Positions 1 through 64,000 of a DNA stretch of 64,000 nucleotides are shown here, piece after piece. The translations under genes were made by a program, and so were the position numbers. The notes under the pieces are model-generated. The model had not been told where the DNA came from. It ran no database searches and worked only from the letters and a program-made list of their open reading frames with translations. Source of the DNA: Methanospirillum lacunae (GTDB taxonomy: Archaea > Halobacteriota > Methanomicrobia > Methanomicrobiales > Methanospirillaceae); assembly GCF_003173355.1 (NCBI RefSeq), contig NZ_QGMY01000008.1:248001-312000 (forward strand), given 5' to 3'. Within the stretch, counting starts at the first letter, position 1; every line of letters begins with the position of its first letter.

Positions 1-2
1 AT

Positions 3-2465
3 TATCAGATGCCTGGAATGAATGGTATTCAACTCCTCCAGAATATAAGAGTATCTTCCACACTTCCATTTATTCTCTTCACCGGGAAGGGACGGGAAGA
101 GGTTGTCATGGAGGCTATAAACAACGGTGCCACGTTTTATCTCCAGAAAAGTGGAGATCCACAGACACTCTTTGCTGAATTGGTCCATAAAATAAAGGCA
201 GCAGTTGGAAACTGGAGGGCTGAACTGGCTCTGCGGGAGAGAGAAGAGGAACTTTCACGAAAAAACTCCGAGTTGAGCGCTGCATATGAGGAATTGCTTG
301 CTACCGAAGAGGAACGTTGTGTATATCTGAAAGAACTGGAATCTAACCAGAAGAAGATCAGGGAGAGTGAACAACGGTATCGGGAACTTGCAGACCTGCT
401 TCCTCTGATTGTGTATGAATGCGATTTGAAAGGTTTCATGACCTATGTAAATCGTCAGGGCTTTCTGACCTTCGGGTATCCTGAAGGCACGTTGCCACCG
501 GGTTTCAACGTTTTTGATCTTATCGTCCCAGAAGATCGACCCCGGGCACTTGAAAACTTGACAAATATACCCCTTTCAGGCACTGCTGCTCCACATGAGT
601 ACCGTGCCTACAGGAAGGATGGAAGTATCATCCCAGTGTTCGTCTACTCGTCACCGATACTCAAAGAGGGAAACATTGTCGGGTTTAGAGGTATTGTACT
701 TGATATTTCAGAGCAAAAACGTTCTGAAAAGGAAATCCGGGAGTCTGAACGTCGGCTTGCCAATGTCATAGATTTTCTCCCTGATGCAACTTTTGTCATT
801 GATCGTGAAGGCACGGTTATTGCCTGGAATCGTGCGATGGAACAGTTTACCGGTTATCCTGCAAGCGATTTTCTTGGGAAAGGGGATTACGCCTATGCAA
901 TTCCATTCTATGGAACTCCAAGGCCTATTCTCATAGACCTTGCTCTCAAAAATGATGAGGAGGCCGAAAAAAATTACTCCTCTATTTTCAGGAATGGAGA
1001 AATAGTTGTGGGTGAGGCCTGTATGTTTACTCCAGATGGAGATAGCCGGTATCTCTGGGCTGCATCTTCTCCACTCCGTGATTCACAGGGAGAAATTGTT
1101 GGTGCTATAGAGAGTATCAGGGATATCACTGCCTGGAAACTCACTGAAGAAGAACTGGTCCGGTCACGCGAGGAACTTGAACATCGGGTTGATGAACGGA
1201 CCGCAGAGTTAACCCGGGTAAATTCAGTTTTGCGATTAGAGATAGAAGATCGCACATTTGCTGAAAATGCCCTTCGCGAAAGCCAGGACCGGTATAAGCG
1301 TCTTGTTGATCTCTCACCTGATGCGATCTTTGTCCATGATGGGAAAGATGTTTTATTCATCAACCCTGCCGGTACAAGACTGCTTGGAATTGGGCAAACA
1401 TTGAATGAAGCGGGTATGGATATGTCTGAGTTTATTCACCAGGACCTTCTGGAAAAATTCCGTTCTCTCATTCAGGAGCCAGAAAATCAGGCTAACTTTC
1501 CACTCAATGTTGAAGAAGAATTTTTCAGATTAGATCGTTCCAAAGTTACGGTTGAGGTCTCTTCTGCACCCATTTTTTTTCAGGGCAGTCCTGCAGCACT
1601 TATAGTTGCAAGGGATATCACCGGGCGGAAAAAGGTAGAAGAACAACTCAAGCGGTATGCAACTGAGATGGCTGACAAAAACAAAGAACTGGATTATCTT
1701 GCCAATCAGATGATTGAGATAAACCAGGATCTGGACAAGCGGGTGAAGGAGCGGACAGAACAGGTTTTAAAATTGATGAAGCAGAAGGATGATTTCATCA
1801 ACCAGTTGGGTCATGACCTGAAAACCCCGCTCACCCCGCTTTGTGCTCTTCTTCCTGCACTTATCGAAGAAGAAGAAAACCCGAAAACGAAAGAGGCACT
1901 GGCGGTTTTGCTCAGATCTGTCTATTCCATACAGGATCAGACTGAGAAGATCCTAACTATTGCACGACTTAGTAAGGAAGATATTGAGGTAAAACCTGAA
2001 CCGGTACTGATACAACCGATTCTGCTGGAATCTCTTCAGAAGCACCGCATCTATATCCAGAAAAAAGAACTCGAAATATCTGTGGATATTCCCACAGATC
2101 TTTCTCTCCTCTTTTCTTCTTCAGATGCAGGAACAGTGTTTGATAATCTCATTGGAAATGCCGTGAAGTACTCAGCAGTTGGTGGCTCTGTCTGGATTAG
2201 GTCATACCAGAATGGGGATAGAACCTGTGTTCAGGTGGGTGATGATGGCATAGGGTTGTCAACAGATGAAAAAAACCATGTTTTTGATGAGTTCTATATG
2301 GCCGATTCTTCACGTCATGACCGAAGTTCATCAGGTCTCGGTCTCGCAATTGTTCGCAGACTTGTTATGCTATACAAAGGCTCGGTATGGGTGGAAAGTG
2401 AAGGAAAGGGAAAAGGAGCTAGTTTTTTTGTCTGTCTTCCAGCACCTATTTCAGTAATGCAATAA
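3..2465 (+). CDS. Receiver-PAS-PAS-PAS sensor histidine kinase, 5' end outside the window
   Basis: Cytoplasmic hybrid signalling protein. The reading frame is open to the window edge: YQ precedes MPGMNG, the loop just after the phosphoacceptor Asp of a receiver domain, so the apparent ATG at base 9 is internal. Visible order (from that Met): end of receiver with FTGKGREE and the FYLQK lysine motif (1-65), coiled coil (70-125), PAS (125-240), PAS (245-380), coiled coil, PAS (425-550), HisKA with GHDLKTPL at about 600, and HATPase with FDNLIGNAVKYS, DDGIGL and SSGLGLAI (705-812). No membrane segment is visible. It ends 8 bp from the convergent trpA stop. Its PAS domains resemble those of the gene at 22532. 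Ligand unknown. Confidence 0.93.
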   Translation, partial: YQMPGMNGIQLLQNIRVSSTLPFILFTGKGREEVVMEAINNGATFYLQKSGDPQTLFAELVHKIKAAVGNWRAELALREREEELSRKNSELSAAYEELLATEEERCVYLKELESNQKKIRESEQRYRELADLLPLIVYECDLKGFMTYVNRQGFLTFGYPEGTLPPGFNVFDLIVPEDRPRALENLTNIPLSGTAAPHEYRAYRKDGSIIPVFVYSSPILKEGNIVGFRGIVLDISEQKRSEKEIRESERRLANVIDFLPDATFVIDREGTVIAWNRAMEQFTGYPASDFLGKGDYAYAIPFYGTPRPILIDLALKNDEEAEKNYSSIFRNGEIVVGEACMFTPDGDSRYLWAASSPLRDSQGEIVGAIESIRDITAWKLTEEELVRSREELEHRVDERTAELTRVNSVLRLEIEDRTFAENALRESQDRYKRLVDLSPDAIFVHDGKDVLFINPAGTRLLGIGQTLNEAGMDMSEFIHQDLLEKFRSLIQEPENQANFPLNVEEEFFRLDRSKVTVEVSSAPIFFQGSPAALIVARDITGRKKVEEQLKRYATEMADKNKELDYLANQMIEINQDLDKRVKERTEQVLKLMKQKDDFINQLGHDLKTPLTPLCALLPALIEEEENPKTKEALAVLLRSVYSIQDQTEKILTIARLSKEDIEVKPEPVLIQPILLESLQKHRIYIQKKELEISVDIPTDLSLLFSSSDAGTVFDNLIGNAVKYSAVGGSVWIRSYQNGDRTCVQVGDDGIGLSTDEKNHVFDEFYMADSSRHDRSSSGLGLAIVRRLVMLYKGSVWVESEGKGKGASFFVCLPAPISVMQ

Positions 2466-2473
2466 CTGCCTGA

Positions 2474-3271
2474 TTATGCCTGCTTCAAATTTCTGATATA
2501 CTCTCCAACCGCGGTGATAATTGCATGAGGATCTCCGATATGTTCTTCAATCCTTCGCACTATTGCAGAACCAACGATTACCGCATCAGCCCCCTGTTTG
2601 GCCCATTCCTGAACCTGCTCCGGGGTGGATATTCCAAAGCCTGGTGCAACCGGGACAGATGTCTTTGCTTTTACCCTCTTGAGGAGATCGATTGCTGAAT
2701 GTTCTACACCAGTCCTGGCCCCAGTAACTCCCATTACGGCCACAAGGTAGATGAATCCGGCTGCCTTTGAAACAATCTCTGTAATCCGTTCCTCTGTGGT
2801 AGTAGGGCTTACCATCATGATTGGAGCAATTCCACTCTCTTTTGCTGCCCTGGTGAATGGATCAGATTCCTCAAATGGAACGTCTGCAATTACGACGCCG
2901 TTTACCCCTGCCGCTGCAGCATCAGCATAAAACCGGGAGATTCCCCTGCGTATAAGGAGGTTTGCATAGGTCAGGATAACCACCGGAGTCTCATTATCTG
3001 CCCTGAAATCCCTGACCAGGTCAAACAGCCGGTCTGTGTTCATTCCGGCATCCATAGCCCTGATATCAGCACACTGGATGACAGGTCCGTCTGCTACCGG
3101 ATCAGAAAATGGTAGTCCGAGTTCGATGATATCGGCACCTGATGCAGCCATCTCCCTGATAATATTTAGGCTGGTTTCATAGTCCGGGTCTCCGGCGACC
3201 GTGAATGCAACAAGAAGCGGATTTTTATTTGCTATAAATACCGTTTCAATCTGCTCTTTACCGGTTTTCAT
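2474..3271 (-). CDS. trpA: Tryptophan synthase alpha subunit
   Basis: Cleaves indole-3-glycerol phosphate to indole and glyceraldehyde 3-phosphate; indole is channelled to TrpB. The 265 residues match the family's usual length. Catalytic Glu50 (DIIEL) and Asp61 (PVADGP) are both present, as is the phosphate-binding GFGIS segment near residue 210. It is the last gene of the trp operon; its ATG overlaps the trpB stop by 4 nt, so translation is probably coupled. It ends 8 bp before the convergent kinase gene, leaving almost no room for a separate terminator. Confidence 0.97.
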
Positions 3272-4449
3272 AATGCAACACCTCTCATCTGCATCTGTTC
3301 GATAACCTGGGCTACATCTTTGTCACCGCGTCCAGAGAGGTTGATTATGAGGATGTCATCCTCTTTGAGAGTAGGTCCGAGCTTTCTGGCATATGCGACT
3401 GCATGGGAGGACTCAAGTGCGGGAATGATTCCTTCTGTCCGTGAGAGGTACAGGAATGCATCGAGTGCCTCATCATCGGTTACTGATGTGTATGTCACTC
3501 TTCCAGAATCCTTGTGCATTGAATGTTCAGGCCCGACTCCCGGGTAATCAAGCCCGGCCGATACCGAATGTGATTCCTGGATCTGTCCGTAGGAATCCTG
3601 CAGGATGTACGAAAAGTTACCGTGCAGAACCCCGGGTGAACCGCCACAAAGGGTGGCTCCATGCTTCTTGTCAAGCCCCTCTCCTCCAGCCTCAACACCG
3701 ATCAGGGTTACCTTATCGCCAACGAATGGATGAAACATTCCGATTGCATTGGAACCTCCACCTATACAGGCGATGATGGCTGTTGGCATCCGTCCTTCCT
3801 TTTCAAGAATCTGTTTTCTGGTCTCGGTACCGATAACTGACTGGAGATCCCTGACAACCAGGGGGAATGGGTGAGGACCGACTACCGTGCCAATCAGATA
3901 ATGGGTATCTCCAACAGTTGCCACCCAGTCTCTGAATGCTTCATTGATAGCATCTTTGAGTGTTTTTGTCCCTGACTTTACCGGAATGACCTTTGCACCC
4001 ATCATCTCCATTCTGGCAACATTCAGTGCCTGCCTGGCAACATCCACTTCGCCCATATACACTTCGACGCTCATTCCAAGAGCAGCCCCGGCTATTGCGG
4101 TTGCAACACCATGCTGTCCGGCTCCGGTCTCAGCGATGAGGCGCTTTTTGCCCATGAACTTTGCCAGAAGGGCTTGTCCGATTCCATTGTTTAGTTTATG
4201 AGCACCTGAATGGAGCAGATCTTCACGCTTTAAGTAAACCCGGCATCCAAGGTCTGCTGACATATTTTTGCAGTAGGTGAGAGGTGTCTCCCTTCCTGCA
4301 AATTCAGTAAGGTATTGTTTAAGTTCATTTTGGAACTTTTCAGACGGGAGTATATTCAGGTATGCATTTTCAAGTTCTTCGAGTGCTGCAATGAGTGTTT
4401 CAGGGACATAACATCCCCCGTATTCACCGAATCGTGTTTGTAACTTCAT
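3268..4449 (-). CDS. trpB: Tryptophan synthase beta subunit
   Basis: PLP enzyme that condenses indole with serine to give tryptophan. It has 393 residues, with the PLP lysine at about residue 85 (GAHKLNNG) and the glycine-rich phosphate loop CIGGGSNA. Length and the N-terminal [11 protein letters not shown] type it as TrpB1, the classic partner of TrpA, rather than the longer stand-alone TrpB2. It overlaps trpF upstream and trpA downstream by 4 nt each. Confidence 0.97.
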
Positions 4450-5027
4450 GATTGTAACCGTGCGTTTTGTATGAATGATCTGATTTTTTGCGGGTCCTTG
4501 ATTCCCGGGGATATTTCCACACCAGATGCAACATCAACAGCGTACGGATGGAGTGTCCGTACTGCTTCTGCTACATTGTCTGTTCTAAGGCCTCCTGCAA
4601 GGATAACCGGAAGCGTTGTCTTATTCATGACACTCCTGGCAAAGCCGGGGTCATATGGTTTTCCTTTTCCCTGGCTTGTATCAACAATGAGAGCATCCGT
4701 ATCAACAGATGTTGGAAGATCCATCCCTGGTTCAATGACTCTGATTACCTGAACGGTGCGATCAGAAGGCATTGGATGAGGGTTTGATATCTGGATGGCA
4801 GTTGGGCAGAGCTGCAGAATCTCCTCCAGTTCTGAACGTGAACTGGTGTGGGAAACACAGACCCGACCCATGTACGGACCAGCTGCCCTGAATATTTCTG
4901 CTGCCTGTTCAGGCTCCACCGAGCGGGGTGAATCGGAGAAGAGGACTACTCCGATTGCATCAGCACCAGCCTGATCAACTGTCCGAGCATCCTCCGGTCT
5001 TGTGATCCCGCAGATCTTTATGCGTAT
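4446..5027 (-). CDS. trpF: Phosphoribosylanthranilate isomerase, apparent AUA start
   Basis: Isomerises phosphoribosylanthranilate to CdRP, the third step of the Trp pathway. Reading from the GTG at 4919 gives only 157 residues and loses the conserved start of the barrel. The same frame upstream encodes [20 protein letters not shown], the canonical TrpF N-terminus with its catalytic Cys. No in-frame ATG, GTG or TTG lies just before it. An ATA at 5027-5025 stands exactly where homologues have the initiator Met, with GGAGG at 5039-5035 and a 7-nt spacer, giving 193 residues. The general acid Asp lies in IVDTSQG. The frame overlaps the end of trpC by 10 nt, so coupled initiation is plausible. 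Either a true AUA start or a recent ATG-to-ATA change. Confidence 0.88.
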
Positions 5028-5800
5028 ACGAATCCCTCCAATCTTCTTCGTGGATTTTCTGCGGCCATAATACTTGAGCCGATTAGGTACCCGTTTGCAT
5101 ATGATCGAAGAGTCCTGATATCACAAGGCCAGGTAACCCCGCTCTCTGCAATCACTGTCCTGTCAGCCCGCTTAATCATCGGTGCAAGCCGGATTGTGGT
5201 GGAGAGATCAGTCTTGAGATTCTTTAGATTCCTATTATTTATCCCGATGAGGTCGGCTCCTGTATCAAGAGCAGTTCTGACCTCCTGTCTGTCGTGAACC
5301 TCGACAAGTGGTTCAAGTCCAGCCTTTCTGGCTGCATCTACAAACTCGCCAAGCTGGTCACCAAGTACAGCCGTTATCAGGAGTACTGCGTCTGCTCCGG
5401 CATTTCTCGTCTCTTCGATCTGTTTTTTGTCAACGATGAAATCTTTACGAAGAATGGGAACTTTTGTCTCATCCCTGATGGCTGGAATAGTCGTAATGGA
5501 TCCATGAAAAAATGCCGGTTCAGTTATCACTGATAGTGCACAACATCCGCCCCCGATGAGATCCTGTGAAACGGCAACAGGATCTGTAATTGCCCGAAGG
5601 TGCCCCTTTGACGGGCTTGCAGGTTTCATCTCGGCGATGATTGAATTCCGATCTACAGCACCCGTAATTGCTTTCAGAAGGCTGAATCTTTCTCTTCCTA
5701 TATGAGCCATACTTCTGGAATCTGCAAATCTGCTCATATGCCCGGGTGTGAGGGCTTCAGCCCTGATGGTTGAAGCCTGAACGATCTGATCCAGAATCAT
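5018..5800 (-). CDS. trpC: Indole-3-glycerol phosphate synthase
   Basis: Decarboxylates and cyclises CdRP to indole-3-glycerol phosphate. The 260 residues form the usual TIM barrel. Catalytic Glu57 and Lys59 lie in IIAEMKPASPSKG, the second lysine in ILRKDFIV, and the Glu and Asn of later strands in LVEVHD and IGINNRNL. It overlaps trpD by 4 nt. Its last codons contain the Shine-Dalgarno site and start of trpF. Confidence 0.97.
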   Translation of the reverse strand: MILDQIVQASTIRAEALTPGHMSRFADSRSMAHIGRERFSLLKAITGAVDRNSIIAEMKPASPSKGHLRAITDPVAVSQDLIGGGCCALSVITEPAFFHGSITTIPAIRDETKVPILRKDFIVDKKQIEETRNAGADAVLLITAVLGDQLGEFVDAARKAGLEPLVEVHDRQEVRTALDTGADLIGINNRNLKNLKTDLSTTIRLAPMIKRADRTVIAESGVTWPCDIRTLRSYANGYLIGSSIMAAENPRRRLEGFVYA

Positions 5801-6819
5801 GCTGCCCTTCCTGATACCTGAATCATCTCTTCCAGTTTTCTTGCTGCTGCTCCCGTGTTAATCACCTCATATGCCAGTTTCACTCCATTGCTGAAATCAG
5901 AAGCCTTTCCACCAACATAAATTGCAGCACCGGCATTGAGGGCGACAATATCCTGGGCAGGTCCTGGTGTTCCACTTAAGACTGATCTAATGATTGCAGC
6001 ATTCTCTGCTGGTTCGCCACCCTTTATTGTCTTAATGCCTGAACGTTTTATTCCGAATTCTTCTGGTGTGATTGTTCTTGGCTTTAGCATTCCGTTGTTT
6101 AATTCAACTATAAGTGTTGGTCCTGTGATCGTAATCTCGTCAAGTCCATCTCCGTGAACTACCATAGCCCGCTCGACCCCGAGATTTCTGAGAGCATCAG
6201 CAACGACCATGACCAGTTCGGGATCATACACCCCTATGAGACGGGCCTGAGCTTTGGCCGGGTTTAGAAGCGGGCCCAGGATGTTGAAGACTGTGTAAAT
6301 CCCTAGTTCTTTTCGTACTGGAGCTACATGTCGCATTGCCGGGTGATACTGCGGAGCAAAGAAGAAGCCGATTCCTGCCTCTTCAACATTCCTTGCTGCA
6401 GATTCAGGGGTCTGTTCAATCGTTACTCCTAATGCCTCGAGAACATCTGCTGATCCGCATCTACTGGAAACACTTCTATTTCCGTGCTTTACAATCAGGA
6501 CACCTGCAGCTGCAGCCACGATTCCTGCTGCTGTACTGATGTTGAATGTTCCTCCGGTGGCAGAATCTCCTCCGGTACCGCAGGTATCAACCATCATCCC
6601 TGACACATGAGGATAAACTGGAATTGCACAGTTTTGCATCACTCTTGCAAATGAGGCAATCTCTACTGCTGTAACTCCTTTCATCCTAAGGGCAGTAAGG
6701 AAGGATCCGATCTGTGCTCCGGTTGCATTCCCGGTTGCTATCTGATCCATCACAGCTGATGCTTCTTCTGGACCTAGGTTTCTACCTGCAATTACCTGTT
6801 CGATGGCCTGGTGAATCAT
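5797..6819 (-). CDS. trpD: Anthranilate phosphoribosyltransferase
   Basis: Transfers phosphoribose from PRPP to anthranilate. It has 340 residues, with the PRPP-binding DTCGTGGDS at 78-86 and KHGNRSVSS further on, both diagnostic. It is a stand-alone enzyme, not fused to TrpG. Its start codon shares one base with the trpG stop; its stop overlaps trpC by 4 nt. Confidence 0.97.
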   Translation of the reverse strand: MIHQAIEQVIAGRNLGPEEASAVMDQIATGNATGAQIGSFLTALRMKGVTAVEIASFARVMQNCAIPVYPHVSGMMVDTCGTGGDSATGGTFNISTAAGIVAAAAGVLIVKHGNRSVSSRCGSADVLEALGVTIEQTPESAARNVEEAGIGFFFAPQYHPAMRHVAPVRKELGIYTVFNILGPLLNPAKAQARLIGVYDPELVMVVADALRNLGVERAMVVHGDGLDEITITGPTLIVELNNGMLKPRTITPEEFGIKRSGIKTIKGGEPAENAAIIRSVLSGTPGPAQDIVALNAGAAIYVGGKASDFSNGVKLAYEVINTGAAARKLEEMIQVSGRAA

Positions 6820-7394
6820 CAGATACCACCGGTTTTTAGGAAGTTCTCCATAATCTGACGTCCTGCCGGGGTCATGATGCTCTCCGGGTGGAACTGGACA
6901 CCATGTAATGGAAATTTCTCATGTGAAACTGCCATGATACAGTTATCCCCTTCCGATGTGGCAGTTATCCTGAACTCATCCGGAAGGCTTGCCCGATCAG
7001 CAGTCAGGGAATGGTATCTTGTCGCAGTGAATGACTGGGAGATCCCATCAAAGATTCCTGTTCCCGTGTGTGCAATATGACTCGTTTTCCCATGAACTGG
7101 CTCTGTGAGACGAACAATCTCACCGCCAAAGGTATGGATGATTGTCTGGTGTCCGAGGCAGACACCCAGGATTGGTATAACACCGGCGTACTGTTCAATG
7201 ACCTTGCGGCATACTCCTGATTCTTCAGGTGTTCCTGGTCCTGGTGAGAGTATTATCCGATCAGGATTCGTTTTCTTGATCTTCTCGATATCCTGATCGC
7301 AGGTAATTGCAACCGGGTTTGCCCCTAGTGTTCCGACAAGTTGGTGAAGATTGTAGGTAAAACTGTCAAAACAGTCCACGATGGTAACGTTCAT
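6819..7394 (-). CDS. trpG: Anthranilate synthase glutamine amidotransferase subunit
   Basis: Class I glutaminase that supplies ammonia to TrpE. In 191 residues it has the triad Cys79 (GVCLGHQ), His169 and Glu171 (FHPES), and the oxyanion loop PGPGTP at 51-56. Adjacent trpE and trpD and the absence of a pab cluster favour TrpG over PabA, although one subunit can serve both pathways. It overlaps trpE by 4 nt. Confidence 0.95.
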   Translation of the reverse strand: MNVTIVDCFDSFTYNLHQLVGTLGANPVAITCDQDIEKIKKTNPDRIILSPGPGTPEESGVCRKVIEQYAGVIPILGVCLGHQTIIHTFGGEIVRLTEPVHGKTSHIAHTGTGIFDGISQSFTATRYHSLTADRASLPDEFRITATSEGDNCIMAVSHEKFPLHGVQFHPESIMTPAGRQIMENFLKTGGI

Positions 7395-8899
7395 ACCCGG
7401 CCTCCCTCATTCTTCTGATTTTCTATTCCGGTCTCACCTGCATTTGCTCGTGAGAGGGCTGCAAGCATTGCTCCTGCTTTTTGCTTTGTCTCCTCATACT
7501 CTTTGGTCGGGTCAGAGTCTGCAACGATTCCAGCTCCTGTCTGGAAACTGGCGATTCCGTCCCGTACCACGGTTGTCCGTATTGCGATAGCAAATTCGAG
7601 CCTGTCATCAAACCCTATGTATCCTACTGCTCCTGCATACAGGCCACGTGGGTGGGGCTCAAGATCTGCAATGATCTGCATTGCCCGCAGTTTTGGTGCA
7701 CCAGATACTGTCCCTGCCGGGAAGCAGGAACCGAGTGCATCAAACCGGTCCAGTCCTTCTGCGAGCCTGCCAGCAACCTGGGAAGTCATGTGCTGGACAT
7801 GAGAGAACTTCTCAACCTCCATAAAGGAACTGACTCTTACCGACCCGAATGCTGAAACCTTTCCTATATCATTTCTTGCCAGATCTACAAGCATCAGGTG
7901 CTCAGCTTTCTCCTTCTCATCGGCAAGCATCTCTTCTGCCAGTCTTGCATCCTCGGCTGCATCCTTTCCTCTCGGCCGCGTTCCTGCAATGGGCACTGTG
8001 AAGATATCCTCTCCATCGACCTTGACCAGCATCTCTGGACTAGATCCAATGACTGTCTCATCCCCAAATTCAAGGAAATAAAGGTAAGGTGATGGGTTGA
8101 GCAAACGTACCTCTTCGTAGAGCCTGAATGGGTCCCCAGTATAAGGTGTCTGAAACCTACGTGAGACTACAGCCTGGAAGATATCTCCGGCCCGGATATG
8201 TTCAAGAGTCTTCCTGACCGCTGACTCAAAATCTTCTTTTCCTAATGGAGAGGTGAGTGGGATCTCATGTGCAGGAGACGAAGGATTACCAACTGAAGGG
8301 ATTTCATCACCGGCACTTTGAATCTTATCTGCAAGAGTCTGTATTTCCTTGACTGCCTTTTGATAAATCTCGGAAAAATTGTCTCCCGGGTGTATGAGTG
8401 GAGTTGAAAAAACCATGCAGGTGCTCTTTTGATGGTCCAGGACTACTCCTGACCTCGCGAGCATGAATTTACCAACCGGGCAGTTCTTCTCCTTTCCTGC
8501 ATCTAGATATCCTTTGTTCAGATCAGTTACCATATCGTACGAGCAGTATCCTACAAGACCGCCTGCAAACCCTGCAGGAGATTTTCCTGATAATCCATAC
8601 TTGCTCATAAATTTTCGAATCATCCCGATAGGATCAGAATTATTCCCCGTTTCATCCAGGATAAAGAGTTCCTGTATGTCTGTTCCGATTATTGATCGCA
8701 CAGCCCTGCGGGGTACTCCTTCCATTGATTCGAGAAGAAATCCCTTGTCTGTCCGCAGATGCTGATATAGCACTGCGGGTGAGGCTTCAGGAATTGGAAT
8801 GGTTACTGTTACCGGGATAAGCTCTGGTTTATACAGGTTTTCTGTCATTTGTCTGAAGGCAGGATATGACAGATCCAGTGACAGGCAGTTCCCTGTCAC
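7391..8899 (-). CDS. trpE: Anthranilate synthase component I
   Basis: Converts chorismate and ammonia to anthranilate, the committed step. In 502 residues the N-terminal domain carries LLES at 55-58, part of the tryptophan feedback site. The C-terminal chorismate-binding domain has PSPYLYFLEF, GSSPEMLVK, PIAGTRPRG and GAPKLRAMQII. The start is GTG at 8899 with GGAG six nt upstream. The last two bases of this GTG form the start of the TGA of a short upstream ORF. First gene of trpEGDCFBA. Confidence 0.97.
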   Translation of the reverse strand: MTGNCLSLDLSYPAFRQMTENLYKPELIPVTVTIPIPEASPAVLYQHLRTDKGFLLESMEGVPRRAVRSIIGTDIQELFILDETGNNSDPIGMIRKFMSKYGLSGKSPAGFAGGLVGYCSYDMVTDLNKGYLDAGKEKNCPVGKFMLARSGVVLDHQKSTCMVFSTPLIHPGDNFSEIYQKAVKEIQTLADKIQSAGDEIPSVGNPSSPAHEIPLTSPLGKEDFESAVRKTLEHIRAGDIFQAVVSRRFQTPYTGDPFRLYEEVRLLNPSPYLYFLEFGDETVIGSSPEMLVKVDGEDIFTVPIAGTRPRGKDAAEDARLAEEMLADEKEKAEHLMLVDLARNDIGKVSAFGSVRVSSFMEVEKFSHVQHMTSQVAGRLAEGLDRFDALGSCFPAGTVSGAPKLRAMQIIADLEPHPRGLYAGAVGYIGFDDRLEFAIAIRTTVVRDGIASFQTGAGIVADSDPTKEYEETKQKAGAMLAALSRANAGETGIENQKNEGGRV

Positions 8900-8955
8900 T
8901 GCGATCTCCAGTCCACCGGCATCACCTGTCTGAATGAATTTGTTGTCTGAATCAT
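8896..8955 (-). CDS. Possible 19-codon trp leader ORF containing one Trp codon
   Basis: Reads MIQTTNSFRQVMPVDWRSQ then TGA. The TGA overlaps the GTG of trpE (GTGA), a classic termination-reinitiation arrangement. The single TGG codon is four codons from the stop and overlaps the trpE Shine-Dalgarno GGAG. The ATG lies about 29 nt downstream of the centre of the TATA box, so the transcript could be nearly leaderless. One Trp codon in 19 is weak evidence for Trp sensing; the position is what makes it notable. Confidence 0.35.
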   Translation of the reverse strand: MIQTTNSFRQVMPVDWRSQ

Positions 8956-9432
8956 GTATATTGATGTAAGCTTTTGTACATATTTATACATTATTGTACC
9001 TATTACTCCGTTTGAGGGAATATATCACGGTTGCTGGTGTTTGCTATTCTCCTTCCTATCCTGTAAATTTACCTTAAAATGAGAAATTTTTTCCAAAAAA
9101 GCCATCATTGATTGCATGGCAAGTTCTTTTATACCCAGATGAAGTTGTTATTTCATCGAGGTGCTGACGTTAGTTCTCTGTGTGTTTATTGAACCAACAG
9201 TTTGGTCAGACCGATAAAATCAGAAGATAAACCTGGTGAAAACTGCTGTTTTCATACCTGTAGGTTAATTTATATAGTTTAGATGCTATTAGGGGAGTAT
9301 TGGTAGAGAAAAATCTCTCTGCGGTGATTATTGAATAATATATAATGTATGATGGACTGAAACCCGAACATTCGTATTAAAAAAATCACCCCGGTCTCGA
9401 TCACAGATTATTGACAGAACTGGAGATGTCGT
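8900..9432. other. 533-bp divergent intergenic region between trpE and a glycosyltransferase gene
   Basis: Besides the trp promoter it holds AT-rich TATA-like elements for the plus-strand gene, ATTTATATAG near 9260 and AATATATAATG near 9335. An inverted repeat AGAGA-aaaa-TCTCT lies at 9305-9318. No convincing gene or RNA was seen. A 17-codon ORF near 9139 has no good ribosome site and is not called. Confidence 0.5.
8955..8999 (-). promoter_or_regulatory. trpE promoter with TGTACA (TRP-box-like) operators
   Basis: On the minus strand TATAAATA (8988-8981) is a good TATA box for trpE. It is flanked by TGTACA at 8980-8975 and by related GTACA at 8999-8995, TGTATA at 8990-8985 and ATACA at 8959-8955. 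TGTACA is the known TRP-box core bound by the TrpY repressor of Methanothermobacter trp genes. The boxes overlap the TATA element, so binding would block TBP. No trpY-like gene lies in the window; the divergent gene is a glycosyltransferase. Confidence 0.6.
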
Positions 9433-10572
9433 ATGGAAAGAAAAAAAATAGCATACTTCTGCTGGGAATCACTCTATACGGATCGGGTAGGTGGTCTTGC
9501 TAATGCTGCTACCTATCTGGCACAGGAACTGGCAAAGAAGAATGAGGTACACTTTTTCACCCGTGGAGATGGTGACTTCACATTCGGGGGAGTTCACTAC
9601 CATACGGTCCGTCCGTATGGAAATAATGTGGTGGAATACTGCCGGAATATGAGTCATATGATGGCAGACCGGTTTCGCTCCCTTGACAGCCCACGCTTTG
9701 ACATTCTTCATTTCCATGACTGGCATGTGACCGAGGCTCTGCATCTTTTGCAGGATCGCAACACGGTATTTACCTATCATTCGACTGAATATGGTCGCAA
9801 CGGAAATCATCATGGTGACTGGTGGGAATACCACGAGATCAGTGGAAAAGAGTGGTATGCCGGTTTAATTGCAAAACAGGTGACTACTGTCTCGGGTGTT
9901 CTCAAAAATGAAGTAATGCAGTTGTATAATGTTCCTGATTGGAAAGTGCAGGTCTTTCCAAATGGGGTTGTCCCAGAACAGTTTGATGTAAGCCTTGATC
10001 AGGGAATTGTAAAACAGGAGATGGGAATTCATCCTTACGCCCCGACAGTTCTTTTTATCGGCAGGATGGCAGTTCAGAAAGGTCCGGATCTCTTTCTTGA
10101 TGCTCTGCCCCGGGTAAAAGATCGATTCTGGGGCGTCCAGGCAATAATGGCTGGAGATGGTGGGATGAGATCATGGCTTCAGGACCGCTCTTCGGCATTG
10201 GGTTTGCCAGTCCGGTTCCCCGGGTTCATAACTGATACTCAGTATGTCCGGTTGCTTGCGGCAGCAGATCTTGTTGTTATCCCGAGCAGGAATGAACCAT
10301 TTGGTATTGTGCTTCCAGAGGCATGGAGTGCAGGAAAGCCTGTGGTGGCCTGTGATGTTGGAGGCCTGCACGAAAACATTGAACAATATCATGATGGAAT
10401 ACGAACATCTGTATCTTCAGACAGTATCGCAGCAGGAATCTGCGAAGCCCTCGACAACATGGAGCGGTCACGTCGGTGGGGACGCAGTGGCAGGGCAAAG
10501 GTGTATCGCGACTTCCAATGGAATGGGATTGCAAACCGGCTGGATTCGATGTATGCCGGAGTCAATTCCTAA
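9433..10572 (+). CDS. Family 4 (GT-B) glycosyltransferase
   Basis: Cytoplasmic sugar-nucleotide-dependent glycosyltransferase of 379 residues. The N-terminal domain begins with YFCWESLYTDRVGGLANAA, the acceptor-side GG(L)A loop seen in starch/glycogen-synthase-like GT4 enzymes. The C-terminal domain has FIGRMAVQKGPD, the hinge-side nucleotide-binding segment, and the E-x7-E motif in NEPFGIVLPEA. The acceptor is unknown; glycogen-like polymer, trehalose-type or surface glycan synthesis are all possible. The ATG follows GGAGatgtcgt. The next gene, an aldehyde dehydrogenase, follows after 64 bp in the same direction. Confidence 0.88.
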   Translation: MERKKIAYFCWESLYTDRVGGLANAATYLAQELAKKNEVHFFTRGDGDFTFGGVHYHTVRPYGNNVVEYCRNMSHMMADRFRSLDSPRFDILHFHDWHVTEALHLLQDRNTVFTYHSTEYGRNGNHHGDWWEYHEISGKEWYAGLIAKQVTTVSGVLKNEVMQLYNVPDWKVQVFPNGVVPEQFDVSLDQGIVKQEMGIHPYAPTVLFIGRMAVQKGPDLFLDALPRVKDRFWGVQAIMAGDGGMRSWLQDRSSALGLPVRFPGFITDTQYVRLLAAADLVVIPSRNEPFGIVLPEAWSAGKPVVACDVGGLHENIEQYHDGIRTSVSSDSIAAGICEALDNMERSRRWGRSGRAKVYRDFQWNGIANRLDSMYAGVNS

Positions 10573-10636
10573 TATTTTTCACCCATTTTCTTCAATAGTG
10601 ACTCATCTTTTTTGCTCCTGACAACGATCCCTGATC

Positions 10637-12064
10637 ATGGATAAGCCGGTTCAGACTCCTGCTGATGAGCATGAACATTCAAATACCATTCCAGTAATCA
10701 ATCCGGCTACAGGGGAACTTGTTGGAAAAGTGAACAGCGGAACGGCTGGAGATGTGGATGCAGCAGTAACAAGTGCGTCAGAAGCGTTTCCGAAATGGGC
10801 TGTTAAGGATGGAACTGAACGTGCTAAAGTGCTTTTTGGAGCAGCCGCCCTTGTCAGAAGCAGACAAGCAGACCTTGCAAATCTTCTCACCCGGGAACAG
10901 GGAAAACCATTAAAAGAGTCTAAGAATGAGATTGCTGGATTTGCAAAAATTCTTGAATACTATGCCTCGATATCCGGGCTATTAAAAGGTGATTACGGTC
11001 ACTCTTCAGCGTATGGTCATGCGATAGTATCGAGAAATCCACTCGGCGTTTGTGGTGCTATCATCCCATGGAATGTTCCGGCAATTATCATGGGATGGAA
11101 AGTGGGTCCAGCCTTAGCATCCGGGAATGCACTCGTCCTCAAACCTGCAACAACAGCCCCACTGACCTGTATGCAACTAGTAGGATGCCTTGTTGAAGCT
11201 GGTCTTCCCGGCAATATTCTTCAGATAGTTACCGGGCCAGGCCCGGTTGTCGGTGAGGCAATAGCAGAACATCCTGATGTCCGGGCGGTCTCATTTACTG
11301 GTGAGGTTGCAACAGGTAGACGGGTTGCGTCACTGGCGGCCCCGCTCTTTAAAAGAATCACACTCGAACTTGGCGGGAGCGATCCTATGATCGTATGCAA
11401 AGATGCAGACCTTACCGTTGCAGCAAAAGGGGCAGTTGCCGGGAGATTCTTCAACTGCGGACAGACCTGTACCGCAGTAAAACGTTTATTTGTTGAATCA
11501 TCCGTAGAAGAAGAATTTGTCCACAAGCTGGAGACCCTGATCAGGTCCCTTAAAGTTGGCAACGGCCTTGGATCTGATGTTGATATGGGACCGATACACT
11601 CCCTTGCTCAACAACATCTGATATCCGGACAGATTGAACGGACCGTAGATGGTGGTTTTGGCAAGATTACAACCGGAGGAAAAGAGATAGGAGAGGGTGA
11701 CCACACAGGTTTCTTCTTTGAACCGACTCTCCTTTCTGGTCTTGATCCCGAAGCTCCTGTCATGAGAGAGGAGGTCTTTGGCCCTGTTCTTCCAGTCATG
11801 CCGTTTGATTCTCTTGATGACGCTATATCTGCTGCGAATAGCACTCAATTCGGGCTTGGCGCTTCTGTCTGGACTCATGATTCTCGTGTTATCAGCAGGG
11901 CATGCGAAGAGCTGCAGGCAGGTATCGTATGGGTAAATCAGCATCTCAAACTCCCACCTGAAGTTCCCTTTGGTGGAACAAAAGACTCTGGAATTGGCAG
12001 AGAAAACGGCCGTTATGCACTGGACCATTATCTTGAAGAGAAAACAATTCTGATAAAGCCTTGA
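10637..12064 (+). CDS. NAD(P)-dependent aldehyde dehydrogenase
   Basis: ALDH-superfamily enzyme of 475 residues that oxidises an aldehyde to the acid. Signature residues are present: Asn145 (IPWNVP), Rossmann loop FTGEVATG at 220-227, general base Glu244 (LELGG) and nucleophile Cys278 (NCGQTC). Family resemblance is to the lactaldehyde/succinate-semialdehyde group. In methanogens a lactaldehyde dehydrogenase (CofA) makes lactate for coenzyme F420, one possible role; substrate cannot be read from sequence. endonuclease IV follows after only 4 bp, suggesting cotranscription. Confidence 0.88.
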   Translation: MDKPVQTPADEHEHSNTIPVINPATGELVGKVNSGTAGDVDAAVTSASEAFPKWAVKDGTERAKVLFGAAALVRSRQADLANLLTREQGKPLKESKNEIAGFAKILEYYASISGLLKGDYGHSSAYGHAIVSRNPLGVCGAIIPWNVPAIIMGWKVGPALASGNALVLKPATTAPLTCMQLVGCLVEAGLPGNILQIVTGPGPVVGEAIAEHPDVRAVSFTGEVATGRRVASLAAPLFKRITLELGGSDPMIVCKDADLTVAAKGAVAGRFFNCGQTCTAVKRLFVESSVEEEFVHKLETLIRSLKVGNGLGSDVDMGPIHSLAQQHLISGQIERTVDGGFGKITTGGKEIGEGDHTGFFFEPTLLSGLDPEAPVMREEVFGPVLPVMPFDSLDDAISAANSTQFGLGASVWTHDSRVISRACEELQAGIVWVNQHLKLPPEVPFGGTKDSGIGRENGRYALDHYLEEKTILIKP

Positions 12065-12068
12065 TACC

Positions 12069-12926
12069 ATGGTTGTTGCAGGAGTACATGTATCAATAGC
12101 AGGATCTCTTGACCTGGCAGCGAGTCGGGCAAAAGAGCGTGGATGTGACTGTTTCCAGATATTTACGAAAAATCCCCGTGGATGGGCAGCCAAAGAGATC
12201 ACTGAAAAAGACGCTGAAGCATTCAGAAATGCTGTTTCAACTTCATCACTCTGTCCGGTCTTTGCTCATATGCCATATCTTCCAAACCTGGCTTCAGAGA
12301 AACCTGAAATGTATTGCAAATCGGTTGATGCCCTTGTGCTTGAACTAAGCCGGTGCTCTCTTTTGGGCATTCCGTATCTTGTAACTCACCTTGGTCATGC
12401 CGGGGATGATGTCAGACTTGGTCGGGACCGGGTCGTTGATGCTGTACTAAAAGCCTTTGATCAGGATATTCCTGCTGTTACTCTCCTGTTTGAGAACACC
12501 GCTGGTGAACGCAACTCGGTTGGAAGCAGACTGGAAGAGATAGCTGAAGTACTGGATAATGTGGGAGATAAAAACCACACCGGGATATGTTTTGACACCT
12601 GTCATGCATTTGCTACAGGATATGATCTGAGAACTAGTGATACGATTGCAAATGTCGCAAACCAGATAGATGATCTCTTTGGCATATCACGAATCAATCT
12701 CATCCATCTGAATGATGCAAAAGGTGAATGTGGCTCAGGCCTTGACAGGCATGAACATATTGGATGCGGGGCCATTGGGAAGCAGGGTATGGCAGCAATA
12801 CTTCACCATCCGGATTTTTGTAAAATACCGGTAATATGCGAAACACCGGTGGATGATCGGCGCGGCGACGCTGAAAATATCGCTGAAGTACGTCGCCTTG
12901 CAACATCTACCTTTCATGAACTGTAA
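12069..12926 (+). CDS. nfo: Endonuclease IV (AP endonuclease)
   Basis: Zinc-dependent enzyme that cuts 5' to abasic sites in base excision repair. Its 285 residues match the family. GVHVSIAGS starts the TIM barrel, and metal ligands are visible in FAHMPYLPN, VTHLGHAG, LLFENTAG, ICFDTCHAFA, IHLNDAKGECGSGLDRHEHI and VICETP. Starts 4 bp after the aldehyde dehydrogenase stop. Confidence 0.95.
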   Translation: MVVAGVHVSIAGSLDLAASRAKERGCDCFQIFTKNPRGWAAKEITEKDAEAFRNAVSTSSLCPVFAHMPYLPNLASEKPEMYCKSVDALVLELSRCSLLGIPYLVTHLGHAGDDVRLGRDRVVDAVLKAFDQDIPAVTLLFENTAGERNSVGSRLEEIAEVLDNVGDKNHTGICFDTCHAFATGYDLRTSDTIANVANQIDDLFGISRINLIHLNDAKGECGSGLDRHEHIGCGAIGKQGMAAILHHPDFCKIPVICETPVDDRRGDAENIAEVRRLATSTFHEL

Positions 12927-13170
12927 TTATATAGCCTTAAAAGCCTCGTCTCATTGAAATATTCGCACTTTTTTATATTTTTAATACGCTATTTCGTGCG
13001 CCCAAGCGGTTCAAAGTACCCGGCTTTTTCTGCTTTACCATGGAAAAAAGAGGTCATAAGCCGAGAACCTTATAGCCGACCGGAGGAAATCTTACTAATA
13101 TGGCGTTGGCCGGTGAAGGGGTTTATTTGAGGTCACCTCTTCCGGAAAGCGGTAATCAGGTGTAACTAAT
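12927..13170 (+). other. Leader and promoter of the beta-helix surface protein
   Basis: Contains a TATA-rich stretch near 12970-12988 and GC-richer DNA from about 13000. A 21-codon ORF (13100-13165, MALAGEGVYLRSPLPESGNQ then V and stop) lies just before the ATG at 13171; GGAGG precedes it by 14 nt, too far for a good site. Not called as a gene. Confidence 0.3.
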
Positions 13171-15462
13171 ATGAGCAGGATGGGACAGATCAGCCGGGGG
13201 GTAATCCTTCTGGTTGTCATGGGGGCACTTTTTGGGACAATGGCTGCTGCCCAGCCGATAAAAGCACCAGCGGTGATAACCACTCCCGGTGTGTATGAAC
13301 TGAGTGACGATGCCAGGGATATTACTGATATCTATGGTATCCAGATTCAGTGCTCAAATGTGGTAATAGATGGAGCTGGTCATTTCCTTGGTGGTGAGGA
13401 GCGGGAAAAGTCAGCAGGTGTGTTCGTCAATCAGTACGGCGGTTCAATAACCAATGTGACGGTGAAAAATCTCAACCTGGAAAACTGGGAGAGCGGGATT
13501 GATTATACCTATGTAAAAGGCCAGAAGGGCGATTCAAACCTCATCACCAAATGTGATATTGTGAAATGTGATGTGGGCATTCGTGTTGAATACTCAGATT
13601 ATGTCAAGGTTGAGGAGAACCAGCTCCATGACTGCTCATCGGGTGTAGTGGTTGAGGGACTATCAACAAATACTGATCTAAAGAAGAATACCATCAAGGG
13701 TTGTGGCCAGGGAATTAGTGTCACTAACTCGCAAATGACTACTATTGAAGAAAATACCATCAATACCTGCAAGGTTTATGGGGTCGAGGTTACCGATTCT
13801 GAAGGCACTATTGTAAAGAAGAATGGAATCAGCGATAATAAGTATGCAGCATTAAAGATTGAGAACTCAAAGGAATCAGAGGTTAATGGAAATACTCTTT
13901 CTCAAACTGAAGTAGGTCCAGTCCTTATTATCGGTAACGATGTCCATAATGCCGTGATCACAAATAATTACTTCAGTTCATTTGAGAACGTTCTGGTTGA
14001 TGATGTCAGCACCGACATCTCATGGAATACGACCCAGAAACCAGGCACCAACATTCTCGGTGGTCCGTATCTTGGGGGTAATTATTGGGGGTCTGCAGCC
14101 GGTGGTAAGGGATACTCAGATTCAGCGGCAGATAAAGATGGATTTGGTATTGCAGATAAGTCTTACCGGATAAATGATTACAATATCGACTATCTCCCAC
14201 TTACCCACACTACTGCAACCAAGGCTCCAGAAGAACAGGAGATAATTCCTGATGCAAATGTCACTAATACAACCCCTGATACTGCTTCTAATAAAACATC
14301 AGAACCTGAATTAACGCCTGTGAAAGATTCTGAAAAACCATCTATATCAGAAAATATTTCAACAGTCCCCTCAGTGAAGGAATCTTTGACTCCGACACCC
14401 ATGGAAAAACAGATAGAACAAAAAAATGTTACTAACGTCACAAATACTACAAAGTTTGCCAATGTGACCAATGTGACTACTATAACCCCGGTCCTGACAA
14501 TAAATGACTCAATTCTGAATAGATCCGTTGCCAATGGATATCCAACAGAAATCAGCCAGGTACTCCAGGTAGCGGGACCCGTTAATGGTTCCAATACAGT
14601 AGATGCCTTTAAAGTTGGGAACAGATCTTCACAATCTGGAGGATTGAACACCTCTTCAGTAAACCAGTCCTCTGAAAAATTGGATTTTCCTGCACAGAAT
14701 GGATACCTAGTGTTTCTGGTATCAGAGGCAGGTGGCAGGGTGATTCTGACGACCACAACGGGTTCAGAAATAAAACTCGATCCAATGCAGCAGAAGAATC
14801 TGACGGTTCCTGTTCCAGTGGGTGGGTTTGAATACACTACCTACCGTGTTGAAAAAGATGGATATACTCCGGTTTCAGGATCAATCTCACCATATCCTGG
14901 ATCAGGTCAGACAACAACGATCACAGTTTCCCTAACAAAGCACGCCTCTAATGCAACCACTCAGTCTGGACCTCAACCTATCCAAAATGGAGTAAAACAA
15001 TCGGATAAGATAAATTCTACACCAATTTCGAACACTACCGAGCCTTCAATCCAGAAAAATACTTCCGTGTCTTCAGCGAACAAGACTGAATCAGCAACTC
15101 CCTCACATGAAATCAGAAACCAGACTCCGGGTGTAGCCATCATCTCTGCTAATCAGACCCTTATACCGACCGTCAATGCCACACAGCCTCCAACTGTAAC
15201 GGTCGTGGCAAATGGTATCAATCAGACTACATCTTCACAGTTGTCTCATGTTATTGAGGCTTCGGCAGGTCCCGGAGGTTCGATCAGTCCGAATGGTTCT
15301 GTAAGTGTTGAAAATAAAGGAGCCAGTTCATTCATCGTTACAGCTGATGATTCTCATAAGATCTCATACTTGGTGATCGATGGTATCAAAACGAGTCCGA
15401 TGTCCGAATATCGGTTCATTGATGTTACCTCTAACCATACCATTATGGCAGGATTTGCCTGA
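13171..15462 (+). CDS. Secreted right-handed beta-helix (NosD-like) surface protein with PEGA domain
   Basis: Predicted exported protein of 763 residues. A signal peptide (about 1-28) ends near AAAQ. Residues 45-330 contain parallel beta-helix repeats with Asn ladders such as ITNVTVKNL and TIEENTINTC, as in NosD/periplasmic copper-binding-type repeats. A Thr/Ser/Pro/Asn-rich linker (345-505) carries many N-x-S/T sequons, consistent with archaeal glycosylation. A PEGA-like domain (about 508-590: GYLVFLVSEAGG, VEKDGYTPVSG) and a second low-complexity linker follow. The last 75 residues (ASAGPGGSISPNG and HTIMAGFA) are a bacterial InlB-type repeat fold. No C-terminal anchor is visible. The same-strand DAC gene follows after 118 bp. 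Confidence 0.82.
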   Translation: MSRMGQISRGVILLVVMGALFGTMAAAQPIKAPAVITTPGVYELSDDARDITDIYGIQIQCSNVVIDGAGHFLGGEEREKSAGVFVNQYGGSITNVTVKNLNLENWESGIDYTYVKGQKGDSNLITKCDIVKCDVGIRVEYSDYVKVEENQLHDCSSGVVVEGLSTNTDLKKNTIKGCGQGISVTNSQMTTIEENTINTCKVYGVEVTDSEGTIVKKNGISDNKYAALKIENSKESEVNGNTLSQTEVGPVLIIGNDVHNAVITNNYFSSFENVLVDDVSTDISWNTTQKPGTNILGGPYLGGNYWGSAAGGKGYSDSAADKDGFGIADKSYRINDYNIDYLPLTHTTATKAPEEQEIIPDANVTNTTPDTASNKTSEPELTPVKDSEKPSISENISTVPSVKESLTPTPMEKQIEQKNVTNVTNTTKFANVTNVTTITPVLTINDSILNRSVANGYPTEISQVLQVAGPVNGSNTVDAFKVGNRSSQSGGLNTSSVNQSSEKLDFPAQNGYLVFLVSEAGGRVILTTTTGSEIKLDPMQQKNLTVPVPVGGFEYTTYRVEKDGYTPVSGSISPYPGSGQTTTITVSLTKHASNATTQSGPQPIQNGVKQSDKINSTPISNTTEPSIQKNTSVSSANKTESATPSHEIRNQTPGVAIISANQTLIPTVNATQPPTVTVVANGINQTTSSQLSHVIEASAGPGGSISPNGSVSVENKGASSFIVTADDSHKISYLVIDGIKTSPMSEYRFIDVTSNHTIMAGFA

Positions 15463-15580
15463 ACCGGGGTTGGGTACTCAGGTATCCCCTTCTATCCCGG
15501 AGGGGGCGCTTTCCCAAAATATATCTTATAATTCAGCAAAATAAAAAAATCAGGCCTCAATACTGGGTGTTATCTTTATC

Positions 15581-16885
15581 TTGCAAAAAAACGTTATTTG
15601 TACCATGAACCCCTCTCCCTGGTATTGCATACTGTTGGTGCTCCTTCTAGCAGTATCTGCAGTTGGTCAGGGGGAGGCAGTTGACTCTTCTGGCGGGGTT
15701 GTATCAACGCAAGTCACTACACTTGCATCTCTTGAAATTCCTCCCAAAGCAACAGTCAGCACTACGGTCAAAACAACCATAGCTCCGATTCATACTAAAG
15801 AGCCTGTTATTAAACCACCTGTAGATCAGTCGTCTGTTACCCCTTCTGGTACTCCTACCCCAGAAATACCACAGGTCAAACCAACGCCAACAGGTGTAAA
15901 AGCAACAGGAACTCCGGAAGGAAAACTGACCGGAAATCTCAATGATAATGAATCAGCTTCAACTTACTTTCAGTGGGGACGGGCATATGAAGATGCAGGT
16001 GATTATTCTGCCGCTATTGAAGAGTATGACCGTGCTATTGCACGTGAACCCTATTATGCGGATGCCTGGTATCACAAGGCACTCTGTTATGAGAGTCTTG
16101 GTATGTGGGACGAGGCTTATCAGTCATATAGGTTTCTTCTGACAATAGATCCCGGGTATCCTGCAACTGCAAATAGTACGGGTATCAGAGTAAACAATAC
16201 TACTGATCATCGGCCAGTCTCTGCTCCACCTCCTCAAGGTAACCCCCTGATCTGGATTGCATCAGGAGTTGTAATTGCGGGGCTTTTTGCTGCAGGTTTT
16301 GTTCTATATCATCGAAGGAAATTCCTGGAAGCTGTGAAAACAGGTGAAATCTCTATTTCGACCCGTTCACTTCAGACAAACCCGGGACCATTTCCCGATC
16401 TAGATGCTATTGCTGCTGATGTTGAACCCTACTTTACCGGTGATCCAGAAATATTCAAAGTTGTCCTACGGCTCTCACTTGAGATAGCCCGGGAGGGGAG
16501 AGAAGGCAAGCCTGTTGGAACTGCGTTCATCCTCGGAGATAGCAATGCGGTCCTTGAACGATCAAGACAACTGATTCTGAATCCTGTTTCCGGCCATTCT
16601 GAAGAAGACCGGTTGATAACAAACCCTGATATGCGAGAGAATATCAAAGAGTTATCACTCGTTGATGGAGCGTTTGTAATACGGGAAAATGGTATTGTTG
16701 AGGCCGCCGGACGGTATATCTCTATTGATACCAGTGGAGTCACTCTGCCAAAAGGATTTGGGACCCGGCATGTTTCAGTTGCTGCTATCACCCAAGAGAC
16801 CGATTCCCTTGGAATTGTAGTGTCAGAGAGTGGTGGAGTTGTTAGAGTCTTTGCCAAAGGAAAGGTTATCGTTGAAACGATGTGA
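15581..16885 (+). CDS. Membrane TPR protein with C-terminal diadenylate cyclase (DAC/DisA_N) domain
   Basis: Predicted c-di-AMP synthase, 434 residues from a TTG start; an ATG eight codons in (15605) is an alternative. Order: signal peptide or TM (10-30), Thr/Pro linker (35-120), two TPR repeats (126-193: YFQWGRAYEDAGDYSAAIEE), transmembrane helix (223-243) followed by HRRK, then a DAC domain (275-432). DAC signatures are DGA at 362-364 in the nucleotide pocket, GTRHVS at 394-399 in place of the RHR motif, and the strand IVVSESGGVVRVF. By the positive-inside rule the TPRs lie outside and the cyclase inside the cell. Known archaeal DacZ enzymes are soluble with other N-termini, so this would be a receptor-like cyclase. 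Activity is inferred. Confidence 0.8.
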   Translation: MQKNVICTMNPSPWYCILLVLLLAVSAVGQGEAVDSSGGVVSTQVTTLASLEIPPKATVSTTVKTTIAPIHTKEPVIKPPVDQSSVTPSGTPTPEIPQVKPTPTGVKATGTPEGKLTGNLNDNESASTYFQWGRAYEDAGDYSAAIEEYDRAIAREPYYADAWYHKALCYESLGMWDEAYQSYRFLLTIDPGYPATANSTGIRVNNTTDHRPVSAPPPQGNPLIWIASGVVIAGLFAAGFVLYHRRKFLEAVKTGEISISTRSLQTNPGPFPDLDAIAADVEPYFTGDPEIFKVVLRLSLEIAREGREGKPVGTAFILGDSNAVLERSRQLILNPVSGHSEEDRLITNPDMRENIKELSLVDGAFVIRENGIVEAAGRYISIDTSGVTLPKGFGTRHVSVAAITQETDSLGIVVSESGGVVRVFAKGKVIVETM

Positions 16886-17106
16886 TCTCATTCTTGTGGC
16901 TGGCAGCGATGATCTTTCATTCCTGTTTTTAATACCATTGAAATGGTTATCAATATCTTAATCCTCATTATCCGTAATCAACGATAAATCTAGATATATT
17001 CGTTTTTGTTCTTTATCTGGTCAGATAATTAATATAACTTTTTAAGGAAGAAAAGAAAGGCATTGTCTCTGTACGTTACTGATTTCTTGTTCTTCAGAAA
17101 AAAAAA

Positions 17107-17667
17107 TTAAAAGGAGATGTCAGGTCTCTTTTCAATATCTTCCCCAGCAAATTCCAGGTACTGAAGTTTGATAAGACCCGCTAATTTCCCGATGAAGTTC
17201 GAGGGGATTGTATCCATCATGGTGTTGAATTGCTCGGCAACGTTGTTTGCTGTATACCTCTGCCTGGCGATTTCATCTTCCACCTGTTTTACCGAGTCCA
17301 TCAGGGATGTAACGGTCTGGGAAGTCTTCAGGTCTGGATAATTTTCCATAACTGCAAAGAGTCTTCCCAGCATAGAGCGCGATTCAGCCTCAATTCCTGC
17401 CAGATCTCCTGCGCCGGCAGATCCAACTGATGCACGCATAGCAGTTACCCTCTCCAGGGTATCTTTCTCAAATGCGGCATATGATTTTACTGCGCCCAGG
17501 AGTTGTTCGATCATATCAAGGCGTTTTTTAAGCGCAACCTTGATCTGTCCCAGTGTAGCCTCATGTGTGTTCTTCAGGCTGAAGAACCGGTTGTAAAGTG
17601 ATACAGCCCAGATAACAAGGCCTATTATTGCCAGTACAACGACACCGGCGACGATTAGGAGGATCAT
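17107..17667 (-). CDS. lemA: LemA family protein
   Basis: Membrane-anchored helical protein of unknown function, 186 residues. One N-terminal helix (2-25) is followed by the LemA signature YNRFFSLKN and long helices, with IVENYP-type VMENYPDLK and YTANNVAEQFNTMMDTIPSN. Divergently transcribed from the kinase gene at 17746, sharing a short promoter region. Confidence 0.92.
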   Translation of the reverse strand: MILLIVAGVVVLAIIGLVIWAVSLYNRFFSLKNTHEATLGQIKVALKKRLDMIEQLLGAVKSYAAFEKDTLERVTAMRASVGSAGAGDLAGIEAESRSMLGRLFAVMENYPDLKTSQTVTSLMDSVKQVEDEIARQRYTANNVAEQFNTMMDTIPSNFIGKLAGLIKLQYLEFAGEDIEKRPDISF

Positions 17668-17745
17668 AGAGATCAGTTATTATCATCTCCTCTAATGCGT
17701 AATATTTTACCCCTTCATTTATTTTTTCAGGGAATCGAGGTTTAC

Positions 17746-19665
17746 ATGGGCAGGTCAGGAGACGAACGGTTGATAAATCCACGATACTCGCTGTCGTACC
17801 AACTCATGTCTATCCTACTCATAATCGGTATCATCCTTATTTTAATCGTCTTTTCTGCACTTTATCTAAATAATTCACGCTCACTTGAGAATGAGTTCAT
17901 TATCAGCCAGAATTATACTGAACAAAGTCTTAAAACGTCGGTTCGGCTATTGGAGGAGACCCTTTTTATATACGATGCTGCCTATGAACCCTCTCTAAAG
18001 AGAGCCACGAATGAGTTTTACCAGGAGTTTAATTCAACCGGCTATGAACCTGAAAAATTGGATCTTCAGGTTTTGAAGTCCAAAATTAAGAAAGACCTCA
18101 GTTCTCAGGTTGATCTGTATGTAATAAATGATGAAGGCGTTATTATCAAAAGCACAGACGAGTCTGAAATTGGTCTGGACTTTAAAAAATATCCCAAATT
18201 TTATGATAACCTTACTGCCATTCGTCTTGGAAATTCCTATGTATCTGATACCATTGTAAAAGCCATAGGGAGTGGGGAGTTCAGGAAGTATGGGTATCAT
18301 CCGACCCCGGATCACCATTATATTCTGGAACTTTCACTAGATGTTGATGATCAGATAAAGAAACTGAATCTGTCTTCATTTTCCACCATTTCTAACACCT
18401 ATACTCAGAATGTCCCTGGTATAAAGTCTGTTTTTGTGTTTGAAAAACTTGCTTTATATAATAATGATCCCATTGCAGGTCTCCAGTACTCTGATAACTA
18501 TCTGGTCCCATATACAGAATGGGATGACAGGCTTCAATATCTAAATCAAACATTTAAAACAAAGGGCAGTATCTATGTTAAAGTGCCTGGTACAACCCAA
18601 TACCGGAAGTATATTTATGTTTCTTCTCCAGAAACAACAGGTCCCTCCTTTTCTGAACTTGGCCAGGTCATTGAGATCACATATGATATGCAGAATCTCC
18701 GGAATCATCAGAAGAATGCTTTTCTGACATATCTTATGGGAGCAATCTGTTGTATCATTTTGGTCATTCTGGTAGCATTTGGGGTTACCCGATACATCAC
18801 TCATCCGATTGATCAGATTGTCGCAGATATTGAGATTATATCAGATGGTTCTTATGATCATCCGATTTCTCATACCCATGGATTTGAGTTCGGGCGTCTT
18901 GAAGCTAGTATTGGAAAGATGGTTCGCCGTCTTAAAGATGACATCATCAGTATCAGACAAAAGTCAGAAGACCTGGATAGGGAACTTGGGCAGCGAGTCG
19001 CTACTGAGGAGTTACTTCGGACAGCTAATCGGAAATTGAATCTTCTCTCAAGCATCACACGTCATGATATTCTCAACCAACTGTCTGTGATGACGGGAGC
19101 TCTTGACCTGTTATCTGAGGAGAATAATAGTCAATACCTTATTGGAATTATCCAGCGGTCTGTTACAAATGTACATAAGCAGATCTCATTCACGAAGCTG
19201 TACGAGCAGATGGGTTCACATCAACCAATCTGGCAGCGAATGGCAGATATGGTAATTCATGCCAGAGAAGGAATCTCTCTCCACGGAGTGAAGATAGAGG
19301 ATAATACCGGGTCACTAGAGATCTACGCTGATCAGATGGTGAATCGTGCTATCTTTAATCTCTTTGAGAATGCAGTCCGACATGGTGGTGAAGTATCTTG
19401 TATCACTCTCGATTTCACATCAATAGGTAAAGAGGGTATTCTGGTGATCTCTGATGATGGATATGGTGTACCGGTTGGTGAGAAGGAGAAGATCTTTAAC
19501 CGGGGATACGGCTCCAACACCGGGCTTGGCCTCTTTCTGGTCAGAGAAATCCTTCACATAACTGGAATGACCATAAAAGAGAACGGGGCTGCCGGTTCAG
19601 GTGGGAGATTTGAGATACATATTCCTGAAGGTGCATGGCGTACATCAGATGATGAAACTCCTTAA
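17746..19665 (+). CDS. Membrane sensor histidine kinase with extracellular Cache-type domain and HAMP
   Basis: Start taken at the ATG of 17746, preceded by GAGG with a 5-nt gap; the upstream in-frame ATG at 17695 has no such site. 639 residues: TM1 (about 16-40), a long extracytoplasmic double-Cache-like region (45-320), TM2 (325-350), HAMP (350-400), coiled coil, phosphoacceptor motif SSITRHDILNQL, and HATPase with LFENAVRHG, DDGYGVP and NTGLGLFLVREI. The H-box is nearly identical to that of the 1338-residue kinase at 28074, marking an archaeal kinase subfamily. No receiver gene is adjacent. Ligand unknown. Confidence 0.92.
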   Translation: MGRSGDERLINPRYSLSYQLMSILLIIGIILILIVFSALYLNNSRSLENEFIISQNYTEQSLKTSVRLLEETLFIYDAAYEPSLKRATNEFYQEFNSTGYEPEKLDLQVLKSKIKKDLSSQVDLYVINDEGVIIKSTDESEIGLDFKKYPKFYDNLTAIRLGNSYVSDTIVKAIGSGEFRKYGYHPTPDHHYILELSLDVDDQIKKLNLSSFSTISNTYTQNVPGIKSVFVFEKLALYNNDPIAGLQYSDNYLVPYTEWDDRLQYLNQTFKTKGSIYVKVPGTTQYRKYIYVSSPETTGPSFSELGQVIEITYDMQNLRNHQKNAFLTYLMGAICCIILVILVAFGVTRYITHPIDQIVADIEIISDGSYDHPISHTHGFEFGRLEASIGKMVRRLKDDIISIRQKSEDLDRELGQRVATEELLRTANRKLNLLSSITRHDILNQLSVMTGALDLLSEENNSQYLIGIIQRSVTNVHKQISFTKLYEQMGSHQPIWQRMADMVIHAREGISLHGVKIEDNTGSLEIYADQMVNRAIFNLFENAVRHGGEVSCITLDFTSIGKEGILVISDDGYGVPVGEKEKIFNRGYGSNTGLGLFLVREILHITGMTIKENGAAGSGGRFEIHIPEGAWRTSDDETP

Positions 19666-19690
19666 ACTCAAGGAAGAGGCCTGAATTATC

Positions 19691-19822
19691 TTATTTGAAA
19701 AGTTCTTTCTCTTTATCCTTCTGTATTGCCTGATAATTATCCATGAGTGTTCTGATGAAGACATATTGACTTCCGAGATGCTTTTTCTCAATGCTATCGA
19801 GAAGTATGTATGGCAACTTCAT
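19691..19822 (-). CDS. Small hypothetical ORF, 43 residues
   Basis: Reads MKLPYILLDSIEKKHLGSQY onward and ends in DKEKELFK. It is charged and probably helical, with no membrane segment. The frame is open eighteen codons further upstream (ending SSKPDPNPIPT) but has no standard start there. No clear Shine-Dalgarno site. It fills part of the 420-bp gap between convergent-side neighbours; no homologue recognised. Confidence 0.3.
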   Translation of the reverse strand: MKLPYILLDSIEKKHLGSQYVFIRTLMDNYQAIQKDKEKELFK

Positions 19823-20087
19823 TGTTGGTATGGGGTTTGGATCAGGTTTGGATGAAATAGGTTGATCCTAGAAGAGTCCATACCATCATCACCCTGGCTT
19901 TTTTTCAGTGTGATGACCCAATTATCTGTCACAGATCCCCTGTACCTGGGAATCGTCTTTTCTTTCAAGAGATACCATAGACCTTTATATTCTGCTCGCA
20001 GAGATGATCCAGCGAAGCAACACTCTCACTATTTGTCCAGTCTCCATTGGCAAACCGGTGTTTGTGGAGCAGTTCTTGGAGCAGGTT

Positions 20088-20546
20088 ATGAATAACCGTA
20101 AATTATTTGTCGGCAACCTTACGTATTCAGTCCGGGAAGGACAACTGAAGACGTTGTTTTCCAAGTTTGGAGAGGTTATTAGCGTTCGGATTTTGGAGAA
20201 GAAGGGATACGGGTTTGTGGAGATGGGGAGCATAGAACAGGCCAGAGCAGCCCGTGAAGCCCTGAGTGAAACTGAGTTTGAAGGTCGTAACCTGCTAATC
20301 GATGGTGTCAGACCTTTTTTGAAGTCAAAAAAGGGTCCATCAAAATCAGGACAGAGAGAAGGCTCCCGTGGTTCACCCTCAAGGTCTGGTCCCCATCAAT
20401 CTAAACCAGGATCCGGGTCCGGGTATCATGATCGAAGGTCGGGTCAGTCCACGAACAGGTCCGGAAGACCTGGCCAGCGATCATCACCTGCCAGAAGATC
20501 GTCAATGCCAGCAAGACGTAACAGCGGCCCTGGCCGGAGATCCTGA
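20088..20546 (+). CDS. Single-RRM RNA-binding protein with basic disordered tail
   Basis: 152 residues from the ATG at 20088, preceded by GGAG with a 6-nt spacer; the upstream ATG at 20004 would add 28 unrelated residues. The RRM (3-80) has RNP2 KLFVGNL and RNP1 KGYGFVEM, with aromatics in the expected places. The tail (85-152) is rich in Ser, Gly, Arg and Pro with RRS/RSG repeats and is probably disordered. The architecture resembles cold-induced bacterial Rbp proteins; RRMs are uncommon in archaea. A paralogue lies at 35044. Confidence 0.92.
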   Translation: MNNRKLFVGNLTYSVREGQLKTLFSKFGEVISVRILEKKGYGFVEMGSIEQARAAREALSETEFEGRNLLIDGVRPFLKSKKGPSKSGQREGSRGSPSRSGPHQSKPGSGSGYHDRRSGQSTNRSGRPGQRSSPARRSSMPARRNSGPGRRS

Positions 20547-20570
20547 TCTTTAGAACTATATTGAATCCTC

Positions 20571-20885
20571 TCAGTTTTTTTGATTATCGAACTGTCTGAC
20601 TACCTCAGGGAGGCAGGTCACTACTCCCCTGATTCCTGAAACTGTTAGGGTCATGAGAATAGCATCAACAACCTCTTCCCTTGTTGCACCCATTTGTTTG
20701 GCCATCGGAATATGTGCCCGTACTGCTCCATCATCACCGGCAGCTGCTTTCATAGCGATGTAGATGAGTTGTTTTGTCTTTCCGTCAAGGCCGCCTGACC
20801 CGGCAACCGCTCTTATCAGGTTGTTAAATGCAACAGCAACTTCAGGTGCTTCCTGTTGGAATAATTCCATTGGATTCTTATCCAT
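20571..20885 (-). CDS. Carboxymuconolactone decarboxylase (AhpD-like) family protein
   Basis: Small all-helical protein of 104 residues. GLDGKTKQLIYIAMKAA followed by the AHIPMAKQMGATREEVVDAI helix is the family pattern. The catalytic CxxC-H of AhpD is absent: the place is occupied by AVRAHIPM, with His but no Cys pair. Peroxidase-type activity is therefore unlikely; function unknown. Confidence 0.82.
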   Translation of the reverse strand: MDKNPMELFQQEAPEVAVAFNNLIRAVAGSGGLDGKTKQLIYIAMKAAAGDDGAVRAHIPMAKQMGATREEVVDAILMTLTVSGIRGVVTCLPEVVRQFDNQKN

Positions 20886-21332
20886 AAATGATATAGAATC
20901 CGGTAGATTATCAGTTTATATCACGATAATTAGCTCAAGAATAAGCGGCTTTTTTACGGTGACTCCACCTTCTGTGTTCTATGAGTGTGGGGCAAATTCC
21001 TTACGGATAATGATTAAACGTTTTTTCGCGGTTTCTGCACCTACCCCTGGTGATGAAGTGGATTGGAAGATCTGAAATATTACCTGGATCTATGTTACCG
21101 ATGATGAGGGATTCTGTGTTACTGTAAATCATATTGAATTGTATGTACCAAACAGATCGAGTATCTTAAATCTTTGGATGATATCCTTTCCTCTCGTAGT
21201 TTTATACCACCATTAAATTTTCTTATTGTTCAGGGCTATTTCTGGTTTGTCTGCTGGAAAAAATTCGGCAGCCAGATATCTGTATCAATTGATACTCTAT
21301 CTATGGGAGAGATACTGGCAGGTGAGCCTGAC
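20886..21332. other. 447-bp divergent intergenic region
   Basis: Holds GATATAAAC (minus strand, near 20920), a TATA candidate for the AhpD-like gene, and AT-rich elements near 21160 and 21200 for the MarR gene. A frame open from 21174 could extend the MarR protein upstream, but that stretch is unlike the family. No RNA gene or repeat seen. Confidence 0.4.
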
Positions 21333-21842
21333 ATGATCTCATCACAGATACTGGTTACTCTTGTTCAGGTTATTCAGAAAGCTGCTTTTATTGATAATCA
21401 GCCGGTGGATCTAGGGGATGGCCCACTCCTAACAGCAGCAGAGATTCATCTGATTGACATGGCAGGAAGATATCAGGGTGATACGATTTCTGATCTAGCT
21501 GTTCGTATGGGTGTCACAAAGAGTGCAGTATCCCAAATGGTTCAAAAACTGGTTGTGAAAGGATACCTTATTCGCGGTCGTGAAGAAGGAAACCGGAAAA
21601 ATATTAGTCTCCATCTAACTCCAAATGGAAAAAAAGCCTTTGAATGGCATAAATCTCTTCATTCAAACGTTGATAAGGAGATCATTTCATATCTGGCTGC
21701 ATTATCAGATCATGAACGAACGATCCTGCTTGAACTCCTTGTCAGACTTATGACAACAATTGATCACTCCCTTCTGATACGAAATGATCATATTCGGGAT
21801 TTTCTCTCTTCATATTCTTCAGAATCCTCTGATATTCCTTAA
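21333..21842 (+). CDS. MarR family transcriptional regulator
   Basis: Winged-helix DNA-binding protein, 169 residues from the ATG at 21333, which has GGTGA seven nt upstream; ATGs at 21303 and 21174 are alternatives. The recognition helix region is TISDLAVRMGVTKSAVSQMVQKLV, with the wing at GYLIRGREEGNRKNISLHLT, and dimer helices at both ends. Followed at 120 bp by an acetyltransferase. Ligand and targets unknown. Confidence 0.88.
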   Translation: MISSQILVTLVQVIQKAAFIDNQPVDLGDGPLLTAAEIHLIDMAGRYQGDTISDLAVRMGVTKSAVSQMVQKLVVKGYLIRGREEGNRKNISLHLTPNGKKAFEWHKSLHSNVDKEIISYLAALSDHERTILLELLVRLMTTIDHSLLIRNDHIRDFLSSYSSESSDIP

Positions 21843-21962
21843 GTACTGATTAGTTCATGTCTGTATCAGTATGGTAAAGTATCTTAATCATTCCCTCAAT
21901 AAACTAATGATGGGGCTGATGAGATACCTTTCGGGATCATCAGGCCTAGTATCGGTGAAAAG

Positions 21963-22466
21963 ATGACAGATCATAATTCGATTGTAAATTTTTCTCCACT
22001 TAGTATTACTGACGGACCTGATGTGATTTCAATTTTTAACTATTATATTCTGAATAACAATGCGGCTTTTCTGGAACAACCGGTTCCGGATACCTTTTTT
22101 GAATATATGCTCGGACTTCTTGGTTTGTTTCCATCAGTGGGCATCAGGAGGGATGGCCATATTATCGGGTTTGGAATGCTCCGCCCTCACAATTCGATGC
22201 CTGCGTTTGCACACACAGCCGAGATCACCTACTTCATACACCCTGATTATACCGGGAAAGGAATTGGTGGAGAAATATTGTCGTATCTTGAGATGAAAGG
22301 TCGTGAAATTGGGATATGCAATATTCTTGCCCAGATCTCCTCACTGAATGAAGGAAGTATTAGGTTCCACCACAAACATGGGTTTGTTCACTGTGGCAGG
22401 TTCATGAATGTAGGAAAGAAGAGTGGAATATTCTTTGACACGGTCTGGATGCAGAAGAATATCTGA
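21963..22466 (+). CDS. GNAT N-acetyltransferase, phosphinothricin/methionine-sulfoximine acetyltransferase-like
   Basis: 167 residues with the acetyl-CoA loop YTGKGIGGEIL near 95-105 and the late motif SIRFHHKHGFVHCGRF. The C-terminus, KKSGIFFDTVWMQK, is characteristic of the Pat/MnaT branch acting on amino-acid-like amines. Substrate not determined. Same strand as the MarR gene, possible target of it. Confidence 0.85.
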   Translation: MTDHNSIVNFSPLSITDGPDVISIFNYYILNNNAAFLEQPVPDTFFEYMLGLLGLFPSVGIRRDGHIIGFGMLRPHNSMPAFAHTAEITYFIHPDYTGKGIGGEILSYLEMKGREIGICNILAQISSLNEGSIRFHHKHGFVHCGRFMNVGKKSGIFFDTVWMQKNI

Positions 22467-22531
22467 CCGGTTTACCCTGATTTCAACCTATCCTGATTAA
22501 TATTTTTGATGCCAAGGTATTAGACAACTCT

Positions 22532-24352
22532 ATGTTGTCTGTCCTGTATGTGGATGATGAACCAGGTCTTCTTGATATTGGAAAGATTTTCCTGGAACGG
22601 GGAGGGAACCTTGTGGTTGATACTGTCTTATCCCCATTACAGGCTCTTTCTCTCCTTACTGAATCCACGTATGATTGTGTGGTTTCAGATTACCAAATGC
22701 CTGAAATGGATGGGCTTGAATTCCTAAAAGAAGTCCGGAAGGCCTGGCATACCCTTCCCTTCATTCTCTTTACCGGAAAAGGGAGGGAAGACGTGGTAAT
22801 TGAAGCTCTGAATAATGGTGCTGATTTCTACCTGCAGAAAGGTGGCGAACCAAGGTCACAGTTTGCGGAACTTGAATATAAAGTCAGACTGGCAGCTGAA
22901 AGGGTAAAGGTTTCTGAGGAACTGCGCAACTCTCAGCGTATGCTGGAAGATCTCATCGATTTCCTTCCTGATCCGACGTTTGCAATTGATCTTAATGGGA
23001 AAGTTATCACCTGGAACCGTGCAATAGAGGAGATGAGCGGTGTCAGAAAAAGTGAGATCATTGGGCAAGGAAACCAGATCTATTCGGTGCATCTCTTTGG
23101 GGAGAAGGGTCCACTCCTTATTGACCATGTCCTTCATGACTTTCCTGAAACCACGGCGATGTATCCAACAATTACCAAAATAGGGAATAAACTTATTGCT
23201 GAACGGTATGTTCCGATGCTTAATGGAGGTACCGGGGGATATTTATGGCTTGTAGCTTCCCCGATTTACAATTCTGAAGGCACGATTATCGGTGCAATAG
23301 AGTCCATTAGAGATATTACAACTAGAAAAAAAGCAGAAGAAGATGTTAAGACAGCATATGAACAGCTTGCAGCTGCTGAAGAAGAATTACGTCAGCAATT
23401 TGAGGATCTTGCACGGAATGAGAAGCAGATCAGGGACAGTGAAAGGCGTCTTAATGATATAATCAGTTTCCTTCCGGACGCCACCTTTGCTATCGACCTG
23501 AGTGGAATTGTTATCGCATGGAATAATGCAATTGAAGAGATGACCGGAATTGACCGATCTGAAATACTTGGAACCGGTGATTTCTCATATGCTGAGCCGT
23601 TCTGGGGCTGTAGAAGGCCGATGCTCATTGATGTGGTGCTGAGGAGTAATCTTTCGATTGAAAATCATTACAAAAAACTGACTAAGAAGGGCGACAAGTA
23701 CTTTTCAGAGATGGAAGTACCTCACATATATGGAGGCAAAGGTGGGTACTTCTGGTTTACTGCAACCCCACTATATAATTCTGAAGGAGAAGTCATTGGG
23801 GCAATTGAGTCTATCCGTGATGTGACGGATCACAAACGTGAGCAGGATGAACTTAAAGCAGCGTATGAGCAGCTCACGGCTACCGAAGAAGAATTACGGC
23901 AGCAGTATAAGGACCTTGCCTGGGGAGAAGCTCGCATCAGGGAAGATGAACGGTTTATCAGAGACGTTTTTTCAAGCATTCAGGATGGCATTACAGTTCT
24001 TGACACTGATCTTCGGATCATTAAGGCTAATCCGGCGATGAACAAATTTTCAAAAGATGGCACGTCTGTCACCGGACTGAAATGTTATGAAGTATATTAT
24101 CATTCATCAACCCCGTGTGAGGATTGCCCTGCTATCAGGACATTACGAACCGGACATCCTGCTCACAAGATAATCAAAAGGAGAGGGGCTGAAGGGACGG
24201 TGGGTTCACTAGATGTATACTCGTATCCACTCTTTGATTCTGCAGCCGGAAAGATAACTGGTGTTATCGAATATGTCAGGGGGATAACTGATCGGCTAAA
24301 TACCTCTGAAAACCGTGACTCTGGTGATGAAAATCCGAACTCCCTTCAGTAA
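22532..24352 (+). CDS. Receiver-PAS-PAS-PAS protein without kinase domain
   Basis: 606-residue cytoplasmic signalling protein. Receiver at 1-120 with phosphoacceptor Asp53 (VVSDYQMPEMDG) and lysine motif FYLQKGG. Two near-identical PAS domains follow (about 135-270 and 305-435), each FLPD(P/A)TFAIDL ... GAIESIRD(I/V)T, separated by coiled coils. The third PAS (480-590) carries a Cys pair in STPCEDCPA that could bind metal or act in redox sensing. No histidine kinase or DNA-binding output is present. The HNH gene starts 2 nt after its stop, so the two are almost surely cotranscribed. Confidence 0.9.
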   Translation: MLSVLYVDDEPGLLDIGKIFLERGGNLVVDTVLSPLQALSLLTESTYDCVVSDYQMPEMDGLEFLKEVRKAWHTLPFILFTGKGREDVVIEALNNGADFYLQKGGEPRSQFAELEYKVRLAAERVKVSEELRNSQRMLEDLIDFLPDPTFAIDLNGKVITWNRAIEEMSGVRKSEIIGQGNQIYSVHLFGEKGPLLIDHVLHDFPETTAMYPTITKIGNKLIAERYVPMLNGGTGGYLWLVASPIYNSEGTIIGAIESIRDITTRKKAEEDVKTAYEQLAAAEEELRQQFEDLARNEKQIRDSERRLNDIISFLPDATFAIDLSGIVIAWNNAIEEMTGIDRSEILGTGDFSYAEPFWGCRRPMLIDVVLRSNLSIENHYKKLTKKGDKYFSEMEVPHIYGGKGGYFWFTATPLYNSEGEVIGAIESIRDVTDHKREQDELKAAYEQLTATEEELRQQYKDLAWGEARIREDERFIRDVFSSIQDGITVLDTDLRIIKANPAMNKFSKDGTSVTGLKCYEVYYHSSTPCEDCPAIRTLRTGHPAHKIIKRRGAEGTVGSLDVYSYPLFDSAAGKITGVIEYVRGITDRLNTSENRDSGDENPNSLQ

Positions 24353-24354
24353 GT

Positions 24355-25350
24355 ATGGCCCGCCTGAACTGGAAAAAGTATCAAGATCAATTTGATCACT
24401 TTTCTGCTGAACTTCTTTCCGAAAATTCTCCTGGTGAATGTGCTATCCTATCAAGAATTCACAATATCTGCAAGGGTGACCCTGCTGTAGATCTTCTGAT
24501 ACTCGGAACCGAAGCACCCCTGATTGCATTCCTTGAATTCTTGTTTGCCCGGGCTGAAGGACCATATTCGTCTGTTTTTCCACTATATGCTCACCTTATC
24601 GGGTTGGTATTTAACATCTCTTCTTCTCTTAAGGCTCTGCTCAATCTCAATGCTGCCGATGCGATAGGCAACATGATCCTGAACAAGCGTGGCAGGCTAA
24701 AATTTGCAATTGCTGATCAACTCGAACTCTCTCTCCTGTTAGAATGGTGGCCTACCTTCGGTCTAGCCCCGATAACGGCTCGTCAGGTTTTTGAGGCAGT
24801 TCTGCAGAAATCCGATGTTAGTCACCGGATCAGATCAGAAGAACCCGACCTCCTCCTCAGGCTGCTTGAGGTCTTTCCAGAGTTTCAGTCAGAGTTTTTC
24901 CCTCCTGAAAAAACCCCGGATGATTTGCTTATAGGTAGACAAAATATCTCTCCCCTCCCTTCGCAGAGAAGATACCATCGTCTTTATGCAAACCTTCTTG
25001 AGCAGGGTCATGATCTCCGGCAGATGATCAAGGAGGAGGAAAACCGAATTCTCCCGATACAGATGCGCAGAAACACGTTTCTCTCGTTTCTGGTGAAACA
25101 GTTGCATAACGGAGAATGCCAAATATGTGCCATAACTGACAACTTAAGGGATTCCACCTGCAAATCTCCGATCACCGTACATCACATAATACCGCTCTCT
25201 GAAGGAGGCGCTGATAATGCCAGAAATATGCTGGTTGTCTGTCTGGATCATCACCAGGAAATTCATAATGGTCAGATTCAGGTACTATTGGGTGACCAGA
25301 TTGAGGTCATACATTCTGGCGGAAAGTGTATGATACCATCAAACCCCTGA
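24355..25350 (+). CDS. Protein with C-terminal HNH nuclease domain
   Basis: 331 residues. The first 240 are unrecognised, mostly helical with hydrophobic repeats (LLILGTEAPLIAFLEFLF). The C-terminal HNH domain has zinc ligands CQIC at 255-258, the catalytic HH at 276-277 (ITVHHIIPLSEGG), Asn291 and CLDHHQEIH at 296-304, all intact. Begins 2 nt after a receiver-PAS gene. It could be a defence, repair or phage-derived nuclease; no restriction or modification partner is adjacent. Confidence 0.82.
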   Translation: MARLNWKKYQDQFDHFSAELLSENSPGECAILSRIHNICKGDPAVDLLILGTEAPLIAFLEFLFARAEGPYSSVFPLYAHLIGLVFNISSSLKALLNLNAADAIGNMILNKRGRLKFAIADQLELSLLLEWWPTFGLAPITARQVFEAVLQKSDVSHRIRSEEPDLLLRLLEVFPEFQSEFFPPEKTPDDLLIGRQNISPLPSQRRYHRLYANLLEQGHDLRQMIKEEENRILPIQMRRNTFLSFLVKQLHNGECQICAITDNLRDSTCKSPITVHHIIPLSEGGADNARNMLVVCLDHHQEIHNGQIQVLLGDQIEVIHSGGKCMIPSNP

Positions 25351-25386
25351 TGTACCAGCAACGGAAAGGCAGATACTCATCCTTTA

Positions 25387-27198
25387 TTGGTATTTATTCC
25401 TAAGGTACTATTCTGGTGTGCTGTGAATGCAGTCATAATTCTTATTATCGCCATCTGTGTTTTTGCTCTCGGGTACCGTTATTACGGTCTGTTCATCGCA
25501 ACACGTGTTCTTAAACTCGATGAAACGAGACGAACCCCTGCGGAGTCAGAGAACGATGGGCATGATTATTATCCTACTAATAAATACGTCCTGTTTGGTC
25601 ATCACTTCGCAGCAATTGCAGGAGCAGGACCTCTCGTAGGACCAGTTCTTGCAGCCCAGTTTGGATACCTTCCAGGACTATTATGGATCCTTATCGGAGC
25701 GGTTGTTGGGGGAGCGGTGCATGATGTTGTCGTTCTCTTTGCATCAGTCAGGTATCGTGGACAAAGCCTCTCTCTCATCGCAGAGGATCTTCTTGGCAAA
25801 CGAGCGGGGATAATCGCTTCTCTTGCAATCATATTTATCCTGATGCTCACACTCGCCGGTCTCTCCCTTGCTGTGGTAAAGGCTCTCTACATGAGTCCGG
25901 TAAATACTCTCACTGTGCTCTCAACCATTCCGATAGCACTGCTCATGGGGTATTATATGAACAGGATTCGGCCATTTGACTACCTGGGAGGAACAATCAT
26001 CGGCATTGTCCTCTTGAGCCTGGTCATCATTGCTGGCCCTATTCTTGGTCATCTCCCGTTCATATCTTCTTTATTTACCCTCGGGGAGATTCCTCTCAGA
26101 GTCATGATCCCCATATATGGGGTATTAGCAGCAATTCTGCCAGTCTGGCTTCTACTCTGCCCAAGGGATTACCTTTCGACATATCTTAAGATAGGTACCA
26201 TTTTGATTCTGGCAGTTGGAATTTTTATTGTTCAGCCAGAGATCCAGATGCCAGCGGTTACTGAATACTTCAATGGAGGAGGCCCCATTATCCCAGGCCC
26301 TGCGATTCCATTTTTATTCATCACAATTGCCTGTGGAGCTTTATCGGGATTTCATGCCATCATCGGTACTGGGACGACACCGAAGATGATAACAAACGAA
26401 CGCGATATTCTGCCGGTTGGGTACGGGGCAATGCTCATGGAAGGATTTGTTGCAATAGTTGCCCTTGTTGCAGCCAGTTCCATGATTCCTGCTGATTATT
26501 ATGCCATCAACGTCCCCCCTGCCGTCTACAGCACACTTGGGATGGTTCCGGTCCAGCTTCCGGAACTTGAACAGATGATTGGAGAGACCCTTTCCGGCCG
26601 TACCGGTGGTGCTGTCTCCCTTGCAGTTGGAATGGCATCAATTTTCTCAAGAATCCCATTCATGCAGGGTCTCATGAGTTACTGGTATCATTTTGCAATT
26701 TTGTTTGAGGCTGCATTCGTCCTCACTGCAGTAGATACCGGAACACGTGTTGGGAGATACCTGTTACAGGAACTAGTTGAAAGAGTTATTCCGCGTTTCT
26801 CTGAAAAAAGGTGGTTTCCCGGCATCATCATCACCAGTATTGTCTTCACCTTCTCCTGGGGATATCTGCTCTACACCGGTGAGATATCAACCATCTGGCC
26901 ATTATTCGGGATGTCAAACCAGTTGCTGGCTGCAACTGCCCTTATTGTGGGAACTACCCTTCTTATCAAAATGGGGCAGAAACGGTACATGTGGGTGACT
27001 GCCATACCGGGGATCGCGATGATCCCGATTACTCTTGATGCGGGGTATCTGAATATCCTAAATTACCTGAAGATGGAATCTGCAACCGGGTATCTTCTCA
27101 CCCTAATATCTATTGTACTGATGATCCTGATGGTTTTGGTTTTGGCAGAAGCAATCTGGAAGTGGCATGTTTTGCTCGGGAAAAAAGTATCTATATAA
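25387..27198 (+). CDS. cstA: CstA-like carbon starvation protein / peptide or pyruvate transporter
   Basis: Polytopic membrane protein of 603 residues with about 15 transmembrane segments. Family motifs: ALGYRYYGLF, NKYVLFGHHFAAIAGAGPLVGPVLAAQ split across TM2, GAVHD and SGFHAIIGTGTTPK. CstA proteins take up peptides or pyruvate in bacteria; substrate here unproven. The start is TTG at 25387; a GTG at 25420 (just before NAVIIL) fits the family N-terminus and is an alternative. Confidence 0.93.
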   Translation: MVFIPKVLFWCAVNAVIILIIAICVFALGYRYYGLFIATRVLKLDETRRTPAESENDGHDYYPTNKYVLFGHHFAAIAGAGPLVGPVLAAQFGYLPGLLWILIGAVVGGAVHDVVVLFASVRYRGQSLSLIAEDLLGKRAGIIASLAIIFILMLTLAGLSLAVVKALYMSPVNTLTVLSTIPIALLMGYYMNRIRPFDYLGGTIIGIVLLSLVIIAGPILGHLPFISSLFTLGEIPLRVMIPIYGVLAAILPVWLLLCPRDYLSTYLKIGTILILAVGIFIVQPEIQMPAVTEYFNGGGPIIPGPAIPFLFITIACGALSGFHAIIGTGTTPKMITNERDILPVGYGAMLMEGFVAIVALVAASSMIPADYYAINVPPAVYSTLGMVPVQLPELEQMIGETLSGRTGGAVSLAVGMASIFSRIPFMQGLMSYWYHFAILFEAAFVLTAVDTGTRVGRYLLQELVERVIPRFSEKRWFPGIIITSIVFTFSWGYLLYTGEISTIWPLFGMSNQLLAATALIVGTTLLIKMGQKRYMWVTAIPGIAMIPITLDAGYLNILNYLKMESATGYLLTLISIVLMILMVLVLAEAIWKWHVLLGKKVSI

Positions 27199-27234
27199 GG
27201 TCCGGTGGCCTTGGTCTTTCCATGGGTTTCTTCT

Positions 27235-27984
27235 TTACAACCTTATGACCATATCATCCTCTCCGATGATAAGGTCATCCCCCATTATTACAACATTTCT
27301 GATGTCTCGTCTCTGTGTGATGCTGGTATAGAGATCAGCTGCAAAGTGAACGAGTGCCAGTCTCTTTGCACCTGCTTTTCTGGCAGCATCAATTGCCATC
27401 TCCGGGTTCATATGTGGCCATGCTGGTGTCTCTTGTCCGGGAAGATAGGAGCATTCGGAGATCAACAAGTCAGTATTTTGGGCCAGTTTTATGTAATTCT
27501 CACATGGGCCGGTATCGGTACAGAAAGCAATGATCTTTCCGAGTTCAAACCTATATCCGTAAACCATCTGGGTATGGACAAGAGGAGCTACAGTCACAGG
27601 AACTTCACAGACTGTTCTTCCTTCAGGGAGATCGGTGATAGTCACGTGATATGGCAGTTCTGCAACTGGAACAGTGAATGGATACCCTATGAATGATGTG
27701 AGGAGATCTCTGGTGCCTGGTGGTCCATATATTGAAAGCCCTTTTGCGAACCTGAAGCGTGCAAGGGTATGGAGTCCACTGATATGATCCACATGAAAAT
27801 GTGAGAGGAAGAGGCAAGCCGGTGTTTGAACTTCAGGGCAGATGTCTGCGACCTTGTGTATTCCATCTCCAGCGTCCAGGATTATTGCTACCTCTGGTGT
27901 CTGGATGAAGATGGAAAGGGTATTTCCGGTTTTTGTTGGGTACCAGCCGTTGGTGCCTAGCAGGGTGATAGTTATTGATGTCAT
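27235..27984 (-). CDS. Metallo-beta-lactamase-fold hydrolase, RNase Z-like
   Basis: 249 residues with the HxHxDH motif SHFHVDHISGL, a second-ligand region CTDTGPCENY and CSYLPGQ, and late His in LVHFAAD. Resembles the RNase Z/phosphodiesterase branch (TPACLFLSHFH) but lacks an obvious tRNA-binding exosite arm, so tRNA processing is not certain. Convergent with cstA, 36 bp apart. Confidence 0.82.
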   Translation of the reverse strand: MTSITITLLGTNGWYPTKTGNTLSIFIQTPEVAIILDAGDGIHKVADICPEVQTPACLFLSHFHVDHISGLHTLARFRFAKGLSIYGPPGTRDLLTSFIGYPFTVPVAELPYHVTITDLPEGRTVCEVPVTVAPLVHTQMVYGYRFELGKIIAFCTDTGPCENYIKLAQNTDLLISECSYLPGQETPAWPHMNPEMAIDAARKAGAKRLALVHFAADLYTSITQRRDIRNVVIMGDDLIIGEDDMVIRL

Positions 27985-28073
27985 TCACTACCTAACTCAT
28001 AGGTTTTACCATGTATCAAGGGTAATCATCTCTTTTCTACAAAAAAACCAGATACCTTAATCCGCAAAACCCC

Positions 28074-31000
28074 ATGGAAAAGAATATCTGGTTATCAACG
28101 AGAATACCCACACTGATAGGGGGGGGCAGATCATTGATCTCTGTGCTGTATGTTGATGATGAGCAGATGCTTCTTGAAATCTGCAAAATATTTCTTGAAA
28201 AAACCGGAGAACTACAAGTACAAACAGAATTTTCACCCAGTCGTGCTCTTGAGCGTATACAACATGAGGTCTTTGACGTCATTGTTTCTGATTACCAGAT
28301 GCCTGGAATGGATGGGATCGAGTTTTTAAAACAAATCCGTGGTAGTGGAAACACTATTCCTTTTATAATCTTCACAGGGAGAGGCAGAGAAGAGGTAGCG
28401 GTTGCTGCACTAAAAGAAGGTGCAGATTTTTACCTGCAGAAAGGGGGGGACCCCACATCACAATTTGCCGAAATGAGCAACCATATTCGTCAGTTGGTTC
28501 GTCGGCATCGGGCTGAATCTGCATTAAGGGAGAACGAACAGAAGTACCATACTCTCTTTGATTCAGCTTTTGATGCAATTCTTCTTCTGGACAATACCGA
28601 GATAATTGAATGTAATCCACCTACTGCTGCTTTGTTTGGGGTACCATTGGAAGCGGTCATCGGACGTTCCCCAATGGATTTCTCTCCTGAATATCAGGAA
28701 GATGGATCCCTTTCGAAAGAGAAGGGTTCAGCCCAGATACAAAAAGCCCTCTCTGGAAAACCCCTGTTATTTGAATGGAAACACCAACGGGCTGATGGAA
28801 CAGTATTTGACAGCGAGGTCAGTCTGACCAGGATAATGGTAAATGAAAAAAACCTTCTCCTCGGAATAATTCGTGATATCACTATCCGCAAAAGAAGCGA
28901 GGAAGAGTTACGTAAAAAAGGAGAAGAACTCGCAGCCTCATATGAGGAACTTCTCTCAACTGAGGAGGAACTTCAGACACAGTATCAAACAATTGCCCAA
29001 AATGAACAGGCACTGAAGTCTAATGAAGCTAAATTAAATGCTATCCTGCAAGGTTCTCCTATTCCTCAGTTTGTGATAGATACTGATCACCGTGTGATTC
29101 ATTGGAATAATGCCCTTGTTGTTTCAACTGGCATTAATGAATCAGAGATTATTGGAACAGATCAACATTGGCGTGTCTTCTACAAGGATAAGCGGCCTTG
29201 TCTTGCTGATCTGCTTCTTGACAGTCATGAGGATCATCTACAGGAATGGTATGATGACAAAGTTGTCAGATCAACAATTGTGCCTGATGCCTATTCAGGT
29301 GTTGATTTCTTTCCTCATTTGGGGAAAGGAGGGATTTGGTTCTCTTTTACTGCAACTCTCATCAGGGATGACACTGGGAAAGTAATCGGGGCCCTTGAGA
29401 CCCTGGAGGATATCACAAGTCAGAAATTGACAACTCTAGCTCTGACAGACAGTGAATCCCAGTACCGGGGCGTTATTGAAAACCTTCAGGACATATTTTA
29501 TCGAAGCGATCTTGAGGGTCGGCTAGTTATGGTAAGCCCGAGTGTCCTTGCTCTAATGGGGTATAAAACACTGGAAGAATGTCTTGGCAAGAATATCTCT
29601 AATGAATTTTATGCAGATCCCACCGAGCGAGACAGGTTCATTGCAGATGTCTATAGAAATGGATCGGTTTCTAACTACCTTGTAACCCTGAAGAAACATG
29701 ATGGAACTCCGGTTCCTGTATCTACAAGCAGTCACGTCTATTATGGGGAAGATGGAAACCCCGCAGGTATTGAAGGGACTTTTAGGGATATGACTGAGCA
29801 GATTGAGACTCATGAACGACTCAAACGAAATGAAACAATCCTTTCTGCAGTGATAAATGAGTCCCCAGTCCCCCTTTTTGTTATAAACAGTAGTCATCAG
29901 GTGATCTATTGGAACAAAGCACTTGAGAAATACAGCAATGTAACTGCCGATGAGACCATAGGAACTAATCATCACTGGCGGGCATTTTACCATTCTGAAC
30001 GTCCCTGTCTTGCAGATCTCCTTGTTCAGGAGGAGAAAGATGAAATACCCCGGTGGTATCTGGGCAAATATGCCCCTTCTAGGCTTATTGACGGTGCTTA
30101 TGAAGCAGTGGATTTCTTCCCTGAAATTGGTGAACAGGGTTGCTGGCTCTACTTTACTGCTGCTCCTATCCGTGGCTCAGATGGTGTCATCATCGGTGCA
30201 GTCGAGGTTTTGCAGGATATTTCTGATCAGAAAGCTGCAGAGGAAGAGATTCAGACATTAACACGGTTCCAGGAAAGTATCATCATGAGTGCCAATGTCT
30301 GGTTGATGGTACTAGATAAAGATGGGAAGATTGTGATCTGGAACCATGCCGCTGAAGAGATAACTGGATATGCAGGGAGCGAAGTTTCAGGTCGATCCTG
30401 GATATGGAAAGCACTCTATCCTGATCCCATATATCGACAATCGGTGACTTCTGCGATATTCAGAATCATCAATAATAATCTGTTCCTTCAGGATTTTCAA
30501 ACCACCATCCTGACAAAAACTGGTGAGCAGAAAGAGATTCTATGGAATACGAGGAAACTTGTCGGTTCTGATTTTTCAGCAGAAGAATTTGTAGCCATTG
30601 GAATAGATATATCGGGGAGGATTCGTGCCGAACAGGCATTAAGAGATAGTGAGAATACCCTGCAGGCTATCGTAAAAGGTTCACCGATTACTCAGTTTGT
30701 GATTGATCAGGACCACCGGATCATCTATTGGAATACAGCTCTCGAGGCTTATTCACACCTTACTGCTGAAGAGATGGTAGGAACTGATCAACACTGGCGT
30801 GCTTTTTATCATGATAAACGTCCCTGTATCGCAGATCTGGTAGTAGATGGTGCTGATGCTACAACGAACACCTCTTTTCCTGAACATTATGAAAAATCAC
30901 AACTCATTGAAGGAGGATATCAGGCGGTGGATTTCTTCCCGACAATGGGTGGAGGTTCATGGCTCTTTATTACCGCTGCCCCGATTAGGGATGATACAGG

Positions 31001-32090
31001 AAAGGTGATAGGTGCAGTTGAGACCCTGGAAGATATCACTGAACGCAAGATGGTAGAAAACTCCCTACTTGAGAGTGAGGAGCGGTTTAGGACAGTTTTT
31101 ACTCTTGCAAATGATGCAATTTTCCTATTCAGGATTATTAACGGGAAACCTGATGGGTTTGTTGAAGTGAACGATACCGCTTGTAGTCTGCTTGGATATC
31201 AGCGTGAAGAACTTCTTAACCTCTCCCCATCTGATATTTTTCATAGTGATTCGAAAGCTCGTGAACATAATAACATGAGTATGCTTCAGAAATACGGGCA
31301 TGCAACCTACGAATCTATTATTTTGACAAAAGCAGGTGACCCAGTCCCCGTAGAGATCAGTTCCCATTCATATGAGTTTCGGGGAGTTCAGATGGTTCTC
31401 TCAATAGGTCGAGATATTTCTGAAAGAAAAAGATTCGAGTCTGCAATTCAGAACGCAAATAAAAAACTGAATCTTCTATCAAGTATTACCCGTCATGATA
31501 TTCTCAACCAGTTGACTGTCCTGAGTGGATATCTTGATCTTTCTGAAGATGTAGCAGATAATGATGAGAGCCGGGGACTGATCGCAAAAGAAAAGAAGAC
31601 TGCTGACACGATAACAAGGCAAATCCTCTTTACCCGTGATTACCAGACTGTTGGAATTCAGTCTCCTTTATGGCAGAATCTCTCTTCAGTGATCCAGAAA
31701 GCAGCCCATCTGCTTGACACCAGAGAGGTTACGATATTAATAGATATTCAGAACTGCGAAATATTTGCGGATCCGCTGCTTGAGAAGGTCTTTTTTAATC
31801 TGATTGACAATTCTCTCCGGTATGGAAAAAGTTTGACTAAAATCTCCTTTTCCATTGAGAAACAGGAAGATCAGACCGTTTTAATATGTAGCGATGATGG
31901 TGGAGGTATTCCTCTGGCAGAGAAAGAGAATATCTTTAATCGACGGTATTTTAGTAATACCGGATTTGGACTCTTCCTCTCCCGTGAGATCCTCTTTATT
32001 ACCGGATTGTCTATCATAGAGAGCGGAGAATTTGGAGTTGGGGCACGGTTTGAGATTGTAATCCCACCTGGTGGTATCCGCTCCTTGTAG
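28074..32090 (+). CDS. Giant receiver/multi-PAS hybrid histidine kinase
   Basis: 1338 residues, no membrane segment. Receiver at 22-140 with Asp73 (VVSDYQ-type SDYQMPGMDG). Seven PAS-type domains follow (about 160-290, 333-455, 462-585, 590-720, 725-850, 853-985, 990-1115). Three of them (second, fourth, sixth) are repeats with a shared GT(D/N)(Q/H)HWRxFY...RPC(L/I)ADL segment. Phosphoacceptor SSITRHDILNQL near 1137, then HATPase with LIDNSLRYG, DDGGGIP and NTGFGLFLSREI. Start uncertain: the ATG has no ribosome site, while TTG at 28134 aligns with the paralogue start. A run of eight G at 28119-28126 lies between the two. Confidence 0.92.
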   Translation: MEKNIWLSTRIPTLIGGGRSLISVLYVDDEQMLLEICKIFLEKTGELQVQTEFSPSRALERIQHEVFDVIVSDYQMPGMDGIEFLKQIRGSGNTIPFIIFTGRGREEVAVAALKEGADFYLQKGGDPTSQFAEMSNHIRQLVRRHRAESALRENEQKYHTLFDSAFDAILLLDNTEIIECNPPTAALFGVPLEAVIGRSPMDFSPEYQEDGSLSKEKGSAQIQKALSGKPLLFEWKHQRADGTVFDSEVSLTRIMVNEKNLLLGIIRDITIRKRSEEELRKKGEELAASYEELLSTEEELQTQYQTIAQNEQALKSNEAKLNAILQGSPIPQFVIDTDHRVIHWNNALVVSTGINESEIIGTDQHWRVFYKDKRPCLADLLLDSHEDHLQEWYDDKVVRSTIVPDAYSGVDFFPHLGKGGIWFSFTATLIRDDTGKVIGALETLEDITSQKLTTLALTDSESQYRGVIENLQDIFYRSDLEGRLVMVSPSVLALMGYKTLEECLGKNISNEFYADPTERDRFIADVYRNGSVSNYLVTLKKHDGTPVPVSTSSHVYYGEDGNPAGIEGTFRDMTEQIETHERLKRNETILSAVINESPVPLFVINSSHQVIYWNKALEKYSNVTADETIGTNHHWRAFYHSERPCLADLLVQEEKDEIPRWYLGKYAPSRLIDGAYEAVDFFPEIGEQGCWLYFTAAPIRGSDGVIIGAVEVLQDISDQKAAEEEIQTLTRFQESIIMSANVWLMVLDKDGKIVIWNHAAEEITGYAGSEVSGRSWIWKALYPDPIYRQSVTSAIFRIINNNLFLQDFQTTILTKTGEQKEILWNTRKLVGSDFSAEEFVAIGIDISGRIRAEQALRDSENTLQAIVKGSPITQFVIDQDHRIIYWNTALEAYSHLTAEEMVGTDQHWRAFYHDKRPCIADLVVDGADATTNTSFPEHYEKSQLIEGGYQAVDFFPTMGGGSWLFITAAPIRDDTGKVIGAVETLEDITERKMVENSLLESEERFRTVFTLANDAIFLFRIINGKPDGFVEVNDTACSLLGYQREELLNLSPSDIFHSDSKAREHNNMSMLQKYGHATYESIILTKAGDPVPVEISSHSYEFRGVQMVLSIGRDISERKRFESAIQNANKKLNLLSSITRHDILNQLTVLSGYLDLSEDVADNDESRGLIAKEKKTADTITRQILFTRDYQTVGIQSPLWQNLSSVIQKAAHLLDTREVTILIDIQNCEIFADPLLEKVFFNLIDNSLRYGKSLTKISFSIEKQEDQTVLICSDDGGGIPLAEKENIFNRRYFSNTGFGLFLSREILFITGLSIIESGEFGVGARFEIVIPPGGIRSL

Positions 32091-32095
32091 GTACA

Positions 32096-33055
32096 TTAAC
32101 CTGTCGGGAATGGAAGATCGATGTAATTTCCATGTTTTACAGCTTCAGATGCTACTGCAAGGTCGGTTATGGCAATCCCGGTTGAGTCAAATATGGTGAC
32201 GGTCTCTCTGCTACTTCGTTGTATTTTTCCAACCAGTACTTCTCCGAGAGTTCCTCTAATACTATCCGGGGAGATAAAACCACTGCTTATTGGTACGTTT
32301 ACCTCTCCTGAATGAATTGCCTGCTCAATGTCATCAACGAATATTTCAGCTCTTCTAAGAAGAGTTGACTCAAGTTCCTGTTTTCCTGGTGCATCTGCCC
32401 CGATTGCATTGATATGGGTTCCATCAGAGATCCAATCGTTCATAACAACAGGTTTTACTGATGGAGTCGTGGTCAACAGTACATCAGAATCAGCGGTATG
32501 TTTCGGGCTAGTTATGGTGATATCTAATGTCGGGAATTCAGCAACCAGATGTTCTGCTGTCTTCAGGCTTCGTGACCAAACCCTGACTGATTCTATCTCC
32601 AATACCTCCTTAATAGCTAAAAGGCCTGACCGTGCCTGTTGTCCTGCGCCAATCATGCCCAGAGTTCCTTGTTTCATCGGAGCAAGAGTACTTGTTGCCA
32701 CTGCAGCAGCAGCACCTGTGCGAAGGTTAGTTAGCCCGGTTGCATTAAAGATAGCAACTGGTCTTCCTGTTGGTGGATCGAGAAGGATGATAGTTCCCAT
32801 CACAGTTGGAAGACCCTGTGCCCTGTTATTTGGGTGGACATTCACCACCTTCACACCGGCAGTTTTCAGACTCGGAAGGTACGATGGCATAGTCCTAAAA
32901 TCTCCACCTGGAAGTGGGACATAACTCTTTGGTGGCATCGTGCAAATTCCGTTTCCATGATCCAAAAATGCCATTTTCACAGCATTTATTACATCTGACA
33001 TCTGGATAGAAGATTCAGGTGCCGGGTAGTATCGCATGGTATGAGATCGTGACAA
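32096..33055 (-). CDS. Ornithine cyclodeaminase / alanine dehydrogenase (Ala-DH archaeal type) family
   Basis: NAD-dependent enzyme of the mu-crystallin fold, 319 residues. Substrate Lys in MPPKSYVPL (about 42) and the Rossmann loop MIGAGQQARSGL are visible, with DIEQAIHSGEV near the end. In this superfamily members act as ornithine cyclodeaminase, archaeal alanine dehydrogenase or other amino acid dehydrogenases; residues alone do not decide. Stop lies 5 nt from the convergent giant-kinase stop. Confidence 0.88.
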   Translation of the reverse strand: MSRSHTMRYYPAPESSIQMSDVINAVKMAFLDHGNGICTMPPKSYVPLPGGDFRTMPSYLPSLKTAGVKVVNVHPNNRAQGLPTVMGTIILLDPPTGRPVAIFNATGLTNLRTGAAAAVATSTLAPMKQGTLGMIGAGQQARSGLLAIKEVLEIESVRVWSRSLKTAEHLVAEFPTLDITITSPKHTADSDVLLTTTPSVKPVVMNDWISDGTHINAIGADAPGKQELESTLLRRAEIFVDDIEQAIHSGEVNVPISSGFISPDSIRGTLGEVLVGKIQRSSRETVTIFDSTGIAITDLAVASEAVKHGNYIDLPFPTG

Positions 33056-33097
33056 GAGATCAAAAAAGTTACGAAAAGAGCCTAAACCTGTAAAGTA

Positions 33098-33763
33098 TTA
33101 CTTTCCTCGACAGGTTATACAGTTCTTTAAAAAGCGAATAATTTCAAGGACAATGGATCCGACTGCCCCAAGGGAGATCACGATGATAATGAGAGCAACA
33201 AGCGACATATTTTCCTTAATCACCGGGATAGTTCCAAGGAAATATCCAGCTAGAGTGAATGTACAGACCCATAGGATGCCTCCGCAGATATCATATGGAA
33301 GGAATTTTTTATATTCCATTGCTCCCATTCCCGCAATAAATGGGGTAAATGTCCGTACAAACGGTGCAAAACGTGCAACGATGATAGTGAGCGGACCGTA
33401 TTTTTCAAAGTATTCGTGGGTCTTGTCAAGATGCTCTTTTTTGATCATCGGTAGGTTTAGTTCAAGAATTTTCTGACCAACAAACCTCCCGATGAAGTAG
33501 TTTACGTTATCTCCAATAATTGCCGCAGAGGTGATGAGAACCAGAAGTAAGCTAATATTGAGCCCTCCAACTGCTGCAACAGTTCCGGAGATAAAGAGAA
33601 GTGAGTCGCCGGGAAGAAATGGAGTTACTACAAGCCCGGTCTCGCAGAAGATTATTACGAACAGGATTCCGTAGATGAGGTTTCCGTATGAAGCCACCAT
33701 CGCAGGAAGATATTTGTCAAGATGAATGAACAGATCGATAACTCCAGGGAATGTTTCCAACAT
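33098..33763 (-). CDS. DedA family membrane protein
   Basis: 221 residues, about five hydrophobic segments. Family marks are ETGLVVTPFLPGDSLLF and the ARFAPFVRTFTPFIAGMG segment with conserved Arg and Pro. DedA/VTT proteins are linked to phospholipid scrambling or flipping and proton-coupled membrane homeostasis. Stands alone between the dehydrogenase and the DUF362 gene. Confidence 0.93.
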   Translation of the reverse strand: MLETFPGVIDLFIHLDKYLPAMVASYGNLIYGILFVIIFCETGLVVTPFLPGDSLLFISGTVAAVGGLNISLLLVLITSAAIIGDNVNYFIGRFVGQKILELNLPMIKKEHLDKTHEYFEKYGPLTIIVARFAPFVRTFTPFIAGMGAMEYKKFLPYDICGGILWVCTFTLAGYFLGTIPVIKENMSLVALIIIVISLGAVGSIVLEIIRFLKNCITCRGK

Positions 33764-33848
33764 GTGATGATCTGTTACCTATGAGTGGTAAAATACCTTG
33801 TTGCCTGATTACAGAGCCTTTGTATCCTGCTTGTCTGTTTCATCCCGG

Positions 33849-35033
33849 TTACCTGATAAACGGCCTCAGTATCCGGTAGAGCAGTCCTGGTTGAAGGCTA
33901 ATAGCATGTGAATCACACATCTCATGACAACAATAACACCTGATACACGTATTTTTGTCAAATATTGGGTACCCATCTTGAAGATTCACCGCACTTACCG
34001 GACATATTCGCTCACATTTATGGCATCTGGTACATTTATGTCTGATAAGGTGAGGATGCAGGGTGTACGATCCCGCCAGTCGATATACTACTGGACGGAA
34101 CAGGCTTCGAATCCATGTGCTGTTACCTCCTGGTATTTGAGTTTGAGGTTTTATTATATCAGGTCGGGTTAGTTCCTGAATCGTTGCCCCTTTAACATCT
34201 ATACGGCTCTCATCGGTCAAGCCCTTCTCTTTTGCAGCTTTTATGCTCCCAATTGAGAGAGGTTCAAATCCTATGAGTCTTGCTGCAACAATATCAGTGG
34301 CTATGTAATCAGGACTTGCAAGAATAGCTCCCAGGTGAGCAGGAGTTCCTGCCATCGGACCATCACCTTCCATGATTTCTATGGCATCCATCACCTGAAG
34401 TATTGGTTTTACACAACGGTTCAGGTCAATGAGCATCTTTCCAAAGAGGAGATCATCCTGCATCCGTGCATGATATGGTGGCTTATCAAGGCCCGGGATT
34501 GCCCCGAACATGTTCTTTGTTGCACCGGTCAAGCCAGTGTAGATATGGGTCTTGAGTTTTGAGACGACAACGACAGCATCGGCGTCAAGGATTGGCGAGA
34601 TGATCTCGAATTGCCTGACAAAGAATCCATCTGGAAATGAAACTGTTCGTGAAGAGGTATCTTTGTTTAAGGTCACATCAGGGCAGGTACCTAGTTCAGT
34701 GTATCCTGCAAGATCATAGGCTTTGATAAGATTTCTGGGTTTATATGGGATACCGGCCCCTGGACTGTCAGCGATGGTGACGGTGCAGCCATGTCCGGTA
34801 ATAACAGTACAGACTGCCTTCAATACTGCGGGGTGGGTACAGACTGCTTTTGAAGGATCAGCTCCCATAAGGAGGTTGGGCTTTACCAGGACATGCATAC
34901 CTGGTTTTAAGAATCTGTTGATCCCACCTGCCAGGTTGATGGCATCCCTGACAGCCTGTTCTATCAGATCCTCATCATACTCATCACACCTGACCAGCCC
35001 AACCGGTATCTTTTCAACGTCTTCGAGCGTCAT
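33849..35033 (-). CDS. DUF362 protein with C-terminal 2x[4Fe-4S] ferredoxin domain
   Basis: 394 residues. DUF362 core (10-290) with VLVKPNLLMGADP, ADSPGAG and KLKTHIYTGLTGATKNMFGAIPG-type motif. The C-terminal ferredoxin domain has CTRCHKCERICP and CIRCYCCHEMC, two [4Fe-4S] sites. Biochemical role unknown; the Fe-S domain suggests electron transfer. It ends near LLYRILRPFIR, possibly amphipathic. Stands 10 bp downstream of the stop-side of the RRM gene in the same direction. A second DUF362 gene is at 39430. Confidence 0.9.
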   Translation of the reverse strand: MTLEDVEKIPVGLVRCDEYDEDLIEQAVRDAINLAGGINRFLKPGMHVLVKPNLLMGADPSKAVCTHPAVLKAVCTVITGHGCTVTIADSPGAGIPYKPRNLIKAYDLAGYTELGTCPDVTLNKDTSSRTVSFPDGFFVRQFEIISPILDADAVVVVSKLKTHIYTGLTGATKNMFGAIPGLDKPPYHARMQDDLLFGKMLIDLNRCVKPILQVMDAIEIMEGDGPMAGTPAHLGAILASPDYIATDIVAARLIGFEPLSIGSIKAAKEKGLTDESRIDVKGATIQELTRPDIIKPQTQIPGGNSTWIRSLFRPVVYRLAGSYTLHPHLIRHKCTRCHKCERICPVSAVNLQDGYPIFDKNTCIRCYCCHEMCDSHAISLQPGLLYRILRPFIR

Positions 35034-35043
35034 TTCAGAAGGT

Positions 35044-35865
35044 CTATTCTTTCTTTTCAGCTCGTGATGCCATGTATTTGAGATAACTCACCCTTTCGTC
35101 TTCCTGAGGTTCGGACGTATCCTGCTTCCGTTCACGATTAGGTCTTGGTGAGGATTTTGTTTTCTTAGACCCCTGGTATGGATGCGGGTTCTTTGGTGGG
35201 GCTTCTTTTATTTTCTTAGGCTTTGCTTCGTTGGATCTGCGGTTAGAATCTCCCTTGTTTCCCGGTTGACTGGTCTTTTTTCCCTGGACCGGTGACTGTG
35301 AGGGTTTTCTATTAGGTTGATCTCTACTCTCTTGTTTCCTTTTAGAACCTGTTTCTTGCGTGTTACGATCTGAAGGTACTGCCTTCTGGCTCTTTTGATC
35401 GGAGACCGGAGCTGCATACTGGCCGATACGGACTGCTGGCTTCTCCGGCTTCTGTTCAGGTTTTTTAGTTTTTTTGAACTCATCTGTCACATCGACAAGA
35501 TGGTGAGCCTGCTCTGCTGGCTTGACAGATACTTCTGATCGAGGTTTCCGGTCAGAATAATTTCTCGTGTCTGGCTTTCGCTTTGGCCTGTGGGGCTCAT
35601 CAGATAACGAAGCCCATTTCCTGGGTTCTGATCGTTTTGATGGTACACCATCGATGAGTAGTCTTCTTCCCTGGAATATTGATTCACTGAGGGTGTCTTT
35701 TATTTTCTGAGCCTGTTCGGGTGTCCCCATTTCAATAAATCCGTATCCTTTGCCCTGCATTACTTTGACATTGATGAGATTGCCATAGGGGGCAAATAAA
35801 GTTCGTAACTGGTCTTCAGTGACCGAGTAATGCAGATTTCCGATGAATAATTTATTCTTGTTCAT
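35044..35865 (-). CDS. Single-RRM RNA-binding protein with long charged disordered tail
   Basis: 273 residues. The RRM (1-80) has RNP2 KLFIGNL and RNP1 KGYGFIEM and is clearly paralogous to the gene at 20088. The remaining 190 residues are low complexity, rich in Lys, Arg, Pro, Gln, Ser (EQKPEKPAVRIG, KPSQSPVQGKK), ending in the short conserved-looking helix YLKYMASRAEKKE. Likely binds single-stranded RNA; condensate formation or cold response is only a suggestion. Confidence 0.9.
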   Translation of the reverse strand: MNKNKLFIGNLHYSVTEDQLRTLFAPYGNLINVKVMQGKGYGFIEMGTPEQAQKIKDTLSESIFQGRRLLIDGVPSKRSEPRKWASLSDEPHRPKRKPDTRNYSDRKPRSEVSVKPAEQAHHLVDVTDEFKKTKKPEQKPEKPAVRIGQYAAPVSDQKSQKAVPSDRNTQETGSKRKQESRDQPNRKPSQSPVQGKKTSQPGNKGDSNRRSNEAKPKKIKEAPPKNPHPYQGSKKTKSSPRPNRERKQDTSEPQEDERVSYLKYMASRAEKKE

Positions 35866-36264
35866 GATATCATAATGCTTTTTTTTGGGTTATGATTAAT
35901 AATAATTAGAAATTTTGAGATTCAAAGACCTAATGTCCTGTAATTACATGATCTGTAATACCGGGTAACTACGTATGCATCTACTGCTGATGATATGAGG
36001 TTACCCTCTTCTCCTGTTTTATTATCACGGAGTATCCGCCTGTAAAAACCGCGATTTTGTGGTCTATTAATACTCTTTTAGTCCTGATATGGCAAATCCT
36101 TTGGTTTTATGCAAAGGCTTTACACGTCATGGATGAAAAATTGTAATTATTAATGGTCTGACCTGGTTCATACTCTGGTCTCTTACCATCGTGGTTGGTA
36201 ATAATATCTAGCCCTGACCAGATGAGAATAGGAATTATCCGGTTTTCAAAATGTGTGATCAATC
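35866..36264. other. 399-bp divergent intergenic region
   Basis: Contains the RRM gene promoter and 5' leader on the minus strand (AT-rich near 35895) and that of the AEC transporter. Two inverted repeats are visible: GGGTAAC (35963-35969) with GTTACCC (36000-36006), and CCTTTG (36098-36103) with CAAAGG (36112-36117). No coding region is convincing. An unannotated RNA is possible but unsupported. Confidence 0.4.
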
Positions 36265-37188
36265 ATGGATCTCCTCCCGATTATTGAGAGTATTCTCACC
36301 CTTTTTATACTGATAGCAATAGGGTATATCGCATACCGCACGGGGGTAATCACCCGCTCTGGTGTGACTGGTCTGTCATCACTTCTAGTAAACATCACTC
36401 TCCCCTGCCTGATTATTGAGAGTATGCAGGTTCCTGTAACTCCGGATCGTATTCATGAGATCGTGATCATTTTCACGATAGAACTTGTTGTGTATGGAAT
36501 ATCATTTATTGCGGCATTTTTGGTTCCTTACTTTCTTTCAGGCTCACAATTTGAGACCGGTGTATTTAGATTCATGCTTATCTTCTCTAACCTTGGGTTC
36601 ATGGGTTACCCTGTCTGTCAGGCTCTCTTCGGGCATGAGTCTCTCTTTTACGTGACCCTCATCAATATTCCGTTTGGACTGCTTGTTTTCACAGTAGGTG
36701 TCTTCCTTCTTCGTCCTGATCTTGCAAGGAATCCTGACCTCAAGCGTATCCTCTCTCCTGGTCTGGTGTCATCTTTGCTTGGACTTCTGCTCTTTTTTGC
36801 AGGTTTTACGATCCCGTCGCCTCTTTCAGACTCGATCTCAATGCTCGGGTCAGTGACCACACCGCTCGCGATGATTGTAATTGGTGCTCTTCTGGCTCCA
36901 TTGCCATTCTGCTCTATGTTTGGTGACTTTAGAATCTGGGTGGTATCTGCCTTCAGACTTGGTATCATACCTTTGGTCGTTCTTTTTCTGCTTCGCCCGT
37001 TTGTTTCAGATCCCCTTCTTCTGAGTGTTCCTGTTCTTCTGGCTGCCATGCCCATTGCTGCCAATACAGTACTTCTTGCTGAAGAGTATGGAGTGAATGC
37101 AGAGATCGCATCAAAGGGGGTATTTTTTTCAACAATCCTTTCTCTTGTAACCATTCCGGGTGTTGCCTTGTTTCTAGGTGCCGGGTAA
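36265..37188 (+). CDS. Auxin efflux carrier (AEC) family transporter
   Basis: 307 residues, ten predicted transmembrane helices in two five-helix halves. LVNITLPCLIIESM in the first half and PIAANTVLLAEEYG in the second are the crossover motifs, with Pro and Asn. Bacterial and archaeal members export or import organic acids such as malate or malonate; substrate unknown. Confidence 0.9.
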   Translation: MDLLPIIESILTLFILIAIGYIAYRTGVITRSGVTGLSSLLVNITLPCLIIESMQVPVTPDRIHEIVIIFTIELVVYGISFIAAFLVPYFLSGSQFETGVFRFMLIFSNLGFMGYPVCQALFGHESLFYVTLINIPFGLLVFTVGVFLLRPDLARNPDLKRILSPGLVSSLLGLLLFFAGFTIPSPLSDSISMLGSVTTPLAMIVIGALLAPLPFCSMFGDFRIWVVSAFRLGIIPLVVLFLLRPFVSDPLLLSVPVLLAAMPIAANTVLLAEEYGVNAEIASKGVFFSTILSLVTIPGVALFLGAG

Positions 37189-37313
37189 ACTTTCTGATTG
37201 GATTATCTACCTGGGTAAAATTTTCTTGATCTAATTGCAATTCAGAATACTATTCTTGAGATTTAATTTCAAACATGAGGATATTTTCACGTATTATCTT
37301 GAATTAATAATGC

Positions 37314-37354
37314 TACGGACATCCGTAATATATTAATAACTACGGGTAGCCGTA
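37314..37354 (+). promoter_or_regulatory. Twin palindromic operators around the TATA box of the MarR-methyltransferase gene
   Basis: TACGGACATCCGTA (37314-37327; perfect 6-bp arms) and TACGGGTAGCCGTA (37341-37354; perfect 5-bp arms) lie 27 bp apart, start to start. Between them is AATATATTAA (37327-37336), a good TATA box. The second palindrome ends 11 nt before the ATG. One operator covers the upstream (BRE) side and the other the TSS side, as expected for autorepression by the encoded wHTH protein. Confidence 0.75.
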
Positions 37355-37365
37355 ATAAGTACGCA

Positions 37366-38604
37366 ATGGATCCAACCTCACACCTCAGGCTCTCGCTGGG
37401 GTTTGTTGCCACCGTGATGAATATGCTCTTTGGAACAGACAGGGGACGTAAAAACCTCCTGAGTCCTGGAGCTATTGAGATATTGTACACATCGTATTTT
37501 TCTCCGGTGTGCATGGGTGATATTGCCGGAATGCTAGGGGTTACACCCAGCTCAGCAACAGATCTTGTAAATTATCTCGAACGGGAGGGATTTGTCCGAA
37601 GGGTCCAGGATCCTGACAACCGGAGAGTTATCAGAGTTGTTCCTGCGAAGAAGGGAGAACTCTGGCTTCTTGAGACTGAAGAAAAGATCTATGGGTTTCT
37701 TGAATCCCGTCTTTCCAGGTTACCTCCACAGGAGAGATACCTGTTTGCCAGCCTCTGCAGTCAGTTTACCGGTGTTGAGGATGAGATGACATTTATCTCT
37801 GAGATCAGTGCCTTCAAAAAGGATCGGGAGTCAGTAAAAATTCCTCTTATCACATACAAAGACGGGAACCTGTTGCGGCTAGAAGAGGTTGTTGACAAAC
37901 GGTACGAGACAGATCCATTCCCATATTCTTCAAAGGAATCATCAGTTATGTTTGAGAAACGAGTACCAGAAACAGTAGAAGGAATTCAGGATGAAATCAC
38001 CGCTGCAGCATATGATATCATGCAACGTGGTCTGCGTGATGCGGGCCTTCTCCCGGTAGATGACCTCATCAAAGAGACCCAACCCGGAGATAACGGTCTT
38101 GAAATCGGGCCCGGACCTGGGTATTATGGGCTTGAATGGGTCAAAAAGACTGACGGGACAACTCTTACCGGGCTTGAGATAAGTCCCGCGATGATACGGC
38201 TCGCTACAAATAATGCAATCTCTTATAATCTGAATGATCGGGTGAGGTATCAGGAAGGCAACGCTCTTATGATGCCATTTGAGGATAACCTATTCTCTCT
38301 GGCATTCTCAAATGGATCGCTCCATGAATGGGAGGATGCAGGATCTGTTTTCTTGGAAATACACCGGATGCTCCAACCAGGAGGGAGGGTAATGGTGACC
38401 GATCTAAAACGCGATCTCTCTCCTGAGATTTTCAGTTTCATGCAGGGCAGTTGCAGTTCTGAAGAGATTAAGAAGGGTTTTGAAACATCAGTCCGGGCAG
38501 CGTATCGAAAGGAAGAACTTGAAGAGATTCTCTTTAAAATTCCATTCAGCTCATCACAGGTGATTGCCCATCCCTATGGCCTTGTTGTCCTTGCCAGGAA
38601 GTGA
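37366..38604 (+). CDS. MarR-type winged helix fused to SAM-dependent methyltransferase
   Basis: 412 residues. The N-terminal MarR domain (5-140) has helix-turn-helix MGDIAGMLGVTPSSATDLVN, wing at FVRRVQDPDNRRVIRV and flanking dimer helices. A linker (150-225) joins a class I methyltransferase (228-375) with motif I GLEIGPGPGYYG at 244-255, the acidic LTGLEIS after strand 2, GNALMMPFEDNLF and LQPGGRVMVTDLKRD. The fusion is in one uninterrupted frame with no sign of assembly error. Substrate unknown: a small-molecule effector methylated by its own sensor, or a metabolite, arsenic or metal-related compound. Probable autoregulation through the twin palindromes. Confidence 0.9.
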   Translation: MDPTSHLRLSLGFVATVMNMLFGTDRGRKNLLSPGAIEILYTSYFSPVCMGDIAGMLGVTPSSATDLVNYLEREGFVRRVQDPDNRRVIRVVPAKKGELWLLETEEKIYGFLESRLSRLPPQERYLFASLCSQFTGVEDEMTFISEISAFKKDRESVKIPLITYKDGNLLRLEEVVDKRYETDPFPYSSKESSVMFEKRVPETVEGIQDEITAAAYDIMQRGLRDAGLLPVDDLIKETQPGDNGLEIGPGPGYYGLEWVKKTDGTTLTGLEISPAMIRLATNNAISYNLNDRVRYQEGNALMMPFEDNLFSLAFSNGSLHEWEDAGSVFLEIHRMLQPGGRVMVTDLKRDLSPEIFSFMQGSCSSEEIKKGFETSVRAAYRKEELEEILFKIPFSSSQVIAHPYGLVVLARK

Positions 38605-38843
38605 TTTATTCTGCAATCATCACGGTTTGAAATAGCCGAATATAATGATTAAATCTTGTGTCCAATTGGTCAAATACTGCGTTCTGGTTAGCAATCGTTC
38701 TGGATTATTCCAGAACACTTTTTCATTTATTCGGTAATATAAGGCGTAGAATCAGACTCACAGTAAATATTCGATCACATTGTGCAGGTCACAAACCTAT
38801 ATGGGGCTTACATTATTAGAATCGGGGCTGGTTTGTGGCGGGG

Positions 38844-39281
38844 TTATTTCTTAGCCTCATCGCGTTCCAAGGCTGCTTTGGCAAAGGTAGATCTGATATC
38901 CTGAATATTACCTAGTATCTCACTGACATCAGTCTTTTTTCCTCTGATTGATGGGTCTGAATATTCTATGGATCCTTCGGATGAGAAGTCATCTTCAGAG
39001 ACCATCACTCCGAATGTTCTCCCTATTTCAGGTTCAATCACCTCATCAAGTGGGTTTTCGAGTCGCTCTTTCACATCTATTCTGAGTTTTTCAAGAAGGT
39101 CCTCCATGGAACTTTCAGTCAATCCGATGACAATTATCTCTCGAGGATCCTCAATATTGATCAGGGAGAACATCCGGTTTTCAGATGCAAATCCTGTTGT
39201 ATGAAACCATCTCTTTCTGAAATCTTCATAGGTTTTTCCTTCCCGCAATCTACGGGTGACAATTGCTCCCATGGTCACCAT
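38844..39281 (-). CDS. Conserved-looking hypothetical protein
   Basis: 145 residues, soluble. The N-terminal part (MGAIVTRRLREGKTYEDFRKR) to EDPREIIVIGLTE resembles an alpha/beta dimeric-barrel monooxygenase-like fold, but no catalytic residue can be named. The C-terminal half is acidic with an EVIEPEIGRTFGV segment. A start at the third-codon-later ATG (MGAIV) is possible. Function unknown. Confidence 0.6.
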   Translation of the reverse strand: MVTMGAIVTRRLREGKTYEDFRKRWFHTTGFASENRMFSLINIEDPREIIVIGLTESSMEDLLEKLRIDVKERLENPLDEVIEPEIGRTFGVMVSEDDFSSEGSIEYSDPSIRGKKTDVSEILGNIQDIRSTFAKAALERDEAKK

Positions 39282-39429
39282 AAATCATAGTCCATTTAGA
39301 TCTCATATAAAATTTCTTAGTACAAGAGAACCATTCTCCATGCTACCAAGCAAAAGAAGATTTATGTGCCATCTGTCTTTAGCAGGATAGTTCTTATATC
39401 ACTGCGTTGATCTCCGTACAGGCGAGTTC

Positions 39430-40539
39430 ATGGTAAGCGATGTCTTTCTTGCACGAATGCGGATTAAGAGTCCGGATGAAAATAATCTCACCAAGATAAC
39501 CAAACTTCTAAAAGCGGCCGGCCTTTCTGATCGAATTGAAGAGGGTGATCTTACTGCGGTAAAACTTCACTTTGGTGAGCTTGGAAATGATACCTATATC
39601 AAACCGGTTTTTGTGAGACAGGTTGTTGATGAGATAAAAGGGCTGAAAGGCAAACCCTTCCTGACTGATACAAATACCATGTATATCGGGGCCCGTCATA
39701 ATGCTGTTGACCATCTGCAGGTTGCAATTAGGCACGGATTCTGTTATGCAGTCGTGGATTCTCCTGTAACAATCGCTGATGGTCTGACCGGTAATAATAC
39801 CCGCATGGTCGCAGTGAAGGGTAAGCACTTTGAATCAGTGAAGATTGCCGGTGACATCGCTGATGCAGATGCGATGATCGTTCTCTCTCATGTCAAAGGT
39901 CATGCCCTCTCCGGGTTTGGAGGTGCTATCAAGAACCTCGCGATGGGCTGTGCAACTCCGCTCGGAAAGAGAGATCAGCACCAGGGGATGCAGGCGAATA
40001 TCAATCCACAATCCTGTGTCGGGTGTGGATTCTGTGTAACCCAGTGTCCGTTCGATGCGATCAGGTGTAATGGCAAGGTTGCCCGGGTTGAGAAGTCAAT
40101 CTGCTATGGCTGTTCTGCATGTCTGCAGGTCTGCCCGGAAAATGCCATAGATTTCAACTGGAAAGATGATGTTCCAAAGTTCATCGAGAGGATGGTCGAG
40201 TATGCAGCAGGGGCAGTTGCAGGAAAGGAGGGCAAGATCATCTACCTGAGTTTTGTGATGTCGGTGACTCCTGACTGTGACTGTGTTCCATGGAGTGATG
40301 CACCGATTGTTCCTGACATCGGGTTCCTTGCCTCAACTGATCCAGTTGCGATCGATGCTACAGCCGTCGATTTAATTAATCAACAGCCAGGGATCAAAGA
40401 GAGCTGCCTGCATGAGCATCATGCTCCGGGTGAGCATAAGTTCACCGGGCTGTGGGCAAAGGTTGATGGTGAGCACCAGATCCGGTATGGTGAGCGGATG
40501 GGGCTTGGGAGTCGTGAATACCGGTTAGTGGAGGTTTAA
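39430..40539 (+). CDS. DUF362 protein with internal 2x[4Fe-4S] ferredoxin domain
   Basis: 369 residues. DUF362 halves (1-185 and 255-369) surround a ferredoxin insert with CVGCGFCVTQCP and CYGCSACLQVCP (about 197-245). Motifs VKLHFGELGNDTYI, SHVKGHALSGFGGAIKNLAMG and DPVAIDATAVDL are typical. The insert position differs from the C-terminal one at 33849, so the two belong to different DUF362 branches. Function unknown, likely redox. Confidence 0.93.
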   Translation: MVSDVFLARMRIKSPDENNLTKITKLLKAAGLSDRIEEGDLTAVKLHFGELGNDTYIKPVFVRQVVDEIKGLKGKPFLTDTNTMYIGARHNAVDHLQVAIRHGFCYAVVDSPVTIADGLTGNNTRMVAVKGKHFESVKIAGDIADADAMIVLSHVKGHALSGFGGAIKNLAMGCATPLGKRDQHQGMQANINPQSCVGCGFCVTQCPFDAIRCNGKVARVEKSICYGCSACLQVCPENAIDFNWKDDVPKFIERMVEYAAGAVAGKEGKIIYLSFVMSVTPDCDCVPWSDAPIVPDIGFLASTDPVAIDATAVDLINQQPGIKESCLHEHHAPGEHKFTGLWAKVDGEHQIRYGERMGLGSREYRLVEV

Positions 40540-40565
40540 TCTATCTCCCTTTTTTTCAGATTCAT

Positions 40566-41152
40566 TTACGAAGTTTTTTTCGCAATTCTAGTGATCGTAG
40601 AGATAAACTCAGTTTTTCCTCTGGTGTATGGCTCCCGATCAAACCGATCTCTCTCCTGGAGTTCAAGTTTCAGGGTACTATACCGGGCTGCAACCTCTGG
40701 ATGCTGAATCAGGTAATCTCTGAAGTACAATTCATCCCAATCTCCGCTGTATCTGATATGGACATGAAATGCCTGTCCTGAAAATCCCTCCGGGGTGTAT
40801 CCTTTCGTAAACATCATGTGGGGAGCAGGATTGCGAGGTTGGGGATCGTAAAGATACCCGATACCCATCAACGAAGTTATCAGGGTTTCCTTGTATATCC
40901 CATCGATAACCTCAAGCAGAATATCAATCGTAGGCTTTGCTATGATCCCGGGAATAGATGTACTTCCGTAATGCGATATCCTGACAATATTGTTCTCCCC
41001 AACTGCTTTGAGATAATCTCTTTCTCAGTCACATACCGCGAAGGCCATACCGAGTTGCATTCAGTCAGAATGATAGGAAACAGTCGCCCAAGTTCCTGAG
41101 GACTAAGATTGTTCAGCGGTTTAGTCAAACTGAGGTCTCCGGTAGTATTCAC
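40566..41152 (-). pseudogene. GrpB/UPF0157 (nucleotidyltransferase-fold) gene with a frameshift
   Basis: From GTG at 41152 the frame encodes the GrpB-type N-terminus LSPQELGRLFPIILTE ... YVTEKE. It then leaves the family, while the next frame continues with DYLKAVGENNIVRI, HYGSTSIPGIIAKPTIDILL and GFSGQAFHVHIRY to the normal end at 40566. The switch lies at about 41015-41027 (in gagaaagagattatctc on the coding strand). A TGA stands in the second frame just before it. The GST and PTIDILL motifs of the nucleotidyltransferase core are otherwise intact, so the change is recent or a sequencing error. Confidence 0.8.
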
Positions 41153-41237
41153 TAAAGTGGATGAATACTGTAAAATAACTCTTGAATTTGAATAAAATTA
41201 CTGAAAAAAAGAAAGGTGAGTTTACCTGTAATCAGGA

Positions 41238-42091
41238 TCACGAGACACTTTTGTTTGATGTACAGTCAGTGCAGTTATTACAGTACTCTATCTTGTAAGG
41301 CTGCGATGGGTCTACTCCCGGATTATCTGCAAGATAATTTCCAAGTTTCTGTATTTCAAGGTCTGTAGAGTGCTTCTGACCTGCAGAGATGATATAATCC
41401 TTACAATAGGATTCGTTATCACACTTATCAGCGCCATGGACCGCGACATACCATTCTGAATTGTTCAGCACAAGGCCACAATCACAGACAGCATATGGAG
41501 ATGCAGGTCTGTCAGTATTGATATCAACATTAATATCCTGTGGGAGAACGGTGCATGGTGCATTCCAGCTGTCTGCAAATACTCCGTTTCCACTTGCATT
41601 GGAGCAGGATTTCATATACACATCGCCCTGGTAGTCTGAAGGGGTAGTATTTGGATCAATCTCATTACCCTGAACTGGTGCTGCATGGGCAAAGGAGAAC
41701 GTTGAAGTGACCTGACCGACTGAGTATCCTGCCTTGATCATCCATTCTCCATCTCCATTCATGTAGATACCAACCGGTTCCCACGTAGAGCAGGCCCCAC
41801 CAATGGAACTCCCGTTCTCAACAGAGCAGGAACACCGCATCTTTGTTGGATCATTCTTATCAGGAACACAGATAGTAGTATCACATATTGCATATGGCTG
41901 ATTACAGACATAACCCATCTGCATCTGGTTGTTTTTTGTAATTCCTGAGGCCGCACTTATGTTATCAGCACTTCCGGCGACTGACTTTACAATACTCGTT
42001 TTATTGACAGCAGTTTCAGCAAATGAAACTGAAATTATGCATGGTATAAAAAGCAGTCCGATTAAAAATATAAACTTTTTCCCACACTCAT
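41238..42091 (-). pseudogene. Secreted Cys-rich protein, apparent 1-nt deletion at its start
   Basis: The open frame encodes KKFIFLIGLLFIPCIISVSF (a signal peptide), ETAVNKTS, then a Cys-rich, sequon-bearing exported domain of about 240 residues (about 16 Cys) ending in CNNCTDCTSNKSVS. No in-frame ATG, GTG or TTG precedes the signal peptide. ATG at 42091 (M-S-V-G-K) would be in frame if the A5 run at 42080-42076 had six A. Ribosome-like GGTG sits just before that ATG, and a TTTATAAATAA promoter element is about 65 nt upstream. Either a phase-variable or mutated start, or a homopolymer read error. Shorter products from the ATG at 41924 would lack export. Confidence 0.7.
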
Positions 42092-42302
42092 CACCCAGAG
42101 AAACTGAATAATATTCCTACGAAATATTTGTATTAAAAGTTTGGTAGTTAGAATTTATTTATAAATCATTTCAGCCATTAATTTAGGTAATATCAAAAAT
42201 AATTAAAGAAATGAATTATTTTACCAGCCTAATAAAAACAGTTAGGCTATGCTAAATGTACAAGGAGAGTCCGAGGAATCTAAAATAACTATTTCTTTCT
42301 GA

Positions 42303-42476
42303 TCAGAATGTATGATCGTGGGTATTTGACCGGTTTACCGATCTCAGGATATACAGGAGAATAATTCCATTAATTATCAAACCTCCCAGGATGAGAATCA
42401 AAGAATTCTCCAGGGGAACATGGAGGTATTGGTTGAGAATCGGATCTGCAATAAACGCAGTAGTAGACATTTCCAT
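42303..42476 (-). CDS. Small single-pass membrane protein, 57 residues
   Basis: ATG at 42476 preceded by AGAGGGT. Reads MEMSTTAFIADPILNQYLHV at the start, then a clear hydrophobic helix (about 24-44, SLILILGGLIINGIILLYIL), then basic and polar NRSNTHDHTF. A GTGTG-T6-CACAC hairpin (42492-42507) lies just upstream. No homologue recognised. Codon use and the clean Shine-Dalgarno spacing support translation. Confidence 0.5.
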   Translation of the reverse strand: MEMSTTAFIADPILNQYLHVPLENSLILILGGLIINGIILLYILRSVNRSNTHDHTF

Positions 42477-42567
42477 TACCCTCTGTTGTCTGTGTGTTTT
42501 TTCACACGATAATAGTTGGGATCATCAGTTTACATCATTATTACTGAATGACTAAAGGATTCAGTGT

Positions 42568-43542
42568 TCAAATATCCTGTTCTAATGCCTTGAGTGCCTT
42601 GATGATTGCCCATTTCCCCCGGCCAAGATCTTCCATCAATCTCTCAACAATCTCCCCTTTCTTCAGACCTTCTCCTTTAAGATCCTTGTACCTCTGCAGA
42701 AGATCAGATCGCGATTCAGATGTCCACCTCTCCCTCTGCCTTTTTGGAGCAGAGCATTCAGGAATCCGTTGTTCATTGAGGAGAAATCCAGGGGTTAGAT
42801 TCATTAGTTCAGGAACCCTCACAGAATAGATTGAAGGAGATATTTCAAATCCGACTGCCCTTCTATTCAGCCCAACTGCTGTCCGTGCCGTTGAGCCGCC
42901 TCCTAAAAAGAGATCACATACCAGATCTCCCTCATTGCTGGAATACAGGATCATCTTTGTCAGAAGCTGCACCGGGAGTTCATTCTTGTTTTTAATCTGC
43001 CCGGGTTTGTACTCGCGATTTATTACCCATACATCCTCTCTGTCCTGGTAATTTAATGAACCCCCTTCTAAAGATTTCTCCTCTGCCCCGAATCTGGATT
43101 CAAGGTTGAATGTCCGCCTTCCACCAGGTTTTTCATAAAAAAGGATGTGGTAATGGGATGAGATGTACTTGCGACTTGTCCAGACTCCAAAGTTGTATTT
43201 CCAGACGATGTGATTGATCTCGATTAGCGAGGTGTGCCTGAGTGCATGAAGGATATGGTAAAGGTTCGAATATCCTGATACAATATAAATCGAACTACCT
43301 GGTTTTAAAATCCGTTCAGCCTCTTTTATCCACTCAATTGAGAACTGCCCGTACTCCTCTTCTGGGATCTCAACATATCCATCAACAACACAGCTCTCAT
43401 TCCTGTTGTAATGCTTATGGAGAGTATCTCCCTTGATGCCATACGGTGGATCGGTAATGATAAGATCAACTGAATTCTCTTCAAGGTGCTTTCTGGCACC
43501 GGTAATACAAGATTCGTTATAAAGTGTGCAGATAGACATCAT
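42568..43542 (-). CDS. Orphan DNA methyltransferase (DPPY type, beta order)
   Basis: 324 residues. Catalytic motif IV DPPYG at 31-35 precedes the SAM-binding motif I CDLFLGGGSTA (about 210-220), the beta-class order; DPPY favours N6-adenine over N4-cytosine. The intervening region includes FGVWTSRKYISSHYHILFYEK. The last 60 residues (LKKGEIVERLMEDLGRGKW) are a helical add-on that may bind DNA. No restriction nuclease is adjacent, so an orphan regulatory or protective role is plausible. Confidence 0.9.
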   Translation of the reverse strand: MMSICTLYNESCITGARKHLEENSVDLIITDPPYGIKGDTLHKHYNRNESCVVDGYVEIPEEEYGQFSIEWIKEAERILKPGSSIYIVSGYSNLYHILHALRHTSLIEINHIVWKYNFGVWTSRKYISSHYHILFYEKPGGRRTFNLESRFGAEEKSLEGGSLNYQDREDVWVINREYKPGQIKNKNELPVQLLTKMILYSSNEGDLVCDLFLGGGSTARTAVGLNRRAVGFEISPSIYSVRVPELMNLTPGFLLNEQRIPECSAPKRQRERWTSESRSDLLQRYKDLKGEGLKKGEIVERLMEDLGRGKWAIIKALKALEQDI

Positions 43543-43749
43543 TCTTGGATATTTTGGAATTTGTGAGTGTAGATAATCCGTTCTAGATCATTTTTTGTTG
43601 CATGATATTTCAAAAGGTTGATTTCATCCGCACTTATTCAATCTCATTTCAACCAAGATAGGGTTAAGAAAAGGTTTCTTATTACCGGATGCTCGTACAT
43701 CAGAGAATGAGAAGAAGCCCCTTAACGGGGCATGTAAAACATACTAGAC

Positions 43750-43890
43750 ATGCAGATAAAAACCACTGCACCAATGGGCGCTGCATTCCTGCAGAGCCTT
43801 CAGATTACTGCGTTTACTATCCATGTTGTTGTACCGGCTATGATCCTACTTGCAGGAGCGGTTGCATATCATGCCGGCTGGATCATCTAA
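43750..43890 (+). CDS. Small hypothetical membrane protein, 46 residues
   Basis: Reads MQIKTTAPMGAAFLQSLQIT then a hydrophobic helix through VVVPAMILLAGAVAYHAGWII. Weak ribosome site. It converges on echF, with CTTTTT-aa-AAAAAG sequence between (near 43900) that could end both transcripts. No homologue recognised. Confidence 0.35.
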   Translation: MQIKTTAPMGAAFLQSLQITAFTIHVVVPAMILLAGAVAYHAGWII

Positions 43891-43920
43891 ACGCCCTCCT
43901 CCTTTTTAAAAAAAGTTCTT

Positions 43921-44295
43921 TTATGATGCCGGTGCTGCCTCTTGTGCACCAACAGGTTCAGGTCCGGTATATGTCTCGCCCTGTTGTTTTTCCTGAGGGG
44001 GAAGATACTCTGGCAGAAGATGCAGACAGTCTTTTGGACAGTATTCAACACACCCTCCGCAGACGATACACCTGAACCGGTCTATATGCCACGTCCTCTC
44101 TGCCTTCGTTACTATGATTGCATCGGCAGGACAGTGCATACTACATAACCCGCAGAAAATGCACTTTTCAATCTCAACAACAAGGTGTCCCCGGGTTTGT
44201 GGAGTCTTTTTTGCAGGCACAGCAGGGTACCTGCGGGTGTCCGGTCCCCTTATCAGGGATTTTGCAATCATCTTTGTAATCGTAAAGGCACTCAT
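43921..44295 (-). CDS. echF: Ech hydrogenase subunit F, 2x[4Fe-4S] ferredoxin-like
   Basis: 124 residues from ATG at 44295 (MSAFTITKMIAKSLIRGPDT); the longer frame to 44340 runs back into echE and lacks family support. Two cluster motifs CIFCGLCSMHCP and CIVCGGCVEYCP carry electrons between ferredoxin and the catalytic core. Last gene of echABCDEF, one nt after the echE stop. The Pro/Gln-rich tail (EYLPPQEKQQGETY) is longer than usual. Confidence 0.93.
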   Translation of the reverse strand: MSAFTITKMIAKSLIRGPDTRRYPAVPAKKTPQTRGHLVVEIEKCIFCGLCSMHCPADAIIVTKAERTWHIDRFRCIVCGGCVEYCPKDCLHLLPEYLPPQEKQQGETYTGPEPVGAQEAAPAS

Positions 44296-44296
44296 A

Positions 44297-45376
44297 TTAC
44301 CGCTCCATACAACCAATGCAGGGATCAATTGAGAGCACAATTACCGGAACATCAGCCATTTGACAGCCGGCAAGCGTCTTAACCAGGGCAGGAACATTTG
44401 CCATTGTTGGAGTCCGGACACGGTGCCTGAGAAGATTTTTCTTTCCACCACCTTTTACAAAATGGAGCACTTCGCCCCGTGGCTGTTCGACTCGTGAGAA
44501 GTATTCACCGTCAGGGTTGCCTTTCACTTTGACCTCGATCTCTCCTTCAGGAATTGCATCGATGGCCTGCCTGATCAGATCAATTGAGACTGACATCTCC
44601 TCTGCCCTGACAAGACACCTGGCATAACAATCTCCATCGTCGTGCGTTACCGGTTTGAAATCAAGATACTCGTATGCACCATATCCAAGCATCCGCATGT
44701 CACTCTTAATCCCGGATCCCCGGGTCATTGGTCCTACTGCCCCGAGTTCCCATGCATCTTTCTTTGAGAGATGACCGACTCCGACTGTTCTACTCTTGAT
44801 TGTCGGCTCATCAGTGAAGACTGCCACAAGGTCATCAACCTCTGACTGCAGAATATCAAGACCTGCTTTCATCTGTGTAAGCTGAGGTGCTGCGATATCT
44901 TTTCTCACACCACCGACTTTGCAACTTCCCTGGATGACTCTTCCGCCAGTTGTCTCCTCAAGCACATCAAGCACACTTTCCCTGATTCGCCATGACTGCA
45001 TGAAGAGATTTTCAAATCCCATACTGTCTGCGAAACATCCAAGCCAGAGAAGATGACTGTGCAGACGTGAGTACTCAGACCAGATCGTTCTCAGATATTC
45101 TGCCCGGGCTGGCACCTCTATTTCCATAAGAGCTTCAATACCCTGACTGTACCCGACACTATGGATAAAACTACAGATTCCACAGATACGCTCTGCTATG
45201 AAGATGTAATCTTTATAATCCCGCTTTTCAACGAGTTTCTCAAGACCACGGTGGACATATCCGATTCGCGGAATAGCCTCAACGACCTTCTCATCCTCAA
45301 GCACCAGATCTAAATGGATCGGTTCAGGCAGGACCGGATGCTGAGGTCCGAATGGAACAACAACCTGTCTACCCAT
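44297..45376 (-). CDS. echE: Ech hydrogenase subunit E, [NiFe] catalytic subunit
   Basis: 359 residues. Both nickel-ligand pairs are present: RICGIC (Cys65, Cys68) and DPCIGC (Cys353, Cys356). The protein ends three residues after the last Cys (MER), so no cleavable C-terminal extension is visible, as in Ech and CODH-linked enzymes. Intact ligands mark it as a real hydrogenase, not the NuoD-like relative. Overlaps echD by one nt. Confidence 0.96.
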   Translation of the reverse strand: MGRQVVVPFGPQHPVLPEPIHLDLVLEDEKVVEAIPRIGYVHRGLEKLVEKRDYKDYIFIAERICGICSFIHSVGYSQGIEALMEIEVPARAEYLRTIWSEYSRLHSHLLWLGCFADSMGFENLFMQSWRIRESVLDVLEETTGGRVIQGSCKVGGVRKDIAAPQLTQMKAGLDILQSEVDDLVAVFTDEPTIKSRTVGVGHLSKKDAWELGAVGPMTRGSGIKSDMRMLGYGAYEYLDFKPVTHDDGDCYARCLVRAEEMSVSIDLIRQAIDAIPEGEIEVKVKGNPDGEYFSRVEQPRGEVLHFVKGGGKKNLLRHRVRTPTMANVPALVKTLAGCQMADVPVIVLSIDPCIGCMER

Positions 45377-45762
45377 CAGGCTCCCTCCTTTTTGGCGACA
45401 GTAGGTTTTCCGAATGGATAAGGAATTGATGTCGTGATAAAAGTCCCTTTGAAGTCAAGGAGATTTCCTTGTATTTTCAGTCCGTAAAGATCAGAGATCT
45501 CATTCTCATATCCGAATGCCGCAAAGTATATCCCGGTAATGCTGTTAATTGGAGAACCTGCATCAGTTATCAGTTTCAGGTCTACGAATTTGAACTTCTG
45601 ATCCTGATCTACATGTTCAAATGAGTAATGGAGTTCAAAATCATCTCCAATCCGTGCACAACAGATCTGAACCAGCCGGGAGCCGATATCTTTCTGTTTT
45701 TGCACTTCAGATGCAAGTGTCTGAAGGGTTACTTCAATCGTCTCTTGTCCTTCCTTTCTCAT
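45376..45762 (-). CDS. echD: Ech hydrogenase subunit D (NuoC-like)
   Basis: 128 residues, the 30-kDa NADH-dehydrogenase-subunit family. Conserved region is ENEISDLYGLKIQGN near the end, homologous to the NuoC ERE-DLFGI patch. Accessory subunit that contacts EchC and EchE. Overlaps echC by 4 nt. Confidence 0.93.
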   Translation of the reverse strand: MRKEGQETIEVTLQTLASEVQKQKDIGSRLVQICCARIGDDFELHYSFEHVDQDQKFKFVDLKLITDAGSPINSITGIYFAAFGYENEISDLYGLKIQGNLLDFKGTFITTSIPYPFGKPTVAKKEGA

Positions 45763-46202
45763 GCCCCAGCCTCCGCTCGGCTCATATCTGCTCGTTTTTG
45801 TTCAAGAATTCCAAGAGCCTTGACTATTCCATCGATGATCTGTTCAGGTCGTGCTGCACATCCGGGAACCCAGACATCAACTGGAAGAATCTCTCCTACT
45901 CCGCCTGCGATATTGTAACACTCTTTGAAGATTCCGCCTGTACAGGCACAAATTCCAACACCTACAACGACCTTTGGGTGTGGCATCTGGTCATAGAGGT
46001 TCTGGATTACTGACCTGTTCTGCTCATTAACGCCACCGGTAATGACGAGGATATCTGCATGTTTGGGATTTCCAGTATTGATTATCCCAAATCTCTCCAC
46101 ATCGTACCGCGGGGTCAGGCAGGCAAGAATCTCGATATCGCACCCATTACAACTGGAGGCATCGTAATGGAGTATCCAGGGTGATTTTGATAAGTATGCC
46201 AT
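45759..46202 (-). CDS. echC: Ech hydrogenase subunit C, small [4Fe-4S] subunit
   Basis: 147 residues with the proximal cluster Cys18 and Cys21 (SSCNGCDIEIL), Cys85 (ICACTGG) and Cys115 (VPGCAARPE). Homologous to NuoB. Transfers electrons between EchF and the NiFe centre in EchE. Separated by 12 bp from echB. Confidence 0.96.
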   Translation of the reverse strand: MAYLSKSPWILHYDASSCNGCDIEILACLTPRYDVERFGIINTGNPKHADILVITGGVNEQNRSVIQNLYDQMPHPKVVVGVGICACTGGIFKECYNIAGGVGEILPVDVWVPGCAARPEQIIDGIVKALGILEQKRADMSRAEAGA

Positions 46203-46214
46203 ATTTTTTCTCCA

Positions 46215-47063
46215 TCAGAGCAGTGAAAGGGCGATGATGTTTCCTCCCCCTAGAATCAGGGTAATAATCCAGGCACCCCTGAGGGCCGGGAGCCATTTTA
46301 CACGTGATGTGCTGTTGTCTGCAAGCATCTCAAGGAAGTAAACGATAATAATTGCCAGAACTCCGAGTATTGGATTTCCTACAAAGAAGAGATAAACGAG
46401 CCCGAGTAGGATGACTATTTCATAGAGGTGGGCGATCTCAACCATTCCGAGTGTTGAGCCTGAAAACTCAGTCATTACCCCTTTAACCAGTTCCTGGTGT
46501 GCATGGTGAGAGGTGGAAAGGTCAAATGGTGATTTTCTGAGTTTGAAGGTCAGGATACAGACTACAGAGATGAAGATTCCAGGCAGAAGGATGACAGGGA
46601 GTCCTGAAAAGTTCATGATATCGCTTGCTGCAAAACTCCCGGTTACTTCATAGAATCCTACTGCTGTGAGAATGATAACAGGTTCAACTGCAATCAACTG
46701 GATAAGTTCTCTCCCTGCACCCACATGAGCATATGGAGATCGTGTGCTGTATGCAGCAAGAACCAGGAATACCTCAGATAATGTCAGGGCAAATATCGCT
46801 AGCAGCAGATCACCACCGCCAAAGAATATCAAGCCGGTAACTACCATAAAGGCAAGATGCAGGAATATGAGGACTGCTGGTGCCTGCCATACTCCAACTC
46901 TCTCTTTCTCAAAGAGTTTGGCAATATCAAGGAATGGCTGAAGAACAGGTGGTCCTACCCGCCCCTGCATCCGTGCTGTGATGATTCGGTCAACTCCGGT
47001 GACAAGGACACCAATCACGGGAGCGAGGATTAGAAATGCAATTGCTGTCAGGATGGTATTCAT
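46215..47063 (-). CDS. echB: Ech hydrogenase subunit B (NuoH-like membrane arm)
   Basis: 282 residues, eight predicted transmembrane helices. Interface motif GRVGPPVLQPF and ARMQGR near the N-terminus match the quinone-site-derived loop of NuoH; ELSGSTLGMVEI-type loop also present. Anchors the hydrogenase module and couples it to EchA. Overlaps echA by 4 nt. Confidence 0.95.
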   Translation of the reverse strand: MNTILTAIAFLILAPVIGVLVTGVDRIITARMQGRVGPPVLQPFLDIAKLFEKERVGVWQAPAVLIFLHLAFMVVTGLIFFGGGDLLLAIFALTLSEVFLVLAAYSTRSPYAHVGAGRELIQLIAVEPVIILTAVGFYEVTGSFAASDIMNFSGLPVILLPGIFISVVCILTFKLRKSPFDLSTSHHAHQELVKGVMTEFSGSTLGMVEIAHLYEIVILLGLVYLFFVGNPILGVLAIIIVYFLEMLADNSTSRVKWLPALRGAWIITLILGGGNIIALSLL

Positions 47064-49015
47064 AGTACACCTCCACTGATGAGTCCTATTAGCAGAACAC
47101 AGAAAAGGACGATTGTGATCAGTGAGCCATACTTTGAGAGACCGGCTTCTGGGAAGAGATCTTCAAGATACAGGTTTGAAAGTGAGATCTCACGTTTCAT
47201 GCCAATACTACCCTCCATGAGTCCATCATGTACAGTAACACCACCCATATACCGCCTGAGGTTTCTTCTTGGTATGAGAATCTTTACCATCAACACCGGA
47301 AGTACGACGATGAGAGCCAGCATAAGAAGCATAATCATAAGATTGGATGCCGGGATCAACTCAGATATCGGTCCGTATGTCATGACAAGGAATGGTTCAA
47401 TAAGGTATGTCGAGATTGGTGCAATTCCAAAACAAGCGATGATAGTCAGGGCTGTCAGGGGTATAAGAGCTGCCCACTCGGCCCGGGAGATCTGAAATTC
47501 TATTGATTCCTCCCATTTTCTGACTTCTAGGAGTTTGCCCATCCACTTAGCCCAGAAGAACACCGTTACGGCACTTCCATAGGCGAGAATTACGATAAGA
47601 ATCATTCCAAATGGTGGAAGAGCCTGTGAAAAGGCATGTATTGATGCCCATTTGGAGATGAGCATTCCGAACGGAGCCAGGAACATTCCTGCGATACCGA
47701 TCAGCATCATAAGACTGACCTTTGGCATTGATGCTGCAAGACCGGTCATATCCTCAATATCCCTACTCCCAACCCGGTGTTCTACAGTTCCCACGGAGAG
47801 GAAGAGGAGTGACTTGGAGATAGCATGGAAAATTATCAGGAATATGGCCGCCCAGAGTGCTTCAGGAGTTCCGACTCCTGCACAAGCCACGATCAGTCCG
47901 AGATTTGCTATTGTTGAGTAGGCAAGGACTTTCTTGGCGTTGCTCTGTGATATCGCTATACAGGATGTGACCAGGAATGTTACTCCACCAATCAGGGCTA
48001 TGACCATTCCAAGGATTTGTCCGTCAAACACTGGAGCAAACCTGGCAATAGCGTAGACTCCGGCCTTTACCATTGTACTTGAATGGAGCAGGGCTGAGAC
48101 CGGAGTTGGTGCTACCATCGCCCCCACAAGCCAGGATGAAAATGGAAGCTGGGCCGATTTTGCACATCCAGCGATGGCAATCAGACAGGCGGGTACAAGA
48201 GCAATTGCAGGTCCAGCTGCTATGAGGCTGCCGATTCCCAGATGTTCCGATCCCCCATTCATAAGGATATAGAGTATTGCTATTGGGAAACAGGCTCCTC
48301 CTATAAGGTTATAGAGAAGTGCCCGGAATGCGTTTGTGACAGCCTCACCATTCTCCGGGTATCTGATCAACAGATATGAACAGAGGGTTGTTACTTCCCA
48401 AAAAAAGTACATCCAGATGAGGTTATTTGAGAAGACCACTCCGAACATCGCAGAAAGGAAGAGGAAGAGAATAGCAAAAAATTTCGGCCTCTTATCTGGG
48501 AGATCTTTATGGTGTTCATGATATTCACGCATATATCCAAGTGCGTAAATACAGATAATCCCACCAATAACTCCGATGATCACTGCCATGATAGCAGAGA
48601 ACTCATCTGTAAGCAGGTCCGGCACTTTTGCATGCCCTTCAAGACCAAGCCATTCTGCTCCTCCGATAAGAAGCAGTTGTAAGAGTACAAACCCGGTTAT
48701 CAGGAATTGCTTTGCCTTCACACTCACCATTACCAGATATCCTGCAATCAGGATCTCAAGAACCAGCATAACTAATGCAATACCTGGTGCCGGGACTGTG
48801 AAAAATAACTGGTTCTGTCCAACTGGCAACGCAAGAAGAAGAATTGATCCGAGGGCACAAATCCCTGCTCCCGCAGTGACCACTATTCCCCTGAGATTCT
48901 CATTGCGAAGCACAGTGAGAATCAATGCGGGAATGAGGGGAAACATGATCAGAAAGAGAAGCAGTTCCACATACAGATCCACATACATCACTGTGATGAG
49001 ATTTGCATCTATCAT
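47060..49015 (-). CDS. echA: Ech hydrogenase subunit A (NuoL/Mrp antiporter-like ion pump)
   Basis: 651 residues, about 16 transmembrane helices, first gene of the operon. Conserved antiporter features include WEVTTLCSYLLIRY, the broken-helix SSWLVGAMVAPTPVSALLHSSTMVKAGVY segment with Lys, and LAYSTIANLGL. Moves H+ or Na+ coupled to ferredoxin-dependent H2 turnover; in hydrogenotrophic methanogens Ech-type enzymes chiefly supply reduced ferredoxin for biosynthesis. An ATG nine codons in (MYVDLY) is an alternative start. Divergent from the MFS gene, 110 bp apart. Confidence 0.95.
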   Translation of the reverse strand: MIDANLITVMYVDLYVELLLFLIMFPLIPALILTVLRNENLRGIVVTAGAGICALGSILLLALPVGQNQLFFTVPAPGIALVMLVLEILIAGYLVMVSVKAKQFLITGFVLLQLLLIGGAEWLGLEGHAKVPDLLTDEFSAIMAVIIGVIGGIICIYALGYMREYHEHHKDLPDKRPKFFAILFLFLSAMFGVVFSNNLIWMYFFWEVTTLCSYLLIRYPENGEAVTNAFRALLYNLIGGACFPIAILYILMNGGSEHLGIGSLIAAGPAIALVPACLIAIAGCAKSAQLPFSSWLVGAMVAPTPVSALLHSSTMVKAGVYAIARFAPVFDGQILGMVIALIGGVTFLVTSCIAISQSNAKKVLAYSTIANLGLIVACAGVGTPEALWAAIFLIIFHAISKSLLFLSVGTVEHRVGSRDIEDMTGLAASMPKVSLMMLIGIAGMFLAPFGMLISKWASIHAFSQALPPFGMILIVILAYGSAVTVFFWAKWMGKLLEVRKWEESIEFQISRAEWAALIPLTALTIIACFGIAPISTYLIEPFLVMTYGPISELIPASNLMIMLLMLALIVVLPVLMVKILIPRRNLRRYMGGVTVHDGLMEGSIGMKREISLSNLYLEDLFPEAGLSKYGSLITIVLFCVLLIGLISGGVL

Positions 49016-49125
49016 TATTAATCATTATTAACTGAATCTGGCAAAATGGGATGACAGATATAAGAGATTCAAATTGACTGGCTCAGATCACAGGGGTAAT
49101 TGCATGAGAGATTCAATTATTATTT

Positions 49126-50580
49126 ATGGGTTCTCAGGATCAGCACCATTATTTCCCGCTTCTGCTCTCAATTTCACTTGCCATCTTCATGGGTTCTCTA
49201 GATGGTACAATTGTAAATATAGCCATCCCTTCAATATCAGAGTCATTCTCCCTCTCTACATCTGCTGTGAGCTGGGTATCAACTATCTATCTGCTGGTCA
49301 TGGCCGGCTGTGTTCTGATTTTTGGAAAAATTTCTGATATTATTGGATTTAAACGGATTTTTCTCACCGGATTTGTGGTTTTTACCATTGGTTCTTTTAC
49401 TTGTGGTACCCTGCCTGAACTGACCGGGTCGTTTCTTACTTTGGTAGGGTCACGAGCATTTCAGGGAATTGGTGGTGCAATGTTGACAGCAATCGCTCCT
49501 GCAATGGTGAATGCGTATATTCCGATGGAAAAGAAAGGGAAAGCGATGGGCTTTATTATGACCGTTGCTGCTCTTGGAACAGCCATCGGTCCGACTGTTG
49601 GTGGTATCCTTACTGAATATCTCTCCTGGAACTGGATCTTCTTTATTAATGTCCCAGTTGGTATCATTGCTGTCCTGATTGGCCAACGATATATTCCTGT
49701 CCTTGCTCTATCATCCTCCCACGAATCATTTGATCGAATCGGAGCAGTCCTTATCTTTTCAGGACTTGGATTTCTCCTCTTTGGAATGTCTGAAGGAGAT
49801 TCAATTGGGTGGACTTCTCCCGTTATCGCTGGATCACTCACTCTTGCATTCATTCTTCTTGCCTTGTTTGTCCGAACTGAGTTCCGTGCTCCGTATCCAC
49901 TCCTCGAACTCCGACTCTTTAAGGACCGGAATTTCTTTTGTTTAAACCTCATCATGGCGTTGCTGTTCTTCGGGTTTTCAGGAATTAATTATCTACTCCC
50001 CTTTTATCTGAAGTATGTAGGGGGATACAGCACTTCAACATCAGGTCTGATACTTACATCCCTTTCGTTTGCGATGATGGTCACCGGCCTGCTTGCAGGT
50101 ACTCTTTATGCTAGGGTAGGTGGGAGACGGATAGCCAATGTTGGTGCCTTTCTTCTTCTGGTTGGATATTTCCTGATTCTACAACTTCATGTTAATACTA
50201 CCCTTTGGTATGTGGTCCTATGTCTTGCGATGATTGGCTTTGGTCTTGGTTTTATGATCACTCCAATTTCAAGCATGATTATGAGTTCAGTTGCCAAGCA
50301 GTACCAGGGTATGGCCTCATCACTGACGAGTCTTGAGCGGTTTGCACCCCTGACAATAGGGATTGCAGTCTTTAATGCGATATTTATCCAGGGAATGATT
50401 CTTATTGCAACTGAGTATGGTGTTACCCGGAGTGCACCAATGTACATCCAACAGAGGGCTCTAACGGCTGGGTTTGATCTGACCTTTTGCGCAACTTTTA
50501 TTTTTGGAATTGCAGTTCTCATTCTGACTTTTATTATAAAAGAGAAGGTGCACCCAGATTATCTGGAAGACTCTTCCTGA
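49126..50580 (+). CDS. MFS drug/solute exporter, DHA2 (14-TM, EmrB/QacA) family
   Basis: 484 residues with fourteen hydrophobic segments. Motif C of antiporters GTAIGPTVGG, motif D1 LDGTIVNIAIPSI and the loop GKISDIIGFKR are visible. Probably proton-driven export of cationic or lipophilic compounds; no cognate regulator is next to it. Confidence 0.92.
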   Translation: MGSQDQHHYFPLLLSISLAIFMGSLDGTIVNIAIPSISESFSLSTSAVSWVSTIYLLVMAGCVLIFGKISDIIGFKRIFLTGFVVFTIGSFTCGTLPELTGSFLTLVGSRAFQGIGGAMLTAIAPAMVNAYIPMEKKGKAMGFIMTVAALGTAIGPTVGGILTEYLSWNWIFFINVPVGIIAVLIGQRYIPVLALSSSHESFDRIGAVLIFSGLGFLLFGMSEGDSIGWTSPVIAGSLTLAFILLALFVRTEFRAPYPLLELRLFKDRNFFCLNLIMALLFFGFSGINYLLPFYLKYVGGYSTSTSGLILTSLSFAMMVTGLLAGTLYARVGGRRIANVGAFLLLVGYFLILQLHVNTTLWYVVLCLAMIGFGLGFMITPISSMIMSSVAKQYQGMASSLTSLERFAPLTIGIAVFNAIFIQGMILIATEYGVTRSAPMYIQQRALTAGFDLTFCATFIFGIAVLILTFIIKEKVHPDYLEDSS

Positions 50581-50942
50581 TCGTAATTCTTTTTTCTTTT
50601 CTTGTGGTTCACCAACCTCTGAAATTTTCATAGCCAGAATTATTGATGCCCTTGTTTCCAATCCCAGTCGTCTTACCTTTTCCACCTGGCATTCAATCTG
50701 AATGCGTATCTTCTGTTTTGGCCATGAACCGCTTCATTTTCCTGTCATGCTTGATGTCTGTTCTTACTACTTCCGTCCATGCAATTCTCCGATCTTCGAC
50801 CTAATTTTCTGCTCTCTCTTTTGTTCTGACTTTCAAATTGTTTCTAACATATATCATTATGAAGTTTAATTTCAATTATAAAACCAGATATGAGTTAATC
50901 ATAGGGCGGTTTTATTCCGCTAGAACGCCAAAATAATAAGCC
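50581..50942 (-). other. 362-bp gap with a possible decayed small gene on the minus strand
   Basis: From an ATG near 50850 the minus strand reads MIYVRNNLKVRTKERAEN, then TAG, then VEDRRIAWTEVVRTDIKH and RKMKRFMAKTE, then a frame change and IRIQIECQVEKVRRLGLETR and IILAMKISEVGEPQEK into the MFS 3' end. The amino acid composition looks protein-like, but one stop and one frameshift interrupt it and no homologue is recognised. TATA-like sequence (TATAATTG) lies upstream. Plus-strand promoter for endA near 50870-50930. Confidence 0.25.
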
Positions 50943-51950
50943 GTGAAGGCAAGGCTAGAAAGCGGGCACGTCATGCTCGGGCAGGACGGATTAACCCTGT
51001 ATGATCAGAGCGGTTTTGGAAGACCGCTAAAAGAAGGAGTCCGTCTCTCTCCAGTTGAGGCTCTGTACCTTGTATATCGTGGCCGAATTGAGGTTCCCGG
51101 GTTTGATTTTGACTCACTCCTTGTCCATTTCTCTGGTGATATTCATGTTCTGAGATCTTTCCTTGTCTACCGGGACATCAGGGAAAGAGGGTATGTTGTT
51201 CAGACAGGTCCACAGGACTTCAGGATATTTCGTCGTGGTGAGAAACCAGGAAAAGGGGAGTCTCTGTATATGCTCCGGGTCCTGTCCGAACGTGATCTCA
51301 TCGATTTTGCGGTGGTAAGAAAAGAAGTTCAGGCTACCATAAACATGCGAAAACGCCATGTTCTTGCAGTTGTTGATGACGAGTTTGAACTGACTTATTA
51401 CGAGGTCAAGATCCAAAAACCCGCACCCATCGAAGATACCCAGAATCCGGAACCGGTATGTGGCATTCTTTCAAGTAGATCGGTGATAATACCAGCAGCA
51501 CCTGAATCTGTATATGATCAGGCATTTTATGGGAAACGCTTTGATGACGATCGGATCGTCCTCTCAACAATCGAGTCGGTATCACTCATGGAACAGGGAT
51601 TTGTGACGGTAAACCATGAAGGCCGTAATATCACTGCTCAAGAATATCGTGAGATGATCCGTGAGTTCGATACTGAAATGGAACCAAAACTGAAGGTTTA
51701 TCAAAATCTGCGATCATTGAACTATATTCCAAAAACCGGTTATAAGTTCGGCCATCACTTCAGGGTGTACCTCGGTAGAAAGGTCCACTCTGAAATGCTC
51801 GTTCAGGCCATTGAGCCTAATACTACTCTTCCGATGAATATCATTTCCCGGTCAGTCAGGATGGCACACAGCGTCAAAAAGAAGATGCTTTTTGGTTGTA
51901 TACATGCAGAAGGCATCGCGTACGTTGAGTTTGCACGAATTAAACTCTGA
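50943..51950 (+). CDS. endA: tRNA-splicing endonuclease, double-length alpha2-type
   Basis: Cuts bulge-helix-bulge introns of pre-tRNAs. 335 residues from GTG, about twice the single-domain length, i.e. two fused repeats as in Archaeoglobus. The C-terminal half carries the catalytic triad Tyr276 (FRVY), His282 (RKVHSEMLV) and Lys near 312-314 (SVKKKMLF). The N-terminal half keeps the fold (VHFSGDIHVLRSFLVYRDI and RGYVV) but lacks the triad. Followed after 35 bp by trpS, probably cotranscribed. Confidence 0.95.
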   Translation: MKARLESGHVMLGQDGLTLYDQSGFGRPLKEGVRLSPVEALYLVYRGRIEVPGFDFDSLLVHFSGDIHVLRSFLVYRDIRERGYVVQTGPQDFRIFRRGEKPGKGESLYMLRVLSERDLIDFAVVRKEVQATINMRKRHVLAVVDDEFELTYYEVKIQKPAPIEDTQNPEPVCGILSSRSVIIPAAPESVYDQAFYGKRFDDDRIVLSTIESVSLMEQGFVTVNHEGRNITAQEYREMIREFDTEMEPKLKVYQNLRSLNYIPKTGYKFGHHFRVYLGRKVHSEMLVQAIEPNTTLPMNIISRSVRMAHSVKKKMLFGCIHAEGIAYVEFARIKL

Positions 51951-51985
51951 TTATAACAATTTTCCAGAAATAAAAACCAGATAAC

Positions 51986-53251
51986 ATGGAATCCAGCATA
52001 AACCCATGGGCTTCAACAGATCAATCTGTCGATATTGAACGGCTTCACACGGAGTTTGGGATAGAACGGATAGAGACTGCAGTCAGTGACCTTCCTGATC
52101 TACCATATTTTATGAAGCGGGGGATTGTGTTTGGTCACCGCGATTATGGTCAGATCGCTAAAGCGATTGTGAATCATGATCCGTTTCATATCCTAACCGG
52201 GTTTATGCCCTCTGGCCATCCACATCTCGGGCACCTGATGGTGATGAAAGAAGTAGTCTGGCACGTCGAGCAGGGTGGAAACGGATACATATGTGTTGCT
52301 GATCGTGAGGCTCATGCTGTCAGAAATCTCTCGTGGGAGCAGTGTAAAACATTCGGGGATGAATATCTCTCCTGTCTGTTTGCTCTTGGATATGAGGGAG
52401 AAACATACCAGCAGAGTCAGAATAGAGTTGTACAGGATCTTGCATTTGAAGCTTCCACGAAGGTTAATTTCTCTGAGATGAGTGCCATCTACGGGTTTAC
52501 TCCAGAAACTGATATCGGGCATGCGATGAGTGTACTCACACAGGTATCTGACATTCTTTATCCACAGGTCGATGATGAACCGGCACCAACTGTGGTTCCA
52601 GCCGGGCTTGATCAGGATCCTCATGTGAGACTTACGAGGGGTATAGCACATAAACTCCGAATGTTCACGGTAGAAGACCGTGAAACCCATATAAGTATTA
52701 GATCTAAAGAGGCCCCGAAAGAGGCTATGGATGCTGTACAAAAGGCATTCAAAGGATCAAAACGGTATGAGGGTCATATTGATGTTACCGGAGTTCCTCA
52801 TGATATCGTCGCAAAAACCATCAGGGCCATTGAGCGGACAAATGGTGGTTATGGTTTTGTCACACCCTCTGCAACATATCACCGGTTTATGCCAGGCCTT
52901 ACCGGTGGAAAAATGTCCTCAAGTGTTCCTGAAAGTATCATCGGGTTCTATGAGGATGATAAGGTGGTCAATAAGAAGATCATGTCTGCCCTGACCGGTG
53001 GGCGAATGACCTTGCAGGAACAGAAAGAACTTGGTGGAGAGGCTGACAAATGCCCGATTTATCTATTGAACCTATTTCATATGGTTACAGATGACACAGA
53101 ACTGGCAGAAATTCACCGACGGTGTAAGGCTGGAGAACTGATGTGTGGTCAGTGCAAGAAAGATACTTCTGCACGGGTGCTCGCCTTCTTATCCGATTTC
53201 AGGGAAAAGATAGCAGTGGCATCTGATATCCTGGCCAGCAGATCTTGTTGA
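51986..53251 (+). CDS. trpS: Tryptophanyl-tRNA synthetase, archaeal/eukaryotic type
   Basis: 421 residues. Class I signatures GFMPSGHPHLGH (HIGH) and GGKMSSSVPES (KMSKS-like). Archaeal/eukaryotic-type insertions and AGLDQDPHVRLTRGIA are present. Charges tRNA-Trp. The neighbourhood holds tRNA genes of another kind only as enzymes (endA, pheST); no Trp-rich leader precedes it. Confidence 0.96.
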   Translation: MESSINPWASTDQSVDIERLHTEFGIERIETAVSDLPDLPYFMKRGIVFGHRDYGQIAKAIVNHDPFHILTGFMPSGHPHLGHLMVMKEVVWHVEQGGNGYICVADREAHAVRNLSWEQCKTFGDEYLSCLFALGYEGETYQQSQNRVVQDLAFEASTKVNFSEMSAIYGFTPETDIGHAMSVLTQVSDILYPQVDDEPAPTVVPAGLDQDPHVRLTRGIAHKLRMFTVEDRETHISIRSKEAPKEAMDAVQKAFKGSKRYEGHIDVTGVPHDIVAKTIRAIERTNGGYGFVTPSATYHRFMPGLTGGKMSSSVPESIIGFYEDDKVVNKKIMSALTGGRMTLQEQKELGGEADKCPIYLLNLFHMVTDDTELAEIHRRCKAGELMCGQCKKDTSARVLAFLSDFREKIAVASDILASRSC

Positions 53252-53616
53252 TCTTTTATAGATCACTTCCCTTCTATAACTGAAATGGATGAAATTTCCT
53301 GGGTTATGTAACTATCAGCGTGTGATATGTTTTATACGGCAAATTAAATCTTCAGTCCTTGTTATGAGTGAGATATTCTTGTGTAGGTAGGATCTTCTCC
53401 ATCAAAGGGTATTTTAATCTCTGTACCTTGTCGGCAATGAAAAGGGTCAACTGTCTCCTTCAGCCTCTTTTCAACAATAAAAAAACGCCAATCTCTGTTT
53501 ATAACAGGAATTATGTGAATACTCAAACATTTCTGCTGTTCTAGCGATATTTGGTTTTATGGAGTCAGACCCATTCTATAATAAGTGATCACCTTCAAAA
53601 GATACTAGGTTTACTT
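53252..53616 (+). other. Intergenic region with the pheST promoter
   Basis: Contains CTATAATAAG (53576-53585), a good TATA box. A start about 25 nt later (near 53605) would place the leader ATG of 53617 about 12 nt into the mRNA. No other gene or RNA is convincing. An A-rich run near 53479 could end the trpS transcript. Confidence 0.5.
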
Positions 53617-53676
53617 ATGAGGAGCTCGGGATATACTCCCTTATTCTTCTTCGGTTCATTTTTTTCGTTTAGATAG
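53617..53676 (+). CDS. Phe-rich leader peptide of pheST
   Basis: Nineteen codons: MRSSGYTPLFFFGSFFSFR then TAG. Six Phe codons (TTC x3, TTT x3) lie in positions 10-18. This is 32% Phe, far above chance, just upstream of the PheRS genes. AGGT lies six nt before the ATG as a possible ribosome site. Hairpin A begins inside its stop codon. In bacteria such Phe-rich leaders (pheL, pheM) drive attenuation by ribosome stalling on uncharged tRNA-Phe. Here the host is archaeal, so this would be an independent or unreported case. Confidence 0.7.
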   Translation: MRSSGYTPLFFFGSFFSFR

Positions 53677-53700
53677 GGGTCTGGTTCTTTCCGGGCCCCT
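53675..53700 (+). promoter_or_regulatory. Leader hairpin A at the Phe-rich ORF stop codon
   Basis: AGGGGTCTGG (53675-53684) pairs with CCGGGCCCCT (53691-53700): ten base pairs including two G-U, with a TTCTTT loop. No U-run follows, so a simple intrinsic terminator is unlikely. The 3' arm CCCCT can instead pair with AGGGG (53808-53812), part of the pheS ribosome site. Confidence 0.7.
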
Positions 53701-53744
53701 GTAATAATCGATTACCACTGTTCAGGTTTTCAGGAGATTAACCC

Positions 53745-53825
53745 ATGTATGATACAATAATTCACCAATCACCGGTCATAACGATGATATCTCCCCTTTT
53801 ATCCAGGAGGGGAGTATGCAATTAG
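53745..53825 (+). CDS. Second pheST leader ORF, 26 residues, overlapping the pheS start
   Basis: ATG at 53745 follows CAGGAG with an 8-nt spacer. Reads MYDTIIHQSPVITMISPLLS, then RRGVCN and TAG. The TAG lies seven bases inside pheS (out of frame), so translating ribosomes would pass through hairpin B and expose the pheS ribosome site. No Phe codon. This fits a coupled translation switch; existence of the peptide is inferred. Confidence 0.5.
   Translation: MYDTIIHQSPVITMISPLLSRRGVCN
53791..53814 (+). promoter_or_regulatory. Leader hairpin B sequestering the pheS Shine-Dalgarno site
   Basis: CTCCCCTTT (53791-53799) pairs with GGAGGGGAG (53806-53814): nine base pairs, two of them G-U, loop TATCCA. 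The 3' arm is the pheS ribosome site itself; the stem ends one nt before the ATG at 53816. An alternative partner TACTCCC (53634-53640, inside the Phe-rich ORF) can also pair with GGGAGTA (53810-53816). Confidence 0.75.
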
Positions 53826-55252
53826 CATTGAATGAGAAGCGACTGCTTCTTGAACTGAATAAAATCGGATCAGCTAGTCCGGAAAAACTGGCCCAGGTAC
53901 TGGATCGCCCTGCAGAATCAGTCATTCAGTATGGAGGTCTTCTTTCACAGAAAGGTCTGGCAGTTGTTGAACGGAATGTTAGTTCAAGACTGATTCTCAC
54001 TGATGAAGGTTCCCACTATTACTCTGAAGGACTACCTGAACGCCAACTCTATGAGTCTTTTTCCGAATCCTCATCTATTGCAGATCTCAATAAACACCCC
54101 CACGCAAAAATTGGTCTTGGATGGATGAAGCGGCTAGGTTGGGTCCGTATAGAAGATGGTTCAGTTATTAAAATTGGTAGTGCTGAAAAATCCCCTATAG
54201 AATTAGGGCTCTCTTCACCTGATTCGGCCACACCAGAGGTTCGAAAAGAACTTCTTAAACGAGGGCTGGCAGAAGAAGAAGAGTCTGTCCTCTATTTAAT
54301 CAGTATTACAGATGAGGGGAAAAAATTCGCAGCATCGGGTCTGACCCTCGTTGAAGAGACCGGGACATTAACCAGCGATCAGATCAGTTCAGGAGCCTGG
54401 AGGGATCTTACCCTTCGCAGGTATGATATCACCAAGAAGCCCCGTCCAGTCTGGCCAGGCAAGATCCATCCATATCAGCGGCTTATCAACGAGATGAGGA
54501 GAATTCTCCTTGATATGGGATTTACCGAACTTTACGGTTCAGTTGTCCAGGGAGCATTCTGGAACTTTGATGCTCTTTTCCAGCCCCAGGATCACCCTGC
54601 AAGAGAGATGCAGGATACTTTCCACCTCAAAGAGCGGTCAGAGCTTCCAGGCGGATGGGAAAAAGTCAGGGACATTCATGAACATGGCGGCGATACTTCG
54701 TCATGTGGATGGGGTGGAAAATGGGATCCTGAAAAAGCAAAGGCAACAGTGCTCAGGACCCACACAACATCACTCTCAATTCAGCATCTTGCAACTCATC
54801 CGAATCCCCCTGAAAAGGCATTCTGCATTGGAAGGGTATATCGGAGAGAGACAATTGATCCAACCCACCTTCCTGAATTTGAACAACTCGAAGGAATAGT
54901 AATGGATGAGGATGTGAGTTTCCGTCACCTTCTTGGATATCTCAAAGAATTCTACGGTAGAATGGGCTTTTCAAATGTACGGTTCAGGCCTGCATATTTC
55001 CCATATACAGAACCGAGTGTCGAACCTGAAGTCTGGATAGATGGACTTGGCTGGGTTGAACTTGGTGGAGCGGGGATATTTCGGGAAGAAGTCACTGCCC
55101 CGTGGGGAATCACGAGTCCGGTTCTGGCCTGGGGGCTTGGTGTTTCACGAGTCGCCATGCTCAGAATGGGTCTCTCTGATCTCCGTGAACTCTACCAGAG
55201 TGATATCGACTGGGTCCGTCGGACACCGGTTATGGATGGAGGTGATTACTGA
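53816..55252 (+). CDS. pheS: Phenylalanyl-tRNA synthetase alpha subunit, archaeal type
   Basis: 478 residues. N-terminal 200 residues are winged-helix domains ([25 protein letters not shown]), as in archaeal and eukaryotic PheRS alpha. Catalytic core 225-470 has class II motifs: [20 protein letters not shown] and [20 protein letters not shown] (motif 2), and [15 protein letters not shown] (motif 3). Its stop overlaps the pheT start (TGATG). Translation is probably controlled by hairpin B. Confidence 0.96.
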
Positions 55253-56865
55253 TGCCGGTTGTATCGCTTCCATATAAATACCTTGAACGACTCACGGGAA
55301 CTGACCGAAAGATGATCATCGAAAGACTTCCGATGATAGGTTGCGATATTGAACGTGTTCTTGAAGAACAGGTTGATGTTGAGTTCTTCCCTGACCGGGT
55401 AGATCTCTACTCAACCGAGGGTGTAGCCAGAGCCATGCGGGGATTCCTGGGTCTCGAAACAGGAGAGGAGAAATACCTGGTGGCCCCCCCGTCTCTCCAG
55501 TTTACAGTCGATGAAAATCTAAAAGATATCAGGCCGTACCTTGGATCAGCAGTTATCAGGAATATCTCTCTTGATAATGAAGCGATCATCAGCCTCATGG
55601 GAGTTCAGGAGGCACTTCACTGGGTTGTAGGAAGAGGTCGCTCAAAGGTCGCGATCGGTATTCATGATCTTGACAAGATCACCCCACCGTTCAGGTATTA
55701 TGGTGCTCCGGTAACCCGATCATTTGTTCCCCTCGATTTTTCTGAGGAGATGACACTTGCCGAGATCATGGAGAAGCATCCAAAAGGTCGGGATTATGCT
55801 CATATTGTGGCAGGTAAATCAGTTATGCCCCTGATAGAAGATGCAAAAGGTAATGTCCTCTCATTCCCGCCAATTATCAACGGTGAACTGACCCGCGTGA
55901 CCGAAAAAAGCAGGAACCTGCTCCTTGACGTAACAGGCACTGATGAGCGTGCCGTCATGACTGCAGTAAAAGTTATCACATCTGCACTCATTTCTGCAGG
56001 AGGTACCTGTGAAGCGGTGTTGGTAAACAGCAAAGCATGTCCTGATCTCTCGCCTGCCGAACGAGTTATAAGCGTAGCAGCGTGTAACAAATTAATCGGT
56101 TGTAATCTCTCTGCAAAAGAAATGGCCGAGGTACTCAAAAAAATGAGATATGGTGCCGAGGCTGCTGGATCTGACACAATCCGGGTGAACATCCCGTGCT
56201 ATAGGGCCGATATCATGCATGACTGGGATGTCTTTGAAGATGTTGCAATTGGGTTTGGGTTTGATAACCTTGACACTGTGCTTCCACGTGCACCAACTCT
56301 CGGGTGTGAGCACCCTGTCATGGTTCGATCCGGTCTCCTTCGTGAGATTTGCTGTGGTCTTGGATATCAGGAGGTGATGCCATTTACGCTCTCCAGTGAT
56401 ACAGTGATGTATATAAATATGCAGCGGTCTGCACACCCCGGAGTCCTTCGTGTTCTTCACCCAATAAGTGAGGATCAGACTCTTGTCAGGACTGATATCC
56501 TTCCATTGCTCCTTGATCTTTTCAGGATCAATAAACGTCGAGAACTTCCTCAAAAGATTTTCCATGTTGGTGATGTTGTCAGAGAATTGAAAACCGGGCA
56601 AAAAATTGCTCTCTCTTCGACACATCCAGGAGCGGATTTCTCTGAGGCTTATGCAACAGCTGATGCAGTCTGTCGTGAGATGGGACTTGTATATGAAGTG
56701 ATTGAAAGTTCAGATCCGGCATTCATCGAAGGCAGGCGTGCTGACATTGTAGTTGATGGAAAGGTAATTGGTATATTTGGTGAGATCCATCCCGCAGTGC
56801 TCAGTGCTTTTGACATTGATCAACCAGTCTCTGCAATAGAGATTGATCTGACCCTTCTCCCCTGA
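55252..56865 (+). CDS. pheT: Phenylalanyl-tRNA synthetase beta subunit, archaeal type
   Basis: 537 residues, shorter than bacterial PheT (about 800) because it lacks the OB-fold and anticodon-binding extensions, as in archaea. Visible are the B3/B4 editing region ([38 protein letters not shown]), B5 and the catalytic-like domain ([20 protein letters not shown]) and [11 protein letters not shown]. Forms the (alpha-beta)2 enzyme with PheS. Starts in the pheS stop codon. Confidence 0.96.
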
Positions 56866-56945
56866 GCTCTTTTTTCAGAATCTGCAAACAGGTTCGAAAT
56901 GTTCAACCGCTCTCCCGACTTACGAGTTGGTACCACCGAAGTCTT

Positions 56946-57416
56946 ATGCAGAAACGATTGAGCATCCTGGTTTCAGGCAGAGTTCAGGGAGTTGGCTACC
57001 GGGGATATGCACGACTTATCGCCAACCGGTACTGTGTAACCGGATATGCATCGAATGAGCCTGATGGCCGGGTATCTATTATCGCAGAAGGGGATGAATT
57101 GGCGCTTGATCAGTTTGTAACTGATTTGTATGCTAAGGATGAGCCCCTGATTGAGGTTCAATCTATCGAGGTCTCTGAATTGCCCTATGTTGGAGAATTT
57201 GCACACTTTGAACCGCATTTTGGGGACTTTCAGAAAGAGATGTTTGTTAGATCAGAACTTGCACTTGAGTACATGCGTGAGATGCTTAAACTTCAGAAAC
57301 GGTCCCTGAAGACTCAAACTGATATGCTCGATGCACTCCGGGATATGAAGAAAGAGTCAAAGAAACGTCGTGAAGTTCTAGAACGAATGATCGAAGCGAT
57401 TCATTCACAAGGGTAA
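56946..57416 (+). CDS. acyP: Acylphosphatase with C-terminal coiled coil
   Basis: 156 residues. Residues 1-90 are acylphosphatase with Arg19 (QGVGYRG) and Asn37 (YASNEPDGRV), the catalytic pair. Residues 95-155 form a charged helical or coiled-coil tail (MLKLQKRSLKTQTDMLDALR) that typical 90-100-residue enzymes lack. The tail suggests oligomerisation or a partner. The unknown gene at 57424 follows after 7 bp. Confidence 0.9.
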   Translation: MQKRLSILVSGRVQGVGYRGYARLIANRYCVTGYASNEPDGRVSIIAEGDELALDQFVTDLYAKDEPLIEVQSIEVSELPYVGEFAHFEPHFGDFQKEMFVRSELALEYMREMLKLQKRSLKTQTDMLDALRDMKKESKKRREVLERMIEAIHSQG

Positions 57417-57423
57417 TGAATAT

Positions 57424-57783
57424 ATGGTAATTCAAGATTCTCCGGCTGGACTTGAAGTCGGAAAAAAAGTGGATATCAGGGTTCTGGAAGCGATTGCCAG
57501 AAAGGGAGATGTATCTATCATCCTCTACTTTGAAGAGGACCTAGTAAAAACTTCTTCCTATGCAGAAGATTTGAAAAAGTATGGTCAATTACCTGATGAT
57601 GAACGGCCGTTTATTGAACTTGTTTCTTTCATGTCATTTCAACGTGAGATGAGCCCGTGCTTTAATGATGCTCTGACTACGGTTCCTCTGATTATTACAA
57701 TCTACTCAAATTCAGAAGAGTATAATGGAAAACCAGTAATAAAAGGAATCCTTCCATTTCTGGATGAGATGGATGCCCCCTAA
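57424..57783 (+). CDS. Hypothetical protein cotranscribed with acylphosphatase
   Basis: 119 residues, acidic, soluble. Visible segments are VRVLEAIARKGDVSIILYF-like alpha/beta and YNGKPVIKGILPFLDEM at the end. A single Cys sits in REMSPCFND. No family recognised. ATG lies 7 bp after the previous stop, preceded by AAGGGTAATGAAT. Short compact fold likely. Confidence 0.65.
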   Translation: MVIQDSPAGLEVGKKVDIRVLEAIARKGDVSIILYFEEDLVKTSSYAEDLKKYGQLPDDERPFIELVSFMSFQREMSPCFNDALTTVPLIITIYSNSEEYNGKPVIKGILPFLDEMDAP

Positions 57784-57932
57784 TATTTTATATATTAAAC
57801 TAAATGTTGCGATATATCAGTGGGATCATATCGACCACAAAAAAAGATCTCATGAGTTTGTCTACCTGGTGTTTATCTATTCTCTGAAATAAGGAATGAA
57901 TATATCTTTACAAAAACCACAAAAAGAGTAAT

Positions 57933-58508
57933 ATGGTAGGGTTGAAGTCAAGGGGTATCGGGGATATCCATCAGCAATTTAGATCACTTCAGGCTATTGT
58001 TGATCATATCCGATCTCAGGAGATGTTTCTTCAGGTTCTTGATCGTGAAGATGCAATTCCTGATATGGCAAAACGTCTCTCCCGTGAGGCAATTACTGGA
58101 GAATTGAAATCTAATAAGCGTCTCTTCCTTGATTTTTTTTACAATATGATCGCTTTATCTGGAGAAAGTGATCGAATTCAGGATGTTGAGTTTAAATATG
58201 TGGTGATTGGTGAAGACCTACTCGAGATTGACCGGTGCCGACTCTGGTATGATGAACTAGAACTTCAGATGCCGTTTGAAATAGGAGAAAAGTTTGGCAG
58301 GGCTGTCCTTGGGGATCAGATGAGTAATGTGGTTGAGACCATCACTGAGTTTTATAAAAAAGCTGAAGCAAGATTTGATAGGGAACTGGATGGAAATCTT
58401 GAACGCTGTTCTCTTCTTGTTCTTGAGGAACATTATCCCCAGTCTGCTTACCATATCACTGTCAGGCTTCCTGCAACAATCCTCAACGATTACCCTGTTT
58501 CAATATAA
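57933..58508 (+). CDS. Hypothetical protein, 191 residues
   Basis: Acidic, mainly helical at the N-terminus (QQFRSLQAIVDHIRSQEMFLQVLD) with an alpha/beta middle (DVEFKYVVIGEDLLEIDRC) and FYKKAEARFDRELDGNLERC coil. No family, signal peptide or membrane segment recognised. Converges on the response-regulator gene at 58515, 6 bp apart. Confidence 0.65.
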   Translation: MVGLKSRGIGDIHQQFRSLQAIVDHIRSQEMFLQVLDREDAIPDMAKRLSREAITGELKSNKRLFLDFFYNMIALSGESDRIQDVEFKYVVIGEDLLEIDRCRLWYDELELQMPFEIGEKFGRAVLGDQMSNVVETITEFYKKAEARFDRELDGNLERCSLLVLEEHYPQSAYHITVRLPATILNDYPVSI

Positions 58509-58514
58509 TTTGGG

Positions 58515-59540
58515 TTACCTAACTGCCTTTTTTTCCGCATCAGGATATGATATTCCTCTGAGTTCCCTGATCTTTTTCATGACTTCTGTTGTATATAGTG
58601 AGATTCGCCTGAGTCGGTACGTATCTTCAGTCGATGCCAGGAATCTGATCTCACGAAGACGGGAGTCAGCGTCATCAAGGAGGGTATTTACGATATCCCC
58701 TCCGGCCCCTCCACCAGTTGGTTCGGGAATAATTACAGAAGATATAAATTGAAGGTTTCCTTTGTCCATGAGGGGAATCATGTCGATCCTCACCCGTTTG
58801 ACAGCCTCATGAACATTCAACGGCCCGTTCGCAGCAAATCCCTTTCCTTCCTTAAAGCGATCCTTTCCTGAAATCCATATTCTTTTAACCAGATCAGGGA
58901 GTTCTTCGATTGTTCGGGGTATTGTATTCTGATGTTCTTGTCTCAAAAAGGATTTGCAGGCATTATTCATAAAAATAATCACTCCGGCTGTTGTGAAGAG
59001 CATGACCGGATGTGGGATTGATTGTATTGCAAGGATGGAAAGACGATAGTCTCCTGCTTTGAGTGACGATACTACCGGCGATTGCCGTGTTGGTTGTGTC
59101 TCCCGCTCTGGTTGAGTCTCTTCTACAGGCTCAGGAGGATGAACCGGACGTTGAGTGGTGGTTTGGTAGAGCTTGTGTTTATGGGCCACCATCTCAATGT
59201 TACTGTAAAGTTCCCGTTCCTTAAACGGTTTGATCAGATACCCAAATGGTCCAGATTCAACCGCGCGCTTGATAGTATCATCATCTGAATGTGCGGTCAG
59301 ATATATGCTTGGTATATTATATTGTTGGTAGATCCTTTTCGCAGTCTCGATACCATCAATGTCCCCCTGAATTGTAATATCCATCAGGATGATATCTGGT
59401 TGTTTTTCTCTTGCAAGGGTTATGGCTTCATCTCCGTCAAATGCACTCCCAACAACCTCGTATCCGAGCTCCTTAAGTGTCTTTTCAAGGAGTACTGAAG
59501 TAACTGCTTCATCCTCGACAATGAGAATACGCCGTTTCAT
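58515..59540 (-). CDS. Response regulator with PAS-like domain
   Basis: 341 residues. Receiver (3-120) with Asp54 (ILMDITIQGDIDG) and Lys in YLIKPF. A linker rich in Pro, Glu, Gln (TTQRPVHPPEPVEETQPERE) precedes a PAS-like domain (170-285, HPVMLFTTAGVIIFMNNACK) and a helical tail. No DNA-binding output. Start overlaps the stop of the upstream kinase by 4 nt, making the pair a cotranscribed two-component unit. Confidence 0.9.
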   Translation of the reverse strand: MKRRILIVEDEAVTSVLLEKTLKELGYEVVGSAFDGDEAITLAREKQPDIILMDITIQGDIDGIETAKRIYQQYNIPSIYLTAHSDDDTIKRAVESGPFGYLIKPFKERELYSNIEMVAHKHKLYQTTTQRPVHPPEPVEETQPERETQPTRQSPVVSSLKAGDYRLSILAIQSIPHPVMLFTTAGVIIFMNNACKSFLRQEHQNTIPRTIEELPDLVKRIWISGKDRFKEGKGFAANGPLNVHEAVKRVRIDMIPLMDKGNLQFISSVIIPEPTGGGAGGDIVNTLLDDADSRLREIRFLASTEDTYRLRRISLYTTEVMKKIRELRGISYPDAEKKAVR

Positions 59541-61831
59541 AGGTGCACCCGTTCTCCGGGATTTTCACTAAATACTATTTCTATCGTTGTTCCCGGTCCT
59601 TTTATTCGAGTTATCTCTCCTCTAAGCTGGTGAGTGAGCCGGGAAATAAGTTCAGTCCCAAGTGAGGTCCCGGTTGAACTCTTCTCTTCAGTTATTCCGC
59701 GTCCGTTGTCTGATACTATCATGTGATAAAAATGGTTCTGATGGGTGAAGCTCACCTTGATCTCCCCGTTTCCCCCTGGTTCAAAGGCATATTTGACGGC
59801 ATTGGTTATCAATTCATTTAGTATAAGTCCACAAGGAATACACCGTTCAATGTCGAGAACGATGTCTGGATCGATATCGGTGATATATCTGACTGAAACA
59901 TTAGCCCCAACATATTCCTGTTTCAGGTGATTAATGAGATTTCCCACGTATTCATTAACATTGATTCTTCCGATATCACGAGAACTGTAAAGGAGTTCAT
60001 GGATTGAAGCCATTGCAAAGACCTGGTTTCGGCAATCCTGCAAAATCTCACTTGTCACTGGATCTGTTGTTCTCATTCCCTGAAGTTTGAGAATTCCAGA
60101 AATAATCTGGAGATTGTTCTTTACCCGGTGGTGAATTTCTTTTAACAGAAGTTCTTTCTCATGGAGGGAGGTAATGATTTGTTCCTCATCACGGATCCTG
60201 CTGGTTACATCACTGTATATCAGGAAGATCTCGCGAGCATTGCCGACATGAGTGTTTGAGAGGTAAATTTCCCTCCATTTATTTCCTGATGGTGTTTCTA
60301 TCAGAATCCTTGACAGACTTTGAGGTGTTCCGGTTGTAATCAGGTTGTTGAGGGCTGTACTGAGTTCCTCAGGGATTACAGGGCCGAAGTAATCTTGAAA
60401 TGTTTTGCCTAGCAACTTTTCCTTCTTCTTATCCTCCAGATTTTCAGCTGCTCTATTCATCTCTATTAGGATGAACCTGCTATCACCGTCATGGTCAAGA
60501 AAGATTGCGCAACCTGCATTCATATTTGAAAAAAGCATGTTCAGGCGGTTCTGACTCACTTTAACCTGGTCATCAAGGACCTTTTGACGGGTAATATCTA
60601 TGATAAATCCTTCAAGGCCGATTACATCCCCGTTCTCGTTTAAAACACCTACTCCCTGCTCCCAGACCCATTTAAATTTCATGGTGTTGGTGAAGATACG
60701 ATATGTCAGTTTGAACTGGGCATGCCTTTCTACAGCCCGCCTGATAACCTCCATGATCCGGGGACGATCATCAGGGTGAATAAGCGAGGTATAAGTTGGG
60801 TTCTGGTTCTGAACTAAATCTGTCGAATGATAACCTGTAAGAAAGAGACTTCCTTCACTAACATATTCCATTGTCCGGTCATTATCAAAACTACACTTGT
60901 ACACCATTCCTGGTAGGTTTTCGATGAGAGTATTGACCATTCGTTCACTCTCGACCAGTGCGTCCTCAGCAAGCCGGTCTGAAATATGACCTGCTATCTG
61001 AACGACTATTCCCTGAAGAAACCTCTGGAGAGGAGGGGATAATTCCCGGTCATCTTCAAATGAAGCGATATGTATGAGGCCTATTGGTTTGCTATGATGG
61101 GTGAGTGAGATTACAGCATCTGAATGTATCTTCTCGGTTGTTTCAAGGATGTGTGAATACTCATGGATAGTCTGACTGTTTCTGAAGACTGAGTCGGTTC
61201 CCCGGAGTAATGATAAAAAGAGAGGGATTAGATGAGCCTGTATCACGTGATCACTATATTCTGAAGAGAATCCCTCTGTCATTGCAAGCGAGAGGTGATC
61301 CTGCTCATCCACCAGGTAGATAGCTGCTGCATCAAGGTATGAGGTAGCGATGGCTGCTTGAAGACAATGCTTTAAAATATCCTCGATTTTCTTTGAGTTT
61401 GCACTGGCTATGGCGAGATCCCGCTGGGCACGTAGGTTCTTCTCTGCTCTGACAAGTTCAACTGATGTGTTAACCTTATGAGCCAGTTCGGTAAAGGAGA
61501 CATGCGGGCTGTTTTCCTTTTGTACATAAAAATTTGCCCCTCTGTTTAGTGCTTCGACTGCAACCGATTCACGTTCTCTGACCGTAAAGAGCACAAATGG
61601 AATTTGGGGGTCTTTCTCTCTGATCCTTCTGAGTAACTCAAGGCCATCCATTCCGGGCATAGCATAATCTGAAATAATTGCATCGTATCTTCGTAATTTC
61701 AGTTGTTTCAGCGCTTCTTCACCTGAATCAATAACATCAACAGAGAATCCGAACTTTTTCTCAAGGATTTGTCGCCCGAGGTCGAGGAGAACAGACTCGT
61801 CATCGACCAAAAGAACTTTTGTCATATCCAC
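59537..61831 (-). CDS. Receiver-GAF-PAS-PAS histidine kinase (HisKA_2/HWE type)
   Basis: 764 residues, cytoplasmic. Receiver (1-125) with Asp55 (IISDYAMPGMDG), GAF-like domain (about 140-290), PAS (300-420), PAS (430-550), then HisKA_2 phosphoacceptor EIHHRVKNNLQIISG and HATPase with LNELITNAVKYAF and DNGRGI. This kinase type often pairs with short receivers such as the next gene. Ligand unknown. Confidence 0.92.
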   Translation of the reverse strand: MDMTKVLLVDDESVLLDLGRQILEKKFGFSVDVIDSGEEALKQLKLRRYDAIISDYAMPGMDGLELLRRIREKDPQIPFVLFTVRERESVAVEALNRGANFYVQKENSPHVSFTELAHKVNTSVELVRAEKNLRAQRDLAIASANSKKIEDILKHCLQAAIATSYLDAAAIYLVDEQDHLSLAMTEGFSSEYSDHVIQAHLIPLFLSLLRGTDSVFRNSQTIHEYSHILETTEKIHSDAVISLTHHSKPIGLIHIASFEDDRELSPPLQRFLQGIVVQIAGHISDRLAEDALVESERMVNTLIENLPGMVYKCSFDNDRTMEYVSEGSLFLTGYHSTDLVQNQNPTYTSLIHPDDRPRIMEVIRRAVERHAQFKLTYRIFTNTMKFKWVWEQGVGVLNENGDVIGLEGFIIDITRQKVLDDQVKVSQNRLNMLFSNMNAGCAIFLDHDGDSRFILIEMNRAAENLEDKKKEKLLGKTFQDYFGPVIPEELSTALNNLITTGTPQSLSRILIETPSGNKWREIYLSNTHVGNAREIFLIYSDVTSRIRDEEQIITSLHEKELLLKEIHHRVKNNLQIISGILKLQGMRTTDPVTSEILQDCRNQVFAMASIHELLYSSRDIGRINVNEYVGNLINHLKQEYVGANVSVRYITDIDPDIVLDIERCIPCGLILNELITNAVKYAFEPGGNGEIKVSFTHQNHFYHMIVSDNGRGITEEKSSTGTSLGTELISRLTHQLRGEITRIKGPGTTIEIVFSENPGERVHL

Positions 61832-61929
61832 TCACCCAACATGGTCCCTCTGTTGATCTCAGCACGAGAGTGAATAATCGTTGGGATCTTTGTTTAGGCC
61901 AGGTCTTTCATAATACTCGGTTATGGTTA

Positions 61930-63321
61930 TTATCCGACAATTTCACGAGCGATAGAACAGAAGAGTGACAAGGGTCCGGCTATGATGAATTTTCTTGATA
62001 TCTCAACTGGAATGATTTCACCATCATGTCTTCGATGAACAGATCTGACCCTGAAGGTTTCTTCTTCCTCTCTCTGAATCTCCCACATCGTCTGCCAGAT
62101 TTCTGTGCTGATCTCTGGATTAATGTCAAAGACAGTGATCTGCTGAATCTCCTCAAGTGAATATCCAAGCAATTTACATGCGGTCTCATTTGCCCGATAC
62201 ACTGCTCCAGTGCGATCAAAAAGGAGTATTGAGTCGGATGCCTGGTCAAAGACAAACCTGATGATTAAAAGTTCTCTTTCCAGCTTTTCCCGTCGCGTCA
62301 TCTCTGCCATCAGGTCCTGATTTGCTGCCCTCATTTCCCGTGTTCTCTGTTTAATTACAGCTTCGAAGTTGGCATGGTAGATCTGCAGTTGTTCTTCAAG
62401 GTGTTTGCGCTCTGAAATGTCTGTACCAATTGCCTGGATACTTCCAAGTATTCCATCACTTGTGAATATCCCCCTGTACTGCCACTCTTCCCATGCTACC
62501 ATCCCGTCAGCCTGTATCGTTTTAAATGCAATCTTTGCAATCGAGTTTTTTGGTGTCAGATCAGCTCGTAGCCTTGTGAGTCTCTCAAGATCTTCATGTG
62601 AGATAACGGGTTCATAGGGGAATCCTACTAGTTCATTCCTTTCTCTCTCCATCCTCCTGCAGAACGCATTATTGACATAGGTGAGTATTCCGTCAGGACG
62701 TGATCTGAAGATGAACTCGTTCTGGTCTGCTGATAGGGTTTCAGCCTCTTTTCTATAGATTTCAGCCTGGTGGAGAGCTTCTTTCATTCTTGTCTCATCC
62801 TTGAGGATGATTGCACATCCAGGACGCCCGTCATCACAGACCACGGGAATAATCGATATATCAAGCCACCGGTCAATACTTCTGACCCTTATGGTGAGAT
62901 CAAGGTTGTCTTTCTGCCCCTGAACTGCTCGTTTGACTCTGAAGATCATATCGTTTTGCATGAGAAGGCTCAAACTGGGATCAGTGATCTGTTTACCTGT
63001 AGGATCGTCAGATAATCCGATGATCTCACAAAAACCGTTTCTGATAGCTCCCACGACCATCCGGCAGGTGATGAGAATGTAGGGATCACGTGTGCACACA
63101 GCAAGGGCTGAAGAGGGAATCCTATTTGAAAGATGGTATACTTTGGCTGTGCTCACAATCCGAAGATCTACTTCTCCTTTCATCTGCAGTCCGTCGAGGT
63201 ACTTAGCCACCGTTGTCCGGTGTATCCCAAGCACCTGCGAGATGTCGGTAATGGACATTCCACGTGGATGCTCTGCGAGTTGTTCCTTGATTCGCCTGAG
63301 TTCTTCAAGATCTCCGATCAT
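61930..63321 (-). CDS. HTH regulator with three PAS domains
   Basis: 463 residues. N-terminal helix-turn-helix (10-55: SITDISQVLGIHRTTVAKYL) with a winged continuation KGEVDLRIVSTAKVYHL. Then PAS-like (75-185), PAS (195-310), coiled coil, PAS (340-460). No kinase or receiver. The sensor-plus-HTH arrangement suggests a one-component transcription regulator. Divergent from acs with 349 bp between, so acs is a candidate target. Confidence 0.88.
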   Translation of the reverse strand: MIGDLEELRRIKEQLAEHPRGMSITDISQVLGIHRTTVAKYLDGLQMKGEVDLRIVSTAKVYHLSNRIPSSALAVCTRDPYILITCRMVVGAIRNGFCEIIGLSDDPTGKQITDPSLSLLMQNDMIFRVKRAVQGQKDNLDLTIRVRSIDRWLDISIIPVVCDDGRPGCAIILKDETRMKEALHQAEIYRKEAETLSADQNEFIFRSRPDGILTYVNNAFCRRMERERNELVGFPYEPVISHEDLERLTRLRADLTPKNSIAKIAFKTIQADGMVAWEEWQYRGIFTSDGILGSIQAIGTDISERKHLEEQLQIYHANFEAVIKQRTREMRAANQDLMAEMTRREKLERELLIIRFVFDQASDSILLFDRTGAVYRANETACKLLGYSLEEIQQITVFDINPEISTEIWQTMWEIQREEEETFRVRSVHRRHDGEIIPVEISRKFIIAGPLSLFCSIAREIVG

Positions 63322-63670
63322 CTTCCCTTCACCTCAATCAAATGTCCTTCTCATATGTCGTACATATTATACTATCATATTACTAATTAAACTGAAGTGA
63401 TCCATCTATTAGGTTTGACTCTCTTTTTGGAATTAAATTTTTGGGCCAATTGGCTCTCTAATTTATAAAAAGGATGAATTTCTGTCGAATAATTTCATTA
63501 CAAATATGTACGACAGATGCAACTCATTAAATATGGGGGTGTATAACTCCTGATCAGATGCTGCGTACACCTCAAATGGTGTACGTGGATCACCCTGTCC
63601 TTTGGTTGTACCAGACTTTGGTCAGAACAACAGGGACATTCTTAACGATTAATCATGAAGGAGACATGTC
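63322..63670 (+). promoter_or_regulatory. Divergent promoter and structured leader of acetyl-CoA synthetase
   Basis: Holds TTAAATAT (63526-63533, TATA candidate for acs) and AATTTATAAAAAG near 63460. About 25 nt after the first lies a perfect 8-bp inverted repeat, CGTACACC (63564-63571), loop TCAAAT, GGTGTACG (63578-63585). Further downstream CCCTGT and ACAGGG-like arms repeat the pattern. A 43-codon ORF (63558-63692) starts near the predicted TSS and overlaps the acs start out of frame. It is not called a gene. Confidence 0.5.
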
Positions 63671-64000
63671 ATGGCTGAAGACTTTGAAGTAAAGCTTGAG
63701 AAGAAAGCCTACATTCCTGCCCCTCACTACCTTGCAAATTCTGCGCTGGGTAATTACAAAGAGGCTTATAACAAGTTCACATCAGATCCGGATGGATTCT
63801 GGGATGAAAAAGCACGTGAACTGAAATGGATGCGCCCGTGGGAGAAGGTTAGGGAATGGAATCATCCGTATGCCCGCTGGTTTACTAGTGCCAAGCTGAA
63901 CATCACCGAGAACTGCCTGGATCGTCATGTGAACAATGGACGACGTAACAAACTCGCCATCATCTGGAGAGGTGAAGATGGAAGAGAAGAAGTCCTGACG
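63671..64000 (+). CDS. acs: Acetyl-CoA synthetase (AMP-forming), 3' end outside the window
   Basis: Activates acetate to acetyl-CoA, needed for carbon assimilation in many methanogens. Only the first 110 residues are present: SDPDGFWDEKARELKWMRPW and ITENCLDRHVNNGRRNKLAI are diagnostic of the acetyl-CoA synthetase N-terminal domain. ATG at 63671 follows AAGGAGA with a 6-nt gap. The adenylation domain lies beyond the window. Confidence 0.95.
   Translation, partial: MAEDFEVKLEKKAYIPAPHYLANSALGNYKEAYNKFTSDPDGFWDEKARELKWMRPWEKVREWNHPYARWFTSAKLNITENCLDRHVNNGRRNKLAIIWRGEDGREEVLT

Follow-up and report, generated by a model that had tools for sequence, protein, structure and literature searches.

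Diadenylate cyclases (DACs) work as face-to-face pairs that condense two ATP into c-di-AMP, and a change in the geometry of the pair can regulate them. Their product controls the transport of K+ and osmolytes, with RCK_C domains as receptors. To our knowledge, for no organism is the regulation of c-di-AMP synthesis well understood, and in archaea it has hardly been studied. CdaA, a membrane-bound DAC of Firmicutes, carries three short TM helices; its regulators CdaR and GlmM are separate proteins. A survey by Galperin from 2023, 'All DACs in a row', reportedly groups DACs into some 22 families whose N-terminal domains are diverse. In archaea, DacZ of H. volcanii is an active, Mn-dependent cyclase whose gene is essential and could not be deleted (PMC6741144). 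Corrigan and Gruendling (2013) distinguished five classes of archaeal DACs; as cited in PMC6741144, class DacW includes the M. hungatei protein Q2FM57 (Q2FM57_METHJ) and DacX a protein of M. boonei.

The DAC described here is encoded in a stretch of 64,000 nt from a contig of Methanospirillum lacunae (the window; Table 1) and differs from both of these systems. Its DAC domain aligns to positions 122-264 of DacZ/CdaZ (H. volcanii DacZ; M. jannaschii CdaZ/DacY) with E=1.9e-34 and has the DGAF and GTRH motifs in common with a haloarchaeal DacZ. In contrast to DacZ, a Pfam scan of the protein found no N-terminal PK_C-like/DacZ_A domain, and its place is taken by a signal peptide or TM segment (TM1), a linker, TPRs and a second TM segment (TM2). 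With CdaA/DacA it shares a membrane-tethered, C-terminal and presumably cytosolic DAC of similar fold, but it carries one long TPR ectodomain on the same chain, between signal/TM1 and a single TM. Membership of the whole protein in either family was rejected by the curated models: the DacZ equivalog NF041371 gave 119 bits against a cut-off of 430, matching positions 122-264 only, and the CdaA/DacA model TIGR00159 gave 36 bits against 188.8, with the DAC part alone matching. The one DAC of genome G015, which we take to be M. boonei, is a REC-PAS-PAS-DAC, so the DacX representative appears to have this architecture; since this leaves TPR-TM-DAC for M. hungatei, class DacW probably corresponds to the architecture analyzed here. 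A literature search for DACs with TPRs or an external sensor returned nothing relevant. The architecture has likely been catalogued already and, as far as we found, not analyzed; its topology, gene block, linker motif and replacement of DacZ appear to be new.

Table 1. Features of the TPR-TM-DAC locus, with positions in the window.
Feature	Position	Strand	Basis or remark
Aldehyde dehydrogenase (ALDH)	10637-12064	+	member of four-gene block
Endonuclease IV-type TIM-barrel protein (endoIV)	12069-12926	+	member of four-gene block
Secreted NosD/parallel beta-helix protein	13171-15462	+	conserved upstream neighbour; candidate partner
TTTATC, TATA-like element	15575-15580	+	kept about 25-30 nt 5' of the aligned ATG in 8/8 Methanospirillum sequences aligned
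TPR-TM-DAC ORF, receptor-like diadenylate cyclase, 426 aa	15605-16885	+	
Signal peptide/TM1, aa 5-23	15617-15673	+	hydropathy
Linker motif KTTIAPIHTKEPVIKPPV, aa 56-73	15770-15823	+	near-invariance across three genera
Two TPRs, acidic, predicted extracytoplasmic, aa 118-186	15956-16162	+	Pfam; AF2 pLDDT about 91
TM2 (aa about 215-233) and basic stop-transfer YHRRK (to aa 239)	16247-16321	+	hydropathy, charge
Cytosolic DAC domain, Pfam core aa 295-420	16400-16882	+	Pfam; topology predicted
DGA motif, aa 354-356	16664-16672	+	
GTRH motif, aa 386-389 (GTRHVS, aa 386-391)	16760-16771	+	

The sequence-only reading had proposed, at 15581-16885 (+), a signal or TM segment, TPRs, a TM helix with basic stop-transfer residues and a DAC domain with the motifs DGA and GTRHVS, and all of these elements were found by Pfam and hydropathy in a real ORF at this place. 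Only the start has to be moved. A start at TTG 15581 was discarded because the conserved TTTATC directly abuts this codon, and ATG 15605 is the better candidate because TTTATC sits about 25-30 nt upstream of it. The hexamer fits an archaeal TATA box and suggests a separate promoter for the DAC gene and a very short or absent leader. Behind TM1 lies a Thr/Pro-rich stalk (43% Pro/Thr/Ser) that is predicted to be disordered, followed by the TPR segment, which was recognized by Pfam TPR_1 in two stretches (1.3e-12) and by several TPR models above cut-off, and which has N-glycosylation sequons at its edges. The ectodomain between TM1 and TM2 amounts to about 190 aa.

Because orthologues in three genera keep the identical layout, the ORF is not a product of chance. 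Orthologues from eight other Methanospirillum genomes share 54-83% identity, and those from G012 and G017, which represent two additional genera, 38-44% identity with the window protein; the layout and the linker were compared in an alignment of 11 sequences from the three genera. Within the genus, nine genomes encode the full-length protein and G002 has a fragment at a contig end; it was not found only in G005 and G011, both incomplete assemblies in which the contig stops inside the NosD gene and just past endoIV, respectively, short of the place of the DAC. Across 232 genomes of the order, a profile of the N-terminal part matched end to end in 11 places (292-413 bits), with 74 bits for the next best match. 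The named relatives of the N-terminal half belong mostly to Methanospirillum (M. hungatei, M. stamsii), with one Methanospirillaceae MAG, and the DAC domains of the orthologues form one supported group (SH-aLRT 95).

Hydropathy, charge and composition are compatible with a receptor-type layout, in which an external sensor, a TM segment and a cytosolic output are joined on one chain. We consider it reasonably probable that TPR-TM-DAC is a single-chain transmembrane signaling protein that passes an input from the envelope to c-di-AMP synthesis. The signal sequence would direct export of the N-terminal half, placing the Thr/Pro stalk and the small acidic TPR module outside the membrane, where the TPRs may recognize a ligand, either a peptide or a protein. 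TM2 would relay the state of the TPR/stalk module to the cytosolic DAC, and a ligand that alters the geometry of the DAC dimer would tune c-di-AMP synthesis; we infer that ligand-dependent regulation of DAC pairing acts across TM2. Possible cytosolic targets of the c-di-AMP would include cation transporters with an RCK_C domain. The small size of the ectodomain, with its two TPRs, and the disorder of the linker in the model speak against a receptor. As a receptor with its external module on the cyclase chain itself, TPR-TM-DAC would give c-di-AMP an input open to testing; Methanospirillum hungatei JF-1 is a culturable strain. A candidate c-di-AMP receptor is encoded in the same genome, a CPA2-type cation/proton antiporter with an RCK_C (TrkA_C) domain (L132, 58-1731, +).

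The genome (3.74 Mb in 25 contigs) contains two DAC genes, so that the second one that the sequence-only reading had advised looking for indeed exists. It encodes a soluble PAS-PAS-DAC of 532 aa (L002, 1486-3081, -), of which the unassigned N-terminal approximately 130 aa resemble a degenerate receiver domain, and a PAS histidine kinase-like ORF adjoins it on the opposite strand. Canonical DacZ is lacking: profile searches for DacZ_A (PF21754) found no match in 12 of 12 Methanospirillum genomes, and therefore c-di-AMP must come from non-canonical cyclases in this genus. Other families of the order have DacZ proteins of 265-270 aa. The earlier generalization that archaeal DACs are soluble and of DacZ type thus holds for most of the phylum, where in an even draw nearly all DACs outside the order had open frames roughly 200-400 aa long, a length that suits proteins of DacZ size, but it fails in the family of TPR-TM-DAC, in which membrane DACs are common.

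The need for a source of c-di-AMP would also be served by a constitutive, membrane-anchored housekeeping cyclase, the ectodomain of which only tethers the enzyme or gives it a place at the envelope, for instance at septa or the sheath, and which responds to no ligand. The absence of canonical DacZ from the genus, the essentiality of dacZ in H. volcanii (PMC6741144) and the presence of a membrane DAC in all Methanospirillum genomes whose assembly permits judgement would all agree with such a function. We nevertheless regard it as unlikely, since the second, soluble DAC could fill this role and a specific contact is suggested by how strongly the linker motif and the TPR core are conserved. In addition, the occurrence of different ectodomains (PKD, TPR) on related cyclases is the pattern expected of sensor modules.

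In the family and its neighbours, the same DAC type is joined to diverse inputs, namely PKD-TM, TPR-TM, REC-PAS-PAS and TrkH. PKD-TM-DACs occur in several genera of the same family (L021, L043, L047, L049, L053, L055, L058, L060, L063, L066) and consist of a PKD-type ectodomain (tested with Pfam in L021, L043, L047 and L049), a Thr/Pro stalk, one TM and the DAC. REC-PAS-PAS-DACs are encoded at L045 and L028, and single-ORF TrkH-DAC fusions in one Methanomicrobiales family (L068, G038:C6, 1193-3253, +; L080, G053:C99; L187, G066:C144), with 62-67% identity across the junction and one TGA within the L187 match. The latter join a K+ transporter subunit to the synthase of a messenger that regulates K+ uptake. 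The PKD-TM-DAC, TrkH-DAC and REC/PAS-DAC proteins of Methanomicrobiales (L021, L043, L047, L049, L068, L080, L045) have DAC domains related to that of TPR-TM-DAC but differ from it in their input domains, and none was seen beside a NosD block. Two other genera encode a second kind of TPR-TM-DAC with longer stalks (L008, 1483-3096, -; L017, 190-1899, +), in both of which a KPPV motif and a NosD neighbour are absent. AU tests rejected neither a single origin of all TPR-TM-DACs (p 0.52) nor one of all membrane DACs (p 0.435), and for this reason convergence cannot be claimed. TPR-TM-DAC belongs to a broader trend bound to this lineage; this favours its interpretation as a sensor and makes it less unique. 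With its PKD, TPR, PAS/REC and TrkH inputs, this one cyclase type forms a natural series in which the control of DACs can be studied. The third DAC of G023 (L054, 1008-2024, -) is a very divergent soluble protein of 339 aa on a very long branch, with GARH in place of GTRH.

By family and fold, the C-terminal domain of TPR-TM-DAC is a DAC, as the sequence-only reading had claimed. PF02457 (DAC) matched aa 295-420 with 69.6 bits against a cut-off of 27 (E=2.2e-19). The full-length AF2 model reached a pLDDT of only 63 with a shallow alignment of 11 rows, and the DAC domain was therefore modelled on its own from 79 relatives, giving a pLDDT of 93.1 and a pTM of 0.90. In a Foldseek search of the PDB with this model, all 50 of the 50 best matches were diadenylate cyclases of the DisA or CdaA/DacA/DacM type, with E down to 3.7e-7 and TM-scores (query) of 0.51-0.62. 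Cyclase activity is likely because the catalytic motifs DGA and (T/S/G)RH are intact, the residue following the conserved RH is variable and H. volcanii DacZ is active: TPR-TM-DAC keeps DGA, GTRH and SES as well as the invariant residues around them, and D354, G355, F357, G384, G386, R388 and H389 are invariant among the 79 sequences.

A degenerate DAC domain, which would bind a nucleotide or c-di-AMP after loss of synthesis, might be suspected because Val replaces the last residue of the RHR motif of the well-known bacterial enzymes, in which Arg follows RH. However, archaeal DACs vary at this position, with GTRHM in one haloarchaeal DacZ that exceeds the curated cut-off, and the retention of DGA, GTRH, SES and the invariant residues, together with 51% identity to the other DAC of the genome (L002) over the domain, makes a loss of synthesis very improbable.

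The placement of the TPRs outside and the DAC inside the cell, which had been proposed before, is strongly inferred from hydropathy, charge and composition, because TM2 is followed by a C-terminal basic cluster and the N-terminus forms a signal or anchor; the predicted topology is identical for a cleaved and an uncleaved N-terminus. Another arrangement, in which cytosolic TPRs would scaffold cytosolic partners, could draw on the indirect derivation of the topology from hydropathy and charge and on the n-region from ATG 15605, which has no Lys or Arg although its orthologues have Arg there, but it is hardly credible given two hydrophobic segments flanking the TPRs, HRRK after TM2, and a Pro/Thr/Ser-rich linker and sequons around the TPR segment as is typical of exported archaeal stalks.

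Within the presumably external stalk, KTTIAPIHTKEPVIKPPV is near-invariant in the three genera (consensus KxTIAPIxTxEPxVKPPV) while the rest of the stalk drifts. A search of the genome found no motif of this type elsewhere, so that it occurs as a single copy in TPR-TM-DAC, and a repeated surface-anchor signal shared with other proteins was discarded on this ground. AF2 gave no confident placement of the motif on the TPRs (pLDDT <40). Our best guess is that it represents a putative binding site for an envelope partner or makes contact with the groove of the TPRs.

If TPR-TM-DAC acts as a receptor, its most likely ligand would be a component of the envelope, with the secreted beta-helix protein encoded upstream as the leading candidate. 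This protein combines a beta-helix, mucin-like linkers and C-terminal domains that by eye look PEGA-like and repeat-like, and its layout is constant among the orthologues of all three genera. In Methanospirillum, the co-oriented order ALDH-endoIV-NosD-DAC was present in the window and at L095-L099, six loci in all; it recurs at L100 and L101 from two other genera, where the right-hand flanks differ. In addition, C-terminal NosD matches adjoin the DAC in contigs of G004, G006 and G008, and NosD directly precedes the DAC in every relative in which both neighbours are readable. The genes for the surface protein and the cyclase thus travel together. A mere old gene order of the family was discarded as explanation, since the endoIV genes at L174-L182, which come from nine other genera of the family, had neither ALDH nor a NosD-DAC pair as neighbours; at L174, a distant and much larger beta-helix protein is encoded about 2 kb from endoIV.

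The previously suggested link between the cyclase and the beta-helix protein is thereby supported by the gene order in three genera, and the partnership itself would be a further step. Because the conserved block has four genes, it does not single out NosD as binding partner, and the adjacency of DAC and NosD is no more conserved than that to endoIV or ALDH. The TATA-like element of the DAC gene's own also counts against the link, and NosD is no general requirement for a TPR-TM-DAC, since the L008 and L017 proteins lack this neighbour. That NosD is the ligand is speculative, and we rate it as possible rather than probable; another part of the envelope or sheath as ligand is likewise speculative. 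We regard it as doubtful that in Methanospirillum and the two related genera c-di-AMP synthesis has moved from DacZ, the usual soluble cyclase of archaea, to an envelope-reading receptor with a dedicated secreted beta-helix ligand encoded alongside, which, if true, would constitute an archaeal outside-in receptor-ligand pair for a second messenger. On the other side of the DAC gene, and convergent with it, the window encodes a LemA-family membrane protein (17110-17667, -), which is not located beside the DAC in the other two genera and is 75-98% identical across Methanospirillum.
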